This document shows, piece by piece, positions 1 through 64,000 of a DNA stretch of 64,000 bases. The position numbers were made by a program, and so were the translations under genes. The stretch is taken from contig BBSY01000003.1 in the NCBI GenBank assembly GCA_000974665.1, positions 868,001 to 932,000 of the forward strand, given 5' to 3'. Each line of letters starts with the position of its first letter. Position 1 is the stretch's first letter. Origin of the DNA: an alpha proteobacterium U9-1i (GTDB taxonomy: Bacteria > Pseudomonadota > Alphaproteobacteria > Caulobacterales > Aquidulcibacteraceae). The notes under the pieces were generated by a model. That model had not been told where the DNA came from, did not search any database, and saw only the letters and a list, made by a program, of their open reading frames with translations.

Positions 1-98
1 GCCATCACCGAACGGATCTGGTTGCGTGTGCAGAGAAACAAAACCGCGCCAATCGGACCATCGGGCGGACCGTCTGCGGATACATCGCCCGCGCCCAA
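1..98 (-). CDS. low-molecular-weight protein-tyrosine phosphatase family protein (N-terminal fragment)
   Basis: Only the first 32 codons lie inside the window; the gene continues past base 1. The visible end reads GAVLFLCTRNQIRS, which holds the CX5R(S) phosphatase loop (Cys, five residues, Arg, Ser) close to the N-terminus, as in the LMW-PTP/arsenate reductase fold. The start is inferred: the only usable codon is TTG, three bases after the UPF0262 stop codon and in the same frame, with a GGAG motif about eight bases upstream. A phosphatase of this type directly after UPF0262 is a recurring alphaproteobacterial arrangement, so co-transcription with hisD is likely. The substrate (phosphotyrosine or arsenate) cannot be judged from this fragment. 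Confidence 0.78.
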   Translation of the reverse strand, partial: MGAGDVSADGPPDGPIGAVLFLCTRNQIRSVM

Positions 99-101
99 AA
101 C

Positions 102-584
102 TCAGCTCCGCACATGCAAAGTGCAGATGAGCGTGAACAGGCGCCTAGAAGTTTCGAAATCGACCTTGAATTTACCGTCGAGCGTCTTGGAGAGAATTTC
201 GGCGCCGTCATTGTGGAGCCCCCGCCTGCCCATATCGATGGCTTCTATCTGCGAGGGCGTCGCCGAACGGATCGCGGTGTAATAGCTCTCGCAGATCATG
301 AAATAATCTTTGATCAGCTTCCGCAAAGGCGAGAGCGAGAGGTGATACGCGCACACCTGCGCACCAGCCTCGCTGGTGACGTGAAACGCTAAGCGTCCAT
401 CGGCAACGCCCAGCATCAACACGTAAGGCCCCTGATCCTCACCCTCGACGCCGAAGACGTTCGCTTCCTTCAGATCAAACACCGCGATGCGGCGCTCGTG
501 CTCTACGTTCGGATTCGCTGGTGCGAGCGAAGCCTCATCGAGAACGATGTCAACGAGGCGATCGCGCTCACTCATTGCGCTCAA
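102..584 (-). CDS. UPF0262 family protein
   Basis: A complete protein of about 160 residues that matches the alphaproteobacterial UPF0262 family in length and sequence (N-terminal RLVDIVLDE, central [16 protein letters not shown], then [20 protein letters not shown]). No biochemical function is established for the family. The second Met (MSERD) is an equally good start, because both lie inside the 3' end of hisD and imply translational coupling. It sits between hisD and the phosphatase, the usual neighbourhood of this family. It has no signal peptide or membrane segment, so it is probably cytoplasmic. Confidence 0.9.
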
Positions 585-1866
585 GCCTCAGCCGCACCGA
601 GCGCGCGTGGGCTGGCAGCCCCTCCGTGTCCGCCAGCGTCGCAGCGCTCGGCCCAATCGCGCGCACCGCATCGGTGCTCGCGCCGATCAGAGTTGTACGC
701 TTCATAAACGTAAGCACCGAGACACCGGATGCATAGCGCGCCGCACGCGAGGTCGGTAGCACGTGGCTTGGGCCAGCGACGTAATCGCCCAACGCTTCCG
801 GCGCCTGCGCGCCCAGGAAAATCGCGCCAGCGTGCCGGATCAACGCCGCCAACCGCTCCGGTTCGCGCGCGGCGATCTGGACGTGCTCAGGGGCGGCCAT
901 GTCGATCAGGCTTGCCGCCTGCTCCAGCTTCGGCACGACAATGATCGCGCCATGCCGCTCCCAAGACGCCCGCGCCGAAGGCCCGGCTTGATGCACCCGC
1001 AACGCCGCTTCAACCGCATCGCCGACGGCGCGCGCATACACATAATCCTGCGTGAACAGCACCGACTGCGCGTCTTCGTCGTGTTCCGCTTGCGCCAGCA
1101 GGTCGGCCGCAATCCATTCCGCCGGCGCCGAACCGTCGGCCCACACGAACACTTCCGACGGTCCCGCCACCGCATCGACACCAACATCGCCGAACACGAT
1201 CTTCTTCGCCGCCGCGACAAACGCATTGCCCGGACCAACGACGACATCGCACGCCGCCAGATCTCCTGCGCCATAGGCCAGCGCCGCAACACCTTGCGCG
1301 CCACCGATCGCCCACACTTCATCAACGCCGGCGATGTCAGCCGCCGCAAGGATCGCTGGGTTTTCGTGCAGCTTGCCCGGCGGTGTCGCCATCACTACGC
1401 GTGACACGCCCGCCGCTTTCGCGGGGATCGCGTTCATCAGTACGCTTGAGGGATACGCCGCCAGCCCGCCCGGCGCGTACACGCCTGCGGAATCCACTGC
1501 CGTCCAGCGCCAACCGAGCGTCACGCCTTCGCCGTCCACCCATTGCGCATCTTCCGGCTTTTGCCGCGCATGAAAATCGTGGATGCGCGCCGCCGCGCGT
1601 TCCAGTGCGGCGATCACGTCGGGCTTGCAGGCCACGCGCGCGGCTTTCCGCGCCGCCTCACTCACACGCAAATCTTCTTGTGTCTGCGCAATCCCATCGT
1701 ACTTCGCGGCCAGCGCCAGCACCGCATTCACGCCACGCGTGCGTACATCATTGACGATCACGCGAACGCCCGCTTCCACGGCATCCAGCCGCGCGCCCCG
1801 CTCAGCGATCAGCTGCGCATATGCGTCGGCAAAATCCGCGTCCACGAAGTTCAGGATGCGCGTCAC
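568..1866 (-). CDS. hisD: histidinol dehydrogenase HisD
   Basis: Catalyses the last two NAD-dependent steps of histidine synthesis, L-histidinol to L-histidine, in the cytoplasm. The 432 residues are the normal full length. Family signatures are in order: the [12 protein letters not shown] and VVGPGN segments of the NAD-binding half, VAGPSEVFV, the zinc/catalytic region [11 protein letters not shown], the PEHVQ motif holding the catalytic Glu-His, and the C-terminal [13 protein letters not shown] with Asp and His ligands. It lies downstream of murA and DUF2948, separated from them by an inverted repeat, and overlaps the next gene by 17 bases. No other his gene is in the window. Confidence 0.98.
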
Positions 1867-1869
1867 TCT

Positions 1870-2020
1870 CCCCCTCCTCTCGAGAGGAGGGGGCCGGGGG
1901 GTGGGGTGAAGCGCGACATTTGATCAGGCGCGCTGAAGGAAAGCGCCGGCACACAATGCCAGTGTTCGAAGGCACGGAGCTTCACCCCACCCCCTGCCCC
2001 CTCCCCTCGCGGGGAGGGGG
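1870..2020. repeat. pair of inverted GC-rich palindromic repeats (REP-like)
   Basis: Two copies of a roughly 45-bp element face each other in the hisD/DUF2948 gap. The left copy begins with a perfect 24-nt palindrome at 1870-1893 and ends with GGGGGGTGGGGTGAAG. The right copy begins with CTTCACCCCACCCCC and ends with a hairpin (10-bp arms, TCGC loop) at 1997-2020. The outer arms are therefore also complementary across about 90 bp. Such CCCTCTCC/GGGGTGGGGTGAAG elements are dispersed in many alphaproteobacterial genomes. In a transcript they would form strong stems and could attenuate or protect the hisD message. Confidence 0.8.
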
Positions 2021-2041
2021 TGCGTTTACGCGCACGCGCCA

Positions 2042-2479
2042 TCAAGCCTTCTCGTGATCGGGACGGCGCGGCGTCGGCCAGGCTGCGCCCAGATCGAGCA
2101 ACATGGCGTCGAGGCACTCCACCGAAAGCACGATGTCGCCGCCGCCCGCGAGCGTGATGCGCACATCGCCGCCTGGCGGCTCCGCCGCAGGCTCAAACGT
2201 CAGCGACAGCACCGCGCCCAGCGCGTCCGGCGCATCCATGCGCAGTTTTCGGCTCTTAACGCCCAGCACGCTCTCGAACGACAGCGCCGCGCGCACCCGC
2301 TCGAACGGGCCATGCTCCTTCATCTCTTCCCAGCGGAAGCGGCTGATCAACGCCGTGAACCGTCGCGCCCTCTTGTCGAACGTCAGATCGCCAACGCGCA
2401 CCAACGCGTCCTGCGCGGCCGCCGCCAGGATATCCAAATCAGCCGCATCCTCGGCCAACAGCTTCAACTGTGCGCTCAA
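2042..2479 (-). CDS. DUF2948 family protein
   Basis: A 145-residue protein resembling the alphaproteobacterial DUF2948 family, which is usually encoded immediately after murA. Visible landmarks are LKLLAEDAADLDILAAAAQDA at the N-terminus, the FRWE motif near residue 50, and a C-terminal GGGDIVLSVECLDAMLLDLG block. Its start codon overlaps the murA stop by four bases (ATGA), which implies translational coupling. No function is known; there is no signal peptide or transmembrane segment. The coupling to murA suggests an envelope-related or regulatory role, but that is inference. Confidence 0.88.
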   Translation of the reverse strand: MSAQLKLLAEDAADLDILAAAAQDALVRVGDLTFDKRARRFTALISRFRWEEMKEHGPFERVRAALSFESVLGVKSRKLRMDAPDALGAVLSLTFEPAAEPPGGDVRITLAGGGDIVLSVECLDAMLLDLGAAWPTPRRPDHEKA

Positions 2480-3750
2480 TCCTCTTCCTTCGTCCGCTTT
2501 ACCTGCGCGCCGCAGGCCGCCAATTTTGGCTCGAGTTTCTCAAAGCCGCGATCCAAGTGGTAAACGCGGTTCACGATGGTCTCGCCTTCGGCGGCGAGGC
2601 CAGCGATCACCAAACTCACCGAAGCACGCAGATCCGTCGCCATCACCGGCGCGCCGATCAATTTCGGCACGCCGGTCACCACGGCTTCGCTGCCTTGCAC
2701 CGCGATCTGCGCGCCCAAGCGCGCGAGTTCCGGAGCGTGCATGAAGCGGTTCTCGAAGATCGTCTCCCGCACGCGTGATTTGCCGTCCGCCAAGCACAGG
2801 AACGCCATCAATTGCGCCTGCAAATCGGTCGGGAAACCGGGGAACGGTTGGGTCTCGAAATCAGCCGGCCCAATCCGCGAGCCCGGCGCGCGCCTCACGC
2901 GCAAGCCTGGCCCAATCGCGTCGATCTCGACGCCGGTCTGACGCATCACATCGAGCAACGCCCCGAGGTGCTCCCAGCGCGCGCCCTGCAGAATGACTTC
3001 GCCGCCCGCAGCAGCGGCAGCGATCGCGTAAGTACCCGCCTCGATCCGATCCGCCACCACCTTGTGCGAACCGCCATTGAGCGAGGTCACGCCCTTGATG
3101 TTGATCTCATTCGTGCCCGCGCCTTCAACTTTAGCGCCCATCATGTTGAGGCATTCGGCGAGATCGACGATCTCGGGCTCGCGCGCGACGTTCCTCAATG
3201 TTGTGTCGCCATGCGCCAGCACGGCGGCGAGCATCGCGTGTTCAGTCGCGCCAACGGACACGAACGGAAACTCGATGTCGGCGCCCTTCAAGCCGCGCAG
3301 CGCCGCCGCTTTCACGTAGCCCTGCTCAATGTGGATGTCAGCGCCCATGGCTTCGAACGCCTTGAGGTGCAGATCAACAGGCCGTGCGCCGATCGCGCAC
3401 CCGCCCGGCAGCGACACCGTCGCGTGGCCCGCGCGCGCCAATAGCGGCCCAAGCACGTTGAACGTGGCGCGCATCTTTCGCACCAGATCGTACGGCGCGA
3501 TTGTTGAGCCGATCTCAGCGGCGTGCAGGCGCAGCGTCCGCGCTTCCTTGATCCACGCCACCTCGACGCCCAGCGACGCCAAAAGCTGCGCCATGAAGCG
3601 CGTGTCGGCGAGGTCGGGCATGTTCTCGAACACGATCGGCTCGGCCGACAGCAACGCCGCCGCCTGCAGCTTCAGCGCGGAGTTCTTCGCCCCGAAAATC
3701 GGGATTGTGCCCTTCAGCGGGGCGCCACCAGTGATGACGATGCGATCCAT
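2476..3750 (-). CDS. murA: UDP-N-acetylglucosamine 1-carboxyvinyltransferase MurA
   Basis: First committed step of peptidoglycan synthesis: transfers enolpyruvate from PEP to UDP-GlcNAc in the cytoplasm. The 424-residue length is typical. Lys22-Asn23 in GAKNSALK form the UDP-GlcNAc/PEP site. The catalytic loop PGGCAIGARP carries Cys118, the residue targeted by fosfomycin; it is Cys rather than the Asp seen in naturally resistant enzymes. The gene heads a minus-strand run with DUF2948 and hisD. A 93-bp gap separates it from a short basic protein gene upstream. Confidence 0.98.
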   Translation of the reverse strand: MDRIVITGGAPLKGTIPIFGAKNSALKLQAAALLSAEPIVFENMPDLADTRFMAQLLASLGVEVAWIKEARTLRLHAAEIGSTIAPYDLVRKMRATFNVLGPLLARAGHATVSLPGGCAIGARPVDLHLKAFEAMGADIHIEQGYVKAAALRGLKGADIEFPFVSVGATEHAMLAAVLAHGDTTLRNVAREPEIVDLAECLNMMGAKVEGAGTNEINIKGVTSLNGGSHKVVADRIEAGTYAIAAAAAGGEVILQGARWEHLGALLDVMRQTGVEIDAIGPGLRVRRAPGSRIGPADFETQPFPGFPTDLQAQLMAFLCLADGKSRVRETIFENRFMHAPELARLGAQIAVQGSEAVVTGVPKLIGAPVMATDLRASVSLVIAGLAAEGETIVNRVYHLDRGFEKLEPKLAACGAQVKRTKEED

Positions 3751-3843
3751 GCGTTTCTTTCGTGGCGGTTGCCGCCCACCCGTTCGGCTGGGTTATGGGG
3801 GCGGCGCGATATGCACGCAAGCGCCCCGCCCGGGCTCCCGCGC

Positions 3844-3975
3844 CTAGGCTTTATCGCCTTGTTTTTGGGCGGCCTTGCGGCGCTTCAGGTTGCGTTTCAG
3901 GGCGTCGGCCTGGCGCGCGGCGCGTGTCTGAGGGCTTGGCGTCTTCGCCGGCTTCCCCTTGCTCACGTCCGCCAT
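3844..3975 (-). CDS. small basic conserved-type protein (43 aa) upstream of murA
   Basis: A short reading frame starting MADVSKGKPAKTPSPQ and ending in the very basic stretch ALKRNLKRRKAAQKQGDKA. Fifteen of its residues are Lys, Arg or His. It has no hydrophobic segment, and the C-terminal half should form a positively charged helix. Similar tiny proteins with an RxxxLxxNLxRRK pattern are commonly annotated beside murA in alphaproteobacteria (from memory, not a search). The stop lies 93 bases before murA on the same strand, so it may share a transcript. Function unknown; nucleic-acid or ribosome binding is only suggested by charge. Confidence 0.68.
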   Translation of the reverse strand: MADVSKGKPAKTPSPQTRAARQADALKRNLKRRKAAQKQGDKA

Positions 3976-4011
3976 CGACCACTCCCGCGCCGGCCCCTAA
4001 GATGCCCCTGC

Positions 4012-5136
4012 ATGAGCGCCGAACCTATATCGCAGCCCTTCGCGCACCGCGGCGCCCTGGGCAACGTCTCCGGCCTCGCGTTCAAAAATGCGCTCCTCAA
4101 CATCGCGACTTTAACGCTCTACCGGTTTTGGGCCCGCACTTCCATGCGCCGCCGGCTCTGGTCGCGCGCTTGGATCATGGGCGATTCGCTCGAATACACC
4201 GGCACCGGCTGGGAACTCTTTCGCGGCTTCCTGATCGCGCTGCCGACCTTCTTCATCCCGGCGATCTTCGTTTTCTACATCGCTCCCTTCGCCATGTCGC
4301 CGATCGCCGCCGGCTGGCTTACGTTCGGCTTCTACATCGTCGCGGTGCCTATGATCGCCGCCGCGCGCTATTGGATGCGCCGCTACCAGCTCTCGCGCAC
4401 GCGCTGGCGCGGCATCCGCATGGGGCTTGAAGGCTCGGCCTGGAGCTTCGCCGCCGCCTCCTGGGGCTGGACTATCCTCCAAACGCTCTCGCTCGGTTGG
4501 TTCACGCCCTCGGCGCGCATGAAGCGTGCGCAGCTCTTGTGGTCGAACGCGCGCTTCGGCGATCAACCGTTCAACTTCATCGAAGACGGCAAGCCGCCGG
4601 CCGAGCCGCTTTGGTGGCCGTTCGCGCTCGGTTGGATCGGCAACATCGTCTCCTGGTTCATCGCCTTCGTCGGCATGGGCATCGTGATCGCCGCATTCGG
4701 CCTCAACGGCATTCTCGAAAGCAACGCCAACCCCACGGCATCGCCGGAAAACGCGGCAATCCTTATAGGCGTTTCCTTCGTCGCCGCCGCCATCCTCGCG
4801 CTCGCCTTGATGGCGCTCTTCTGGGCGCCCTACAACGCCGCCGCCATGAACCGCATCGCCTCGCTCATCGAACTCGACGGCGCGCGCTTCAAGCTCCGCG
4901 CAACCACCTTCGGCCTGCTCGGCGTTACCCTCGCCGGCTGGACGGTGCTGATCCTCTCGCTCGGTTTACTCGCGCCGATCGCCGGCATGTTGCAGGTCCG
5001 CTACGTGATCAACCGCCTCGAACTTGTCGGCACGCCACGCTTCGCCGAAATCGGCCAGAGCATCGTCGCTGAGCCAAAGTCCGGCGAAAGCATCGCTGAC
5101 GCGTTCGATCTCGACATGGGCGTGGGGATCATCTGA
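4012..5136 (+). CDS. DUF898 (YjgN-type) integral membrane protein
   Basis: A 374-residue protein with several hydrophobic segments (for example FLIALPTFFIPAIFVFYIAP, LGWIGNIVSWFIAFVGMGIV and LLGVTLAGWTVLILSLGLLA). It carries the DUF898 hallmarks YRFWARTSMRRRLWS and SLEYTGTGWELFRGFLIA near residues 40-75. I chose the ATG followed by SAEPISQPF; longer in-frame extensions run through the opposite-strand murA and are not credible. Its stop overlaps the start of the M48 peptidase by one base. DUF898 and M48 proteins are frequently paired, so the two probably act together at the inner membrane. Molecular function unknown. Confidence 0.88.
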   Translation: MSAEPISQPFAHRGALGNVSGLAFKNALLNIATLTLYRFWARTSMRRRLWSRAWIMGDSLEYTGTGWELFRGFLIALPTFFIPAIFVFYIAPFAMSPIAAGWLTFGFYIVAVPMIAAARYWMRRYQLSRTRWRGIRMGLEGSAWSFAAASWGWTILQTLSLGWFTPSARMKRAQLLWSNARFGDQPFNFIEDGKPPAEPLWWPFALGWIGNIVSWFIAFVGMGIVIAAFGLNGILESNANPTASPENAAILIGVSFVAAAILALALMALFWAPYNAAAMNRIASLIELDGARFKLRATTFGLLGVTLAGWTVLILSLGLLAPIAGMLQVRYVINRLELVGTPRFAEIGQSIVAEPKSGESIADAFDLDMGVGII

Positions 5137-6356
5137 TGGCTTTCTCCGCCCGCTACGGCGACGGTCGCGCCGCGATCACCCACGCCGCGCAGATCGAAAT
5201 CGGCGCCGATGCGCTCACCCTCATTACGCCAACCGGCCACGCCACCTGGCATTATGCGCTTCTGCGCCGCGCCGATGATGGCAACGGCGCCTTGATCCTG
5301 CGCTTCAAACAAGACACCGGCGAGCGCGTCATCCTTGAGGGAGGCGAAGCGGAGGCCGCCCTTCGCGCCGTCGCGCCCAACCTCTTCCGCCCGACTGCGC
5401 AAGGTGTGGAAAGCCGCGCCCTCGTCGGCAGCCTCGTCGCCGCCGCCTTCGTTCTCGCGACCGGCGCGCTCGTCGGCGTGCCGATGGCCGCCGAGCCCAT
5501 CGCTCACGCGCTGCCGCCAACTTACCAGGATCAGATCGGCGACATCGCCTGGAGCCAAGTCAACGCGCTCGCCGACATGTGCGACGACAGCGACGAAGCG
5601 GAACTTATCCTCAACACGCTCGCCAGCCGGCTGATGCAATCGGCGAACATCCCCCGCAAGGACGAGATCTGGATTTCCATCGTCGACGCGCCGATCCCCA
5701 ACGCCTTCGCGCTGCCGGACAATTCCATCGTCGTCACTGACGATCTGATCGCCCTCGCTGAGCATCCCGATGAGGTCACCGGCGTGATCGCTCACGAGAT
5801 CGGCCACATCGAGCATCGCCATGTGATGACGAACGTGATCCGCAACATCGGTGTCGGCGTGTTCTTCGACGTTGTGTTCGGCGGCGCTGGCGTCGGCCAG
5901 GCCGTCGCCATCGCCAGCGTCAATCTCGCAGCCCTCCGCTACGGCCGCGAGGATGAAACCGAGGCCGACAACAGTGGCCTCGACTACCTCGATCAGGCCA
6001 ACATCGATCCCGCAGCGCTCGCCCGCTTCTTCGATCGCATCTCCGAACTCGAACACGAAGCCGGCGTGGATGAAATCCCAACCCTCCTCGCCAGCCATCC
6101 GGCCAGCGAGGCACGCGCCGCCGCCGCCCGCGCACGCGCCCGAACCAACGCTGCGCCCTCGCTCACTGATGCCGAATGGCGCGTCGTACGCTCCTCATGC
6201 GGCATGGACCCAGACGCCCCGCCCGAAGACGAGGAAGAGGCGCCGACGATCCCAATCTTCGGCCCACCGACCGTCGATAAAGCGCCGCCCTCGGATGAGC
6301 CGATCGCCGGTAAACCCGGCGCCGAGCCGGCCAATCAGCTTGAAGGCGGCGAATAG
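5136..6356 (+). CDS. M48 family zinc metallopeptidase, membrane-anchored
   Basis: A 406-residue protein. The N-terminal 85 or so residues form a soluble domain, followed by one hydrophobic segment near residues 92-118 (LVGSLVAAAFVLATGALVGV). The peptidase domain then carries the zinc motif HEIGHIEHRH beginning at His220, with the downstream Glu ligand in REDETEADNSGLDYL. The C-terminus is an acidic, Pro-rich tail. Translation is coupled to the DUF898 gene. The arrangement resembles BepA/LoiP-like periplasmic peptidases in outline, but the substrate is unknown. The fold assignment is secure and the biological role is not. Confidence 0.92.
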   Translation: MAFSARYGDGRAAITHAAQIEIGADALTLITPTGHATWHYALLRRADDGNGALILRFKQDTGERVILEGGEAEAALRAVAPNLFRPTAQGVESRALVGSLVAAAFVLATGALVGVPMAAEPIAHALPPTYQDQIGDIAWSQVNALADMCDDSDEAELILNTLASRLMQSANIPRKDEIWISIVDAPIPNAFALPDNSIVVTDDLIALAEHPDEVTGVIAHEIGHIEHRHVMTNVIRNIGVGVFFDVVFGGAGVGQAVAIASVNLAALRYGREDETEADNSGLDYLDQANIDPAALARFFDRISELEHEAGVDEIPTLLASHPASEARAAAARARARTNAAPSLTDAEWRVVRSSCGMDPDAPPEDEEEAPTIPIFGPPTVDKAPPSDEPIAGKPGAEPANQLEGGE

Positions 6357-6360
6357 TCCC

Positions 6361-6381
6361 GCCCGGCCGCATCCGCCGGGC
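6361..6381 (+). terminator. short GC hairpin after the M48 gene
   Basis: A perfect 7-bp stem, GCCCGGC / GCCGGGC, with a seven-base loop, four bases after the peptidase stop and followed by TTCCC. It could end the DUF898-M48 transcript just before the tRNA gene. The T-tract is poor, so this is a weak intrinsic-terminator candidate. Confidence 0.45.
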
Positions 6382-6427
6382 TTCCCTCGACTCCCCACCC
6401 GGGCTATAGGCCCCGCTTCCTGGGAAA

Positions 6428-6502
6428 GCCGCGGTAGCTCAGTGGTAGAGCGCACCCTTGGTAAGGGTGAGGTCGAGAGTTCAATCCTCTCCCGTGGCAC
6501 CA
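6428..6502 (+). tRNA. tRNA-Thr (anticodon GGT)
   Basis: A complete cloverleaf can be folded by eye. The acceptor stem GCCGCGG pairs with CCGTGGC (one G-U pair), followed by discriminator A and an encoded CCA. The D arm is GCTCAGTGGTAGAGC. The anticodon loop TTGGTAA carries GGT at 6460-6462. The T arm contains GAGAGTTCAATCCTCTC. GGT reads ACC and ACU threonine codons. The gene stands alone, not in a cluster, and no integrase or attachment-site duplication is visible next to its 3' end. Confidence 0.97.
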
Positions 6503-6645
6503 GGTTCTACATCCTACATGCAGTTGTTCGGGTTGGCCCGGCCGAGCCCGGAATTCAGTGCGACCAGCTCTGCGGTGATCCCGGATTCCAGATCGCACGT
6601 CGCACGCGTCTGGAATGATGGAAAGCAGCTCGCTATCTCCCGTAG

Positions 6646-7323
6646 GTGACCCAGCTTGGCCTTCACTCTTACAACGCCCATGATTCCATGGGCCGTCACC
6701 GTCACGCCGAGGGTTACATCGCCATCGTCGTGTCTGGCGGCTATCTCGAAGCTGGGGACCAGGGCCGCTACCGCGCGGAACCTGGCCACGTTCTCGTCCA
6801 TCGCCCTTACGAGTCACACCAGGACCATTTCTCAGGCCGCGGTGCGACAGCGCTCAATCTGCCGGCGATCGATCTCGGCGATGATGCGTTCGGCGCCGTC
6901 GACGATGTTGACACGCTCGTGCGCATCGCCGAACGCGACCCCCGGGATGCAACACTCATGCTGCGCGAACAATGGCGCCCGCTCGACCGTTCGCTCGACG
7001 ACTGGCCCGACCAACTCGCGCGCGCGCTCACGCATGAAGCCGATTTCTGCATCGGCGCCTGGTCGCGCGCGATGGGGCTTGCGCCGCAATCGGTAAGCCG
7101 AGGCTTTCAACGCGCCTTCGGCACAAGCCCCAAAAGTTACCGCCTTGAACAGCGCGTATTGCGTGCGCTCTCGCTGTTGCCGTCGTGGGGCGCGTCGCTC
7201 GCCCAACTCGCCGCCCACACCGGCTTTGCCGACCAAGCCCACCTGACCCGCGCTACCGCCGCCCTCACCGGCCAGACTCCGCGTGCATTCCGGGTTAAGT
7301 CCGTTCAAGCGGCAACCGCCTAA
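6646..7323 (+). CDS. AraC family transcriptional regulator
   Basis: A 225-residue protein with a GTG start. The first 85 or so residues look like a cupin-type sensor (HRHAEGYIAIVVSGGYLEAGDQG, then EPGHVLVHRPYESHQD). The C-terminal 90 residues hold the two helix-turn-helix units typical of AraC proteins: AMGLAPQSVSRGFQRAFGTS, and LAQLAAHTGFADQAHLTRA followed by TGQTPRAFR. It is shorter than the classical 290 residues because the sensor is compact. It reads toward the Tat-exported protein 18 bases downstream; the two may be co-transcribed. The inducer and target genes are unknown. A small hairpin (GCCTAA/TTAGGC) spans its stop codon. Confidence 0.88.
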   Translation: MTQLGLHSYNAHDSMGRHRHAEGYIAIVVSGGYLEAGDQGRYRAEPGHVLVHRPYESHQDHFSGRGATALNLPAIDLGDDAFGAVDDVDTLVRIAERDPRDATLMLREQWRPLDRSLDDWPDQLARALTHEADFCIGAWSRAMGLAPQSVSRGFQRAFGTSPKSYRLEQRVLRALSLLPSWGASLAQLAAHTGFADQAHLTRATAALTGQTPRAFRVKSVQAATA

Positions 7324-7341
7324 CCGCGCTAATTAGGCGCC

Positions 7342-8502
7342 ATGCAACGCCGCACGCTTTTCAAAGCCACCCTCGCCGCCGCCCTCACGCTTCCCTCCAT
7401 CTCACGTGGCCAGACGCCCCCGCCCCGACACACGCAGTGGCGCGTGCGCGGTTCGGAGGGTTTCGATGCCATCGCCTTCCTTGGCCCGCTGGCCGGCGGC
7501 GAGCTCTACATGAGTTTCTACGCTGAGGACGCGCGCATTTTCAGCGAACGCCTGCCCGCCGAGATCCGCGCCGACATCGCCGCACTTACCGAAAACGCGA
7601 GCACGAGCGGCGTCGGCCTGCTCGCGCCCAATCTCTCGGTGCTGTTCTCGGTGAATGAGGCGGACGTCACGCTGACTTCCGTCATCGAAGCGCTCGACGC
7701 ACGCGCTGAGCGCCTGCTGCCCGCCTACCGCGCCAGCCAGTACTGGAGCGAGAATGATTGGGGCTGGTTCGATACGAACGCGCCGCGCCTCGCAGCCATC
7801 TTCACCGCCATGCGCGCCGCTGACTTCACTGGCTTCCGCAACGAACGTATCGGCGAACTCGATGCGCGCATCGGCGAGGTGCAACGCGGCCTCGCGCCAT
7901 TCAATGTGATCCGCCTACAAGAGAAGCTTACCGGCCGCACCTTCGACCCCATCATCGACATTGTGCTGCTGCAATTCTCCAAGCCGCACGGCATCAAGGT
8001 GCAGGGCCAAACCTTCTTGCAATCGCACGAGTACGACACCGCCACCACCGTGCGCATCGCCGCTCACGAAATGCTGCACCCGCCGATCCCGATGGACGGC
8101 GCCGCCGCGCAAGCCGCACTGGCTGTGCTGCGCCGCGACGACCTCATCACCCGCATCGTCCGTGATCACAATCCGCAATGGGGCTACACGACGCTTGAAG
8201 GCATGCTGAACGAGGATATTTGTCAGGCGCTCGATCAGCTCATCAGCGAAGCGCTCGGCGTTGCGCGGAATCCCGCCGACCGCTGGCGCTTGTCCGACGA
8301 CGGCATGCACGTCATTGCCGCCGGCATTTACGGCATGCTGCGCGACGACCGCTGGATCGAGACTGGCGGCAATTTCGAAACCTGGCTCGCCGACGCCGTC
8401 CAACGCCGCCGCTTCGCCCCCCGCAACCTCCACGCTGTCGCCGCCCGCGTCCTCGAACGGCCCCGCGATGCGCTCTGGCCGCTAACAGCGCCACAGCCTT
8501 GA
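7342..8502 (+). CDS. Tat-exported protein of unknown function with a HEMLHPP motif
   Basis: A 386-residue protein with a twin-arginine signal (MQRRTLFKATLAAALTLPSIS) and probable cleavage near residue 23. I do not recognise the family. The mature part is mostly helical in character, with AAHEMLHPPIPMDG near residues 245-258. The His-Glu-x-x-His arrangement inside it matches the minimal zincin motif. A possible downstream acidic ligand is in LEGMLNEDICQALDQLI, about 30 residues later. Tat export suggests folding, perhaps with a metal, before translocation. It follows the AraC regulator closely. Metallopeptidase activity is a hypothesis only. Confidence 0.7.
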   Translation: MQRRTLFKATLAAALTLPSISRGQTPPPRHTQWRVRGSEGFDAIAFLGPLAGGELYMSFYAEDARIFSERLPAEIRADIAALTENASTSGVGLLAPNLSVLFSVNEADVTLTSVIEALDARAERLLPAYRASQYWSENDWGWFDTNAPRLAAIFTAMRAADFTGFRNERIGELDARIGEVQRGLAPFNVIRLQEKLTGRTFDPIIDIVLLQFSKPHGIKVQGQTFLQSHEYDTATTVRIAAHEMLHPPIPMDGAAAQAALAVLRRDDLITRIVRDHNPQWGYTTLEGMLNEDICQALDQLISEALGVARNPADRWRLSDDGMHVIAAGIYGMLRDDRWIETGGNFETWLADAVQRRRFAPRNLHAVAARVLERPRDALWPLTAPQP

Positions 8503-8622
8503 TCGAGCGCGGATAAGCAAAGCTCTATCCCCGCCCAAACCGCGCTACGCGCGTTGAAACACCAGCACCCACCCAAAAACAATCCGACCGATCCTGCACG
8601 CGCTTACACTCGGCGCGTCAAC

Positions 8623-9129
8623 ATGAAACGGCCCATCGCCCCACCGATCACACACCACCGCCTCGCCCGGCTCACCGCTTGGGCAGGGCTTTGGCTTGTG
8701 TGGGCGGGCGCGTTTCTCGCGGGGCTCCGCTGCGGCTTTCGTAAATCGCGCACGCTCGACGCGCCGCGCCATCACATCGCGCAAATGACGCGCTTCGTGA
8801 TCGTGCTGATGATGATGCGCGCGACGCCGCTGGTGAAACACATCCAACGCCGCCCGCTCGCCTATGGCCACAACGCCTATCGCACCGACGGCCGCTGGCG
8901 CGCCGATGTCGGCGTCGCGCTGCGCAAAAAATTCCGCGCGCCCACCTTGCTCGGCCGCATCGCCAAACTCAGCGACGCTTTGCGTGATCCCGAAAAATAT
9001 CTGCGCGCCATCGCCAAACGCATCACCAACAACCTCACGCGCCGCGTGCGTTTGTATGCGCTCACGTTTGTCGTCGCAGCGATGAGCGCCCCGCGCGCGC
9101 AGACGCCGCTTCTGCTCGACACGTCATAA
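8623..9129 (+). CDS. small basic membrane-associated protein, unknown
   Basis: A 168-residue protein starting MKRPIAPPITHHRLARL. One clear hydrophobic segment lies near residues 20-40 (AWAGLWLVWAGAFLAGL), a second near residues 58-70 (FVIVLMMMRATPLV), and a shorter one near the C-terminus. The protein is rich in Arg, Lys and His. The start with MKRP is preferred over an ATG 69 bases upstream, because the extra residues look non-coding. I do not recognise the family. Codon use matches its neighbours. The role is unknown, and the call rests on frame length and composition. Confidence 0.6.
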   Translation: MKRPIAPPITHHRLARLTAWAGLWLVWAGAFLAGLRCGFRKSRTLDAPRHHIAQMTRFVIVLMMMRATPLVKHIQRRPLAYGHNAYRTDGRWRADVGVALRKKFRAPTLLGRIAKLSDALRDPEKYLRAIAKRITNNLTRRVRLYALTFVVAAMSAPRAQTPLLLDTS

Positions 9130-9242
9130 ACTCAAGCGCCCCCGCTTCCTCGATGGAGGAGCTGTCGCGCGGCAGGCGCGACTGAGGAGGTGCGCGCGCG
9201 ACGATGAGCCTCATGTGGCTCATCTCGAAACGTTGGCGGCCT

Positions 9243-9286
9243 CGCCCTCCCCGCGCGCCGCGCGGCCCTCCCATCGAGGGAGGGCG
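9243..9286. repeat. GC-rich palindromic intergenic repeat between convergent genes
   Basis: Nested inverted repeats: outer arms CGCCCTCCC / GGGAGGGCG, and an inner 7-bp hairpin CCCTCCC-ATCGA-GGGAGGG followed by CGGAAAAAG. It lies in a 220-bp gap between two convergent genes, where a bidirectional terminator would be expected. A related-looking GGAGG/CCTCC-rich block (CGCTTCCTCGATGGAGGAG) lies about 100 bp to the left. I see no gene in this gap. Confidence 0.6.
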
Positions 9287-9349
9287 GAAAAAGCTCCAAC
9301 TCTCTCAAGCGCCGCGCCGAGCAAGCTCCACGCGGGCGCCGACGCACGT

Positions 9350-10078
9350 TCATAGAACGACGAAATTCGTCCAACCTTTCACCGGATACGTTCCGCCCCA
9401 GTCGGTCGTGTAGATGCCGTTCCAGGCGCCGTTTTCGTCTCGCACGAAGCGCACGTGCCCGGCGCGCACCATTTCATCGGGTTGATAGGACCCTCCGCCA
9501 TGCTGCTCGAACAAAGTCGCGATCAGCGCGCCGTTCTCCTCATGCAGCGCGCGGATGATCGCCACATGCCCCGGCCCGCGCCCCATGCTGAACGAGACGA
9601 TCGCGCCAATCGTCGGCCGGCAGATGCTCACGCCCGCCTCGTAATAGCGCAGACTAATCGGCGTTTCGCCCGTGAGCCCACCGCTCCACGCCTGCCCGCC
9701 CCAACGCGACGCGACGCCCTCAGCCAAATCGACACCGTTGCCGAGCCCCAACCCCAAGCGCGACGGCACGTGATGCACCTCACGCAGATAGCGGTGGATG
9801 AGCTCGGTGCATTGATACCGGCCACTGCCGTCGCTGCGGCGGGGCTCATCCTCCTGGCCATGCGAGTACGCGTCGACGCCATAATATTGGTCGACAACGT
9901 CCCCGAAGCGCCCCCAACGCATCTCGCGCGGTTCATCCTGCGACAACAACTCAACGAAGCGCGCGTCGCACTCGTTCACGACGGAGAAAGCGGCAGGCGC
10001 GCGCACCTCTTCCGTCGCGGTCGCGCGGGAACACGCCGCCGCGATCGCCGCCAACCCGACAAAGAGCAAAATCCGCAT
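9350..10078 (-). CDS. CHAP-type amidase/peptidase domain lipoprotein
   Basis: A 242-residue protein with a lipoprotein signal (MRILLFVGLAAIAAACS; lipobox Ala-Ala-Cys at Cys16). The mature domain looks like a CHAP/NlpC-P60-like papain fold. A Cys begins the first helix (GRYQCTELIHRYL, around residue 88). A His follows in the strand GRGPGHVAIIRAL, around residue 170, followed by an acidic patch. Such domains usually cleave peptidoglycan peptides or amide bonds. The gene begins 25 bases after the giant hook-like protein on the same strand and could be co-transcribed with it. The domain call is moderate and the substrate unknown. Confidence 0.72.
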   Translation of the reverse strand: MRILLFVGLAAIAAACSRATATEEVRAPAAFSVVNECDARFVELLSQDEPREMRWGRFGDVVDQYYGVDAYSHGQEDEPRRSDGSGRYQCTELIHRYLREVHHVPSRLGLGLGNGVDLAEGVASRWGGQAWSGGLTGETPISLRYYEAGVSICRPTIGAIVSFSMGRGPGHVAIIRALHEENGALIATLFEQHGGGSYQPDEMVRAGHVRFVRDENGAWNGIYTTDWGGTYPVKGWTNFVVL

Positions 10079-10103
10079 TAGTCGCTTCTATCGCGCTCGC
10101 GCC

Positions 10104-13100
10104 TCACCCGCCAAGCCGCGTCAGCGCCGCTTGATAGTTCGCGAGCTGCTGAGTGTAGTATTCGGGGGCCGCACCGGCCGCCGCGCGCCGCGCGGCCAGC
10201 CTTTGCTGTTCAGGTGTTTGTTCCTGGGCGTTCGGGTTCAACAGAGTGTCGTAAGCGATCCGAACGATTGAGATCGCCGCCGAAATTTCCGCGCGCGCCT
10301 TGGCCTGTTCCGCCTTGGTGCCGATCTTCAGATCCGCCTCCACGAGCCCCAAACCGAACGTCCGCACGCTGTCGCGGCCTGTAGCATTCTTAGCGATGAC
10401 GCCAGGCCCGAGCCCGAGCCCCGCCAAAGCGTCGCGGCCGCTGCGTCCTGCTTCAACTCGAATCGCGCGTCCGTCGCTAGCGAGAATTTTCAAACGCTCG
10501 ACGCCCTCTTCCTTCACGATCGTCGCCCGCCCGCCCGCGCCGATGGCGCGGTTGATCTGCGCAACCAGCGAAGACAGCGTGTCCTTCTCGCCGATCTTGA
10601 TGTTGGTCATGCGCCGACCGTCAATTCCGATGGAAAACTCGTCGCCAACCCGCAACGCGCTGCGCTGCGCGAGCGCATTGGTGTCGCTCGCCGCAACAAC
10701 GCCGCGTGGGAGCGACAGCACATCAAGCGCTGAAGCGCCGCTCGTATCCACCGCGAAGCCATTGAGCGAAAGCGTTCCTGCGGCGGAATTGAACGTGCGC
10801 GACCAAGCGATGTCTCCATCTGCATCAAGGCGCGTAAGAAAAGCCGCGCGCGCGTTGGCCACACCTTGCCCCGCCATCACGCCGCCGGCATTGCCAGACG
10901 CATAGACGACGCCGCCAACCACATTCACCGAACGGACGGTGTCGTCCTGCGCCGAACCCAGATAGGTCGTTCGGTCTTGCATCGTTGACACAAGACCCGC
11001 GTCGAGCCGCGCGACGAACCCTTCTTGCCCCGCCACCGCACCACGTGCGACGGCGCCGACATTCACGCGCTCGCCCGTCACCTCGCCGCCGACATACAAA
11101 GCGCCGTTGTCGTACGCCAGCGTGTTCAATGCGCCTTTGTGGAAATGGCCGATGTCACGCGACGCACCGGCGACAAATCCCGCACCGCTCGAATAATTGA
11201 ATCGGCGCAGCACGCCGCGATCGTTCTCGACGCCGCCGGTGTAGATGTCGAAGCCGCCAACGCCGTCGTCCCGCACCAAGAGCGCTGTCGCTTTGTCAGC
11301 GCCGCCCGTGCCGAACTGACGTGTGAACAATTCCGCGCCGCCCGCCGAATATCCGCGCACATAGCCGTCGACGCCGCCAAGCGAGATCTGCGAGCCGAGA
11401 GCTGACTCCGTCTGCCCCGCCACGATCACCGCGCCATTCGAGGCAAACGACACCGCATTCACTTGATCGCTCGACGTCGCACCCCGCCGCTGCGTCCAGA
11501 CCTCATCACCCTTCGCGTCGTAAAGCGTCACGAATGAATCCGCACCGCCCTTCGCGGTCGTGCCGCTCAAGCCGCCTTCAACCGAACCCGCGACCGCGAC
11601 TTTGCCGTCCGCGGACACTGCCAGCGCCATGCCGTTCGCCGAGCCGCTCGCGCCCAAGATGCGCGTGTATTCAAGCTTGCCAGCAGAATCGTATTTCATC
11701 AGCGCGACGTCGCGCGCGCCCTTGATCGGCGTCGTCGCACTGTCGCCATCAAGATCGGCCAATACAAACACCGAGCCATCGGCGCCCGTCGCCACTGAGC
11801 GCCCGGTCGCCACCTTCGCGCTCCCGCCAACCGAAACATCCCAAGCGCGACCCGGGAACCAAGCCGACGCGTTCACGCTTGGCGCAGTGAAGGTCGAGCC
11901 GCCCGGGTGAACCTCAGTCACCGCCGCGCCACGCGAAGCGCGCGCCGCGACCCGCAAGGCGCCGACAGGATCATCGGCGGACGAAGCGGAATCGATCGGA
12001 TCGAGTGTCGTCGCGTGATTGGCGCCGCCAATGTTGACGCCGCTGACGCCGCGCACGGTATGCGAACTGCCCGTTAGCACGCGCAAGCCGGCGCCACCGC
12101 CCGACAACGCGGTCGCGGCGACACCCACATCGTAGCCCGCCGCCGCCAGCGCCTCGTTCAAGCGTAAAGCCGCACTTTCCAATGTGCGCGGATCGCCCGG
12201 CTCCAGATTGGCGCTCACGGTTCGCGCGCCCCAAACCGTATTGAACGTGACTGACACATTGGGGTCGCTCACAAGCGCGGAGACTTCGTCGTCAATTGCT
12301 GTCGCCGCGCCCGCACTTGTGAAGCTGCGCTCCGGCGCAAACGCACCGCCCACGCCACCGCTCGGCGCTGCACCGCTCAGCGTCTGCGTGTCGCCGTTGA
12401 TCCGGATCGCCGCGATGCGCTGTCCAGCGCCTTCAGCAACACGCCATTCCGAAAGATCAGCGCCCTCCGCGCTCACATAAACGCCTGCCGCGTTCAAAGC
12501 TTCGTCAAGCCGCGCTTTGAAGCTCGCACTCCATTCGCCCGGCGCAGGATCAGGATCGTTGGCGCGCTCCAATGCGCTGATCGACACACTGACTGTTTTC
12601 GTTCCTGTCGGCGTCGCCACATCAATCGCGATGTCGAGCGCACCAGTGTAGGTGGACAATGGCGAGCCGCTGAGCGTTACGCTGCGGATCGCATCGCCAA
12701 ACGGCTGCCCCGCGCTCGCCGTCGGCAAGCCGCCCGAGACCCACGCGCCCGGCGCCAGACGGTCGAGATCAAACGAGTCCTCGTTGATATTCGACGTGAC
12801 ATCGACCACCGAGTGTAACGCATCGAACCGCAAGCTCAGTACGCCGGCGTTGTTCACGAGCTCGGCGGCAGCACCGATATTTTTCTTGCGCAGCTCGGCA
12901 TTGAGCTTGGTCACCAACGTTGCCGCGTCGATCCCGTCTTCGCCACCATCGATGGTGATTGTTTGCGCGCTCGCTTGCGTCGTCACAGTGAAACTTTGCT
13001 TGCCGACGAACAGATCGCCGGCGCCGGCGACGCCGGCCGCCTCGAAGCGCCGCGCGAACACGCCATCGCGCAGGCCGCCAACCATGCCGGCCGGATCGAT

Positions 13101-14537
13101 CTGCTCGAAGCTCACTGCTTTGCCGCCGATCGACAGACTCGACGCGACCACGCCATCGCCCGTCATCACCGAGAGGCCGAGATTGTTGTCGCCGTCTTCC
13201 CAAACCTCGACGCCCGCAGCGACGCCTTGCTCATGCAACAATTGCGTCAGGCGTTCGGCGAGATCGTCCATGATCGCCCGATCGCCGCTTTCGCCGGCGC
13301 GCGTCCGCCACGCTTCCTGATCGCCGCCGCGCCAGCCCGTCGTCACCGACAACACCCGGCCATCGGGGAAGTCGAGCTTCAGCACCGCTTCGCCCGCAGC
13401 GCGGAGATTCTTTTCGAACGAATTGTTGTCGCCGACGCCCATCAGCGCGTTGGTCTTCTGCTCGTAGGCGCCAGCGGGCGCCGCGCCATAAGGCGCGCCT
13501 GGCCCGAGCCATCCGGTGGACACCAATGCGCCGATCGGATCGGCGGTCATGTCAGGCCGCGTCTGCCAAACCGGCTGACCACCTTCGCCCATGACGTCAG
13601 AAAGCTTGATCAAGCGCGTCTGCCCAGACGCCGTCGTGCCAACGGCGTAGAAGCCGGGCTCGCTCTCGATTGGATTGAAAGCCACGCGTTCATTGGCGCG
13701 AATATCGACCTTCAGCGCGTATTGCTTCGGACCAACGTATTTCGTCTCTTTTTTCTCGCCCGCGATGACAATCGTTTGCGTCTTCGGCGTAACGTCCACC
13801 GCCTCAAGCCGCGAGGATGCACCTGCGGCGGAAAGCTTGCCGTTGATGAAGGAAATGACATTGCCGAACGAGCGCGTCATCGACCCCATCTCGGCCAGAT
13901 CGATGGTGACGTTGCGCACCGTGCCGCCAGCCGAGGTGGCGACAATCTCGAACGTTGCGTCGTTGGGCAGCCCTGCGACTTTGTCGTAGAGGCCGCCACG
14001 ATGCATGAATGGCGTCGTGTAGTCTTCGCTGCGACTCGGCAGCGCCAAAGTCGTTTGCGCTTCATCGACGCGATCGCCCTGCGCGAGACGAATATCCTCG
14101 AATTGCTGCGCGCCGAAAAATTCCTTCAGTTCGGCCAAGCCGCGCGCGAAACTTGCGTTCACTTGAGCGAGCGCTGCCTTCGACAAGCCTTCCTCACCGG
14201 CCTTCGACGTGAGCGCAGAAAGCGTCGAGAGCCCGGAGTGCAATGCAAAGAGGCGCTTGTAATCGCCTGTGGCGCCCAGATCGGAATAAAGCTTCGCGCC
14301 GGTGTCGAAGAACGCTTTGCCGGTGGTGGCGCGATCGACCAGCACCGACGCCGCGGGCGTCAGCCCAGGCTGCCAAACCGGGGCCAACGGCGCGTTTCTG
14401 TCCTGTCCCGCCGCACTGGTGTCGAGGCCAACGCGAGCCCGCGCGTTCGCCAACGACGTCAGCAAGTCAGCGCTGATGCCGGAAGTGTCGGTCCCGCTAT
14501 AGAGGGCCGACAAAAGGGCGGAGTTGAGCGTGACCAA
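10104..14537 (-). CDS. giant flagellin/hook-like protein with SBBP-type beta-propeller repeats (possible FlaEY-type)
   Basis: A 1477-residue protein with no Sec signal. Segments near residues 230-300 and 510-580 (QSFTVTTQASAQTITIDGG, then AATLVTKLNAELRKKN) resemble the flagellin hook-IN motif. A stretch of about 365 residues (roughly 895-1260) has repeats of the SBBP type: an Asp/Gly turn, then YxxGG or DxxGxxxWTR, then GG.DxAxAL. Another hook-IN-like unit near 1300-1370 ends in ALAGLGLGPG, reminiscent of hook-associated proteins. The C-terminus is helical. The start is TTG with GGAG upstream. Large FlaEY-type proteins of Caulobacterales are the closest thing I can recall. No flagellar gene lies nearby. 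Confidence 0.72.
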   Translation of the reverse strand: MVTLNSALLSALYSGTDTSGISADLLTSLANARARVGLDTSAAGQDRNAPLAPVWQPGLTPAASVLVDRATTGKAFFDTGAKLYSDLGATGDYKRLFALHSGLSTLSALTSKAGEEGLSKAALAQVNASFARGLAELKEFFGAQQFEDIRLAQGDRVDEAQTTLALPSRSEDYTTPFMHRGGLYDKVAGLPNDATFEIVATSAGGTVRNVTIDLAEMGSMTRSFGNVISFINGKLSAAGASSRLEAVDVTPKTQTIVIAGEKKETKYVGPKQYALKVDIRANERVAFNPIESEPGFYAVGTTASGQTRLIKLSDVMGEGGQPVWQTRPDMTADPIGALVSTGWLGPGAPYGAAPAGAYEQKTNALMGVGDNNSFEKNLRAAGEAVLKLDFPDGRVLSVTTGWRGGDQEAWRTRAGESGDRAIMDDLAERLTQLLHEQGVAAGVEVWEDGDNNLGLSVMTGDGVVASSLSIGGKAVSFEQIDPAGMVGGLRDGVFARRFEAAGVAGAGDLFVGKQSFTVTTQASAQTITIDGGEDGIDAATLVTKLNAELRKKNIGAAAELVNNAGVLSLRFDALHSVVDVTSNINEDSFDLDRLAPGAWVSGGLPTASAGQPFGDAIRSVTLSGSPLSTYTGALDIAIDVATPTGTKTVSVSISALERANDPDPAPGEWSASFKARLDEALNAAGVYVSAEGADLSEWRVAEGAGQRIAAIRINGDTQTLSGAAPSGGVGGAFAPERSFTSAGAATAIDDEVSALVSDPNVSVTFNTVWGARTVSANLEPGDPRTLESAALRLNEALAAAGYDVGVAATALSGGGAGLRVLTGSSHTVRGVSGVNIGGANHATTLDPIDSASSADDPVGALRVAARASRGAAVTEVHPGGSTFTAPSVNASAWFPGRAWDVSVGGSAKVATGRSVATGADGSVFVLADLDGDSATTPIKGARDVALMKYDSAGKLEYTRILGASGSANGMALAVSADGKVAVAGSVEGGLSGTTAKGGADSFVTLYDAKGDEVWTQRRGATSSDQVNAVSFASNGAVIVAGQTESALGSQISLGGVDGYVRGYSAGGAELFTRQFGTGGADKATALLVRDDGVGGFDIYTGGVENDRGVLRRFNYSSGAGFVAGASRDIGHFHKGALNTLAYDNGALYVGGEVTGERVNVGAVARGAVAGQEGFVARLDAGLVSTMQDRTTYLGSAQDDTVRSVNVVGGVVYASGNAGGVMAGQGVANARAAFLTRLDADGDIAWSRTFNSAAGTLSLNGFAVDTSGASALDVLSLPRGVVAASDTNALAQRSALRVGDEFSIGIDGRRMTNIKIGEKDTLSSLVAQINRAIGAGGRATIVKEEGVERLKILASDGRAIRVEAGRSGRDALAGLGLGPGVIAKNATGRDSVRTFGLGLVEADLKIGTKAEQAKARAEISAAISIVRIAYDTLLNPNAQEQTPEQQRLAARRAAAGAAPEYYTQQLANYQAALTRLGG

Positions 14538-14606
14538 ACGGGCTCCGGGCGAAGAATCGCGGAAGCATGCCCCGCAGGTCGTAAACGCACCGTTTGTTTA
14601 AGTGTC

Positions 14607-15458
14607 TTAACGCGCCGTAAAACCAAGAAGCTGCGCGGTAATCGGGTAGTCGAGCAGGCGCGGCCAAAGTTGCGAACCCTGCCAAAGCGCCAGCCCTATG
14701 ACCAACACTGCCGCCCCGCCCAACAGAAGGCGCGCAGGCACAAGCTTGGTGACGTAGCCCGCCATCGGCGCGGCCAGCAGCCCGCCAATGATCAAGCCGC
14801 CCAAAGCGGCGCCGGCGCCTGCCCAGCCGCCCTCTAGCACGAAGCGGCCGGTGATCATCGTCCAGAGGAAGGTGAGTGAGATCGAGAGCGTCAGCAAGAA
14901 CTCGGACGCGTTGACGCTGCCGATAACAAAACGCGGCGGATGTCCGCGTCCGAGCAAAGTCGACGTGACGATCGGCCCCCAACCGCCGCCGCCGCTCGCA
15001 TCCAGAAATCCGCCGACGACGCCAAGCGGGACAACGTGTTTGATCTCCGGCGGCTCTTCGCGCATGCCCCGCAGCGCGCGCGCGAGCATCCAAAGCCCAA
15101 GCAGCCCAAGATAGGCAATCACAAGCGCTTTGATGAAGGTAACGTCAAAGCCGGTCAGCAAATAAGCGCCGACGACACCGCCGATGATCCCAGCTGGCGC
15201 CAGCCGCCAGAACAGCTTCCAGTCGATATTGCGATGCGCCAGATGCGACGCGCCGGACGCCGCGGTCGTGAAGGTTTCAGCGGCGTGGATCACAGCCGAG
15301 GCGTGCGCGGGCGGCACGCCAAACGCCAGCAGCACGCTGGACGAGATGACCCCATAGGCCATGCCCAGGGCGCCATCGATCAGCTGCGCTAAGAAGCCGA
15401 CGGCAAAAAACAGGGCAAACGCCTGCGCCAGCAGCATTTGGTCCGGGGTAAGGTCCAT
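14607..15458 (-). CDS. TauE/SafE family permease (sulfite/anion exporter type)
   Basis: A 283-residue protein with about eight hydrophobic segments and the TauE/SafE landmarks FAVGFLAQLIDGALGMAYGV near the N-terminus and GVVGGFLDASGGGGWGPIV in the middle. I start at the Met of MDLTPDQM; an upstream in-frame Met would add 25 polar residues without support. Family members move sulfite, sulfoacetate or similar anions across the inner membrane. It lies 138 bases downstream of cysK on the same strand, which fits a sulfur-related role, though the substrate is not determined by sequence. Confidence 0.9.
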   Translation of the reverse strand: MDLTPDQMLLAQAFALFFAVGFLAQLIDGALGMAYGVISSSVLLAFGVPPAHASAVIHAAETFTTAASGASHLAHRNIDWKLFWRLAPAGIIGGVVGAYLLTGFDVTFIKALVIAYLGLLGLWMLARALRGMREEPPEIKHVVPLGVVGGFLDASGGGGWGPIVTSTLLGRGHPPRFVIGSVNASEFLLTLSISLTFLWTMITGRFVLEGGWAGAGAALGGLIIGGLLAAPMAGYVTKLVPARLLLGGAAVLVIGLALWQGSQLWPRLLDYPITAQLLGFTAR

Positions 15459-15596
15459 ACGTTCGGTCTCGTCGCCTCGCGCGGCGGGCCGGATACGCCG
15501 AACGTGCCATGAACCGGCCGGCGCGTCGATCAAAAGGCCCGCGAAATGCGGCCCGGTCAGGGCGAAGCGTCGGAAAAGCCCGCCTAACTTGGTTGA

Positions 15597-16595
15597 TCAG
15601 CTTAACCAAGGCGGTGTCGGCAAGTCCTTCGAGCGGAGGAATTCGGGGTTGAAGAGCTTCGACATGTAGCGATTGCCGTAATCGCAGAGGATGGTGACGA
15701 TCGTCTTGCCGGGCCCGAGCTTTTTGGCCAGTTCGACCGCGCCCTGTACATTCAGCGCCGAGGAACCGCCGAGGCAAAGTCCCTCCTCCTGGATGAGCTG
15801 AAACATCACCGGCAGCCAAGCCGCGTCGTCGATGCGGAACGCTTCATCGACGATCACGCCTTCAAGGTTTGCGGTGACACGCCCCTGGCCGATGCCTTCG
15901 GTGATCGACGTGCCCTCGGCTTTGAGTTCGCCGTTCTTGTACCAATTGTAGAGCGCCGCGCCGCCAGGATCGGCGATGCCAATGACGACGTTTTTGTTCT
16001 TCGCCTTCAATCCCATCGACACGCCGCCAAGCGTGCCGCCCGAACCGACAGCGCAGATAAAGCCATCGACCTTGCCGTCGGTCTGCTCCCAGATTTCTGG
16101 CGCCGTGGTGTCGATGTGACCTTGGCGATTGGCGGTGTTGTCGAACTGATTGGCCCAGATCGCGCCGTTGGATTCGCTCTTGGCTTTCTCCTCGGCAATA
16201 CGGCGCGCGACCTTTGGATAATGGTTCTCGCTCGACGCGGGCGCGGCGTCGACTTCGACAAGCTCAGCGCCGAGCGCGATGACGGCGTCCTTCTTCTCTT
16301 GGCTCTGCGTGCGCGGCATCACGACGATGACCTTGTAGCCCCGCGCGGCGCCGATGAGCGCGAGGCCAATGCCGGTGTTGCCGGCGGTGCCTTCAACAAT
16401 CACGCCGCCGGGCCGCAACACGCCTTTTGCCTCGGCATCCTTCACGATCGCCAGAGCGGCGCGGTCCTTCACCGATTGGCCGGGATTCAAAAACTCCGCC
16501 TTGCCGAGGATGGTGCAGCCGGTCAGCTCCGATGCCCGCTTCAGCTTGATGAGAGGCGTGTTGCCGATTGCGTCGAGAACGGAATTATAGGTCAT
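15597..16595 (-). CDS. cysK: cysteine synthase A (O-acetylserine sulfhydrylase)
   Basis: A PLP enzyme forming L-cysteine from O-acetylserine and sulfide. The 332 residues contain the PLP-lysine motif NPGQSVKDRAA (Lys near 44), the substrate loop EGTAGNTGIGLA, the phosphate-binding loop GSGGTLGG and the C-terminal LCLGGSSALN serine that contacts the pyridine nitrogen. Compared with classical CysK it has the slightly longer C-terminal tail seen in many alphaproteobacteria. It is located between surE and the TauE/SafE permease. A stem formed by TTGGTT and AACCAA spans its stop codon. Confidence 0.95.
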   Translation of the reverse strand: MTYNSVLDAIGNTPLIKLKRASELTGCTILGKAEFLNPGQSVKDRAALAIVKDAEAKGVLRPGGVIVEGTAGNTGIGLALIGAARGYKVIVVMPRTQSQEKKDAVIALGAELVEVDAAPASSENHYPKVARRIAEEKAKSESNGAIWANQFDNTANRQGHIDTTAPEIWEQTDGKVDGFICAVGSGGTLGGVSMGLKAKNKNVVIGIADPGGAALYNWYKNGELKAEGTSITEGIGQGRVTANLEGVIVDEAFRIDDAAWLPVMFQLIQEEGLCLGGSSALNVQGAVELAKKLGPGKTIVTILCDYGNRYMSKLFNPEFLRSKDLPTPPWLS

Positions 16596-16679
16596 GCGGG
16601 CTCCGCGGATTGTGCGGTCATTTGCCCCGACCGGCGCTGGCGCTCAATGTGAAAAGTCTGACAAGCGCGATAGGGACGC

Positions 16680-17465
16680 TCAAGGCAGCTTCGGCGGCGC
16701 CCCGCCCAGAACGCGCTTCAGCGCATTGTGGGTTTCCATGTGCGTCAAGTCGATGTGCAGCGGCGTTACCGAAATCTTGCCGTTGTAGATGGCGCGCAGA
16801 TCCGAGCCGTCCGGCGGGTTCGAAAGCTGGCCTTTGAAGCCGAGCCAGAAATAGGCGCCGCCGCGCAAATCTTCGCGCTTGTCAGCGTAAACGATGTGCT
16901 GATCGCGACGGCCCTGGAATGTCACTTCGACCTCGCTCACCTCATCCGGCGCGCGATCGGGAAAGTTGACGTTCATCAGCACGTCCTTCGGCCAGCCCTG
17001 CTTCAGCAACGCGCCGACAATGCCGGGGCCGAACGTTTCCGCCGTTTCCCAGGGAATCGGCCTTTCGGCATCGCGTAGGCCACGGGTTTGGCTGAGCGCG
17101 ATCGCTGGAATGCCAAGCTGCATGCCCTGCATCGCCCCGGCGATGGTGCCGGAGAAGGTGACGTCCTCGGCGATGTTCTGGCCGCGATTGACGCCGCTGA
17201 GCACCAGATCGGGCGCCGCGCCTTCGATCAAATGCTCAACGCCCAGCAGCACGCAATCTGTCGGCGTGCCGCTCACCGCGAACCGCTTCGGCCCGGCTTG
17301 GCGCACGCGGATCGGCGCCGTGAGCGTGAGCGCGCGCGAGGCGCCGGATTGCTCAGCCTCGGGCGCGATCACCCACACGTCATCGGAGAAATGCCGGGCG
17401 ATACGTTCAAGCACGGCCAGGCCGTTTGCGTGGATGCCGTCGTCATTGGTGCAAAGGATACGCAT
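16680..17465 (-). CDS. surE: 5'/3'-nucleotidase SurE
   Basis: A metal-dependent phosphatase acting on nucleoside monophosphates (and often on short polyphosphate), cytoplasmic. The start is the Met of [10 protein letters not shown], which gives a 261-residue protein whose Asp8-Asp9 pair forms part of the metal site. [24 protein letters not shown] follows, containing the conserved Asn and Ser ligands. An upstream in-frame Met would add 25 Arg-rich residues of no family resemblance. surE beside serS is a common alphaproteobacterial arrangement; here a DUF1761 gene has come between them. Confidence 0.96.
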
Positions 17466-17502
17466 GGACGCCCGCTTAGCGCGCCCATGCCTCCGTGTCA
17501 GC

Positions 17503-17907
17503 TTACTTCCACGCCCCGAGCACTGCGCCCGCCGCGCCATAGCACACCAGGAAGTGCGCCAAATTCACAGGCAAATATGCCTCGATGTGCGGCCCGTAGA
17601 CATAACCGTAGAGGCTTGTGCCAAACGCAAACAACACGGCCATCATCAGCGCTGTCGAAACGCCGCCCATCAAGCCCGGCCTGTTGCGCCATTTGATCAC
17701 CACCGACAGCCCGATCGCCGCCAGCAGCGGCGGCACGATGCCGTACGGCATCCGCGCCATGCCGCCTTCGACCTGCGCCTGCGTGATTCCGGTGAACGCC
17801 ATGTATTGATCCGGCGGGATCAGCATCGCGAAGATCACAAACTCGATCGCGTAAATCAAAATCGCCGCGACGATGATCGCGAGTACGTTGTGGCCCTGAA
17901 AGCGCAT
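17503..17907 (-). CDS. DUF1761 family membrane protein
   Basis: A 134-residue protein with four hydrophobic helices ([20 protein letters not shown], then [33 protein letters not shown] and [16 protein letters not shown]), matching the size and layout of DUF1761 proteins. The start MRFQGHN is chosen because GGGAGG lies six bases upstream. Function unknown. It lies between surE and serS on the same strand and may share their transcript, but a palindromic repeat separates it from serS. Confidence 0.82.
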
Positions 17908-17957
17908 GGCTGCCTCCCTCTCGTTTTGAGGAGTATAGCGCGAGTCCACGAACATTC

Positions 17958-18054
17958 GTCATCCCGGACGCGCGAAGCGCGATCCGGGACCCAGGGGCAA
18001 CCAGTTCGTCGTTGGCCCTGGGTTCCGGGTATCGCTCCGCGATCCCGGAATGAC
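17958..18054. repeat. long inverted repeat GTCATCCCGG...CCGGAATGAC
   Basis: Two imperfectly complementary arms of about 39 bases (left from GTCATCCCGGACGCGCGAAG to CCCAGGG, right from CCCTGGG to CCGGAATGAC) flank an 18-base centre. This is a recognisable dispersed alphaproteobacterial palindromic element. It fills the serS/DUF1761 gap and in RNA would form a large cruciform-like hairpin that could separate expression of the two genes. Confidence 0.82.
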
Positions 18055-18078
18055 GGAGGGTTTTGGTTGCGCTCCGCG

Positions 18079-19704
<1,626 letters not shown>

Positions 19705-19743
19705 TCAGTGGAAAGGAAACGCGTTTTACGGCACACTCGGCCC

Positions 19744-20391
19744 ATGAAGCCGTTCGGCCCCGAGGACCTGATCGCCTGCTACCGGCGCGGGGTGTTCCCG
19801 ATGGCCGAGAGCCGTGGAGACGACGGGTTTTTCATTGTCGATCCGCAAGAACGCTGCATCTTGCCGCTGGACGGTTTCCACCTGTCCAAGCGCCTGAAGC
19901 GCACGCTGCGCAGTGAGCGCTTCAGCTTCACAATCGACCGCGCGTTCATGGCCGTGATCGATGCGTGCGCCGCGCCCGGCCCCGGCCGCGTGGACACCTG
20001 GATCAATCCCGACATTCGCGCGCTCTATTTGGAGCTGCACAAACGTGGCCTCGCGCACAGCGTGGAAGCGAGGATCGGAGGCGAGTTGGTCGGCGGGCTC
20101 TACGGCGTCGCCATCGGCGGGGCATTCTTCGGTGAGAGCATGTTCTCGTTCGCGACGGACGCCAGCAAAGCCGCGCTTGCGCACTTGGTAGCGCGCTTGA
20201 GGTACGGCGGCTTTCGCCTGCTCGATGCGCAATTTTCGACGCCACACCTGGAACAGTTCAACGCCCGCACACTGCCGCGGCGGATTTTCCACGCACTGCT
20301 GGGCGCCGCACTGGAGCAGCGCGGTGATTTTTACGCGCTCGCGGTCGAAACAAGCGGCGCGGAGCTCGCTGAAATTATTGAACGCGCCTAA
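19744..20391 (+). CDS. aat: leucyl/phenylalanyl-tRNA--protein transferase
   Basis: Adds Leu or Phe from aminoacyl-tRNA to N-terminal Arg/Lys of proteins, creating N-degrons read by ClpS-ClpAP. The start MKPFGPEDLIACYRRGVFPMAE gives 215 residues, normal for the family; the upstream in-frame Met belongs to repeat DNA. Diagnostic blocks are the YRRGVFPMAE motif, then VDTWINPDIRALYLELHKRG, GGLYGVAIGGAFFGESMFS and LLDAQFSTPHLEQF. It is convergent with DUF2155, with a four-base overlap of the two stop codons. Confidence 0.97.
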   Translation: MKPFGPEDLIACYRRGVFPMAESRGDDGFFIVDPQERCILPLDGFHLSKRLKRTLRSERFSFTIDRAFMAVIDACAAPGPGRVDTWINPDIRALYLELHKRGLAHSVEARIGGELVGGLYGVAIGGAFFGESMFSFATDASKAALAHLVARLRYGGFRLLDAQFSTPHLEQFNARTLPRRIFHALLGAALEQRGDFYALAVETSGAELAEIIERA

Positions 20392-20756
20392 GCCCGACAG
20401 TCGATCGCCCAGATGTCGTAGACCGGGTGCTCCACCGCACTGAGTCCCGGCGAAGACGCAAAAAGCCAGCCGTGGAAAATCTCAACGCGCTCCGCTGCGG
20501 CTTCGCCCGTGGCGGGCGGATTGTCGAACACTTCCACGTAAATGCGGACTTCCGGCGTTTCTTCCGGCGCGGATTTGGCGCAGGCGCGCGCGACGACATC
20601 CAACGTGCCGATGCGGGTCGCACGGCCAAGCGTCAGCGTATAATCACGGGCGTGGCCCGTGACCTTATCAAGGCCGCGGATCACCGCCCGCTCGGCGAAC
20701 GCCGGCGTTACGGCGGCCGCGCAAAACGCGAACGCTGCCAACACGGTGCGCATCAT
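20388..20756 (-). CDS. DUF2155 family exported protein
   Basis: A 122-residue protein with a Sec signal peptide (MRTVLAAFAFCAAAVTPAFA). The mature part is the alphaproteobacterial DUF2155 domain, with RATRIGTLDVVARACAKS and a C-terminal IFHGWLFASSPGLSAVEHP block, plus Cys residues that may form a disulfide in the periplasm. Function is not established. Its start overlaps the mlaD stop by four bases (ATGA), so it is translationally coupled to a lipid-transport component. The two may act in the same envelope process. Confidence 0.9.
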   Translation of the reverse strand: MMRTVLAAFAFCAAAVTPAFAERAVIRGLDKVTGHARDYTLTLGRATRIGTLDVVARACAKSAPEETPEVRIYVEVFDNPPATGEAAAERVEIFHGWLFASSPGLSAVEHPVYDIWAIDCRA

Positions 20757-21223
20757 GGGGCGGCTTCCTCGGTCTGTGACGATCCCTGCTGGGACGCGAA
20801 ACTCGCGAACAAAGTGAGCAAATCTACGGCGCTTTGTGTGTTGGGGATTTCAGCACCGGGCGCCAGCACCTCCAGGCCCGTAGGTTCGATCGCCACGTAG
20901 GCGCCGCCGAGGAGGCCATCACTCATCACCCGCGCCGTCGATTCATCCAGCACCTCGACGCCGTTGTTCAAAGTCAGCGTTAGGGTCGCCATGTAGGTGG
21001 CGGGGTCGAGGCCGACGGCCTTCACCACGCCCACCTTTACACCCGACACGCGCACATCGGAGCCGACGGCGATGCCGCTGACGTTCTGGAACCGCGCGGT
21101 GAGATCATAACCGCCGCCGCCCGTGGACTGGCCGGCCTGCGCCGCCGCGAATGCAAAAAATCCAATCGCCACCGCCGCGACCGCCGCGCCGACAATCGTT
21201 TCGCCCCAACGTTCGAAATTCAC
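20753..21223 (-). CDS. mlaD: MlaD family outer-membrane lipid asymmetry protein
   Basis: A periplasmic phospholipid carrier anchored by one N-terminal helix (ETIVGAAVAAVAIGFFAFAAA). The MCE domain follows, with YDLTARFQNVSGIAVGSDVRVSGVKVG and the closing SDGLLGGAYVAIEP motif. The 156-residue length equals that of a single-MCE-domain MlaD. The ATPase and permease partners (MlaE, MlaF) are not in this window and must be encoded elsewhere. The order NDUFA12-mlaD-DUF2155-aat is conserved in related alphaproteobacteria (recalled, not searched). Confidence 0.93.
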   Translation of the reverse strand: MNFERWGETIVGAAVAAVAIGFFAFAAAQAGQSTGGGGYDLTARFQNVSGIAVGSDVRVSGVKVGVVKAVGLDPATYMATLTLTLNNGVEVLDESTARVMSDGLLGGAYVAIEPTGLEVLAPGAEIPNTQSAVDLLTLFASFASQQGSSQTEEAAP

Positions 21224-21251
21224 GTGTTTTCCCCGCGATCAGCGCCGAATC

Positions 21252-21644
21252 TCACGGATCCGGCGTCCAGCTTTCGTAGTCGGCCGTTGACGTCGCCCTA
21301 ACACCACCGCGCGCGAGCGAGCCTTTCGGCCGATAGGCGCGCACCGTGCCCGTCTGGTTGGGCAGATGCGGCAGCTCCCACGATTGGCGCTTCAGCGCCT
21401 TCTCGGTCGGCGGCTCGTCAATGATATGGTGCATCCAGCCGTGCCAATCAGGGGTGACGAGCGAGGCTTCTGCCAAATTCTTGTAGATGACGTAGCGCCG
21501 CTTGCGGCCTTCGAGGCTCGGCTTTTTTTCCTCATAATAGCGATTGCCGTACTCGTCCTCGCCAACGAACGCGCCGCGCCGGCCGATGTCGAACAGCGCG
21601 CCAAGGGTCGCGCCGTTCCACCAGGTGAAGATGCGTTTCAGCAT
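21252..21644 (-). CDS. NADH:ubiquinone oxidoreductase accessory subunit NDUFA12 family
   Basis: A supernumerary complex I subunit shared by alphaproteobacteria and mitochondria (B17.2). The start MLKRIFTWWNGATLG gives 130 residues. Family landmarks are the FVGEDEYGNRYYE block, then RRYVIYKNLAEASLVTPDWHGWMHH and the LPNQTGTVRAYRPKGS tail. It is peripheral, on the matrix/cytoplasmic side of the enzyme. It leads the minus-strand run with mlaD and DUF2155 and is divergent from the NrdJ-like gene, leaving a 179-bp shared upstream region. Confidence 0.94.
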   Translation of the reverse strand: MLKRIFTWWNGATLGALFDIGRRGAFVGEDEYGNRYYEEKKPSLEGRKRRYVIYKNLAEASLVTPDWHGWMHHIIDEPPTEKALKRQSWELPHLPNQTGTVRAYRPKGSLARGGVRATSTADYESWTPDP

Positions 21645-21730
21645 AGCCGGTCGAAAGCGTCCTGATTCAAGGGTTTGAGCGGGCCGCACTATGGCGGCGC
21701 CCGCCTGCCCCGTCCAGTGCGGGTGCGAAA

Positions 21731-21773
21731 CAATATCTATGGGTAATCCCCAGCCCCCACATACTAGATGTTG
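21731..21773 (+). promoter_or_regulatory. pair of NrdR-box-like sites upstream of the NrdJ-like gene
   Basis: Two ten-base cores fit the NrdR-box core C-W-A-T-A-T-A-T-W-G at eight or nine positions: CAATATCTAT at 21731-21740, and, on the opposite strand, CAACATCTAG at 21764-21773. Their centres are 33 bp apart, about three helical turns, close to the 31-32 bp spacing typical of NrdR-box pairs. The second lies about 50 bp before the start of a gene derived from a ribonucleotide reductase, the standard NrdR target. The match was made by eye, and nrdR itself is not in the window. Confidence 0.6.
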
Positions 21774-21823
21774 ATTTTCGCTCCCTCAAGGGGATAGTTT
21801 CGCCTTCGGCATAGGAGTCGCTG

Positions 21824-24661
21824 ATGGCCCAGGATTATGAGCTCGACGCGGACGGCCCCGCGCCCGGTCCGGACGCGCCCGAGAGCTGGAGCGCGTCGAT
21901 GGCCCAAGCCGCCGATGAGGCGGGTTTGGTCACCGAAACCGCCAGCGGCCCCTCCGTATGCGCCGCGATCTCCAAAGTCAGTGCGCGGCTCGCCCAATGG
22001 GCCGGGGAACCGGCCATCGCCGACGACCTCGAAGCTCTGCTGATTGATGGCAAGGCGGCGTTCGATCCGCCTCTCATCCGCGCCGCGCTCTCCAACGGCG
22101 CTGACCTTGCGCTCTCGGCCGCGTTGCTGCGCTGGCCGAGCGATCCCGCGGAAGAACTGAAACTGCTCGCCCGCGCGCAGACGTTGCTGGCCGCGGGCGC
22201 GCGGCTTGGCATCGCCGGAAATCCGTCGAACGCCGCGCTTGACGCGCTCGACGCTGCGGCGCGCATCATCGATCCAAGTGGCCGCAACGGCGTCGCCGTG
22301 CTGGCGCGCCCCGATCTCGCGAGCGCCCCGGCGATCCTTGCGGAGGATGCCGCGCGCCAACGCGCCAGTGCGGCGCTGGCCGCCGGCGCCCGCGCGCTGG
22401 ACGGCGTACTCGCGGAACTCGCCATCGAAACCGTGCGCGCAGGGCTCGATCGCGAAAATGGCGGCGTGCAGCGCAAGGCTGCGGCCGCGCGCCTTGCTGG
22501 CGCGCCCGACGCTGACATTGTCTCGGCGCTCACCGGTGTTGCGCCGCGCGGCGCGTTCGCTGCTGCGCTCGACGCCGGCGTGGAGCCGCAACGTCGGCGT
22601 ATTCGCATCGCCGCGCCTGAAGCCAGCGGCCACGCGATGACCGCCTTCGGCGCCGCCGCGATCGATCCGACCGGGGCGATCGCCGCTGACGACGAACGCG
22701 GCGTGATCGCCGCGTCGCTGGCGCTGCCGCGCTTCGTCGCCGATGGCGGATTCGACGCCGATGGCTTCATCTCGGCCATCACGCTGCTGGTGCGCGCGCT
22801 CGACGGCGCCCACGGCTCATCAAGCGCCGCGCCGCGCCGCCCCATCGTGATCCGGCTGGAAGGCCTAGCGGCGATGCTAATGCGCGCAGGCGTCGCCTAC
22901 GACAGCGACGAGGGCCGCGCGCTTGCCGCAAGCATCGCCGCACTTGCGCATGCCGCCGCGCATTCCGTCAGCCTCGCGCTTGGTGAGGCCAAAGGCGCTT
23001 ATCCTGAATGGTCGCGCGCGAAGAAGGGCGAGGAGCGCGCCGCCAAGGCCGCGCTTGACGCCGCCAGCGCCCTCGACACGCCGCTGGCGCGACGCGCCGT
23101 TGAATTGCATCGGGCCGCAAGCAAGCAAGGCGCGCTGCGCGCCTCCGTTTCCATCGCGTTCGCACGCGACGCCGCGAGCGCGCGCCGGATTGGCATAGAC
23201 GTTGAAGGCCTGGCGCCGATCGCCGGCGTTTCAGCTTATGGCGCGCGCGAAGACGGCCGCTTCGGGCGCATCTTGTCGGACGACGCGCGCGCCGGGCTCG
23301 CAGCGCTTGGCTACGACGATGACGCCATTGCTCGCTTCGCGCTTCACGTTGAAGGCCGGCGCACCTTGCGCGGCGCGCCCGGCGTGAGCTTGGCAGCGCT
23401 CTCGGCGCGCGGCTTCACAGAGCCCGCGCTCGAAGCCATCGAAGACGCCGCCGCTGACGCGTTCAACATTCGCGCCGCCGTGCATCCGCTCGTCGTCGGC
23501 CCGGCCTTCTGCGAAGAGGTGCTGAAGCTGCCGCCAGACGTGGCCGCCGGCAAACGCGGCGACCTGCTGCTGACTTTGGGCTTCAGCGGCGAAGAGATTT
23601 CAGAGGCCGAAGCCTTCTGCATGGGCGCGGGCCGGCTGGACAATGCCGAGGAACTCGATCCGGACTATGCTGCGATTTTCTCAACCGACATCCGCGCCGA
23701 AGCGCGCATTGCGATGGCTGCGGCATTGACCCCATTCGCGCGCGTGGCTCTCGACGTCACGATCACCGAGTCCAACGCCGACCGCCGCGCTACGCTCACC
23801 GAGGCTGCACGCGAAGCGGGCGTGACGTTGTTTGCGCTCCACGCTGAGGCGCCATCGATCACGTTGATCCTGCCGGCTTTGGAAGAAGATGCGCCGATCG
23901 CTCCAGTTGCGGCCGCGCCGCTGGGGTCAATCCCGCTTGGATCTGTCCCACTCGCGGATGTCGCCCAGGAGGCGCCCGCGCAAGTCATGCGCCGGCGTCT
24001 GCCGGATCGCCGCAAGGGCTACATCCAGAAATCGCAGATCGGCGGCCACAAAGTCTATCTGCACACCGGCGAGTATGACGACGGCGCGCTGGGCGAGATC
24101 TTCATCGATCTGCACAAGGAGGGCGCCGCTTTCCGCTCGCTGATGAACAATTTCGCCATCTCGATTTCGATCGGCCTGCAATACGGCGTGCCGCTCGAGG
24201 AATACGTGGACGCATTCCTGTTCACGCGCTTTGAGCCTGCGGGCGAAGTGCGCGGCAACGACACGATCCGCCACGCGACGTCGATCCTCGACTACATCTT
24301 CCGCGAGCTCGCGGTGAGCTATCTCGGCCGCGCCGACCTCGCGCAGATCGATCCGTTCGACGCCCGCGGCGATGGCTTGTCCAAGAAAGCCACCGACGCG
24401 GAAAGCGCCGCGCGTCTCATTTCACGCGGGTTCGCGCGCGCGGCTTCTGGCGACAATCTCGTCATGCTGCGCCCGAAAAGCGATCGCGTGGTGGAGCCGT
24501 TGCGCGGGCGCGGCGGCGCCGACAAACCGGCGACGGTCTCCTCGCTCACGGCGCGCTACCGGGCTGATCCATGCGGCGCGTGCGGGCACTTCACGGTCGA
24601 GACCGAAACCGCCCAGTGCGCGGCATGCGGCGCTAAGGGCGAGGCGGCGAGCGAGCGTTAA
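21824..24661 (+). CDS. NrdJ-like (class II ribonucleotide reductase) homologue lacking catalytic loop; probable pseudoenzyme
   Basis: A 945-residue protein whose C-terminal two thirds is collinear with adenosylcobalamin-dependent NrdJ. Matching blocks, recalled from the family, are ASLALPRF (NrdJ ASLNL), [51 protein letters not shown], then the TSCPD region [15 protein letters not shown] to [20 protein letters not shown], and a four-Cys tail ([15 protein letters not shown]). Just before ASLAL, where NrdJ has its Asn-x-Cys-x-Glu radical loop, the sequence is [12 protein letters not shown], with neither Cys nor Glu. The N-terminal 280 residues are diverged and Ala-rich. It is therefore unlikely to reduce ribonucleotides; a regulatory role is inferred. 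Confidence 0.8.
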
Positions 24662-24718
24662 CGTACGCTGGCGCGGCTCATGCGACGCGCGCTCCGAACC
24701 CAATCGGAGTGCGCCAGT

Positions 24719-25246
24719 ATGAAACGCGCCGCCTTATTCGCTTGCCTGTTGACGTTAACCGCACCCGCCTTCGCGCAGGCGCCGAGCGACACGGGCGGCC
24801 CGATCGTGTCCCAGGCTGAACGCGACGCGATCGCCGATCGTGTCCGTGGCGGCGCCTCCTGCGCGGGCTGCGACCTGTTTCAGATCGATCTCGCGTACCA
24901 AGCAGTCGCCGGGCGCAACTTTGCGGGTTCGAGGTTGCGACAGAGTGATCTCAGTGTCGCCACAGCCGACCGAGCGAATTTCAGCGGCGCCAACATGAGC
25001 TTGGCGAATATGTTCGGCATACGCGCATCAAGCGCGAATTTCAGTGGCGCGGACCTTTCCGGCGCCACGCTTGTCGGCGGCTATTTCGGCGGCGCACGCT
25101 TTGGTGGTGCGGTGCTGACGGGCGCGAACCTCTCCGGCGCGGAGATGGCGGAAGCCGCGGGCCTCACCCAAGCGCAACTCGCCAGCGCGTGTGGCGACGC
25201 GACCACCACGCTGCCCGCGGGCCTGCTCGTTAACGCCTGCAACTAA
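24719..25246 (+). CDS. exported pentapeptide-repeat protein
   Basis: A 175-residue protein with a Sec signal ([20 protein letters not shown]). The central part, about residues 55-145, is a run of A(D/N)LxxA-like five-residue repeats ([37 protein letters not shown]) predicted to fold into a right-handed quadrilateral beta-helix. A CAGC pair near residue 47 and one Cys at each end of the repeat domain could form disulfides. Function unknown; pentapeptide solenoids usually bind other macromolecules. It is convergent with aspS, and their stop codons overlap by four bases. Confidence 0.85.
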
Positions 25247-27045
25247 CTCTTCGGCTGCTCCACCACGCGGATGTGCAGTTCACGCAATTGCTTCGGTGTG
25301 ACCTCGCTGGGCGCATTCATCATCAGGTCTTGGGCCTGTTGGTTGAACGGGAAGACGATCACTTCGCGGATGTTGTCGACACCGGCGAGCAGCATGACGA
25401 TGCGGTCCACGCCGGGCGCTGAGCCGCCGTGGGGCGGCGCGCCGTAGCGGAACGCGTTCAGCATACCGCCGAACTTTTCTTCGACCACTTCGCGGCCATA
25501 GCCGGCGATCTCGAACGCCTTGATCATGATGTCCGGCTTGTGGTTGCGGATCGCGCCGGAGCTGAGTTCAACGCCGTTGCAGACGATGTCGTACTGGAAC
25601 GCGGTGATCTTCTCGATCGTCTCGCGATCGGCGCCGTCGAGCTTCAGGAATTGCTCGTGGTCGAAGTTCGGCATCGAGAATGGGTTGTGCGAGAAGTCGA
25701 TCTTCTTCTCGTCCTCGCTCCACTCGTACATCGGGAAATCGACGATCCAGCAGAACGCGAATTGGTCCTTGTCGGCGAGCTTCAGCTCGTCGGCGACCTT
25801 GTTCCGCGCGAGGCCCGCGAATTTGTAGAACACCTTCGGATCGCCGGCGACGAAGAACGCCGCATCGCCCACCTTCAAGCCAAGCTGCGCGCGCAACGCT
25901 TCGGCGCGTTCCGGGCCGATGTTCTTGGCGATCGGGCCGGCGCCGCCTTCTTCGCCCTCGCGCCAGAAAATGTAGCCAAGGCCCGGCTGGCCTTCGCTTT
26001 GCGCCCAGGAATTCATCTTGTCGCAGAACGCGCGGCTGCCGCCGTTCGGCGCAGGCACGGCCCACACGGCATTGCCCGCCTTTTCCAAGATGCGCGCGAA
26101 CAGACCGAAGCCGCCGCCGCGGAAATGCGCGCTCACGTCTTGCAGGATCAGCGGGTTGCGGAGGTCCGGCTTGTCGGAGCCGTATTTGGCGATGCTCTCC
26201 GCATACGGGATGCGCGGGAAATCGCCCGCCTTGGTGACCCGCTTGCCTTCGCCCAATTCCTCGAACACGCCGGCCAGCACAGGCTCGATGGCGTTGAACA
26301 CGTCTTCTTGGGTGACGAAGCTCATCTCGAAATCGAGCTGGTAGAACTCACCCGGCGAGCGATCGGCGCGCGCGTCTTCGTCACGGAAGCACGGCGCGAT
26401 TTGGAAATAGCGGTCGAAGCCCGCGACCATCAGCAATTGCTTGAATTGCTGCGGCGCTTGCGGGAGCGCGTAGAATTTGCCGGGATGGATGCGTGACGGA
26501 ACGAGAAAGTCGCGCGCGCCTTCGGGGCTCGACGCTGTCAAAATCGGCGTTTGGAACTCGGTGAAGCCCTGGTCGATCATGCGCCGGCGCAAGCTGGCGA
26601 TCACCTTCGAGCGGAGCATGATCGATTTGTGCAGCTTCTCGCGGCGCAGATCGAGGAAGCGATATTTGAGGCGCGTTTCTTCCGGATAGTCCGGCTCGCC
26701 GAACACCGGCAGCGGCAGCTCTTCCGCCGAACCCAAAACCTCAGCCGCCTCGACGCGCACTTCGATCGCGCCCGTCGCCAATTCCGGGTTCACGGTGTCC
26801 TTCGAGCGCTCGATCACTTTGCCATCGACGCGCACGACGCTCTCAGCGCGGATGCGCTCGAACAGCGGAAACGCCGCCGAGCCCGGGTTCGCGACGAGTT
26901 GGGTGATGCCGTAATGGTCGCGCAGATCGATGAAGAGCACCCCGCCCAGATCGCGCTTTCTATGGACCCAGCCCGAGAGGCGCGCGGCTTGACCGGCGTC
27001 GGCGGCGCGAAGCTGGCCGCAGGAATGGGTACGGTAGGCGTGCAT
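25243..27045 (-). CDS. aspS: aspartate--tRNA(Asp/Asn) ligase
   Basis: A class IIb synthetase of 600 residues starting [18 protein letters not shown]. It has the N-terminal OB-fold anticodon domain ([23 protein letters not shown]), class II motif 2 ([19 protein letters not shown]), a bacterial GAD insertion domain in the middle, and motif 3 ([12 protein letters not shown]) near the end. Alphaproteobacteria often lack AsnRS and use a non-discriminating enzyme with GatCAB; whether that holds here cannot be decided from this gene alone. Longer in-frame extensions upstream overlap the opposite-strand SRAP gene and were rejected. Confidence 0.98.
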
Positions 27046-27147
27046 AGGGAACTCCAACGGGGGCTTATCCGCCCTTTTTTGCGGGCGCGAAAGGCGCATG
27101 CGGGGGTGCGCCTTGTCAAGGCGGGCGGCCATCCCCAGGCTAGCAGG

Positions 27148-27816
27148 GTGTGCAATCTCTACTCGATGACGAAATCGCGCGAAGCGTTGGTGGCTTACAC
27201 CCGCGCCATGCGCGATCCCACGGCGAACCAGCCGCCGCTGCCGGCGATTTTCCCCGATCAGCTGGCGCCCGTCGTGCGCACCGCGAAAGACGCCGTGCGC
27301 GAAGTGCTCAACATGCGTTGGGGCTTTCCGCCCGCAGGCGGCGGCAAACGGCCGGTCACCAATGTGCGCAATCTGTCGAGCGGCTATTGGAAAGGTTGGC
27401 TCGAGGATGCGCGCTTTCGCTGCGTCGTGCCGGCGACGAGTTTCGTCGAGTACACCGACGTCACGCCGAAAGTGGCGCATTGGTTTGCACTGGGCGAGGA
27501 GCGGCCGCTCTTCTGCTTCGCCGGCATCTGGCGGCCGTGGACGGGTGTGCGCGGAAAGGAGGACGGCGAGCATCGCCTGTTCTCGATCCTCACCACCGCG
27601 CCGAACGCGCTGACCAAGCCGATCCATGCCGAAGCCATGCCTGTGATGCTGACCGGCGATGATCTTGATGTGTGGCTTGATGGCGATTGGACCGAAGCTT
27701 CGAAGTTGGCGCGTTCGTTTCCCGCCGAGCGTATGCGTATCGTGCTCAGCGGCCCGCGCGAGGACGATGGGAGTTTGAACGGCGATCAGAGCGGCGCGAA
27801 AGGCACGTTGCTCTAG
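27148..27816 (+). CDS. SOS response-associated peptidase / HMCES (YedK) abasic-site protein
   Basis: A 222-residue SRAP-domain protein. Starting at GTG places Cys at position 2, as the family requires, since the processed N-terminal Cys forms a thiazolidine crosslink with abasic sites in single-stranded DNA. The other catalytic residues are present: Asn72 in TNVRN, Glu101 in SFVEY and His160 in [12 protein letters not shown]. The last has the same residue number as in E. coli YedK. It shields stalled-fork lesions from strand breakage. It is divergent from aspS across about 100 bp and convergent with the SRPBCC gene, sharing a CTAG stop overlap. Confidence 0.93.
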
Positions 27817-28256
27817 CTTTCGGCGGCCTTCTTCAAACCCGGCAACACGTAGCTTTTCCAGCCACCTGATAGCATATCGCGGATCGGCTTGATTTGATCG
27901 GCGGGGAACTTGTCCCAGCCTTCGTGCTGGAACACAACGCGCGTCGAACCGCCCGCCATAGCTTCGAGACGGAAACTCACATAAGTCGCGGGAAAGCCCG
28001 GCAAGAACCAGGAGAACTTGAACAAGCTCGGCTCTTCCAGCGCCAGGATCTCGCATTGCGTGGCGCCGGAGACGTCATCGGCTTTCGCTTTGGCCTGATC
28101 TTGCTGCATGTAGAAGACGTGTCCGAGCTCACGCGTGTAGCGCATACAGCCGAGCCAAAGCGGCGCGCGCTCGTCGGCCGTCATCACTTCCCAAACGCGC
28201 TCGATGTCACGCGCGATGACGATCTCCTCGACAATCGGCGGCAATTCTTCACTCAT
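27813..28256 (-). CDS. SRPBCC (AHSA1-type) domain protein
   Basis: A 147-residue protein beginning [26 protein letters not shown], the usual start of the START/Bet v1-like AHSA1 fold, and ending with [15 protein letters not shown]. Central blocks [10 protein letters not shown] and ARVVF-like [11 protein letters not shown] match the ligand-cavity strands of the family. It overlaps the upstream ArsR gene by eight bases. ArsR-SRPBCC pairs are very common, and the regulator usually controls its partner. The hydrophobic ligand is unknown. Confidence 0.88.
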
Positions 28257-28584
28257 CGTTTTCCTCCGCCAAACGCTTGAGCGCGCCGAGCTTGCCGCGC
28301 CAGAACACCGCGAGCCACGCGCGTGCGTCTTCCAACGCCGCGCGTTCGAGCGCGTAAAAATTTTCCCGGCCCACACGCCGCTCGCGCACGAGACCCGCCT
28401 GGCGCAGCACTGCGAGGTGTTTCGACACCGCCGGCCTGCTCATGGCGAAATCTGCCGCGAGCGCGTGGACCGGCGCATCAATCTCCTTCAGCGACATCAG
28501 AATCGCGCGGCGCGTCGGGTCCGACAGCGCCCCAAACAAATGATCGAGTTGAGCGCCCTGCATAAATCGCTTATACGTAACCAT
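28249..28584 (-). CDS. ArsR family winged-helix transcriptional repressor
   Basis: A 111-residue protein with the ArsR core: LFGALSDPTRRAILMSL, then MSRPAVSKHLAVLRQAGLVRERRVGREN, and the YAL wing. It lacks the classical CxC metal site, as expected for the subgroup paired with SRPBCC proteins. I start at MVTYKRF because relatives of this subgroup characteristically begin Met-Val-x-Tyr; MQGAQL, seven codons later, is the alternative. The chosen start codon lies in the middle of an 18-bp palindrome, a likely autoregulatory operator. Confidence 0.9.
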   Translation of the reverse strand: MVTYKRFMQGAQLDHLFGALSDPTRRAILMSLKEIDAPVHALAADFAMSRPAVSKHLAVLRQAGLVRERRVGRENFYALERAALEDARAWLAVFWRGKLGALKRLAEENDE

Positions 28585-28593
28585 ATGGTTACG
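28576..28593. promoter_or_regulatory. perfect 18-bp palindrome CGTAACCATATGGTTACG, candidate ArsR operator
   Basis: The palindrome is centred on the ArsR start codon (its ATG is the first half of the right arm as read on the minus strand). ArsR repressors bind 12-2-12-like dyads near their own promoters, and ATGGTTA-type dyads overlapping the start are common in the ArsR-SRPBCC subgroup. Binding here would block transcription start or ribosome access for both genes. It also lies 115 bp upstream of the divergent rnd gene. Confidence 0.72.
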
Positions 28594-28707
28594 CGTCAAG
28601 CCCCAGCGGTAGCTCTGGGCGCCTCGTTTCGCCTTTGACGGGCGACTTCCACCAGAACCCCAGCCCCAAGCCTTGACCCCGGCCCCAACCCCCTCCAACC
28701 AGCCCTT

Positions 28708-29856
28708 ATGCGCGTCATCACCCGAACGAAGGAGCTGGAGGAGCTCAGCCGCGAACTCGCGGCTACACCGTTCGTGGCGGTGGACACCGAGTTCATGCGC
28801 GAGACCACCTATTGGCCGAAGCTTTGCCTGATCCAGGCGGCGGGCGGCGATGTGGAGGCAGTCATCGATCCGCTGTCGGAGGACCTCTCACTCGATCCAT
28901 TTCTCGAGTTGATGGCCGACAAGAAGGTGCTGAAGGTATTCCACGCCGCGCGCCAGGATTTGGAGATTTTCCTGAAGCTCGGCGGCGCATTGCCAGCACC
29001 GTTGTTTGATTCACAGATCGCGGCGATGGCCTGCGGCTATGGCGACACCATCGCTTACGACGCGCTTGTGCAGCAGGTGCTGAAGCGCCGGCTCGACAAG
29101 TCCTCACGCTTCACGGACTGGAGCCGCCGCCCGCTCTCGGATGCGCAGATGGCCTACGCGCTCGCCGACGTGACGCATCTGCGCGACCTCTATCCGAAGC
29201 TGCGCGACAAACTCGAACGCGATGGCCGCTCCGATTGGCTCGACGAAGAACACGCCAATCTGCTCGATCCGGAAATCTACGACACCACTCCCGAGAATTC
29301 TTGGGAACGCTTGAAACTACGCAAGACTACACCGGACTACATCCTCGCGCTGCAAACCGCAGCGGCGTGGCGCGAGCGCCAAGCGCAAGCGCGCGATGTG
29401 CCGCGCGGGCGCGTCGTCAAGGATGACGCGCTTTACGAGATCGCCGAGCATCGGCCGAAGACACCGGCGGACTTCGATCGCATGCGTGCGGTGCCTCGCG
29501 GCTTCGGTAACTCGCGTGCCGCCGGCGAATTGATCGCGGAGCTGAACCGCGCGTTCGCCAATCCCGATCGCGTCGCCCACAAGATCGATCGCCCGCCGCC
29601 GCTTCCCTCCGGGATTGGGCCCACGGTGGAATTGCTCAAAGTGCTACTGCGTTTTGAGGCCGAGGCGCATCAAGTGGCGCCGCGCCTGATCGCGTCAGTC
29701 GCCGAAATCGAAGCCATCGCCGCCAAGGACGACGCCGACGTACCTGCTCTCAAAGGCTGGCGGCGCAAAGTGTTCGGCGAACGCGCACTGGCGCTAAAGC
29801 ACGGCAAGATCGCCCTGAAGCTGCACAACGGCAAAGTGGTGATCGAAGAACTCTGA
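28708..29856 (+). CDS. rnd: ribonuclease D
   Basis: A 3'-5' exoribonuclease for tRNA 3'-end trimming, cytoplasmic. The 382 residues contain the DEDDy exonuclease domain: Asp26 and Glu28 in VDTEF, Asp84 in FHAARQDLEIF, and the final YALADVTHL with the Tyr and Asp that complete metal binding. HRDC-like helical modules follow, with the usual RAVPRGFGNSRAAGELI segment. The gene is divergent from the ArsR pair. No partner gene follows on its transcript; the next plus-strand gene has its own ribosome-binding site 70 bp later. Confidence 0.96.
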   Translation: MRVITRTKELEELSRELAATPFVAVDTEFMRETTYWPKLCLIQAAGGDVEAVIDPLSEDLSLDPFLELMADKKVLKVFHAARQDLEIFLKLGGALPAPLFDSQIAAMACGYGDTIAYDALVQQVLKRRLDKSSRFTDWSRRPLSDAQMAYALADVTHLRDLYPKLRDKLERDGRSDWLDEEHANLLDPEIYDTTPENSWERLKLRKTTPDYILALQTAAAWRERQAQARDVPRGRVVKDDALYEIAEHRPKTPADFDRMRAVPRGFGNSRAAGELIAELNRAFANPDRVAHKIDRPPPLPSGIGPTVELLKVLLRFEAEAHQVAPRLIASVAEIEAIAAKDDADVPALKGWRRKVFGERALALKHGKIALKLHNGKVVIEEL

Positions 29857-29928
29857 GCGTCCATCGCGCGGCGCTTCCGCCTGCGCGCGCCTCCTGCTAC
29901 CCCAGTGGTAGCCAGCGAAGGGGATTTC

Positions 29929-31815
29929 ATGCACGCCAAAGCTATAGCAGCCGCACTCTTATTGGCGCTCGCGGTGCCTGCTTCGGCCGAGCCGCCAGCG
30001 GAGTTGGTTTCCTCCGTCACCGCGATGGGCCGCATCGGCCGCTCGTTTGGCGCGACGTTCTCGCCCGATGGACGTGAGATCGCTTTCCTCACCACCCTGA
30101 GCGGCTCACCGCAGATTTTCACTATGCCTGTGGGCGGCGGCTTCCCGCGTCAGGTCACCGCGCTGGAAGATGCGGTCGATAATGTCGAGTGGTCGCCGAC
30201 CGGCGATTGGCTCGCATACACCGTCGCGCCCGCGGGCGGGCTCAACACACAAATCTACATCATCCGCCCGGATGGCTCTGGCATGCGCCGCATCACGGCG
30301 GGTGGCCAGGAGAACAATTTCTTCAGCGGCTGGACCGAGGACGGCGCGGCGATCGCGTTTTCATCCAACTTGCGCGACAGCGCCGCAACCGATCCGTATC
30401 TCTGGACCCTCGCGAGCGGTGAAACGCGGCGCGTGGCGGAAGCCACTGGCCTCAACAACATCAGTGACGTGTCCGACGATGGCGCGCGCATGTTGGTGAC
30501 GCGGCTCGTGAGCCGCGGCGACAACAATTATTATCTGATCGACACCGCGACCGGCCGCGAGCGCCTGCTCACGCGCCACCGCCCGCCTGCGCTCTACGGC
30601 TGGGGCGAGTTCAGCCCCGATGGCCGCACCATCTATCTAACCACAAACCAAGATCGCGAACGCACGGCGTTCGCGCGCGTCCGCCTCGATGCGCGGGGCA
30701 ATCCGGGACGCCTCGAAGTGTTGGCCGAGCGCGAGGACGCCGAAGCCGGTGGCGCGTCGCTCAATCTGCAGGGCACGGCGGCGCTGCTGTTCTGGAACGT
30801 GGCGGGCCGCACGGAGATCGCGTTCCTGGACACCGCCAGCGGTCGCGTGACGCCTGGGCCGACTTTGCCGGCGGAGATTGGCGGCGGCGGCGTGTGGTCC
30901 CGCGATGGCCGCACCATCACGCTGACGTTGTCGGGCGCGGCTGCGCCGGCCAATGTTTACACTTTGAGCGTTGACGACCAGCGCCTCACGCAAATCACCA
31001 ACAGCCCGACGGCTGGCGTCAATGTCGCGTCCTTCGTGCGGCCCGAACTCGTGCGCTACCGCGCGCATGACGGTCTGGAACTTTCAGGCTGGCTCTATCG
31101 ACCGGCGAACTTCAGCGCGCCAGGGCCGGTGGTGCTGAGCTTCCACGGCGGGCCGGAAGCGCAGGAGCGACCAAACTTCAGCTCGACCTATCAGGCGCTG
31201 CTCTCGCGTGGCATCGCCGTGTTCGCTCCGAACGTGCGTGGCTCTGCGGGCTTCGGGCGGACATTCGTGAACCTCGACAATGGCACGCTGCGCGCCAATG
31301 GCGTGCGCGATATCGAAGCGAGCGTGAACTACATTGTCTCGTCTGGCGTCGGCGACCGCGCCAAGCTCGGCATCATGGGCGGCTCCTATGGCGGCTACAT
31401 GGTGATGGCGGGCGTCACCCAATATCCGGATATGTTCGCCGCCGGAGCGAATCTGTTCGGCGTCGTCAATTTCGAGACGTTCTTCGCGCATTCGCAGCCT
31501 TGGATGGCGGCGATCTCCACCGTGGAGTACGGCAACCCGCGCACTGAAGCGGCAATGCTGCGTGACTTATCGCCGATCCACCGCATCGACCAGGTGCGCA
31601 CGCCGCTTATCGTGCTGCATGGCGCCAACGACACCAACGTGCCCGTTGTGGAGGCCGAGCAAGTGGTGGAAGGATTGCGAGCCCGCAACGTGCCGGTGGA
31701 GTACGTGCTGTTTCCCGACGAAGGCCACGGCTGGCGCAAAAATGTGAATCGCATCCGTTCGGATGTCGCGTTGGTGGATTTCTTCGACCGGCATCTGGTG
31801 CGCGGCGAGCGCTAG
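29929..31815 (+). CDS. exported S9 family serine peptidase (acylaminoacyl-peptidase type)
   Basis: A 628-residue protein with a Sec signal (MHAKAIAAALLLALAVPASA) and a GAAGGGG-like ribosome-binding region. An N-terminal seven-bladed propeller (WD40/TolB-like repeats such as FSPDGREIAFL and WSPTGDWLAYT) precedes an alpha/beta-hydrolase domain. The oxyanion region is SFHGGPEAQ, the nucleophile elbow GGSYGGYMV, the acid HGANDTNVPV and the catalytic His PDEGHGWRK. It cleaves short peptides, presumably in the periplasm. It is one of three S9 peptidases in the window and lacks the lipobox of the pair at the right end. Confidence 0.95.
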   Translation: MHAKAIAAALLLALAVPASAEPPAELVSSVTAMGRIGRSFGATFSPDGREIAFLTTLSGSPQIFTMPVGGGFPRQVTALEDAVDNVEWSPTGDWLAYTVAPAGGLNTQIYIIRPDGSGMRRITAGGQENNFFSGWTEDGAAIAFSSNLRDSAATDPYLWTLASGETRRVAEATGLNNISDVSDDGARMLVTRLVSRGDNNYYLIDTATGRERLLTRHRPPALYGWGEFSPDGRTIYLTTNQDRERTAFARVRLDARGNPGRLEVLAEREDAEAGGASLNLQGTAALLFWNVAGRTEIAFLDTASGRVTPGPTLPAEIGGGGVWSRDGRTITLTLSGAAAPANVYTLSVDDQRLTQITNSPTAGVNVASFVRPELVRYRAHDGLELSGWLYRPANFSAPGPVVLSFHGGPEAQERPNFSSTYQALLSRGIAVFAPNVRGSAGFGRTFVNLDNGTLRANGVRDIEASVNYIVSSGVGDRAKLGIMGGSYGGYMVMAGVTQYPDMFAAGANLFGVVNFETFFAHSQPWMAAISTVEYGNPRTEAAMLRDLSPIHRIDQVRTPLIVLHGANDTNVPVVEAEQVVEGLRARNVPVEYVLFPDEGHGWRKNVNRIRSDVALVDFFDRHLVRGER

Positions 31816-31822
31816 CGGCGCG

Positions 31823-32068
31823 CTATTTCTCGAGATCTTGAAAGAACGGCACGACTTCGCCGCTGTATTTGATGGCCAGCTGTTCGCCCTTGCGGTCGAG
31901 CGTTTTGCCGACAGCCAGGCGCACCCAGCCTTCGCTCACGCAATATTCCTCGACGTTGGTTTTTTCGACGCCCTTGAACTTCACGCCCACGCCGCGGGAA
32001 AGCACCGCCTCGTCGTAGTACGGGCTCTTTGGGTTGACGGAGAGACGATCGGGCGGGGTATCGGACAT
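31823..32068 (-). CDS. DUF3297 family protein
   Basis: An 81-residue protein resembling the DUF3297 family (DRLSVNPKSPYYDEAVL at the N-terminus, GVGVKFKGVEKTNVEEYCVSEG in the middle, AIKYSGEVVPFF at the end). Members are small cytoplasmic proteins of unknown function, common in Proteobacteria. It begins 17 bases after the Ppx/GppA gene on the same strand and is likely co-transcribed. Its end is seven bases from the convergent S9 peptidase. Confidence 0.9.
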   Translation of the reverse strand: MSDTPPDRLSVNPKSPYYDEAVLSRGVGVKFKGVEKTNVEEYCVSEGWVRLAVGKTLDRKGEQLAIKYSGEVVPFFQDLEK

Positions 32069-32085
32069 GAATGCTACCTGGCGGC

Positions 32086-33585
32086 CTAGCGGGCGAGTTT
32101 TGCTTCGCTGACCAATCCCAAAGCCTGAGCCGCCGCGTCAAGGCGCCGTGTGACGGTTTCTGTCACCAAATGCGCGGAGCTCTTGTCGTATTTCAGCGTG
32201 GCGCGGCCTTTTTCGACCACAAGCTCAAACTTCGCGAGGAGATGCTCGCTGCGGCCTGACAGATCGGCGCCCAGACGCAAGGCTGCGCCCAAGGCGGCGG
32301 CGGCGGTCTGCTGTTCCGTGGTCAGCAGCCGCACGTAAGCCGCCGCGTGGCGAGGCTGCGACTTGGTGTAGCGGTGGTGGATCGCAGCGGCGAGAAAGGC
32401 GCGCTCTTCGTGACTAATGGCGGCGAGGGGCGCACGCAGGATCAGATCGAACATGATCTCGGCGCGTTGGTCGGGGTGGAGCGGTCCGCCCACGTCGGCC
32501 AGGCGCGCAGCGGCGGCGCGCAGCACCGGATCGCGCGTCGGGCCAAACACCGGCTCGCGCGCGGCGAACAGGGGCTCGATCCAGTCGGCGAGCGCAGCGC
32601 CGAACGCCCGCCCACGCGACCATCGGCCGGCGAGCGCTTCGGCGGCCGCGATCAATGGATGCACTGCCAGCGCGTCCTTGCTCATGCGTTCCAGCAGAAC
32701 GCCTTCGCGCAAGCCGAACGCTGACAGGATCACACGTTCGAACTTGCCGATTTGCATGACCCGCTCAAGCACAACCGCCGCGTACGGCAGCGAATCCGCG
32801 CGTTTTGCGGCAGCTTCCTCCAATCGCTCAAGCGAGCGCTTGCTTTGCTTGCGCACCAGATCGACGAGCCGCAGGACTTCGGCACGGTTCATCTCGTGAT
32901 GGTGGAGCACGCCGAGTGGATGATCGCGTAGGCGAATATCGATGCGACCAAGCGCGCGCCATGCGCCGCCCACGGCATAAAAATCCCCGCCATGATTGGC
33001 GAGCACCTGTGCGTCCGCGAGAATGTGCGTCACTTCATCGCTGACGCGCTGATAATCAAATTCTTCATCGCGCGCGAGCGCGAGCGGGCCGAGCGCGAAG
33101 GTCTCGCCGCTGCCGGGCCCCTTGGCGCTCAGATCGATGAGCTCCAAGCTCGCGCCGCCAAGATCGCCGGCCATACCCCGGGCATCTGGCGCCCCGGCAG
33201 AGACGCCAAGCGCCGAAAGCCTTGCTTCATCGGCGCCGCTGAGGATGCGTAGCTTTATGCCGGTTTCGTTTTCCACACGCTTGGCGAATTGCGCGCCGTC
33301 CGGCGCTTCGCGCACCGCGGCGGTCGCCACCGCGAACACGTCCTTTACGCCAAGAGATTCATTTAAGGTGCTGAAGCGTTTGATTGCGCGCAGCGCCATG
33401 TCGACGCCTTCGGGCGAAAGCGCGCCGCGTTTGCCCATGCCGCGGCCCAGACCCGCCATCACCTTTTCGTTCAGGATCGGCGTCATCGCGCGACCGTCGA
33501 TGCGGTAGACGACCAGACGCACGGAGTTCGAGCCAACGTCGATGACGGCGGCCTCTTGGCCATCGCGGAGTGTATGCGACGCCAC
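32086..33585 (-). CDS. ppx: Ppx/GppA family phosphatase (exopolyphosphatase)
   Basis: A 499-residue protein of the ASKHA fold. The phosphate-1 motif is VIDVGSNSVRLVVY near the N-terminus, and the phosphate-2 motif is GDLGGASLELIDL near residue 140. A C-terminal HD-like helical domain follows (AAIHHRYTKSQPRHAA). It hydrolyses terminal phosphate from polyphosphate and/or pppGpp. Starting 14 bases after the ppk1 stop on the same strand, it forms a polyphosphate make/break pair. Whether it prefers polyphosphate or pppGpp cannot be told from sequence. Confidence 0.93.
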   Translation of the reverse strand: MASHTLRDGQEAAVIDVGSNSVRLVVYRIDGRAMTPILNEKVMAGLGRGMGKRGALSPEGVDMALRAIKRFSTLNESLGVKDVFAVATAAVREAPDGAQFAKRVENETGIKLRILSGADEARLSALGVSAGAPDARGMAGDLGGASLELIDLSAKGPGSGETFALGPLALARDEEFDYQRVSDEVTHILADAQVLANHGGDFYAVGGAWRALGRIDIRLRDHPLGVLHHHEMNRAEVLRLVDLVRKQSKRSLERLEEAAAKRADSLPYAAVVLERVMQIGKFERVILSAFGLREGVLLERMSKDALAVHPLIAAAEALAGRWSRGRAFGAALADWIEPLFAAREPVFGPTRDPVLRAAAARLADVGGPLHPDQRAEIMFDLILRAPLAAISHEERAFLAAAIHHRYTKSQPRHAAAYVRLLTTEQQTAAAALGAALRLGADLSGRSEHLLAKFELVVEKGRATLKYDKSSAHLVTETVTRRLDAAAQALGLVSEAKLAR

Positions 33586-33599
33586 TTAGACGGGCCTCG

Positions 33600-35795
33600 T
33601 TAGGCGCGCGGCCCCACGTGATCGAATGCGGCCGGCGCGTCGCCCTTGATCGATTTGCCGCGACCAGAGAGGCTGGGGTTGGTCATGAAATAGTCGTGCG
33701 CCGAGAACGGCGCGTCGAGCTTCGACACGTCCACCCGTTTGAACTCGCCCTCGGGCGTCATGTACCAAGACTGAGCCTCGTCATTCAAGTTCGCGACCAT
33801 GATCTGGTCGAGCACCTGCTGATGTACCGTTGGATTTTCAACCGGGCAAAGGACTTCAACCCGCCGTTCGAGGTTCCGCGGCATCCAGTCCGCCGACGAG
33901 ATGAAAACCTTGGCGTTCGGGTTCGGCAAAGCCGCGCCGCCCCCGAAACAAACGATCCGCGAGTGCTCCAGGAACCGCCCGACGATCGATTTCACCCGAA
34001 TGTTCTCGGAGAGGCCCTTCACACCGGGCCGGAGGCAGCAAATACCGCGCACCACGAGTTCGATCTTCACGCCTTCCTGGCTCGCCCGGTACAGCGCGTC
34101 GATGATTTCGGGGTGAACCAGCGCATTGAGCTTCGCCCAGATCGCGCCAGGGCGGCCCGCGCGAACGTGTTCAATCTCTTCGCCGATCAGTCTCAAAATC
34201 GTCGATTTAACGCAAAGGGGCGACATCGCGATCTTTTCGAGCACGTGCGGCTTTGCGTATCCGGTGACGAAATTGAACAGCCGGCCAGCGTCACGCCCAA
34301 GTGCGGGATCGCACGTGAACAACGAGAGGTCCTGATACACCCGCGCGGTGATCGGGTGATAATTGCCAGTGCCGAAGTGCGTGTAAGTGCGCAGGCCTTC
34401 GCCTTCGCGGCGCACGACCAAGCTGATCTTCGCGTGCGTCTTGAAATCCACGAAGCCGTACACAACCGAGGCGCCGGCGCGCTCAAGCTTTTGCGCAACG
34501 AGAATGTTTGCTTCTTCGTCGAAGCGCGCTTTCAGCTCAATAAGGGCGGTGACGTTTTTGCCAGACTCCGCCGCGGCGACGAGCGCGGCGACGATCGGTG
34601 AATCGCGTGAGGTGCGATAAAGCGTCTGCTTGATGGCCACCACCTGCGGATCGGCGGCGGCCTGACGCAGGAACTGCACCACCGAATCGAAGCTTTCGTA
34701 AGGGTGATGGACGAGAATATCCTTGGCGCGGATCGCAGCGAAGCTGTCGCCGCCATAATCGCGAATCCGCTCGGGAAAACGCGGTTCGTAGGGCGTGAAC
34801 TTCAACTCGCGGCGGTTTTCGTTCACCAGCGTCGACAACGCCGCCAAGCCCAGCATGCCATCGACGACGATGACGTCACGCGGATTGGCCTCGACTTCAC
34901 GCACGATGAAGTCCCGCAAATCTTCCGGCATCGCCGCTTCGATCTTGATGCGCACCACATCGCCCAGACGGCGCTCTTTTAGGCGCGCTTGGAACTGGCG
35001 CATCAAATCCTCGGCTTCTTCGAGAATTTCGATGTCGCTGTCGCGGATGACACGGAACGCGCCTTTGGCTTGCGGTTCGTAGCCAGGAAACGCCTCGTCG
35101 AGAAACGTCATAATGGCGTTCTCAAGCGTAATGAAACGTTTGCCTTTGGCGTTGGCGATCGAGGGCACTTCGATGAAGCGCGCGACCTGGTTGGGCGCGG
35201 GCACCAACGCGTTAAGCGCGCGGCCATCCTCAACGCGCTTCAGCTTGAGCGCAACGGCGAGACCTAAGTTGGGAATGAAAGGAAACGGGTGGGCCGGATC
35301 GATCGCCAGCGGCGTGAGCAGTGGGAACACCTGCTCCATGAAAACCGGCCGCAGCGCGGCGCGCTCAGCGACGCTCAATTCATTCGGATCGATGACGGCG
35401 ATGCCTTCGTCACGCATCTCGGCGCGCAACTGCGCCCACCGCGCTTGTTGCTTGGCGACCAACTTGCCCGCGGCCTCATGCACCTTCGCCAATTGCTCGC
35501 CAGGCGTAAGCCCGTCGAGGCTCAACGTCGAGACGCCAAGCTTGTCCTGCTCGTGCAGACCCGCAACCCGGACCATGTAAAATTCATCGAGGTTGTTGGC
35601 CGAAATCGACAAGAACCGCAGCCGCTCAAGCAGCGGATGGTTGGGGTTCTCGGCCTCTTCCAGCACGCGCGTGTTGAACGCGAGCCACGAGAGTTCACGA
35701 TTGATAAACCGTTGCGGGCCGCTCCAATCGGGGCCGCCTTTGGCGGGCGGTTTGTCCGCCGCCTTGCGCACGGTTTTGCGCGTATTGGTCGCCAT
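33600..35795 (-). CDS. ppk1: polyphosphate kinase 1
   Basis: Reversibly polymerises the gamma-phosphate of ATP into polyphosphate. The start [11 protein letters not shown] gives 731 residues. The N and H domains are recognisable from [21 protein letters not shown] and [11 protein letters not shown]. The two catalytic phospholipase-D-like domains follow, with the autophosphorylated His in HFGTGNYHP and the second His in the later [14 protein letters not shown] region. The stop of hdaA overlaps its start by one base (TGATG), so the replication regulator and the kinase are translationally coupled, an arrangement also known in Caulobacter (recalled). Confidence 0.97.
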
Positions 35796-36478
35796 CAATC
35801 GTCCACCACCCAAGTGGCCTGCGCCTTTTCTAAAGCCCGTTTCGCCATCGGCAGCGTTACTGGTCGGGCAGGTTTCGCCAGATCAGCTTCGATTACGCCG
35901 ACAAGATCACGGGCCGCCGCGAATGTTCGCGGCAGGCGTCTAGCCAGGAATTTGGCTGCATCATCGCTCAAATGAATGAAGTTTTCCCGACAGAACCGGG
36001 TCAAAACCACCTCTAAAAGCGCCTCATCCGGCTCTCCGAGGCGAGCAATCGGCAGCGCCGCCAGCCGAGATCGTAAATCAGGGATTGAGACGGGCCATTG
36101 CGAAGGCGGTGCTGCCCCCACCAAAAGCACGGCGCCGCCACGCGAACGAGCGAGGTCGAGCACCCGCCAGAACATGCCCTCGTCGCGGACGCCGTCGGCG
36201 TCGTCGATGACCAGCCGGCCGCCCGCTTCGTCAAACAAGGCCGCGCCCTCGTCCGGCGCCGCGTTCGCCGCCAATTGGCGCGCGCCGACTTCCATGGCCC
36301 AGGCCAAAGCCAAATGCGTCTTACCCGCGCCCTTCGGGCCGACCAGCCCGAGCGCCCCGCCCGGCCAATCGCGCCAGCCGGTCAGCAGGCGCGCGGCGTC
36401 GCGGTTGGCCTCGGCCACCACCAGCGTGTCGGGGGATCGCTCCCCCATGCGGAACTCAAAGAGCGTGGGTTGGCTCAT
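35795..36478 (-). CDS. hdaA: HdaA-type DnaA regulatory inactivator
   Basis: A 227-residue AAA+ protein homologous to DnaA domain III. It promotes hydrolysis of DnaA-ATP together with the sliding clamp, preventing re-initiation. The N-terminal MSQPTLFEF contains Gln-x-x-Leu-Phe, a good beta-clamp-binding motif. Walker A is GPKGAGKTH, Walker B LVIDDAD, and sensor-like segments follow ([25 protein letters not shown]). There is no C-terminal DNA-binding domain, as expected. It overlaps the upstream DUF2066 gene by four bases and ppk1 by one. Confidence 0.92.
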
Positions 36479-37548
36479 CGCCTCGCGACGCGCAGGACAG
36501 GCCCGAGGCGCGGCTCATCGCTCAAGATCACGCCGCGCCGTTGCAGTTCGGCGTTGAGCTGTTCGCGATTGCCGACGAACGAGAACGACACCAAGGCGCC
36601 ATCGCGGCCGACCGCTTCGATGCGGATTTCCGAGATCAACGTGGACGCTGCGCCCTCAAGCGCTTGCTTGATGGATTCCCATTGTCGCTCGTCCGTGTAG
36701 AGCGCCGACGCTGAAACGCGCGCGCGCTGGCCCGTGCCAACTGCGGTGCGCGCCTTCCATTCGTTCTGCAAACGCGCGCTGGCTTGCTGCGCTAACGAGG
36801 CAAACGCGGCGCGTGTCGCCGCGGCGCCTTCACCGTTGATCCGCGCAACCGCTTCGCCGCGATCTCGCCGCACGCCGCCGCTCGCCACCTCGACCAAGGT
36901 CGCGGTCGCTGTGCCGTTCGCAACACGCACCGTGGCGTAAAGCGCGGACGCGGCGGCAGCGGCTTGCGCCGCGGCAGAGGCCGCCGCCCAGTCCGGATTG
37001 CCGCCGAGCGTTTCAGGCGCCGTCGCCAGCGGCACGAGTTCCTGCTGGAAACCACCCTGGACCCACACCTCGCGCCAGAGCGCAGCGGTTTCCGGCGAAG
37101 CGCCAGGCGCCACCGGCACAACCAGCACCGGCGCCGTGCGCGTATCGACGACAGTGAGATTTGAGTTCCGCAGCAGCGTGCGCACGCCCGTGGGGTCAAA
37201 TCGCACGGTGAGGCGGCCGATATAGCGCGTGGCGGAGCGGCGCTCCTCCTCAACGTCCACGCTCAGCACCAATTGTTCCAGCGCCGCGCCCTGCACCACC
37301 GGCTGGCCTTGACGCGCGATTTCCTCAGGCAGCGTCAAACGGGCCAGCAGGCGCGAGAATGCGGCCTGCTGGGCGGCGGCGAAGCCCGCCTGCTGAGCCG
37401 CGGCGGCGTTGGCGGCGGTTTCATCCACATAGACGCCGGCCACGGCATAGGGGTTCTGCGTCCCTTGGGCGCTTGCGAGCCCCGGAACGAACGCGCAAAA
37501 CGCGGCCAGAACGAGCGCGGCGAGGCCGGCCCTGCGATTGGTCTGCAT
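36475..37548 (-). CDS. DUF2066 family exported protein
   Basis: A 357-residue protein with a Sec signal (RAGLAALVLAAFCAFVPGLASA). The mature N-terminus starts YAVAGVYVDETAANAAAAQQ, then LARLTLPEE and the YIGRLTVRFDPTGVRTLL block typical of DUF2066. The middle is Ala-rich. Function unknown and presumably periplasmic. Placement directly upstream of hdaA with an ATGA overlap is frequent in alphaproteobacteria and suggests an operon DUF2066-hdaA-ppk1-ppx-DUF3297. It is divergent from purM across 113 bp. Confidence 0.88.
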   Translation of the reverse strand: MQTNRRAGLAALVLAAFCAFVPGLASAQGTQNPYAVAGVYVDETAANAAAAQQAGFAAAQQAAFSRLLARLTLPEEIARQGQPVVQGAALEQLVLSVDVEEERRSATRYIGRLTVRFDPTGVRTLLRNSNLTVVDTRTAPVLVVPVAPGASPETAALWREVWVQGGFQQELVPLATAPETLGGNPDWAAASAAAQAAAAASALYATVRVANGTATATLVEVASGGVRRDRGEAVARINGEGAAATRAAFASLAQQASARLQNEWKARTAVGTGQRARVSASALYTDERQWESIKQALEGAASTLISEIRIEAVGRDGALVSFSFVGNREQLNAELQRRGVILSDEPRLGPVLRVARR

Positions 37549-37661
37549 TATCGAAACCTTGGTAAGCGCGAACGGGAAAGCTAGCGGGCGCGGAATCGCC
37601 TAGCAATGTGGCGGCTTCTGGACCCTGAGTCTCGTGTCCGCCGGCAGGAAAGAAACCTGAA

Positions 37662-38678
37662 GTGAAACAACCACTCACCTATAGGGACGCGGGCGTCGAC
37701 ATCGACGAGGGCGAGCGCCTGGTCGACCTGATCAAGCCGGAAGCGAAATCCACAGCCCGCCCTGGCGCTGAAGCGGCCCTCGGTGGATTCGCCGCCGCCT
37801 TCGATCCCAAAGCCGCCGGTTTCAAGGATCCGATCATTCTGGCGACCACCGACGGCGTCGGCACCAAGCTCAAGATCGCCATCGAAAGCGGCCGGCACGA
37901 CACGGTCGGGATCGACCTCGTGGCGATGTGTGTGAACGATCTCTCCGCACAAGGCGCCGAGCCAGTCTTGTTTCTCGACTATTACGCCACGGCCAAACTT
38001 GATGCCGCGCAAGCCGCCAGTGTCGTGCGCGGCATCGCCGAAGGCTGCCGCCAAGCCGGCGCCGCTCTCGCCGGCGGCGAGACGGCGGAAATGCCGGGCA
38101 TGTATGGCAAAGGCGATTACGATCTCGCCGGCTTCGCACTCGGTTGCGCGGAGCGCGGCACGTTGCTGCCGCGCATCGACGAAATGCGCGCCGGCGACGT
38201 GATCATCGGCGTTGCATCAAGCGGCCCGCACTCGAACGGCTATTCGTTGGTGCGCAAGATTGTCGAACGCAGCGGCCTCGCTTGGGACGCACCAGCGCCG
38301 TTTGAAAACGGCAAAACGCTTGCTGAGGCCTTGCTCGCGCCGACGCGCATTTACGCGAAAGCGCTCAAGCCCATCTTTGAGGCGAAACTCGCCAAAGGCG
38401 CCGCGCACATCACCGGCGGCGGTCTCGTGGAAAACACACCGCGCGCGTTGCCGGACGATCTGTCTCCCGCGTTTGATTGGAGCGCGTGGGAGCGTCCTGC
38501 GGTGTTCCGATGGCTGCAAGAAACCGGCGATGTACCGGAAGACGACATGCGCCGTACTTTCAACCTGGGGATCGGCATGATCCTCATCGTCGCGGAGGAG
38601 AACGCCGACGAGGTGCTCGTCAAACTCAACGCCAGCGGCGAGCGCGCGTTTAGGATCGGTGCGCTCGCGAACGCATGA
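37662..38678 (+). CDS. purM: phosphoribosylformylglycinamidine cyclo-ligase
   Basis: AIR synthetase, fifth step of purine synthesis: ATP-dependent closure of FGAM to AIR. The 338-residue length is normal. Signatures are [12 protein letters not shown], then [28 protein letters not shown] (the substrate and nucleotide loops) and [16 protein letters not shown]. It overlaps purN by four bases (ATGA), so the two purine enzymes are translationally coupled. No PurR-type or riboswitch sequence was recognised in the 113 bp upstream. Confidence 0.98.
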
Positions 38679-39244
38679 AGCGCGTCGCTGTCCTCATTTC
38701 CGGGCGTGGCTCAAACCTGCAGGCGCTGCTGGGCGCGGCGCGGGACGCCTATGAAATCGCGCTTGTGGTCTCCAATAATCCAGACGCGGAAGGGCTTGTG
38801 CGCGCTCGCGACGCGGGTGTCGAAGCAATCGCGCTTGATCATCGCCCCTATGGGAAGGACCGCGAAGCGTTCGAACGCGATCTCGACGCGCTGCTCATTC
38901 AGCGCAATATCGATCTCGTTGCACTCGCCGGCTTCATGCGCGTTCTGACGCCGTTCTTCGTGCGCGCGTGGGCAAACCGGCTGGTGAACATCCACCCGTC
39001 CTTGCTGCCGAAATATCCAGGCGTCAAAACCCATGAGCGCGCCCTCGAAGCTGGCGACACCGAACACGGCTGCACAGTGCATCTTGTTGTCGAGGAAGTG
39101 GATGCGGGTGAAATTCTCGGGCAGGCGAAGCTCGCCATAAGGCAAGGCGATACGCCGGCGACGCTTGCAGAGCGCGTGCTTGAATTGGAGCACAGCCTTT
39201 ATCCGCGCTGCCTCGCGGAGCTCGCGCGCGCCGCTCGTCGATAA
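38675..39244 (+). CDS. purN: phosphoribosylglycinamide formyltransferase
   Basis: GAR transformylase, using 10-formyl-THF in the third purine step. The 189 residues contain the phosphate loop [12 protein letters not shown], the folate/active-site stretch [10 protein letters not shown], the catalytic Asn-His pair in [12 protein letters not shown] and the catalytic Asp in [16 protein letters not shown]. It starts inside the purM stop codon. The methyltransferase that follows has its own GGAGG site 75 bp downstream. Confidence 0.98.
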
Positions 39245-39318
39245 GCCTGGCGCCCCGTCCCAATCCGGCGAGACGCGAACCCTCCTTGCGCCTATATCAA
39301 CGCCACGGAGGATCTATC

Positions 39319-40131
39319 ATGGCTGAACGCAGCTACGTGCTCGGCACACAAGACGATGAGATTTATCGGCTCGGCTATCAGCACCGCGTCTGGCGCCCGC
39401 GCGCGCTCGACGCGTGGGCGCGCGCACGCATCGGCGACGGCGCCAAGGTGATCGATTTCGGGGCGGGCCCCGGATTTGCGACGATGGATCTCGCCGAGAT
39501 CGTCGGCCCGGCTGGCGAAGTGCACGCCCTCGAACGTTCGCGACGTTTTCTTGATACCCTCGAGGCGCAGGCAAAGGCGCGCGGGATGAGCCAGGTGAAG
39601 GCTTACGAAGTGGACGTCACCACTGACGCTCTGCCCGTGAAAGGCGCGGACGCAGCTTGGTGCCGGTGGGTGCTGGCGTTCCTGCCGGACCCAAAAGCGG
39701 TGCTGGCGAAGTTGGTGGATTCCGTGCGCCCCGGCGGGGCGCTCGTGTTCCACGAATACATCGATTACGGCACGTGGCGGCTCGCCCCGGCGGCGCCCAA
39801 TTTTCAACGCTTCGTCGATGTGGTGACCGCGGATTGGCGCGCGTCCGGCGGCGAGCCCGATGTCGGTCGCGATTTGCCGTCGTGGCTCACGCAAATGGGC
39901 CTCAAGCTCGAGAGCATTCGCCCGCACATCGACGTTGTTTCCAAAGACGACAACGTCTGGCGCTGGCCGATCGGGTTCTTCGAAATCCACATCGACCGGC
40001 TGCTCGAACTCAACCGCATCACGCCCCAAATGGCCAAGGATATGCGCGAAGAATTCGAGCGCGTGTCACAGCAGCCCGGCACCTTGATGGTGACGCCTTT
40101 GGTGCTGGAGATCATCGCACGGAAGGCTTAG
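39319..40131 (+). CDS. class I SAM-dependent methyltransferase
   Basis: A 270-residue protein starting MAERSYVLGTQDDEI, with GGAGG nine bases upstream. The Rossmann methyltransferase core shows motif I VIDFGAGPGFATMDLAE, an acidic residue at the end of strand 2 (ALERSRRFLD), motif IV-like ADAAWCRWVLAFLPDP and the post-motif LVDSVRPGGALVFHEY. The C-terminal third is helical and probably binds the substrate, which cannot be named; relatives act on small molecules. It may share a transcript with purMN. Confidence 0.88.
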   Translation: MAERSYVLGTQDDEIYRLGYQHRVWRPRALDAWARARIGDGAKVIDFGAGPGFATMDLAEIVGPAGEVHALERSRRFLDTLEAQAKARGMSQVKAYEVDVTTDALPVKGADAAWCRWVLAFLPDPKAVLAKLVDSVRPGGALVFHEYIDYGTWRLAPAAPNFQRFVDVVTADWRASGGEPDVGRDLPSWLTQMGLKLESIRPHIDVVSKDDNVWRWPIGFFEIHIDRLLELNRITPQMAKDMREEFERVSQQPGTLMVTPLVLEIIARKA

Positions 40132-40161
40132 CCTTCGCGCGCACCAGCAAGGAGCTTCCTC

Positions 40162-40290
40162 ATGGCGAAGACCCCAGGCGGGCCATTGCCCGGCCAGACC
40201 GGAACGCAACAAAAGGGCGCGCCTACGCCCGGCAAGAGCACAAAGCCTGCCGCACCACCGAGCGGGCCAAAGAGCGGTGGGAAGAAATAA
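40162..40290 (+). CDS. small Pro/Gly/Lys-rich protein (42 aa)
   Basis: A short frame with a strong AAGGAG ribosome-binding site seven to eight bases before ATG, encoding MAKTPGGPLPGQTGTQQ and ending SGPKSGGKK. It is almost free of hydrophobic residues and should be disordered. The frame ends two bases before a perfect 15-bp terminator hairpin. The good ribosome-binding site, clean stop and adjacent terminator argue that it is translated as the last gene after the methyltransferase. I do not recognise a family. Confidence 0.62.
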   Translation: MAKTPGGPLPGQTGTQQKGAPTPGKSTKPAAPPSGPKSGGKK

Positions 40291-40292
40291 AA

Positions 40293-40326
40293 GAACGGCG
40301 AATGGGATCGTTCCCATTCGCCGTTC
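40293..40326. terminator. perfect 15-bp stem bidirectional terminator
   Basis: GAACGGCGAATGGGA pairs perfectly with TCCCATTCGCCGTTC around a TCGT loop. Read on the minus strand (from ndk), the stem is followed by TTCTTTTATTTC, a good T-tract. Read on the plus strand it is followed by AACATTTC, which is weaker. It separates the convergent microprotein and ndk genes. Confidence 0.88.
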
Positions 40327-40350
40327 AACATTTCAAACGTGCGTGTCGGC

Positions 40351-40773
40351 TCAGCCGACGATGTCGTGATCGTTGAAGAAGAACGCGATCTCGCGCTCAG
40401 CGTTCTCGAGGCTGTCGGAGCCATGGACTGAATTGGCTTCGATCGATTCCGCGAAGCGCTTGCGGATGGTGCCCTCAGCGGCGTTCGCCGGGTTGGTGGC
40501 GCCCATAACGTCGCGATATTTTGCGACGGCGTTGTCGCCTTCAAGCGCTTGAATGACCACAGGACCGGAAATCATAAAGTTTACGAGGTCACGGAAGAAC
40601 GGGCGCTCCTTATGAACGGCGTAGAAGCCCTCGGCTTGGCCTTCCGAAAGACGCACGCGCTTTTGCGCGATGATGCGCAAACCGCTCTCTTCAATCACCG
40701 CGTTGATCGCGCCCGTCAGATTGCGCTTGGTCGCGTCGGGTTTGATGATCGAGAACGTGCGTTCGATGGCCAT
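40351..40773 (-). CDS. ndk: nucleoside diphosphate kinase
   Basis: Balances NTP and dNTP pools by phosphate transfer through a phospho-His. The start [18 protein letters not shown] gives the standard 140 residues. The catalytic His117 is in [16 protein letters not shown], and the nucleotide-binding Lys11 is in IIKPDA. An upstream in-frame Met would add about 80 Arg-rich residues and is rejected. The gene ends at the perfect hairpin terminator. Confidence 0.98.
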
Positions 40774-40859
40774 GTGCGGCTCCAGGAGTCGGCGTGAAGG
40801 ATTGAGGCGCGCTCTATAGCCGCCACCGCACCGCGCGCCAAGCGTCGGCGCACGTCCTT

Positions 40860-41189
40860 TTAGCCGCAGCGCATACTGGCGACGCGGCCTTCGGCTGACA
40901 GGTGCAGATTTAGCCGCCCTGGAGAATAATCCTGCGTCACCAAGCACGTCGCGCAGATCACGCGCGCACCGGCGGGCAAGCTCGCGCGGTTGATCGCGCT
41001 TTCGTGAACGCCAAGCCACGTCGAATGCGCGGCCATCCCGCAGGTGTCGTCGCCTTGAAGCCCGCCCGGCCCAATGGGCGGCGCGGGCGCGTCGGCGGGC
41101 GGTTCGGGGTTGGCCGGATTGTCATGGCGATGCGTCGGCACGCATGCCGCCAACAGCGCAAGCGCGAAGAGGCCGGCGCGGAGCATCAA
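40860..41189 (-). CDS. I78-type peptidase inhibitor-like lipoprotein (second of a tandem pair)
   Basis: A 109-residue protein with a lipoprotein signal ([12 protein letters not shown]; lipobox Cys near 16), a short Pro/Ala-rich linker and a C-terminal domain. That domain runs from [18 protein letters not shown] through [23 protein letters not shown] to VASMRCG. This is the layout of inhibitor family I78 (conserved Cys near the start, vTxDyrxxRLNv, closing Cys-Gly). It overlaps the upstream paralogue by four bases. It is likely anchored in the periplasm and may protect against serine peptidases. Confidence 0.8.
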
Positions 41190-41518
41190 TAGCAGCTCAG
41201 CGAGGACACGCGGCCATCCGTGCCGGTCATCACGTTAAGGCGATCAGGCCGGAAATCTTGCGTCACGATGGCGTCTGGCGTCAGCACGCGTGTTCCGGCT
41301 GGCAACGTCGCCTGATCGATCTCGCTCGCGAGCGTGCCGATCAGGTGCTGGAAGCGCGAGGCGCCGCACGCGTCTTGCGCGGTTGCTTCCTCGGCCGTTT
41401 GCGGTGTCGCGGCTTGCATCTGCTCACTCTCGCTCGCCGCGGTGTTGGGTTGCTCTTCGGTGGCCTGCCCACAGGCGGCGGCGAGCAGCGCGAGCGCGAA
41501 AACAGAAGCGCGGATCAT
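41186..41518 (-). CDS. I78-type peptidase inhibitor-like lipoprotein (first of a tandem pair)
   Basis: A 110-residue paralogue of the downstream gene. The signal [18 protein letters not shown] is followed by an acidic Gln/Glu/Thr linker. The I78-like domain runs CGASRFQHLIGTLASEIDQA, TRVLTPDAIVTQDFRPDRLNVMT, ending SLSCY in place of Cys-Gly. I chose this Met because GGAG lies seven bases upstream; another Met six bases earlier is too close to that site. The two proteins share leader, linker and domain order, so they arose by tandem duplication and have since diverged. Confidence 0.8.
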   Translation of the reverse strand: MIRASVFALALLAAACGQATEEQPNTAASESEQMQAATPQTAEEATAQDACGASRFQHLIGTLASEIDQATLPAGTRVLTPDAIVTQDFRPDRLNVMTGTDGRVSSLSCY

Positions 41519-41598
41519 AGACATTCTCCAAAGTTCTGGCGACGACGCTACCGCGCCAGTTGATCTGGGCCAACCAATTCCGCTGGCGATGCGTTCCG

Positions 41599-42048
41599 CT
41601 AGCTCTGCCGTTCCCACCGACCGTTTGCGTCCTCCTTCCAGTAAGACGCGTCCAACCCAGCCGCCTTCGCTTCCTTCCAACGCTGGCGCGCCTGGTTCAA
41701 CGCCGCCTCGTCCCGGCCGTCAAACATCAAGCAGGCGCGCTCAAACGCGGCGATTTCGCCGAGTGCGGCGCCGTCCACGAGGAAGAGCGCCTTTGCACCA
41801 TTGGGATTGGCTGCACTGGTCGTCAGCACCACCGGTTGCCGCTCGAGCGCAGGTTCGCCGTCCTTCGCATGAGGAACGAAGCTATCGTCGCGAAAGGTCC
41901 AGAGGCTGGCGTTGAGGGCGTCCACACGCGCGCTGGAGCCGCAGCGCACCAGTGCGCGCCAGCCGCGCTGCAGGCATTTCTCCAACAGCGGCGGCAGCGC
42001 GCGTTCAAGCTCGGAGCGTTCGAGATGGTAGAACCACAGCTCCGCCAT
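41599..42048 (-). CDS. holC: DNA polymerase III chi subunit HolC
   Basis: A clamp-loader accessory protein that links the complex to single-stranded DNA-binding protein. The start MAELWFYHLERSELERALPP gives 149 residues; a Met one codon earlier overlaps the pepA stop. Typical features are the C-terminal-domain pattern LLEKCLQRGWRALVRCGS, LNASLWTFRDDSFVPH and the closing YWKEDANGRWERQ. holC directly after pepA is the usual order in Proteobacteria, and their ends overlap by about one base. Confidence 0.93.
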   Translation of the reverse strand: MAELWFYHLERSELERALPPLLEKCLQRGWRALVRCGSSARVDALNASLWTFRDDSFVPHAKDGEPALERQPVVLTTSAANPNGAKALFLVDGAALGEIAAFERACLMFDGRDEAALNQARQRWKEAKAAGLDASYWKEDANGRWERQS

Positions 42049-43541
42049 CATTCCTCGAACTTGTTGGCCACCAAACGGTTCAGCAGGCGTACGCCGTAGC
42101 CCGTCGCCCATGCAGGCTGAGTTGGATCTTCATACGGACCGGGCTTCCAGGCGGTGCCGGCGATATCGATATGCGCCCACGGCGTGCCGTCCTTGACGAA
42201 ACGCTTGATGAATTGCGCGCCGATAATCGAACCTCCGGCGGGCTTACCCGAAATGTTTTTCATGTCAGCGTTGGGGCTATCGATCATCTTGTCGTACGCG
42301 GCGCCAAGAGGCATGCGCCACACCGGCTCACCCTCGGTGGCGCCCGCCGATTGGATGGCCTGCGCCAATTCTTCGTCATTGGCGTAATAGCCAGCATATT
42401 CGTGGCCCAGCGCTATGATCACGGCGCCGGTCAACGTGGCCAAATCGATCACCGCAGTGGGTTGGAATTGGTCCTGCGCGTACCAGACGGCATCCGCCAG
42501 GATGAGGCGGCCCTCGGCGTCGGTGTTTAGCACCTCAATGGTTTGGCCGGACATCGAGGTCACGATATCGCCTGGCCGCGTTGCATTGGGGCCGGGCATG
42601 TTTTCCACCAGCGCGACGACGCCAACCACGTTGGCTTTGGCTTTGCGCAGCGCGAGCGCCTTCATGGCGCCGGCGACAGCGGCGGAGCCGCCCATGTCGC
42701 CCTTCATCTCGTCCATGCCTGCGCCGGGCTTCAGCGAAATGCCGCCGGTGTCGAAAGTGACGCCTTTGCCGACCAGCGCGATCGGCTTGGACTTCTTCGA
42801 CGCCGCGCCCTTCCAAAACATCGTGACAAGACGCGACGGGCGCGCACTGCCTTGGCCAACGCAGAGCAATGACCCCATGCCGAGCTTTTCCATCGCCTCA
42901 ACGTCGAGGATTTCGACCTCGACGCCGAGCGCAGTCAGCTCTTTCAGCTTTTCGGCGTAGCTCTCCGGATAGAGCAGGTTTGGCGGCAGGCTCACCAGGT
43001 CGCGCGCGAAGAACACGCCTTCAGCCACAGCGGCATCGACCTCCGCGCGGGCGCGCGCCGCGGCCGTGTGCTCCAGTGCTACGGCGACATTTTTCAAAGT
43101 CGGCTTCTGTTCAGGCTTCAGCTTGGTGCGGAACGTGTCGAATCTATATCCCGCCAGCCGCGCACCCAACGCCGCGTGCGACGCGGCGTCGGCGCGCGAA
43201 AGGCCCGGCAATTGATCCGGCTGCAGAACGAGACGTTCGGCGCCCGACGTGAGCACCCGGCGCACCGCGTGCCCCGCCCAACGCTCCACCGCGAGGCCAT
43301 CGGCCTTTTCAAGTTTGCCCAGGCCAATAATGAGCACTCGGCCATACTCGACGCCATCCGGCGCCAGGACATCGACCACTTGCCCCGCAGCGCCCGTAAA
43401 GCGCGCCGCTTTGGCCGCTTTCGCCAGCCGGCCGCCGGCTGCAGTGTCGAGCGCCTTGGCGGCGGCCAAGAATTCGCCGCCCTCGCCGGCCATCACGGCC
43501 ACGACGTCGCCAGAGCCCTCGGTCACAAACTGGATGTCCAT
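42048..43541 (-). CDS. pepA: cytosolic leucyl aminopeptidase
   Basis: An M17 aminopeptidase with two metal ions, removing N-terminal residues from peptides; in some bacteria it also binds DNA. The start MDIQFVTEGSGDVVAV gives 497 residues with no signal peptide. The metal/catalytic motifs are VGKGVTFDTGGISLKPG (Lys and Asp ligands) and the family signature NTDAEGRLILADA. GDMGGSAAVAGAM also fits. It is coupled to holC. A second, exported M17 enzyme occurs in this window, so peptide hydrolysis is covered in both compartments. Confidence 0.97.
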   Translation of the reverse strand: MDIQFVTEGSGDVVAVMAGEGGEFLAAAKALDTAAGGRLAKAAKAARFTGAAGQVVDVLAPDGVEYGRVLIIGLGKLEKADGLAVERWAGHAVRRVLTSGAERLVLQPDQLPGLSRADAASHAALGARLAGYRFDTFRTKLKPEQKPTLKNVAVALEHTAAARARAEVDAAVAEGVFFARDLVSLPPNLLYPESYAEKLKELTALGVEVEILDVEAMEKLGMGSLLCVGQGSARPSRLVTMFWKGAASKKSKPIALVGKGVTFDTGGISLKPGAGMDEMKGDMGGSAAVAGAMKALALRKAKANVVGVVALVENMPGPNATRPGDIVTSMSGQTIEVLNTDAEGRLILADAVWYAQDQFQPTAVIDLATLTGAVIIALGHEYAGYYANDEELAQAIQSAGATEGEPVWRMPLGAAYDKMIDSPNADMKNISGKPAGGSIIGAQFIKRFVKDGTPWAHIDIAGTAWKPGPYEDPTQPAWATGYGVRLLNRLVANKFEE

Positions 43542-43703
43542 AAAATCCCCTAAAGCGGAAAACCGGCCCGCGGGCGCGAACCCTTGGACCGGGCCCGCTT
43601 CAACCGCGGCGCGGCCAGTGGTAGCCATGCCCGGCGCGCTTGAAAAGCTGACCTGTCGCCGCCAGGAACACCTTCAGCGCTTTGCGCCCGCAAAAGGACC
43701 AGG

Positions 43704-44828
43704 ATGAACACCTTCGCCGCCTACGTGTTTCGCCAGGCGCTGGGTCCGCTCCTGGCCATCCTCGGCGCGCTCGCGGCGATCGCGATCCTCACGCAGGGCC
43801 TGAATCAGCTCGACGTCATCATCACCAATCGCCGCGCGGGCTTGGCGTTCGCTTGGGTTACTTTGCTCGCGATCCCACAACTGATCTCGCTCATCCTGCC
43901 GCTCGCGGTCTTTTTCGCGGTGCTCTACGCGCTCAACCGAATGCAGAGCGAAAGCGAGATAGCGGTAGCGTATTCCGCTGGGCTCTCGCGGTCGCGCATC
44001 GCCAGGCCGATCCTGCAACTCGCGGTTCTGGCCGCGCTTGCGCACCTTGCCGTCAACACGCTCATCCAGCCGGCGGCGCTGAAAGAGCGGCGCGAAGTGT
44101 TTTATGAATTGCGCAACGACATCGCCTCAAGCCTCGTCCGCGAAGGCGCGTTCACGTTTCCGAGCGAGGATCTCACGCTTTACGCGCGCGAGCGTGGCGG
44201 CGGCGGCGAGATGCGCGACCTGCTGATCAACGACGCGCGCCCCGAATTTCCCATCACCTACACCGCCCGCGCCGGCGCCATCGTCACCATCGAAGGCGCC
44301 CCCGCCATCGTGATGCGCGATGGTCAAGTGCAGCGCATGACCGAGGATGGGTCGGTCGATGTGCTAGATTTTGACCGCTACGTGCTGCAACTCGAACGCC
44401 TCGTCGAAGAGGAAGATTACTTCTTCTTGAAAGCGTCGGACCGCTACCTCTACGACCTCTTCTTCCCGGACATGACGTCTTACTATGATCAAGACAATGT
44501 CGATCGCTTCTTGTCGGAAGCGCACTCGCGATTGTCCGCGCCGTTGCTCAACTTAGCGATGGCGATGATCGCACTGGCTGGTGTTTTGGTAGGGGAGTTC
44601 AGCCGCAGGGGCTATGCGCGGCGCATGATTATCGCGTCCGGATGCGCGCTCTTCGTGCGGCTGTTGGCGCTTGCGGTGCAAGCGGTTGCGACCGACGAAC
44701 CCTCGCTCAACGCGCTGCAATACGCGCTCCCAATCGGCACGATACTGATCGCCGGGGCGATGTTGTCCGGCAAGAGTTCCCGCAAACGAAGGCTTGAGCT
44801 TGGCCCCGCGGTCGAGGGGCGCATCTGA
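43704..44828 (+). CDS. lptF: LPS export ABC transporter permease LptF
   Basis: An inner-membrane permease of the LptB2FG complex, which extracts lipopolysaccharide and feeds the periplasmic bridge. The 374 residues have three N-terminal and three C-terminal membrane helices around a periplasmic beta-jellyroll, about residues 125-265. The coupling-helix region contains LYALNRMQSESEIAVAYSAGLS, the YjgP/YjgQ hallmark. It is the first gene of a plus-strand envelope run and overlaps lptG by one base. It is divergent from pepA over 162 bp. Confidence 0.95.
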   Translation: MNTFAAYVFRQALGPLLAILGALAAIAILTQGLNQLDVIITNRRAGLAFAWVTLLAIPQLISLILPLAVFFAVLYALNRMQSESEIAVAYSAGLSRSRIARPILQLAVLAALAHLAVNTLIQPAALKERREVFYELRNDIASSLVREGAFTFPSEDLTLYARERGGGGEMRDLLINDARPEFPITYTARAGAIVTIEGAPAIVMRDGQVQRMTEDGSVDVLDFDRYVLQLERLVEEEDYFFLKASDRYLYDLFFPDMTSYYDQDNVDRFLSEAHSRLSAPLLNLAMAMIALAGVLVGEFSRRGYARRMIIASGCALFVRLLALAVQAVATDEPSLNALQYALPIGTILIAGAMLSGKSSRKRRLELGPAVEGRI

Positions 44829-45928
44829 TGGGGTTCCTGTTTTCCCGACTGGGCCGGTACCTCACAACGCGCGCTTTGACCGGCGTGGGCGTTGCTTTGC
44901 TGATCGTGCTGATGTCGATCCTGCTGATCGACCTGGTTGAGCAGATGCGTTCTGTGGGCTCACGCGTTGAGCTTTCTCTGCTCGACGCCGTGCGGCTCAC
45001 GCTCTTGAAGACGCCGATGCTGATCGAGCAGACGCTGCCCTTCGTTGTGCTAGCCGGTACGATGATGGCGATCATCGGCCTCAACCGGTCGAGCGAGCTG
45101 GTGGCGATGCGCGCCGCTGGCGTTTCGGCATGGCGCTTCCTCGCGCCGGCAGCGGCCGTGGGCGCCGCGCTCGGCCTCGTGGTGATCACGCTGCTGAACC
45201 CAATCGGCTCACGGTTTTACCAATTGTTCGAAGCGGAGAAGGCCGAAGCGCTCTCAGACTACGCGCAGACCGGCGATCAAACCGGCGTATGGATTCGCCA
45301 AGGTGATGCCGACGGGCAAGTCGTCATTCATGCTGACAGCGTCGATCAAACGGGTGCGCGCTTGAGCGGCGCTACGTTCATGTTCTTCGAGGTACGCGAC
45401 ACGACGCTGCGGTTCGCGCGCCGCATCAACGCCGCCACCGCCGAATTGAAACCCGGGTTTTGGCAGCTCACTGACCTCGTGGAAGCCACACCCGGCGGTC
45501 GCCCGCAGCGCCACGCCAATCTTGCAATCCCCACCAATCTCGATCCCAACGAATTGCTGGACCGTTTCGTCTCACCGGCCACGTTATCCTTCTGGGATTT
45601 GCCCATTTTCATCCGGGAGGCGCGCGAAGCCGGCTTCGCCCCGACCCGCTACGAGCTCAAATGGCAGAGCCTGCTGGCCTACCCCCTGATGCTGGCGACA
45701 ATGGCCGGCTTGGGTGCGGCCTTTTCGCTTCAGCTTCAGCGTCTGGGCAATTTGGCGCGCTGGGGCGCGGCGGGAGTGGGTATCGGGCTCTTCCTTTTCT
45801 TCTACAGCCAGCTCGCCGGCGCCTTCGCCATCACCCAGACCGTTCCGGCCACGATCGCGGCCTGGAGCGCGCCTGCCGCCGGCATGTTCATCGCCTTGGC
45901 GATGGTGGCTTTTTTGGAAGACGGGTAG
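44828..45928 (+). CDS. lptG: LPS export ABC transporter permease LptG
   Basis: The partner permease to LptF, 366 residues, with the same six-helix plus periplasmic-domain plan. Diagnostic sequence includes TRALTGVGVALLIVLMSILL in the first helix and MAIIGLNRSSELVAMRAAGVS in the coupling region. It starts within the lptF stop codon. The ATPase lptB and the periplasmic lptA/lptC are not in the window. The coordinated order with lptD and surA suits LPS-transport assembly. Confidence 0.95.
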   Translation: MGFLFSRLGRYLTTRALTGVGVALLIVLMSILLIDLVEQMRSVGSRVELSLLDAVRLTLLKTPMLIEQTLPFVVLAGTMMAIIGLNRSSELVAMRAAGVSAWRFLAPAAAVGAALGLVVITLLNPIGSRFYQLFEAEKAEALSDYAQTGDQTGVWIRQGDADGQVVIHADSVDQTGARLSGATFMFFEVRDTTLRFARRINAATAELKPGFWQLTDLVEATPGGRPQRHANLAIPTNLDPNELLDRFVSPATLSFWDLPIFIREAREAGFAPTRYELKWQSLLAYPLMLATMAGLGAAFSLQLQRLGNLARWGAAGVGIGLFLFFYSQLAGAFAITQTVPATIAAWSAPAAGMFIALAMVAFLEDG

Positions 45929-46051
45929 AACGCGCCACACCTACGCGCGAATCCTTAGACGGAAGCGCGCCGCAGCGGCGGCGGGCGCTGGACGCTTCCC
46001 CGCCCACACGGTTAGGTAACGCGCTCGGGGGAGCGGGGAGTCGCCAGAAGG

Positions 46052-48292
46052 ATGCGCATGGTCCGTTCGGGGGAGACGGCCGGCCGCTTGGCCGAGAGAG
46101 CGCCCGCCGCGTCGTGGGCGGCGCTCGCGGCTGCTTTGGCGGTTTCCGTCGCGCCGTCGATGGCCAGCGCTCAGACCGGCGCCGTTACGCCGATCCCCAC
46201 CGCGCCGACTGACCAGGCCGAGATGGTCAACCTCGAAGCCGACGAGTTGATCGACGATCAGGCCGCAAACACCATAACTGCAGTCGGCGACGTTCAGGTG
46301 CGCCATCTCGGCCGCACGATGCGCGCGGACCGGCTCATCTACGACCTCAGCACCGGTTCGATCCGCGCCGAGGGCGACGTTGAAATCGTCGACGCCGATG
46401 GCTCGGTCACTTACGCGCAACAAGTTGAAGCCGACGAAGCGATGAATGTGGCCGTCGCGACGGAATTGCGCGCGCGCCTCGGCTCACAAGGCACGCTCGC
46501 CGCGCGCGCGGCGCTGCGTCACGGTCCAGGCGAAAGCGAACTGCGCCGCGTCGTTTATACAAGCTGCCCCATCTGCGAGGGCGGCGACCGGCCGCCGACA
46601 TGGAGCCTGCGCGCACGCCGCGCGATCCAAGACCAAGAGAGCCGTACGATTTCATATCAAGGTGCGACGATCGAAGTGATCGGCGTGCCCATGCTCTATC
46701 TGCCGTACTTCGCACACCCCGATCCGTCGGTCGGACGTGCGTCCGGCTTGCTGACGCCGGACATCGGCCGCAACCGCCGGCTCGGAACGTACTACGAGCA
46801 ACCCTATTATTGGGCGATCTCGCCGCATCAAGACATGACCGTCTCCGCGCGTCTGCACACAAACGTGCAACCGCTGTTCGGCGTTGAATATCGCAAGCGT
46901 TTCTGGTCGGGCGAACTGGAGATCGACACCACGTTCACGCAAGAGCGTGAATTCGACAGCAACGGGAACCTGTTCGGCGATGAAACGCTTCGATCCGGGC
47001 TGTTCGCCAAGGGCCGCTTTGACATCAACGATTATTGGCAATGGGGCTTCGGCGCCGAGCGCATCTCCGACGACCTTTACTTGCGTCGCTACGATTTGCT
47101 CGGGCCGGGCGTGCAACGCGGGCCATTCGTCGGCCAGGACCTGCGGCTGATCTCGCAACTCTACGCGATCGGCCAGGACGAAACCTCTTACACGTCCATC
47201 TCGACAGTCTCGTTCCAGGGCCTGCGCGCCGGGGACTCGCAAGACCTGCTGCCGCTCCTTTTGCCGCTCGCGGAAATGGAGCGCGTCTACACCGAACCGC
47301 TGCTTGACGGCCAAGTGCGATTCCAAGTGAACACGGCGGCGCTCAGCCGGTCGATTGGCGCGGACTCGGCGCGCCTGTCGACTGGCGCCACGTGGCGGCG
47401 CGACGCACTGTTTGGCCCAGGGATGATCTTCAGCCCGTTCGCGCAAGTGCGCGGCGATGTGTTCCACGTCGAAACCACGCCCGACAATTTTGAAACGTTC
47501 GGCCGTGCGCTTGGCCTGGCCGGCGCGGAGGTCAGCTGGCCATTCATGCGCCCGGGCGAAAGCTTCGATCTGATCGTCGAGCCCGTCGCCATGGCCGCGA
47601 TCGCCACCGACGAACAGCCTGACCCACGCATCGTTAACGAAGACAGCCTCGCCTGGGAATTGGACGACACCAGCCTCTTCCGGCCGAACGCCGCGCCGAA
47701 CTACGATTTGTGGGAGCCCGGCGCGCGGGTAAGCCTCGGCGTCCGAGCGACGGCGCGGGCGCGCACGGGCCAAAGCGCGTCGGTGCTATTTGGCCGGCGC
47801 TGGCGCGATGAGGTCGCTCCCGGCTTTACGGTCATCAACAATCTTGAAGGCCGTGCGTCTGACTGGGTCGGCGCCATCCAGGCCGATCTCGGGCGCAATT
47901 TCGCGACCGAAGCCAAGTTTCGCCTCGAAGACGAATCGCTGGCGCTCCAGCGGTTGGACCTCGGTGTTCGAGGCGCGATTGGGCGGTTCAGCGCCTCGGC
48001 GCGCTATTTCCAGATCGATCAGACCCTGGCGCCCGGCAACCCGAACGAGGAAGTTAGCGGCTATATGGGCGTCGAACTGGCGCGGGGCTGGCGGATGCAG
48101 CTTGGACTGACCCGCGACCTAGATTCAGACATAAATCTGCGCCAGGAACTGCGCGCGATTTACGAGGACGATTGTACCTTCCTCGAAATTTCATACACCC
48201 GGTCGGAGACCCTGGACCGCTCGCTCGGTTCGGACGAAGGGCTCCAGATCAGGATCGGGCTACGCTCCCTCGGCGTGTTCGGCGGGAGCTGA
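46052..48292 (+). CDS. lptD: LPS-assembly protein LptD
   Basis: An outer-membrane translocon that inserts LPS in the outer leaflet. The 746 residues comprise a signal-like N-terminus ending near ASAQ, an OstA/LptA-like jellyroll (VNLEADELIDDQAANTITAVGDVQVRH), and a long beta-barrel starting around residue 210 (MLYLPYFAHPDPSVGRASG). Two N-terminal-domain Cys (TSCPICEGG) and one late Cys (EDDCTFLEISY) could form the disulfides needed for maturation. It follows lptG by 123 bp and precedes surA, the chaperone that helps fold it. Confidence 0.96.
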   Translation: MRMVRSGETAGRLAERAPAASWAALAAALAVSVAPSMASAQTGAVTPIPTAPTDQAEMVNLEADELIDDQAANTITAVGDVQVRHLGRTMRADRLIYDLSTGSIRAEGDVEIVDADGSVTYAQQVEADEAMNVAVATELRARLGSQGTLAARAALRHGPGESELRRVVYTSCPICEGGDRPPTWSLRARRAIQDQESRTISYQGATIEVIGVPMLYLPYFAHPDPSVGRASGLLTPDIGRNRRLGTYYEQPYYWAISPHQDMTVSARLHTNVQPLFGVEYRKRFWSGELEIDTTFTQEREFDSNGNLFGDETLRSGLFAKGRFDINDYWQWGFGAERISDDLYLRRYDLLGPGVQRGPFVGQDLRLISQLYAIGQDETSYTSISTVSFQGLRAGDSQDLLPLLLPLAEMERVYTEPLLDGQVRFQVNTAALSRSIGADSARLSTGATWRRDALFGPGMIFSPFAQVRGDVFHVETTPDNFETFGRALGLAGAEVSWPFMRPGESFDLIVEPVAMAAIATDEQPDPRIVNEDSLAWELDDTSLFRPNAAPNYDLWEPGARVSLGVRATARARTGQSASVLFGRRWRDEVAPGFTVINNLEGRASDWVGAIQADLGRNFATEAKFRLEDESLALQRLDLGVRGAIGRFSASARYFQIDQTLAPGNPNEEVSGYMGVELARGWRMQLGLTRDLDSDINLRQELRAIYEDDCTFLEISYTRSETLDRSLGSDEGLQIRIGLRSLGVFGGS

Positions 48293-48305
48293 GGCGGAGC
48301 ATAGA

Positions 48306-49541
48306 ATGAACTGGAAGTCCCTTTCTGCCGCGGCGGTTTCGCTTATGGCCGTTTCGAGCGCCCTCGCGCCGTCGGCGGAAGCGCAGTTCGCCGAAGGCGT
48401 CGCCGCGATCGTCAATGACGACGTCATTTCCACCTTCGACGTGCGCCAACGCGCCAACCTTTTGCTCGTCTCCTCCGGCGTCCAGCCGAGCGAGGAAATG
48501 TCTCAGCGCGCCCGCACCCAAGCTTTGCGCGACCTGATCGACGAGCACATCAAGATCCAGGAAACTTCCACCTTCGACATCTCGATCTCCGAAGCCGAAG
48601 TCGATCGCCAAATTGGCGACATCGCGCGTGGCAATGAAATGACCATCGACCAGTTGGCAAGTCAGCTGGCCGGCCAGGGCGTTTCGATCAATTCGCTGCG
48701 CTTCCAGGTGCAAGCGGACATTGCCTGGAACCGTCTCGTGAACGGCCTCTACGGGTCGCGCATTCGCGTTTCAGACCAGGAAATTCGCGAGACTCAGGCG
48801 CGCATCGCCGCGAACGCCACGCGCCCGCAATATCTCTTGTCGGAAATTTACTTGCCTGCGGAGACCGAGCAAGAATTCACCAACATGCGCAACGGCGCGA
48901 TGCAATTGCTGCAGGAAATGCAAAATGGCGCGCCGTTCCCCGCAGTTGCGCGTCAGTTTTCGGCTGCACCGTCGGCGTCTCAAGGCGGCGACATTGGCTG
49001 GATCGCGGCGCCCGAGCTCGCGCCTGAGCTTCAACCGGTCGCCGAGCGGCTTGAAGAAGGCCAAGTGTCCCTGCCCATTCGCACCAGCACCGGTATCGTC
49101 ATCATCGCCATGCGCGACCGCCGCGCCGGCGCAGCCGCAGGCGCGACGTCGATCGTCAACCTGCGTCAAGTGACAGCGCCGGCCGCCCGGCGCAACGCTC
49201 TTGAGCGCGTGCAACGCCGCATTTCGGGCTGCACCAACATCGAGCGCGACATCGCCAGCGTTGAAGGCGCGAACCTCGTGGATCTTGGTCAAACAACGGA
49301 ATCCGAGCTGTCAGGCTCGATTCAGAGCCGCATCAGCGGCATTCGCGCCGGCGACGCGACGCCGGTCGTGCTCGACGGCGAACAGGCGACGATGATCGTC
49401 GTGTGCTCGCGCGAAACCGGCGGCGGAGAAGTGCCGGACCGCCGCGAGATCGAGCAGCGCTTGCGCGGCCAAGAACTCGATATGCTCGCCGAGCGCTACC
49501 TGCGCAATCTGCGCAGCGAAGCGACCATCATCACACGCTAA
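48306..49541 (+). CDS. surA: periplasmic chaperone/peptidyl-prolyl isomerase SurA
   Basis: A 411-residue chaperone for outer-membrane proteins such as LptD. It has a signal peptide (SLSAAAVSLMAVSSALAPSAEA), a SurA N-terminal domain (VAAIVNDDVISTFDVRQRANLL), a parvulin domain around residues 170-275 with QYLLSEIYLPAE and QGGDIGWIAAPELAPE, and a C-terminal helix region. Only one clear parvulin domain is present, compared with two in E. coli; the second appears degenerate. It is 13 bp after lptD. Confidence 0.92.
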   Translation: MNWKSLSAAAVSLMAVSSALAPSAEAQFAEGVAAIVNDDVISTFDVRQRANLLLVSSGVQPSEEMSQRARTQALRDLIDEHIKIQETSTFDISISEAEVDRQIGDIARGNEMTIDQLASQLAGQGVSINSLRFQVQADIAWNRLVNGLYGSRIRVSDQEIRETQARIAANATRPQYLLSEIYLPAETEQEFTNMRNGAMQLLQEMQNGAPFPAVARQFSAAPSASQGGDIGWIAAPELAPELQPVAERLEEGQVSLPIRTSTGIVIIAMRDRRAGAAAGATSIVNLRQVTAPAARRNALERVQRRISGCTNIERDIASVEGANLVDLGQTTESELSGSIQSRISGIRAGDATPVVLDGEQATMIVVCSRETGGGEVPDRREIEQRLRGQELDMLAERYLRNLRSEATIITR

Positions 49542-49546
49542 CGAAC

Positions 49547-50503
49547 ATGCCCCCGCTTGCGGTTTCGATGGGCGATCCCGCCGGGATCGGCCTCGAGCTT
49601 GCGGCGCGCGCCTGGGCTGCGCGAGAAACGTTGCCGCCCTTCTTCGTCACGGGCGACCGCAATGCGCTGGCGCGCGCGGCGCTGCGCATTGGCGTCGATG
49701 TGTCCGACTGCCCGGTTCGGCATATTGAACTTGCGGCGCCGGAAACACCTGGCGCGCCGGATAGCGTGAACGCCCCGGCGACGATCGCGGCCATCGAAGC
49801 GGGCGTGACAGCGACACGCAGCGGCGAAGCGTCAGCGCTCGTCACCTTGCCAATCGCCAAGCATGTCTTGAAGCGCGCTGGTTTCGGCTTTCCGGGCCAC
49901 ACAGAGTTTGTCGGACACCTGACGGCGGGCGATCCGTGGCCGCACGCGCGCGGTCCCGTGATGCTCTTAGCCGGCCCGGCATTGAGGGTCGCGCTTGCTA
50001 CAATTCACACGCCGCTCGCGGACGTCCCGGGTTCTCTCACGCGGTCGATGATCGAGAACACGGCGCGTGTGCTGGGCGAGGCACTGAAGCGCGATTTTGG
50101 AATCGCTACGCCGCGCATCGCGCTCTGTGGCCTTAATCCACACGCAGGCGAAAATGGCGCTATTGGCCAAGAGGAAATCGAGATCATAAATCCCGCTGCC
50201 GCCGCGCTGCGCGCCGAAGGCTGGAACATATCCGACGCCACCAGCGCCGACGCCTTGTTCAACAGCGAAGCGCGCCAACGTTATGATGCGGTGATCGCGC
50301 TCTACCACGATCAGGGGCTCATCCCGATCAAGACGCTGCATTTCTGGGACGCGGCGAACATCACGCTCGGCCTGCCCATCATTCGCACTTCCCCCGACCA
50401 TGGCACCGGATTTGATATCGCCGGACGCGGCATCGCGCGCCCGGACAGCTTCTTCGCCGCAATGCGCACCGCCTGGGAAATGGCCGAGCGCCGTCGCGCA
50501 TGA
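49547..50503 (+). CDS. pdxA: 4-hydroxythreonine-4-phosphate dehydrogenase
   Basis: An NAD-dependent enzyme of pyridoxal phosphate synthesis. The start MPPLAVSMGDPAGIG gives 318 residues. Metal and substrate motifs are present: FPGHTEFVGHLT (His ligand), GLNPHAGENGAIGQEE and ALYHDQGLIPIKTL with its conserved His and Asp, then IRTSPDHGTGFD. The surA-pdxA-rsmA order is widely conserved in Proteobacteria, and it overlaps rsmA by four bases. Confidence 0.97.
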   Translation: MPPLAVSMGDPAGIGLELAARAWAARETLPPFFVTGDRNALARAALRIGVDVSDCPVRHIELAAPETPGAPDSVNAPATIAAIEAGVTATRSGEASALVTLPIAKHVLKRAGFGFPGHTEFVGHLTAGDPWPHARGPVMLLAGPALRVALATIHTPLADVPGSLTRSMIENTARVLGEALKRDFGIATPRIALCGLNPHAGENGAIGQEEIEIINPAAAALRAEGWNISDATSADALFNSEARQRYDAVIALYHDQGLIPIKTLHFWDAANITLGLPIIRTSPDHGTGFDIAGRGIARPDSFFAAMRTAWEMAERRRA

Positions 50504-51327
50504 ACGCCGACGACCTACCGACATTGCGCGAAGAACTCGAGGCGCATGGTCTTTGGGCCAATAAAGGCCTCGGCCAGCATTTCCTGCTCGACCTCAACAT
50601 CACACGCCGCATAGCTAAGACCGCTGGCGAACTCTCCGGCCAAACCGTTCTCGAAATCGGCCCCGGCCCAGGCGGTTTGACGCGCGCATTGCTCGAGGCA
50701 GGCGCAACCGTCATCGCGATCGAGAAAGACGCGCGCTTTCTGCCCTTGCTTGAGCCGTTGGCGGAATGGAGCGACGGGCGTCTGCGTGTGGTTCATGGCG
50801 ATGCGGTCGGTGCGGACGAAGCCGCATTGCTCGATGGCGCGACAGCAAACGTCATTTCCAACCTGCCCTACAATGTCGGCACGCCATTGCTCGTGAAATG
50901 GCTAAAGGCCGGGCCATGGCGTGGGCCGATGACGCTTATGTTTCAGAAAGAAGTCGCCGAGCGCATCGTCGCCAAGCCGCGCGGCGGGGCCTACGGGCGC
51001 CTCGCCGTGCTCGCGCAAGCGCGGTGCGAAGCGCGGTTGGCGTTCACGGTGCCAGCGCGCGCCTTCACGCCGCCGCCCAAGATTGCATCCGCCATCGTGA
51101 CGCTCATCGACCGCGCCGACCCGTACCCGCACCTCGACGCACTCGAACGCGTCACCGCTGCCGCGTTCGGCCAGCGCCGCAAAATGCTGCGCGCCGCGTT
51201 ACGTTCGCTCACGCCGGACAGTGAGGCCCTATTGCTGGCCGCCGACATTGCACCCACCGCGCGCGCTGAAGAAATCGACCAGGCGGGGTTTCGTCGTCTC
51301 GCTGATGCGTGGCGCGCGCGCGCGTGA
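50500..51327 (+). CDS. rsmA: 16S rRNA (adenine1518/1519-N6) dimethyltransferase
   Basis: Dimethylates two adjacent adenines in helix 45 late in 30S assembly (KsgA). The 275 residues contain the N-terminal LGQHFLLDLNI, SAM motif I ENGPG-like LEIGPGPGGLTRAL, and catalytic motif IV NLPYN (within ISNLPYNVGTPLL). A small helical C-terminal domain follows. It is the last gene of the lptF-to-rsmA run and converges with gmk, two bases between stops. Confidence 0.97.
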   Translation: MNADDLPTLREELEAHGLWANKGLGQHFLLDLNITRRIAKTAGELSGQTVLEIGPGPGGLTRALLEAGATVIAIEKDARFLPLLEPLAEWSDGRLRVVHGDAVGADEAALLDGATANVISNLPYNVGTPLLVKWLKAGPWRGPMTLMFQKEVAERIVAKPRGGAYGRLAVLAQARCEARLAFTVPARAFTPPPKIASAIVTLIDRADPYPHLDALERVTAAAFGQRRKMLRAALRSLTPDSEALLLAADIAPTARAEEIDQAGFRRLADAWRARA

Positions 51328-51329
51328 TC

Positions 51330-51968
51330 TCACTTGCCCGCGAGCAAGGCGTCTACGTGCGGGCCAAGCCAAGTTTCGCGCGAGCGCTTCAAACGCTCAG
51401 CGCCCAGGATCGTCCTGATCCGCGCCAATGAATCCTCAACGTCATAATTGACGATGACGTAGTCGTACTCTTTCCAATGGCCGATCTCATCGGCCGAACG
51501 CGCCATGCGGCGGGAGATGACGTCAGGCGCGTCTTCCGCGCGCGCCTTCAGGCGGCGCTCCAATTCTGCGGTTGAGGGCGGCAATATGAAAACGCCCACC
51601 ACATCGTCCGGCGCCGCCGCGCGCAGCGCTCTTGCGCCCTGCCAATCGACGTCGAAGAGGACGTCGTTTCCAGCGGCAAGTTTTTCTTCGACCTTGGCGC
51701 GAGGCGTGCCGTAAAAATTGTCAAACACCACCGCCCATTCGAGCAATTCGCCGGCGGCCGCCATTGCCTCGAACTTTGGCCGATCCACGAAATAATATTC
51801 GCGGCCCTCTTGCTCGCTCGGGCGCGGGGCGCGCGTTGTTGCGGAAACCGAGAGCGACATCGTCGGCTCGTCCAGCAAGAGCCGACGCGCCAACGTCGAT
51901 TTGCCGGCGCCGGACGGGCTCGACAGCACGAACATCAGCCCGCGGTGCGGCGTTGCGCTATTCGGCAT
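51330..51968 (-). CDS. gmk: guanylate kinase
   Basis: Phosphorylates GMP to GDP. The start MPNSATPHRGLMFVLSSPSG gives 212 residues. The P-loop SSPSGAGKSTLARR, the GMP-binding SATTRAPRPSEQEGREYYFVD and the lid EWAVVFDNFYGTPRA are all intact. Its 5' end overlaps the yicC stop by 11 bases, so the two are translationally linked, the usual alphaproteobacterial order. Confidence 0.97.
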   Translation of the reverse strand: MPNSATPHRGLMFVLSSPSGAGKSTLARRLLLDEPTMSLSVSATTRAPRPSEQEGREYYFVDRPKFEAMAAAGELLEWAVVFDNFYGTPRAKVEEKLAAGNDVLFDVDWQGARALRAAAPDDVVGVFILPPSTAELERRLKARAEDAPDVISRRMARSADEIGHWKEYDYVIVNYDVEDSLARIRTILGAERLKRSRETWLGPHVDALLAGK

Positions 51969-52839
51969 TCGCGGCCTGCTCCTTGATCTGATCCACCACC
52001 GCCTTGAGGTCGAGCCCAATCCGGGTCAAGTCCAGGTCGCCGGATTTCGAGCATAGAGTATTGGCTTCGCGCGTGAGCTCCTGCCCCAAAAAGTCGAGCT
52101 TACGTCCCACAGGTTCCGCGCTTTTCAGCAGCGCACGCAATTCGCCGGCGTGCGCGGCCAAGCGGTCAACCTCTTCCTGAACATCGGCCTTGGACGCCAC
52201 CACCGCTGCCTCCTGTGCGAGACGTTGCGGATCCAACTGTACGTCCGCCGACAGCGCCGCCAAGCGCGTGCGAATACGCTCGGCGATCGCCGCGGGTGCG
52301 GCGGCAGCTGAGGAGCGTGCAGCAGCGATGCCCGCGTCCAGGCGATCCGCCAACTGCGTGAGCGCGCTCGCGAGCATTCGCCCTTCGGCGCGCCGCGCCT
52401 CGTTCAAGCCATCCAACGCAGCGTTCAAGCTTGCAAGCAGCGCCGCGTCCAACGACGTCCGCGCGCCTTCATCAATCACGTCGTCTTCGGCGCTCAGAAC
52501 GCCTTTGAGCGCAAGCATGCCGTCCCAGCGCGGCTTCTCCACACGATCACCGAACGTCTCTCCGGCCTGCAAAAAGCGTTCGACGAGTTTGAGATCGATC
52601 TTAACCGGGGCGGTCTCACCCGCGTCACGCGCGATGCTCAACGACGCCTGCAGCGAGCCACGTTTGAAGCGCGCGCTCGCCGCCGCACGCGCGGCCGGCT
52701 CCAGCCCATCGAAGCCAGGCGGCAGGCGCAACTTCATATCGAGCGCGCGCCCATTGACGCTTTTTGCTTCCCATACCCAGCGCACGCCGCCATGCGCGCC
52801 CTCGGCCCGGGCAAACCCGGTCATGCCAGAAATGCTCAT
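51958..52839 (-). CDS. yicC: YicC family endoribonuclease-like protein
   Basis: A 293-residue protein with the YicC N-terminal signature MSISGMTGFARAEG, EAKSVNGRALDMKLRLPPGFDG and the DUF1732 C-terminus REANTLCSKSGDLDLTRIGLDLKAVVDQIKEQ, interrupted here only by usual helical segments. E. coli YicC is reported to act as an endoribonuclease on small-RNA targets. The C-terminal acidic/His residues typical of the family are retained. It lies upstream of gmk and downstream of the exported aminopeptidase. Confidence 0.93.
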   Translation of the reverse strand: MSISGMTGFARAEGAHGGVRWVWEAKSVNGRALDMKLRLPPGFDGLEPAARAAASARFKRGSLQASLSIARDAGETAPVKIDLKLVERFLQAGETFGDRVEKPRWDGMLALKGVLSAEDDVIDEGARTSLDAALLASLNAALDGLNEARRAEGRMLASALTQLADRLDAGIAAARSSAAAAPAAIAERIRTRLAALSADVQLDPQRLAQEAAVVASKADVQEEVDRLAAHAGELRALLKSAEPVGRKLDFLGQELTREANTLCSKSGDLDLTRIGLDLKAVVDQIKEQAANAE

Positions 52840-52897
52840 GCGGGCTGCTTACAGAGGAATCGCGCCCCGCGCACCTAAGCTGCGCGTTGGAACACCC

Positions 52898-54532
52898 TCA
52901 GCCGCCGCCCTCGCCCGCGCCGCGTGGAATCGGCTGATAGTCGCGCACGAAACGTTCCAGCAGCCGAACGGAAAATCCGGCCGAACCTGCGGGTTTCCAA
53001 TCGTTGGCGCCGCCGAACGCGACGCTGGCGATATCGAGGTGCGCCCACGGCACTTCGCGGCTGATGAACTCGCCGATGAAATAGGCGCCTGTCCCGCCGC
53101 CGGCTCCGCCATCGACGCCAGAGTTCTTGATGTCGGCGATGGTGGAGCGCGACGCCTCGGCGTAGCTCGAATGCAGAGGCAGGCGCCATACCCGCTCGCC
53201 CGTAGCGCGGCCGGCGGCGTCGAGTTGATCTGCGAGCGCATCGTGGCGGCTAAACATGCCGGCGTAATCATCGCCGACAGCTTGCGTCATCGAGCCGGTA
53301 AGCGTCGCGACATCGACTACGGCCGCGGGATTGAGATGCGCATCTGCGTAAGAAAGCGCGTCCGCCAGAACCAAGCGTCCTTCCGCATCGGTCGAGAGAA
53401 TTTCGATTGTTTTGCCGTTCATCGCCGTGAGCACATCGCCCGGGCGGATCGCCCCGCCGTCCGGCATATTCTCCGCCAAGGCCGCGATCGCCACAACGTT
53501 CACCGGCGCGCCCGCACGAGCGAGCGCGAGCACTGCGGCGGTAACACTGGCCGCGCCTGACATATCCATCTTCATGTTGGACATGCCTTCATTACCTTTG
53601 ATCGATATCCCGCCGGAATCGAAAGTGATCCCCTTGCCGGCGAGCACGATCGGCCCGCCAGCGGGGGCGCCTTGACCGGAATAGCGCACGATCATCATGC
53701 GCGGCGGACGCTCCGAACCGCGTCCAGAATTGACGATCGCGCCCATGCCGAGGCGCTCCATCGCCGGCACGTCGAGCACTTGAATCTGCACGCCCGCGAC
53801 GCCTTGGAACGCCGCACGCGTGCGGGCGACAAACGATTCCGGATAGATGATGTTGGCCGGCTCATTCGACAGGTCACGCGCGAACACCATCGCGTCGACG
53901 ATGTGGCGGCCGCGTCCATTGTAGAGCGCTTGCGCTTCGGCGCTGCGGTCGGACACGATCGTCGTCGCGCCCATGTGTTCGGGTGTGCGTTCGCCAGTGT
54001 TGTAGAGATCGGAGCGATATTCGCCGATGCCGAGGCCGGTGGTGATTTCGCTCACCGCTTCGGCGCTCAGCCCGTTCGTCACCACTGTCAGCGTTCCACG
54101 TTCATTCATCAGCGCGCGGCCGGTCACCGCGCCGAGGCGTTGATAATCTTCGGCGTCCGCGTCTTCGCCAATGCCGACAATTTGGATGCGGCTCCAGCCG
54201 CCGATGCCGCGCAGCGCGAGCGCTTCGCGTGCATTGTATTTGAACTGCGCGGACGTGAGCGCTGCAGTGATCGATGCACGCTCGGCGGCGCTCAAAAACG
54301 CACCGCGCGTCGCGAGGTCGCCTTCGGCGGCCAGCGGCAACACCAACGTGCCCGACGCCGCGCCCACCTGCGTCGCGAACGAGACTGCGCGCCGCACGGG
54401 CTGCGCTGCGCGTTCGCCTGCATTCGTGCCGGGTGCGCTGCGATTTGGCTGCGCGTCAGCGGCGCTTGGCGCCATCACGGCGGCAGCAAGAATGGCCGGC
54501 GCAACGGCCGCGAAAAGCTTGGAACGAAGCAT
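52898..54532 (-). CDS. exported leucyl aminopeptidase (M17) paralogue
   Basis: A 544-residue M17 protein carrying a Sec signal (LRSKLFAAVAPAILAAAVM, cleavage near ADAQ) and a linker absent from cytosolic PepA. Catalytic elements are LAGKGITFDSGGISIKGN and KMDMSGAASVTAAVLAL, and the signature reads STDAEGRLVLADA, Ser replacing the usual first Asn while the metal-binding Asp and Glu and the catalytic Arg stay. It is predicted to act in the periplasm on peptides from cell-wall or protein turnover. It sits between yicC and mltG on the minus strand. Confidence 0.92.
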   Translation of the reverse strand: MLRSKLFAAVAPAILAAAVMAPSAADAQPNRSAPGTNAGERAAQPVRRAVSFATQVGAASGTLVLPLAAEGDLATRGAFLSAAERASITAALTSAQFKYNAREALALRGIGGWSRIQIVGIGEDADAEDYQRLGAVTGRALMNERGTLTVVTNGLSAEAVSEITTGLGIGEYRSDLYNTGERTPEHMGATTIVSDRSAEAQALYNGRGRHIVDAMVFARDLSNEPANIIYPESFVARTRAAFQGVAGVQIQVLDVPAMERLGMGAIVNSGRGSERPPRMMIVRYSGQGAPAGGPIVLAGKGITFDSGGISIKGNEGMSNMKMDMSGAASVTAAVLALARAGAPVNVVAIAALAENMPDGGAIRPGDVLTAMNGKTIEILSTDAEGRLVLADALSYADAHLNPAAVVDVATLTGSMTQAVGDDYAGMFSRHDALADQLDAAGRATGERVWRLPLHSSYAEASRSTIADIKNSGVDGGAGGGTGAYFIGEFISREVPWAHLDIASVAFGGANDWKPAGSAGFSVRLLERFVRDYQPIPRGAGEGGG

Positions 54533-54637
54533 CTGAAACCCCTCACAGATCAGAGGCAGAGTATGGGGGCGGCGGTCAGCGGCGGGCAAGCCGCCCGACC
54601 GGTCGTTCGTCGCACATCCGCGCGCTTGCGTTGAAAG

Positions 54638-55714
54638 CTAGCGTCCCGCGCGTTCCGCCGCCAAACGTTGCGCTTCGATCTGGCGCCACCGCGCGACATT
54701 GGCGTTGTGCTCGGCCAGGGTGGCCGCGAAGGCATGGCCGCCGCTGCCGTCGGCGACGAAGAATATCGCGTTCGAGTCAGCTGGATTGGCCGTTGCTTCG
54801 AGCGCGGCCCGGCCAGGATTCGCGATCGGCGTCGGCGGCAGGCGATCGATTTGATAGGTGTTGTACGGATTGCGGAGCGCAATCTCGCTCGCCCGGATCA
54901 CACGCGGATTGCCTTGCGCATCGATCAAGCGGCCATCGCGGCAGCGCGTCGGGAATTGCCGGCACACGCCGTAGATGATGGTTGGATCGCTTTCGAGGCG
55001 CATGGGTCGACGCAGGCGGTTGACGAACGCCGCCGCAACCAGCGGACGCTCAGCCGCCACGCCGGTTTCACGCTCAACGATCGAAGCGAGCGTCACCAAT
55101 TCTTCGGGCGTCGTGATCGGCAGGTTCGGCTGGCGCCCCTCCCAAATCTCGGCGAGTGCTGCATCGCGCGCGTCGCGCATCTGCTGTAACAACGCCGCGC
55201 GCGTCATGCCGCGCGCAACGTGATAGGTTTCTGGCAGAATTGAACCTTCGGGCGGCGCCTCCGGCAGATCGCCAGTGAGGTACTCACTCTCACCGATGAT
55301 GCGCATTACGCCGCTGATGGTGATGCCCTCGGCGAACGTGATCGAATGATCGATGACGTCGCCTTCGGCCATCTTGCGAACGATGTCGCGCAGCGAAGCG
55401 CCGGCCTCGATCTCGTACTCACCGGCCTGCAGGCTTTGGCCTTGCGCGAACGCGCGCGTGGCGATTCGAAACAGCAGCGCGTCGCGAATAAGTCCCTGGC
55501 TTTCCAGCGCAGATCCAATCGCTGCCGCGCTTTGGCCGCGTTCCACAGTAAACGCCGCGTCCGCTTGCGCGGGGCCCGCGCGCGTCGCCTCGGCGTTGAA
55601 CGCAAACACAGCAACCAATGCGGCTGCAGCCACAATGATTCCAAGGCCGATCAGAAGCGAGAAGAAGCCCCAGAAGCCGCCTCTACGCCGATCGACCGGC
55701 CGAAATCGCGCCAT
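54638..55714 (-). CDS. mltG: endolytic transglycosylase MltG
   Basis: Cuts nascent glycan strands in the periplasm and so limits glycan length. The 358 residues have one N-terminal membrane helix (GFFSLLIGLGIIVAAAALVAVFAF), a LysM-like segment (FTVERGQSAAAIGSALESQGL) and the YceG domain. The catalytic Glu is in ASIVERETG, followed by LRRPMRLESDPTIIYGV. It starts one base after the fabF stop, as in many Proteobacteria. Confidence 0.96.
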   Translation of the reverse strand: MARFRPVDRRRGGFWGFFSLLIGLGIIVAAAALVAVFAFNAEATRAGPAQADAAFTVERGQSAAAIGSALESQGLIRDALLFRIATRAFAQGQSLQAGEYEIEAGASLRDIVRKMAEGDVIDHSITFAEGITISGVMRIIGESEYLTGDLPEAPPEGSILPETYHVARGMTRAALLQQMRDARDAALAEIWEGRQPNLPITTPEELVTLASIVERETGVAAERPLVAAAFVNRLRRPMRLESDPTIIYGVCRQFPTRCRDGRLIDAQGNPRVIRASEIALRNPYNTYQIDRLPPTPIANPGRAALEATANPADSNAIFFVADGSGGHAFAATLAEHNANVARWRQIEAQRLAAERAGR

Positions 55715-57010
55715 TTAGCTAACCGCTGTGATGATCAAGGCGGCGTTTGTGCCACCAAAGCCAAACGAATTCGACATCGCCGTTTTCACGGGCCGCTTCT
55801 TGGCCTTGTGCGGTGTCAAATCGATGGCGCTCTCGACCGAGGGGTTGTCGAGATTCAACGTCGGCGGGACGATGCCGTCGCGGATCGCCAACGCGCAGAA
55901 AATGCCTTCGACGGCGCCGGCCGCACCGAGCAAATGCCCAATCGCCGATTTCGTGGACGAGAGCGACACACCCTTGGACGCAGCGCCGAACAAGCGCTCG
56001 ATCGCACGCAACTCAATCTCATCGCCCAGTGGCGTCGATGTGCCGTGCGTGTTCACGTAGTCGATGTCGGCCGGCGTCATGCCCGCGTCGCGGAGCGCTG
56101 CGCTCATGGCTCGGAAACCGCCATCGCCATCATCCGCGGGTGCGGTGATGTGGTGTGCGTCGCCGGAGAGGCCGTAGCCTTTGACTTCGGCGTAAATCTT
56201 CGCGCCGCGCGCCTTGGCGTGTTCGTATTCCTCAAGAACGACGCAGCCCGCCCCTTCGCCCATGACAAAGCCGTCGCGACCTTTGTCATACGGACGTGAC
56301 GCCTTCTCCGGTGTGTCGTTGAAGCCGGTTGAAAGAGCGCGCAACGCACAGAAACCGGCCATGCCGATGCGGCAGATCGCAGCTTCGGCGCCCCCCGCCA
56401 CCATGACATCGGCGTCGCCGTATTTGATCAACCGCGCAGCATCGCCGATGGCGTGAGCGCCGGTGGCGCAGGCCGTGACAACCGCGTGGTTCGGGCCTTT
56501 GAAGCCGTACTTGATTGAAACGTGGCCTGACACGAGGTTGATCAGCGAGCCCGGAATGAAGAACGGGCTGATCTTACGCGGGCCGTCGCGCTCCAATTGA
56601 AGCGTCGTGTCAGCGATCGAATTCAAACCGCCAATGCCCGACCCGATCAGCACGCCAGTGCGGTGCTTGTCGTCGTCGCTCTCAGCTACCCAGCCGGAAT
56701 CCGCCACCGCTTCTTGCGCGGCGGCAATTCCGTACAGAATGAAATCATCGACGCGGCGTTGCTCCTTCGCGGACAGCACGCTGTCAGCGTTGAACGCAGC
56801 ACTATCGCCCGCGCCGCCGCCGCGCCCGTCAACGCGCGGCACCAAGCAAGCGATCTTGGTCGGCAAATCGTCGACCTTGAAATGTTCGATCACATTCGCG
56901 CCGGAACGGCCTTCGAGCAGCCGCTTCCAGGAGGTCTCGCGATCACCGGCAAGCGGTGTGACAAGACCGATCCCAGTGATGACGACACGACGCGGGGAGG
57001 CGCCAGCCAT
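55715..57010 (-). CDS. fabF: beta-ketoacyl-ACP synthase II
   Basis: Condenses malonyl-ACP with acyl-ACP in fatty-acid elongation. The 431 residues carry the catalytic Cys181 in VVTACATGAHAIG and the two His in NTHGTSTPLGD and AIGHLLGAAG, with the closing NSFGFGGTNAALI. Compared with E. coli it has an insertion near residues 65-80 (DGRGGGAGDSA), a feature seen in alphaproteobacterial enzymes. It lies 16 bases after acpP. Confidence 0.98.
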   Translation of the reverse strand: MAGASPRRVVITGIGLVTPLAGDRETSWKRLLEGRSGANVIEHFKVDDLPTKIACLVPRVDGRGGGAGDSAAFNADSVLSAKEQRRVDDFILYGIAAAQEAVADSGWVAESDDDKHRTGVLIGSGIGGLNSIADTTLQLERDGPRKISPFFIPGSLINLVSGHVSIKYGFKGPNHAVVTACATGAHAIGDAARLIKYGDADVMVAGGAEAAICRIGMAGFCALRALSTGFNDTPEKASRPYDKGRDGFVMGEGAGCVVLEEYEHAKARGAKIYAEVKGYGLSGDAHHITAPADDGDGGFRAMSAALRDAGMTPADIDYVNTHGTSTPLGDEIELRAIERLFGAASKGVSLSSTKSAIGHLLGAAGAVEGIFCALAIRDGIVPPTLNLDNPSVESAIDLTPHKAKKRPVKTAMSNSFGFGGTNAALIITAVS

Positions 57011-57026
57011 CGGCGCGCTCAGGGCC

Positions 57027-57263
57027 TCAGCCCACTTTCCCGGAGATGAACTTCACAGCATCGCCCACCGTTTGGATGTGCTCCGCCGCATCGTCCGGGA
57101 TCTCGATGCCGAATTCTTCTTCGAACGCCATCACCAGCTCGACGTTGTCGAGGCTGTCAGCGCCCAGATCGTCGATGAAGCTGGCCTTCTCGGTCACCTT
57201 CTCCGGCGCGGCTTCGAGATGCTTAATCACGATCGTCTTCACGCGCTCAAACACTTCCGACAT
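57027..57263 (-). CDS. acpP: acyl carrier protein
   Basis: A 78-residue carrier whose Ser37, in [15 protein letters not shown], receives the phosphopantetheine arm. The acidic helix II ([16 protein letters not shown]) that contacts synthases is intact. The start [15 protein letters not shown] is fixed by homology; the in-frame codons upstream are non-coding. A 161-bp gap separates it from fabG and may contain its own promoter, as is usual for this highly expressed gene. Confidence 0.98.
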
Positions 57264-57424
57264 GCACGCCTCGCCAGTCTTGAATTTATGGTCCCGGGAA
57301 GTGTGTCTTCCAGGCGACGAAGTCCGCCTTTTAAAAGCCGGGCGGGGCGGCGCAAGCCCTTTTCGCTTTTCTGGACTGTCCAACAGCTGCCGCCGGAGCG
57401 GGGCACGTATCCAGAAAGAGGGGG

Positions 57425-58159
57425 TCAGATCATCGCCATCCCGCCATTCACGTGCAGCGTCTGGCCGGTCATGTAGCCGGCTTCCTCACTGGACAGGTAG
57501 GCAACGGCGGCCGCCACGTCCTGACCCTCGCCCAGCCGGCCGGCTGGGATCTTGGTCATGAGCGCACCTTTCTGCGCCTCGTTCAGGACGTCCGTCATGG
57601 GTGAAGCGATAAAGCCCGGCGCCACGCAATTGGCTGTGACGTTGCGGCTCGCCACTTCCGCCGCGAGCGCCTTGGTGAAGCCGATCATGCCCGCCTTGGA
57701 TGCCGCGTAGTTGGCTTGCCCCGGGTTGCCGGTGACGCCGACAACCGACGTAATGCCGATGATGCGCCCCCAGCGCGCTTTCATCATGCTCTTCAACGCC
57801 GCACGTGAGAGCCGGAAATAGCTCTCCAGATTGACCCGCAGGACGTTCTGAAAATCCTCGTCCTTCATGCGCAGCAGCAGCCCATCTTTGGTGATGCCGG
57901 CATTGGCGACCAGAATATCGAGCTTGCCCAGCGCCGCTTCCGCCTGCCCCACCAGCGCGTCAACGGCGGCGGCGTCCGAGAGATTGCACGGCAGTATTAC
58001 GCTGTCGGCGATCTCAGCCTGCACTTTCTCCAGCGCCTCCACGCGCGTGCCCGAAAGCGCGACGCGCGCGCCTTGCGCCGCCAACGCCTTGGCGATCGCG
58101 CCGCCGATTCCGCCAGATGCGCCCGTCACGAGCGCGGTTTTGCCTGCCAAGCTGAACAT
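57425..58159 (-). CDS. fabG: 3-oxoacyl-ACP reductase
   Basis: An NADPH-dependent short-chain dehydrogenase of 244 residues starting [20 protein letters not shown]. The cofactor glycine motif and the catalytic Ser-Tyr-Lys are present in [22 protein letters not shown]. The C-terminus, [16 protein letters not shown], is typical. It reduces beta-ketoacyl-ACP in the elongation cycle. A DUF1697 gene 22 bases upstream separates it from fabD. Confidence 0.96.
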
Positions 58160-58181
58160 GAGAAATCTCCTGCCGGTCGGC

Positions 58182-58697
58182 TTATTCGTCCGCGAGCATG
58201 GCCGCAAGCTTGCCGACGGTGTTCCAGTTGCGGGCGGTGCCGCTCGTCGGCAGCTTGAGCTTTGACGGCCCCTGCCCGTTCGAAAACTTGATGTAGAGGC
58301 AGCGCGGGCCGGCGGCGATTTCCTCGGGGCCCGCCTGCGCGTTCAGCGCTTTCACCAGCGCCGCGCTTGGATTTTCTCGCATGAAGAACGCCACCATGAA
58401 GCTCGGCTGCGCCTTCGCGAACGCCGTGAATGGATTGGCGTCGATCACCTTGGCCAATTCGCCATGGTCACGGACGTAAACGTCGGTCTTGAATCCCAGC
58501 CCTTCGGCGAACAATTTCTCGAGCTTCGCCTCAAGCTTCGCCGCCTTTTCCTTGGCGTTCAGCACCACATTGCCACTCGCGAGCAACGTGCGCACATCGC
58601 TAAAGCCGGCGGCCTCGATCAAGGCGCGCAGCTCACTCATCACCACTTTGCGCTTGCCGAGGTTCACACCGCGCAGCAGGGCCGCCTGCAGGCTCAC
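58182..58697 (-). CDS. DUF1697 family protein
   Basis: A 171-residue protein that begins [20 protein letters not shown] and has the DUF1697 blocks LRALIEAAGFSDVRTLLASGNVV, then FMVAFFMRENPSAAL and the C-terminal SGTARNWNTVGKLAAML. Function unknown. It starts four bases inside the fabD stop and ends 22 bp before fabG, so it lies within the fatty-acid gene run, where it is not usually found. The coupling suggests stable co-expression rather than a random insertion. Confidence 0.92.
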   Translation of the reverse strand: MSLQAALLRGVNLGKRKVVMSELRALIEAAGFSDVRTLLASGNVVLNAKEKAAKLEAKLEKLFAEGLGFKTDVYVRDHGELAKVIDANPFTAFAKAQPSFMVAFFMRENPSAALVKALNAQAGPEEIAAGPRCLYIKFSNGQGPSKLKLPTSGTARNWNTVGKLAAMLADE

Positions 58698-59635
58698 AGC
58701 GTCTTCGCGAACGCTTCCAAATCCGCAGGCTCGTTCAGCGCGATAGCTTCAGCGTCTGGCGCATTACGTTTCACCATGCCGGAAAGCTGTTTGCCTGCGC
58801 CGATTTCAACGAACCGCGCAACGCCGCCTTCAGTCGCCATCCATTCCACGCTTTCGCGCCAGCGCACGCGCCCAGTGACTTGCTCCACGAGCAACTTGCG
58901 GATCGTCGCCGGTTCACTCACCGGCCGCGCAGTAACGTTCGCCACCAAGATTGCCGCCAAAGGCGCGATCTCAATTTTCCCGAGCGCCTCGGCCATCGCG
59001 TCTGCAGCTGGCTGCATCAGAGGTGAGTGGAACGGCGCCGACACCGCCAGCGGAATGCCACGCACGCCCTTGGCTTTCGCCGCCGCCAAAGCTGCGTCGA
59101 CGCCGGCCTTGTCGCCAGAAATTACGACGTTGCCGATGTTGTTGTCGTTGGCGACGCCGACGACGCCGGCCGCGGCGCCTTCCTTGGCGATCTCCTCGGC
59201 GGTCGCGACATCCACTTTCCCAATCAATGCCGCCATCGCGCCCACGCCCGGCGGGACGGCAGCTTGCATGGCGTTGCCGCGCACCCGCAGCAACCGCGCG
59301 GTGTCGCTCAACGAGAGTGCGCCTGCCGCCGCCAGGGCCGAATACTCGCCCAGCGAATGTCCGGCCACGAAGGCCGCTTTGGCGACGCCCACGCCGAACT
59401 CGCGCTCAAGCGCCCGCACCGCGGCGGCGCTAACGGCCATCAAGGCCGGTTGGGTATTGGCGGTGAGCGTAAGATCCTCCGCGGGCCCGTCGAAAATCAG
59501 CCGCGAAAGCTTCTCGCCCAAGGCGTCATCGACCTCCTGAAACACCTCGCGAGCCGAGGCGAAGGCGTCGAAAAGGCTCTTGCCCATGCCGGGCGTCTGG
59601 CTGCCCTGGCCCGGAAAAATGAAGGCTGTGCTCAT
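58694..59635 (-). CDS. fabD: malonyl-CoA:ACP transacylase
   Basis: Loads malonate on ACP. The start [18 protein letters not shown] gives 313 residues. The catalytic Ser94 lies in [10 protein letters not shown], the His in SAPFHSPLM and the malonate-binding Arg in the [10 protein letters not shown] segment. Longer in-frame extension upstream crosses the ribosomal genes on the other strand and is not coding. It is divergent from rpsF over 174 bp. Confidence 0.97.
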
Positions 59636-59674
59636 GGCCGCTCCGGTACCCCTGCAAGGCCGTTGCGGCAAGGC

Positions 59675-59702
59675 TTGCTTCCGGACCCGAAATCCGTATG
59701 TT
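59675..59702 (+). promoter_or_regulatory. candidate promoter of the rpsF operon
   Basis: TTGCTT and TATGTT are spaced by 16 bases, about 107 bp before the rpsF start, in the 174-bp region shared with divergent fabD. The -10 element is a fair match and the -35 element partial. The match was made by eye with no experimental support. Confidence 0.35.
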
Positions 59703-59809
59703 CCGCGCCTTCGCGACCTGCGGCCCCACGGCATACCGCCTTGGGGTCCATCGTCCTTGCCGGTTCTTCCCCCGGCCGAGGCGCCGCTGGTCCAGAGGAA
59801 GAGGACAAT

Positions 59810-60205
59810 ATGGCATTCTACGAACACGTGCTTATTGCGCGGCCAGATATCTCGCCGCAGCAAGTCGATGCGCTCATCGAAGACATCACGAAGACGGTGA
59901 AGGAATTGGGCGGCCACACCGGCAAGACCGAGTATTGGGGCCTTCGCAACCTCACCTATCGCATCCGCAAGAACCGCAAGGGTCACTATTGCCTGGTGAA
60001 CCTCGATTGCGCGCCGCCGATCGTGCATGAGCTCGAGCGTCGGTTGAAGATCAACGAAGACGTGATGCGCTTCAAAACCATCCGCGTCGAAGAACTCGAT
60101 GAAGAGCCCTCGCCGATCCTGGCCCGTCGCGACCGCGACGAGCGTCGTCGTGCGCGCCGTGAAGGCCGCGACGATGAAGGCGGCTTTGATGGCGGGGAGG
60201 AATAA
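59810..60205 (+). CDS. rpsF: 30S ribosomal protein S6
   Basis: A 131-residue protein starting [18 protein letters not shown] behind a GAGGAAGAGG ribosome-binding region. The conserved core [18 protein letters not shown], then [14 protein letters not shown], matches S6, with an acidic/Arg-rich C-terminal tail of the alphaproteobacterial type ([18 protein letters not shown]). It binds S18 in the 30S platform and is followed by rpsR after three bases. Confidence 0.98.
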
Positions 60206-60208
60206 GCC

Positions 60209-60475
60209 ATGAGCAAGCAAGCTCCGAAGTTCAATATTTCGAACATTCCGGCACGCCGCCCATTCGGCCGCCGGCGCAAAGTGTGCCCGTTCTCGGGCGA
60301 CGCCGCGCCGAAGATCGACTATAAGGACGTGAAGACCCTGCAGCGCTACATCAGCGAAAAGGGCAAGATCGTTCCCGCCCGCATCACTGCGGTTTCCGCC
60401 AAGAAGCAACGTGAACTCGCCCGCGCCATCAAGCTCGCGCGCGAACTCGCGCTGCTGCCGTTCGCCGTTCAGTAA
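60209..60475 (+). CDS. rpsR: 30S ribosomal protein S18
   Basis: A basic 88-residue protein. Characteristic sequence: [31 protein letters not shown], covering the S18 signature, then [21 protein letters not shown]. It pairs with S6. The single Cys (KVCPF) is typical of proteins without the zinc ribbon. It lies between rpsF and rplI in the standard order. Confidence 0.98.
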
Positions 60476-60488
60476 GGAGGCAAGCCCC

Positions 60489-61070
60489 ATGCAAGTCATC
60501 CTGCTTGAACGCGTCGAAAGCCTCGGCGGCATCGGCGACGAAGTGAAGGTGCGTGACGGTTTCGCCCGCAACTTCCTGCTCCCGCAAAAGAAGGCGCTGC
60601 GCGCCAACGACGCCAACCGCAAAGTGTTCGAAGCGCGCCGCGCCGAGATCGAAGCGCGGAACGCCGAAGCGCGCGCGAGCGCCGAGAAATCCTCCAAGGG
60701 CATCGACGGCCAAACCTATGCGCTCATCCGCCAAGCGGGCGAAGCCGGCCAGCTCTACGGCTCGGTCTCAGCACGCGATATCGCCGATGAAATCTTGAAG
60801 TCCGGCGCCAAGATCGACCGCGCTGCGGTTGTTCTCGATAAGCCGATCAAAACCGTCGGTCTGCACGCTGTGCGGATCCGCCTACACGCCGAAGTCTCGG
60901 TGAATGTCACGGTCAACGTGGCGCGCTCCGCTGACGAAGCCGAACGTCAAGCCAAAGGCGAAAACGTCATCACGGCGGCCCTCGAAGCCGATCGTGCGGA
61001 CGCTGAGGCCGCCGCAAAGGAAATTGCGGCCAACTCGATCGCCAACGACCCCTCGGCCCGCGCCGAGTAA
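60489..61070 (+). CDS. rplI: 50S ribosomal protein L9
   Basis: A 193-residue protein. The N-terminal domain is [19 protein letters not shown] followed by the signature [16 protein letters not shown]; a long connecting helix and the C-terminal domain ([18 protein letters not shown]) follow. It is longer than E. coli L9 because of an Ala/Glu-rich tail. It is the last gene of the operon, ended by the hairpin immediately downstream. Confidence 0.97.
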
Positions 61071-61080
61071 ACGCAACCTG

Positions 61081-61110
61081 CGCTACACCCCCAAAACTGG
61101 GGGTGTAGCG
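61081..61110 (+). terminator. 13-bp hairpin terminator after rplI
   Basis: CGCTACACCCCCA pairs perfectly with TGGGGGTGTAGCG around an AAAC loop, followed by GCAGTTTCC. It lies ten bases after the rplI stop. Its right arm (TAGCGGC at 61106-61112) is also complementary to GCCGCTA at 61133-61139, which gives an alternative pairing. Confidence 0.75.
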
Positions 61111-61143
61111 GCAGTTTCCATCCTCGAAATTAGCCGCTAGCGT
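61106..61143 (+). promoter_or_regulatory. upstream module of the first S9 lipoprotein gene (TAGCGGC-N20-GCCGCTAGCGT)
   Basis: TAGCGGC and GCCGCTA form an inverted repeat with a 20-base spacer, about 30 bases before the start codon. The same inverted repeat with the same 20-base spacer precedes the second S9 gene (63193-63230), whereas the spacer sequence has diverged. It may be a regulator dyad, or an RNA pairing that competes with the preceding terminator. GCTAGC within the right arm also partially fits the Caulobacter-type -10 element. Confidence 0.5.
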
Positions 61144-61170
61144 CGCCCCGCAATTGAGGGGGAACGACCA

Positions 61171-63123
61171 ATGCGACCATTGATGTGGGCGGCCGGAGCG
61201 ATCGCGATCGCCGCTTTCGGTTTGAGCGCCTGTAACCGGGCAGCCCCGCACCAAGAATACACCGCCGCGCAGTTCCACGAGACTTTGCAGCACGGCATCT
61301 CGGCCAACGGCCCCTACGCGTTCTCGCAAGACGGCGCGACCGTGTTGATCTCCAGCGACGCCTCGGGCGTCATCAACACCTACGCGCTCCCCACCGCTGG
61401 CGGCGACGCCACCGCGCTGACTGAACTCACCGCGGGTGCTGCGCGCCCGCTCGGTTATTTCCCCAATGACGGCCGCGTTCTCTACGCGGCGGACGTCGGC
61501 GGCAACGAACTCGACCACCTCTATGTGCGTGGTGAAGACGGGCAAGTCCGCGACATCACCCCGGGCGAGCGCCTGCGCGCCAACTTCCTCGGCTGGAGCG
61601 CCGATGGCGCGACGTTCTACGTCACGACCAACGAGCGCGACCCGTCCTGGTTCGATCTCTACGCGTACAACGCCACGGATTTCAGCCGTCGCCTGCTCTT
61701 TCAAAACACTGGCCATTTCGTCGACGCCGTCTCGCGCGACGGCCGCTGGGCAGCACTACGCCGCGAAACCTCCAGCTCGAACGGCGATGTGTACGTCGTC
61801 GACTTGAACGCCACAGGCGCCGCGCGCGCGCCGCGTCTCATTACTCAGCACACCGGCAACGCTGCCTTCGCGGTGTTCACATTCACGCCGGACAGCACCG
61901 CGCTGATCTACGGCACCGATGAGCACGGCGAATTCCGCCAAGCCTGGAGCTACAATCTTTCCACGCAAGCCAAAGCGCCGGTGATCGAAGCCGAGTGGGA
62001 CGTCCAAAGCCTCACCTTCTCCAACAGCGGCCGCTATCGCGTCACCTCAATAAACGCCGATGGATCAACGCAAACCACAATCCTGGACACGCAGAGCAAT
62101 AACGCTGTTGCGCTGTCAGGCTTGCCGAATGCCGACGTCACGGCCGTCCGCTTCAATCGCGATGAAACCCAGGCCGCACTGCTCGTCGTCTCCGACACGT
62201 CGCCGCCGGACATCTACATGGCCGATCTCGCGAACGGCCAAACGCGCCGCCTCACCACCGCCCTTAACCCCGACATCAGCGAAGACATGTTGGTGAATGC
62301 GGAGGTGACACGCTTTGCCGCCCGTGACGGCGTGCAAGTCCCCGGCATCCTTTATCGCCCGCGCACCGCAACAGCGGAGAACAAGGCGCCAGCGGTCGTG
62401 TTCGTCCACGGCGGCCCCGGCGACCAAAGCCGCCGCGGCTACAACCCGACGGTCCAGCACCTCGTGAACCACGGCTACGCGGTGTACCTGATCAACAACC
62501 GCGGCTCGTCGGGCTACGGCAAAACCTTCTACCACATGGACGATCGCCGCCACGGCGAAGTCGACCTCGCCGATGTCGTGGAGTCACGCGCGTATCTTTC
62601 CTCGCTCGATTGGATCGACGGCAGCAACGTCGCCATCATGGGCGGCTCGTACGGCGGCTACATGGTCGCGGCCGCGCTCGCGTTCCAACCGGAAGCCTTC
62701 GACGTAGGCATCAATCTCTATGGCGTGACCAACTGGCCGCGCACGCTGCTTTCGGTCCCTGCTTACTGGGCCGCGCAACGCCAGCGTCTCTATGACGAAC
62801 TTGGCGATCCCAACACCGACGTCGAGCGCATGACGCGCATCTCGCCGTACTTCCACGCGGAGAACATTCGTCGGCCATTGCTTGTGTTGCAGGGCCTGAA
62901 CGATCCCCGCGTGCTGCCGCCTGAAAGCGAGGAAATCGTTGCAAAGGTCCGCGCGAACAACGTTCCGGTGGAATACATAGCCTTCCCCGACGAAGGCCAC
63001 GGCTTCCAGCGGCGCGCCAATCGCATCACCGCCTCGGAGGCGTACCTGAGCTTCCTCGACCGATATCTCGTCGGCGACGGCACGGCGCCCGCGCCGGCGA
63101 GCGGCGAACAGCCCGCCAACTAG
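61171..63123 (+). CDS. S9 family serine peptidase, lipoprotein
   Basis: A 650-residue protein with a lipoprotein signal (IAIAAFGLSACN; lipobox Ser-Ala-Cys). The N-terminal seven-bladed propeller (YAFSQDGATVLISSD, LGWSADGATFYVT and similar blades) is followed by the hydrolase domain. Its oxyanion segment is VFVHGGPGDQS, the nucleophile GGSYGGYMV, the acid LQGLNDPRVLP and the His FPDEGHGFQRR. It resembles dipeptidyl/acylaminoacyl peptidases. It is likely exported and membrane-anchored, acting on peptides in the envelope. It is followed by a close paralogue. Confidence 0.94.
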   Translation: MRPLMWAAGAIAIAAFGLSACNRAAPHQEYTAAQFHETLQHGISANGPYAFSQDGATVLISSDASGVINTYALPTAGGDATALTELTAGAARPLGYFPNDGRVLYAADVGGNELDHLYVRGEDGQVRDITPGERLRANFLGWSADGATFYVTTNERDPSWFDLYAYNATDFSRRLLFQNTGHFVDAVSRDGRWAALRRETSSSNGDVYVVDLNATGAARAPRLITQHTGNAAFAVFTFTPDSTALIYGTDEHGEFRQAWSYNLSTQAKAPVIEAEWDVQSLTFSNSGRYRVTSINADGSTQTTILDTQSNNAVALSGLPNADVTAVRFNRDETQAALLVVSDTSPPDIYMADLANGQTRRLTTALNPDISEDMLVNAEVTRFAARDGVQVPGILYRPRTATAENKAPAVVFVHGGPGDQSRRGYNPTVQHLVNHGYAVYLINNRGSSGYGKTFYHMDDRRHGEVDLADVVESRAYLSSLDWIDGSNVAIMGGSYGGYMVAAALAFQPEAFDVGINLYGVTNWPRTLLSVPAYWAAQRQRLYDELGDPNTDVERMTRISPYFHAENIRRPLLVLQGLNDPRVLPPESEEIVAKVRANNVPVEYIAFPDEGHGFQRRANRITASEAYLSFLDRYLVGDGTAPAPASGEQPAN

Positions 63124-63162
63124 GCCGCCGCGCACCAGTCCCGAGGCGCCAAATTGTGTCAA

Positions 63163-63209
63163 CCGCCGCGAAACCTCAAAAATATTGAGGTGTAGCGGCG
63201 GTTTTCTTT
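63163..63209 (+). terminator. hairpin terminator between the two S9 genes
   Basis: CCGCCGC..ACCTCAA pairs with TTGAGGT..GCGGCGG (17-base arms with two mismatches, five-base loop), followed by TTTTCTTTC, a good T-tract. It lies 40 bp after the first S9 stop. Its right arm contributes the TAGCGGC of the second gene's upstream module. Confidence 0.82.
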
Positions 63210-63230
63210 CGGGGGCTTTGCCGCTAGCGT
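63193..63230 (+). promoter_or_regulatory. upstream module of the second S9 lipoprotein gene (TAGCGGC-N20-GCCGCTAGCGT)
   Basis: The same layout as before the first S9 gene: TAGCGGC, 20 bases, GCCGCTAGCGT, then 30 bases to the start codon. The match to the first copy is exact across both arms and the extra GCGT. Duplication together with the coding region is the simplest explanation, and retention of the arms but not the spacer suggests selection. Confidence 0.5.
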
Positions 63231-63260
63231 GCGCCCGCTCATCAAGGGAGGGCGCATTTT

Positions 63261-64000
63261 ATGCGACATGTGCGAACACTTGCGGCGAGCGCGATTATTG
63301 CGGCGGTTGGGCTTGGCCTGGCCGCGTGCAATCGTGAAACGCCGCACCAAACTTACACCGCGCAACAATTCTACGAGACAACCAGCTTCTCGCTCGCGTC
63401 GGGCGACGGCTATGCGTACTCGGCGGACGGCGCGAACATCCTGATCTCGGGAGACGCCACCGGCGTTTACAACGCCTATTCACTGCCAGCTGCTGGCGGC
63501 GATCCAACGGCGTTGACCAACTCGACGACCACCGCGACCTACGCGGTGACGTATTTCCCCAACGATGGTCGTGTTCTTTACTCGACCGACGGCGGCGGCG
63601 ACGAGCTCACGCACATCTACCTGCGCACGGAAGATGGCCAGACGCGCGATCTGACGCCCGGCGCGCGGGTTAAGGCCGCCTTCGCCGGTTGGCGTTCGGA
63701 CGGTTCGGTGTTTTACGTGACGACCAACGAGCGCAATCCAAGCGCGTTCGATCTCTATGCGTATGACGCCACCAGCTATCAGCGCACGCTCGTCTACCAA
63801 AATAACGAGGGCTACCACCTCGAAGACATTTCGAGCGACGGCCGTTGGGTCGCCTTGGTGCAAGACATCAGCAGCGCCAACAACAACATCCATCTCGTGG
63901 ATCTCAACGCGACCGGCGCCGCGCGCCGTCCGCGCTTGATCTCAGAGCATGCCGGCAACATCGAGCACGGCATCTACACGTTCACGCCGGACAATTCGGC
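63261..64000 (+). CDS. S9 family serine peptidase, lipoprotein (N-terminal part, runs off the end)
   Basis: Only the first 246 codons are visible. The protein is a clear tandem paralogue of the preceding gene: lipobox in VGLGLAACNRETPHQTYTAQQ, then FYETTSFSLASGDGYAYSADGANILISGDA and the same propeller blades (FPNDGRVLYSTDGGGDELTHIYLR, ERNPSAFDLYAYDATS). Aligned by eye over the visible stretch it is similar along its whole length. The hydrolase domain must lie beyond base 64000, so activity cannot be judged. The start follows AAGGGAGGG by eight bases. Confidence 0.93.
   Translation, partial: MRHVRTLAASAIIAAVGLGLAACNRETPHQTYTAQQFYETTSFSLASGDGYAYSADGANILISGDATGVYNAYSLPAAGGDPTALTNSTTTATYAVTYFPNDGRVLYSTDGGGDELTHIYLRTEDGQTRDLTPGARVKAAFAGWRSDGSVFYVTTNERNPSAFDLYAYDATSYQRTLVYQNNEGYHLEDISSDGRWVALVQDISSANNNIHLVDLNATGAARRPRLISEHAGNIEHGIYTFTPDNS

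Follow-up and report, generated by a model that had tools for sequence, protein, structure and literature searches.

The large subunits of herpesvirus ribonucleotide reductase (RNR) have been repurposed for non-catalytic use. They are class I, viral chains that stem from an unrelated event, and serve us as an analogy only. The closest described relative of the protein reported here is the alphaproteobacterial long NrdJ (NF005736 / PRK07562; Rhodobacter sphaeroides 7b9p, 7b9q), a B12-dependent class II RNR of about 1220 residues. In Pseudomonas aeruginosa a C-terminal part with the same domains, which we liken to it by description, forms a separate chain, NrdJb; this has redox cysteines and serves disulfide exchange, according to the accessible text of PMC9669993 and PMC4520616. 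The CRD of Stackebrandtia nassauensis NrdJd has the same zinc-ribbon end and, in what is accessible of PMC5704485, needs all six of its cysteines for electron transfer, Cys933 and Cys945 being the redox pair. The TSCPD domain of these enzymes is termed IscU-like in PMC9669993, which also states that the literature assigns this domain of the long class II RNRs no role. Our literature search found no paper pairing TSCPD with ribonucleotide reductase, nor any title or visible abstract on a catalytically dead bacterial NrdJ family (supplements and subscription papers lay outside its scope).

Within the window (the whole stretch of 64,000 nucleotides that was analysed), the open reading frame at 21824-24661 is a counterpart of long NrdJ that differs from it in ways that bear on the role of this domain. 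The features in and around it are:

20388..21223, minus strand: DUF2155 and MlaD-family genes, part of the same conserved block (PF09923, PF02470, synteny)
21252..21689, minus strand: NDUFA12-family gene, divergent, upstream (PF05071)
21824..24661, plus strand: degenerate long NrdJ, entire gene, 945 aa (ORF listing, family matches, orthologues, dN/dS)
21866..22663, plus strand: remnant of the N-terminal region and first barrel half, residues 15-280 (alignment)
22664..22678, plus strand: finger-loop remnant DPTGA, residues 281-285, replacing NPCSE (gapless alignment to intact NrdJ)
22703..22705, plus strand: Val294, replacing the second active-site Cys (alignment)
22706..23263, plus strand: second barrel half, residues 295-480, with the NrdJ APTGT loop gone (alignment, PF02867 at 297-467)
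23264..23743, plus strand: helical region, residues 481-640, of moderate conservation (dN/dS 0.196, identity)
23984..24343, plus strand: TSCPD domain, residues 721-840, the best conserved segment (PF12637, dN/dS, identity)
24554..24649, plus strand: C-terminal zinc-ribbon remnant, residues 911-942 (alignment; cysteine roles as given in the accessible text of PMC5704485)
24680..25246, plus strand: pentapeptide-repeat gene (PF00805)

The protein scores above cut-off for two Pfam models, PF02867 at residues 297-467 (44.3 bits against 23.9) and the TSCPD model PF12637 at residues 737-830 (37.7 bits against 22.8). Its best NCBIfam model is that of the long B12-dependent RNR, NF005736 (E 1.6e-104), whose cut-off of 1737 it misses at 350.6 bits. 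It shares its locus with the alphaproteobacterial long NrdJ and is collinear with it from the barrel through the helical region and the TSCPD domain to the zinc ribbon, but at 945 residues it is shorter, and it lacks the thiyl Cys, the Asn and Glu, the active-site Cys pair and the two redox cysteines of the tail. The finger loop aligns without gaps to that of intact long NrdJ (NPCSEYMFLDDTAC), so that the Asn, thiyl Cys and Glu of NrdJ correspond to Asp281, Thr283 and Ala285. The first active-site cysteine and the APTGT loop have been lost as well, the residue 15-280 remnant having no counterpart of the first redox cysteine found in the HACFI motif of NrdJ. Seven cysteines remain in all (46, 563, 599 and four in the tail); Cys563 and Cys599 sit in the helical region, the barrel has no Cys at the known catalytic place, and neither alignment nor residue check found a thiyl Cys or Glu elsewhere in the 945 residues. 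In the tail the zinc ligands Cys917, Cys920, Cys932 and Cys935 are present, and the counterparts of the NrdJd Cys933/Cys945 pair are missing.

An AlphaFold model built with 30 sequences (mean pLDDT 73.2, pTM 0.69; mostly 83-96 over residues 20-170) has R. sphaeroides NrdJ 7b9p as its best PDB match in Foldseek (E 1.3e-20, TM 0.52/0.55, 17% identity), followed by class I RNRs and T. maritima RNRs. By descent, the protein belongs to the RNR barrel superfamily (PF02867 above cut-off, barrel fold); it stands outside the catalytic class II RNRs, as the finger-loop Cys, the active-site Cys pair, the tail redox pair and the NF005736 cut-off all fail. As far as its sequence can show, this is a long class II NrdJ that has lost catalysis while keeping the barrel fold. 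The initial annotation had proposed an NrdJ-derived pseudoenzyme, collinear with NrdJ and retaining its fold without the radical loop, and these points are borne out by the aligned motifs, by DPTGA in place of NPCSE and by the match to 7b9p. Its further statement that the tail which re-reduces the active site is retained holds for the four zinc cysteines only; the redox pair is gone, and with it the re-reduction function.

The genome has other RNRs. A PF02867 search finds three RNR-like genes, including a short class II enzyme (L001; TIGR02504, 569.8 bits, cut-off 399.95), which is a separate gene located elsewhere and carries a TSCPD domain of its own, and a class I alpha chain (L002; NF006577, 1032.2 bits, cut-off 620); nrdB is also present.

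Nor is the dead gene an oddity of one genome. An orthologous match is found in 54 of 60 genomes of the family and in 27 of the 30 from its own genus; in three family genomes the frame is apparently broken (split between frames in G052 and G036, one TGA in G029), through either sequencing error or decay. The order was surveyed in 398 genomes. Of these, 81 contain the back-translated motif PCSEYMF, distributed among five families (f1 to f5) as 0/60, 0/93, 0/93, 31/90 and 50/62, and 78 pass the NF005736 cut-off. A score-based tally, in which a copy was called dead when its best E lay at about 1e-57 to 1e-122 and PCSEYMF was missing, assigned a dead copy to 282 of the 398, intact genes or fragments of them to 94, and neither to 22; the gene can therefore be lost. 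With the dead gene present in so many genomes, we rejected an artefact of a single assembly. Individual inspection of 189 ORF rows (duplicates included) gave 94 dead and 95 others; 16 further proteins were inspected in the same way. One row among the 94 (L150) has a chance NxCxE elsewhere in the protein; two among the 95 are cut by contig ends, and another of the 95, L115 from G189, is an otherwise intact long NrdJ (2003 bits) that reads SPCSE instead of NPCSE. The opposite case, a barrel without a tail, was seen in f4, where in the NrdJ of G217 (C1:1106544-1108709) the match to the model ends at position 741, and the genome has no TSCPD match.

Beyond the order, a class-level survey of 385 genomes (five of them from the order itself) gave a match in 340, with 222 over the NF005736 cut-off. 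We followed 16 genomes of intermediate score, of which seven had no TSCPD match and nine had the domain; eight of these nine are reduced or dead, the ninth (G460) being a fragment at a contig edge, whose tail has six cysteines and looks intact. Long ORFs without NxCxE occur in G613, G702, G777, G437, G728 and G496, with TSCPD identity to intact enzymes down to 53% in G728 and 45% in G496, both of outlying families. In G405 (282 residues) and G494 (278 residues) the ORF is barely more than a TSCPD domain and adjoins NDUFA12 (and aspS too in G494). These stand-alone ORFs (L231, 1300-2145, in G405; L232, 1195-2028, in G494) lie at the ancestral nrdJ locus of small genomes, 1.4 and 1.2 Mb respectively, from two other alphaproteobacterial families. 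PF12637 is above its cut-off in L232, as it is in a longer dead copy, L211 (G275, 1554-4370). The zinc ribbon is missing from the 278-residue ORF of G494 and from the copy in G267, which is of the same order as our genome, so the minimal unit that is kept is the TSCPD domain.

The surroundings of the gene tell of its descent. The conserved order is, upstream and divergent, NDUFA12, MlaD and DUF2155, then aat; and, downstream, the pentapeptide-repeat gene (starting 18 bases past the stop codon of the dead nrdJ) and aspS. By eye, the pentapeptide-repeat gene has a signal-peptide-like start; it closely trails nrdJ at many loci, dead or intact. NDUFA12 is a habitual neighbour of nrdJ in both states. 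Of 20 dead loci from f2, f3 and f4, 19 have it next to the gene (the exception, L203, has none of the neighbours), as do all 16 of a further set. Among loci with intact long nrdJ the figures are 25 of 65 (several of these contigs being cut) and 16 of 30, the latter from f4/f5 and examined with 1.5 kb flanks only. This common neighbourhood indicates that dead and intact genes share one ancestral place; and since that place is the alphaproteobacterial nrdJ locus, which elsewhere holds the intact enzyme, the dead gene is an orthologue of long NrdJ and not the regulatory paralogue that had been suggested for it. It is a vertically inherited, ancestral alphaproteobacterial long nrdJ that has decayed in place. 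A weakly supported FastTree of the TSCPD block (87 sequences) places some of the dead f1 copies apart from the dead f2 to f4 ones, with intact f4 and f5 copies nested between the two. Promoter and terminator scans gave matches at chance level only. The window holds two three-mismatch matches to the NrdR box, against a chance mean of 2.75, and none is near the dead nrdJ; its sole Rfam match is a tRNA at 6428-6499, so that neither a cobalamin riboswitch in the window nor any other RNA family near the gene was found.

Selection on the gene is purifying and uneven. Nei-Gojobori counting over 19 same-genus orthologues (171 pairs) gave a median dN/dS of 0.235 overall, and by part 0.052 for TSCPD (721-840), 0.125 for the zinc ribbon, 0.196 for the helical region, 0.269 for the barrel and 0.439 for the linker. 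The median pS of TSCPD is 0.47; synonymous sites do therefore vary, and we rejected nucleotide-level constraint as the source of its conservation. The same pattern is seen when 28 dead proteins (8 from f1, 7 from f2, 7 from f3, 6 from f4) are aligned with 11 intact f4/f5 enzymes and 16 intact enzymes from outside the order. Measured against the 16 outside enzymes, dead proteins average an identity of 0.79-0.80 across the 120 columns of TSCPD, and intact f4/f5 proteins 0.80-0.81. In the two halves of the barrel the corresponding means are 0.13-0.26 (dead, 39-85% of columns aligned) and 0.63-0.66 (intact); in the helical region dead copies reach 26-34% identity to intact enzymes and intact ones 50-55%. 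The thiyl Cys, the Glu, both active-site cysteines and both tail redox cysteines are present in 0/28 dead and 27/27 intact proteins; the Asn column of the finger loop has Asn in two of the 28, both loosely aligned f2 rows. All 28 keep the four zinc cysteines. With its catalytic residues lost, purifying selection acting and orthologues conserved, the dead NrdJ is a conserved pseudoenzyme. Such proteins are a known kind, and we know of no bacterial case in the RNR family.

That TSCPD has not relaxed upon the loss of catalysis would be hard to explain if serving catalysis were its sole task. We propose (with a probability of roughly 0.7) that the dead NrdJ is a long NrdJ minus reduction, kept for a second, catalysis-independent job of the TSCPD domain that is of ancestral origin. 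The TSCPD domain of the ancestral enzyme may already have held this job, binding a partner or ligand via its conserved basic motif before catalysis was lost. Class I NrdAB, plus the separate short NrdJ in some genomes, would then have taken over dNTP supply; the TSCPD job could have ensured survival of the gene once other RNRs did so, leaving the dead barrel as a diverging scaffold. There is a precedent for the domain acting in trans: in P. aeruginosa the same C-terminal part is a chain of its own, NrdJb, and binds NrdJa (accessible text of PMC4520616). Several results weigh against the proposal. By the tally 22 of the 398 genomes have no long copy of either kind, TSCPD is weakly kept in G728 and G496, and three family genomes have frames that look interrupted; of the 16 class-level genomes of intermediate score, seven gave no TSCPD match and G460 gave only its intact-looking fragment; the window showed neither an NrdR box above chance nor a cobalamin riboswitch; and in Foldseek the C-terminal model has no PDB match at E <= 0.001, IscU entries standing near E 1. 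The candidates that remain for TSCPD are class I NrdAB, nucleotides and nucleic acids, and we suggest, tentatively, that its likeliest job is a non-catalytic one connected with nucleotide or DNA metabolism, as an adaptor or a regulator, with NrdAB as one possible target.

A more specific form of this idea is that the dead chain regulates class I NrdAB, allosterically or at its assembly, by binding NrdA, NrdB or nucleotides, and so tunes dNTP synthesis. In keeping with this, all 11 genomes tested for nrdB contain it, and they include carriers both outside the order and in five of its families; a precedent exists in viruses, where dead RNR large subunits act on other proteins (EBV, accessible text of PMC9669993). 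The co-occurrence says little, however, because class I RNR is near universal among those genomes, and no common regulation or neighbourhood was seen; we regard a dedicated NrdAB regulator as possible, though we would not yet expect it.

It is more doubtful that the protein binds RNA or DNA through the basic motif of TSCPD together with the zinc ribbon. The basic positions R723, R729, R730, K736 and H742 are conserved in dead and intact proteins alike and the four-Cys ribbon is retained in 93 of the 94 dead ORF rows (duplicates included), as such a role would have it; but the basic residues could equally bind nucleotide phosphates or a partner, and the ribbon is dispensed with in G267 and the short ORF of G494.

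A non-catalytic partner or inhibitor of the organism's own class II RNR, forming hetero-oligomers with the short NrdJ via the NrdJb-like part, is unlikely. The binding of NrdJa by NrdJb and the short, TSCPD-bearing NrdJ of our genome made it attractive, and the initial annotation had likewise thought of a regulator of the real enzyme, a subunit, or a sensor of nucleotide or cobalamin. The short NrdJ (L001, 1231-3462, in our genome) is patchy in the family, however, at 22 of 60 genomes, as if often gained and lost; NCBIfam typing covers our own copy alone, and the remaining 21 rest on PF02867 score. It occurs in 19 of 54 carriers of the dead gene and in 3 of 6 non-carriers (Fisher p 0.66), and we therefore rejected a dependence of the dead gene on it, the two co-occurring without association. 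As 35 of the 54 carriers among the 60 family genomes have no second class II gene, and three Caulobacter-like genomes (G275, G152 and G188) have only a class I large subunit, a class II partner is improbable as a general answer, and a regulator or sensor role of the kind first suggested, if there is one, is not tied to such a partner.

That the gene is a functionless, decaying pseudogene is very improbable: the fast divergence of barrel and linker, the few interrupted frames and the absence from 22 of the 398 genomes are what one would expect of decay, but that reading is contradicted by the selection test (and was rejected for this reason), by dead copies in 282 genomes of the score-based tally and by a TSCPD conservation equal to that of working enzymes. 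Least credible of all is a working RNR with a rearranged active site, which the retained fold might suggest; we rejected it with the catalytic Cys and Glu lost, none of the seven cysteines in the barrel at the known catalytic place, the tail redox pair gone and working RNRs elsewhere in the genome.

The loss of catalysis also bears on how Caulobacter is read. The ChpT protein of G275 shares 224 of 225 residues with PDB 4fmt, which its publication (as far as accessible) gives as a C. crescentus protein, so that G275 is C. crescentus or very close to it. In each of G275, G152 and G188 a single class I large subunit is accompanied by a dead copy, which lies at the same nrdJ locus; the dead frames are of 939, 939 and 922 residues, with PF02867 matches (E 0.04-0.33) below the cut-off, and that of G275 scores 398.2 bits against the NF005736 cut-off of 1737. 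Caulobacter vibrioides, used as a named control, is likewise under that cut-off. In their accessible text, PMC6538847 names CCNA_01966 NrdJ and lists dNTP production among the uses of B12 in Caulobacter crescentus, and a table in PMC5869019 gives CCNA_01966 as vitamin B12-dependent ribonucleotide reductase; the gene was not found in the main text of the CauloKO paper. From the near-identical genome G275 we infer that CCNA_01966 is the dead copy. Since the RNR genes of a genome so near to C. crescentus are limited to class I and a dead NrdJ, the published B12-dependent label is probably wrong. If CCNA_01966 is the dead copy, the dNTP part of the B12 economy of C. crescentus will have to be redrawn, and genes of this type routinely lead to genomes being scored as carriers of a B12-dependent RNR.

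On balance we favour the wider view that the alphaproteobacterial long class II RNR is bifunctional, the job of its TSCPD domain having remained under selection after B12-dependent reduction was dropped: as dead NrdJ in much of the Caulobacter-type order and as a near-solitary TSCPD domain elsewhere, with the B12-dependent RNR annotation of Caulobacter wrong. The dead proteins would then be a natural separation-of-function mutant of NrdJ, in which the enzyme is dead but the IscU-like domain has been kept, and the role of that domain would thereby be directly testable.
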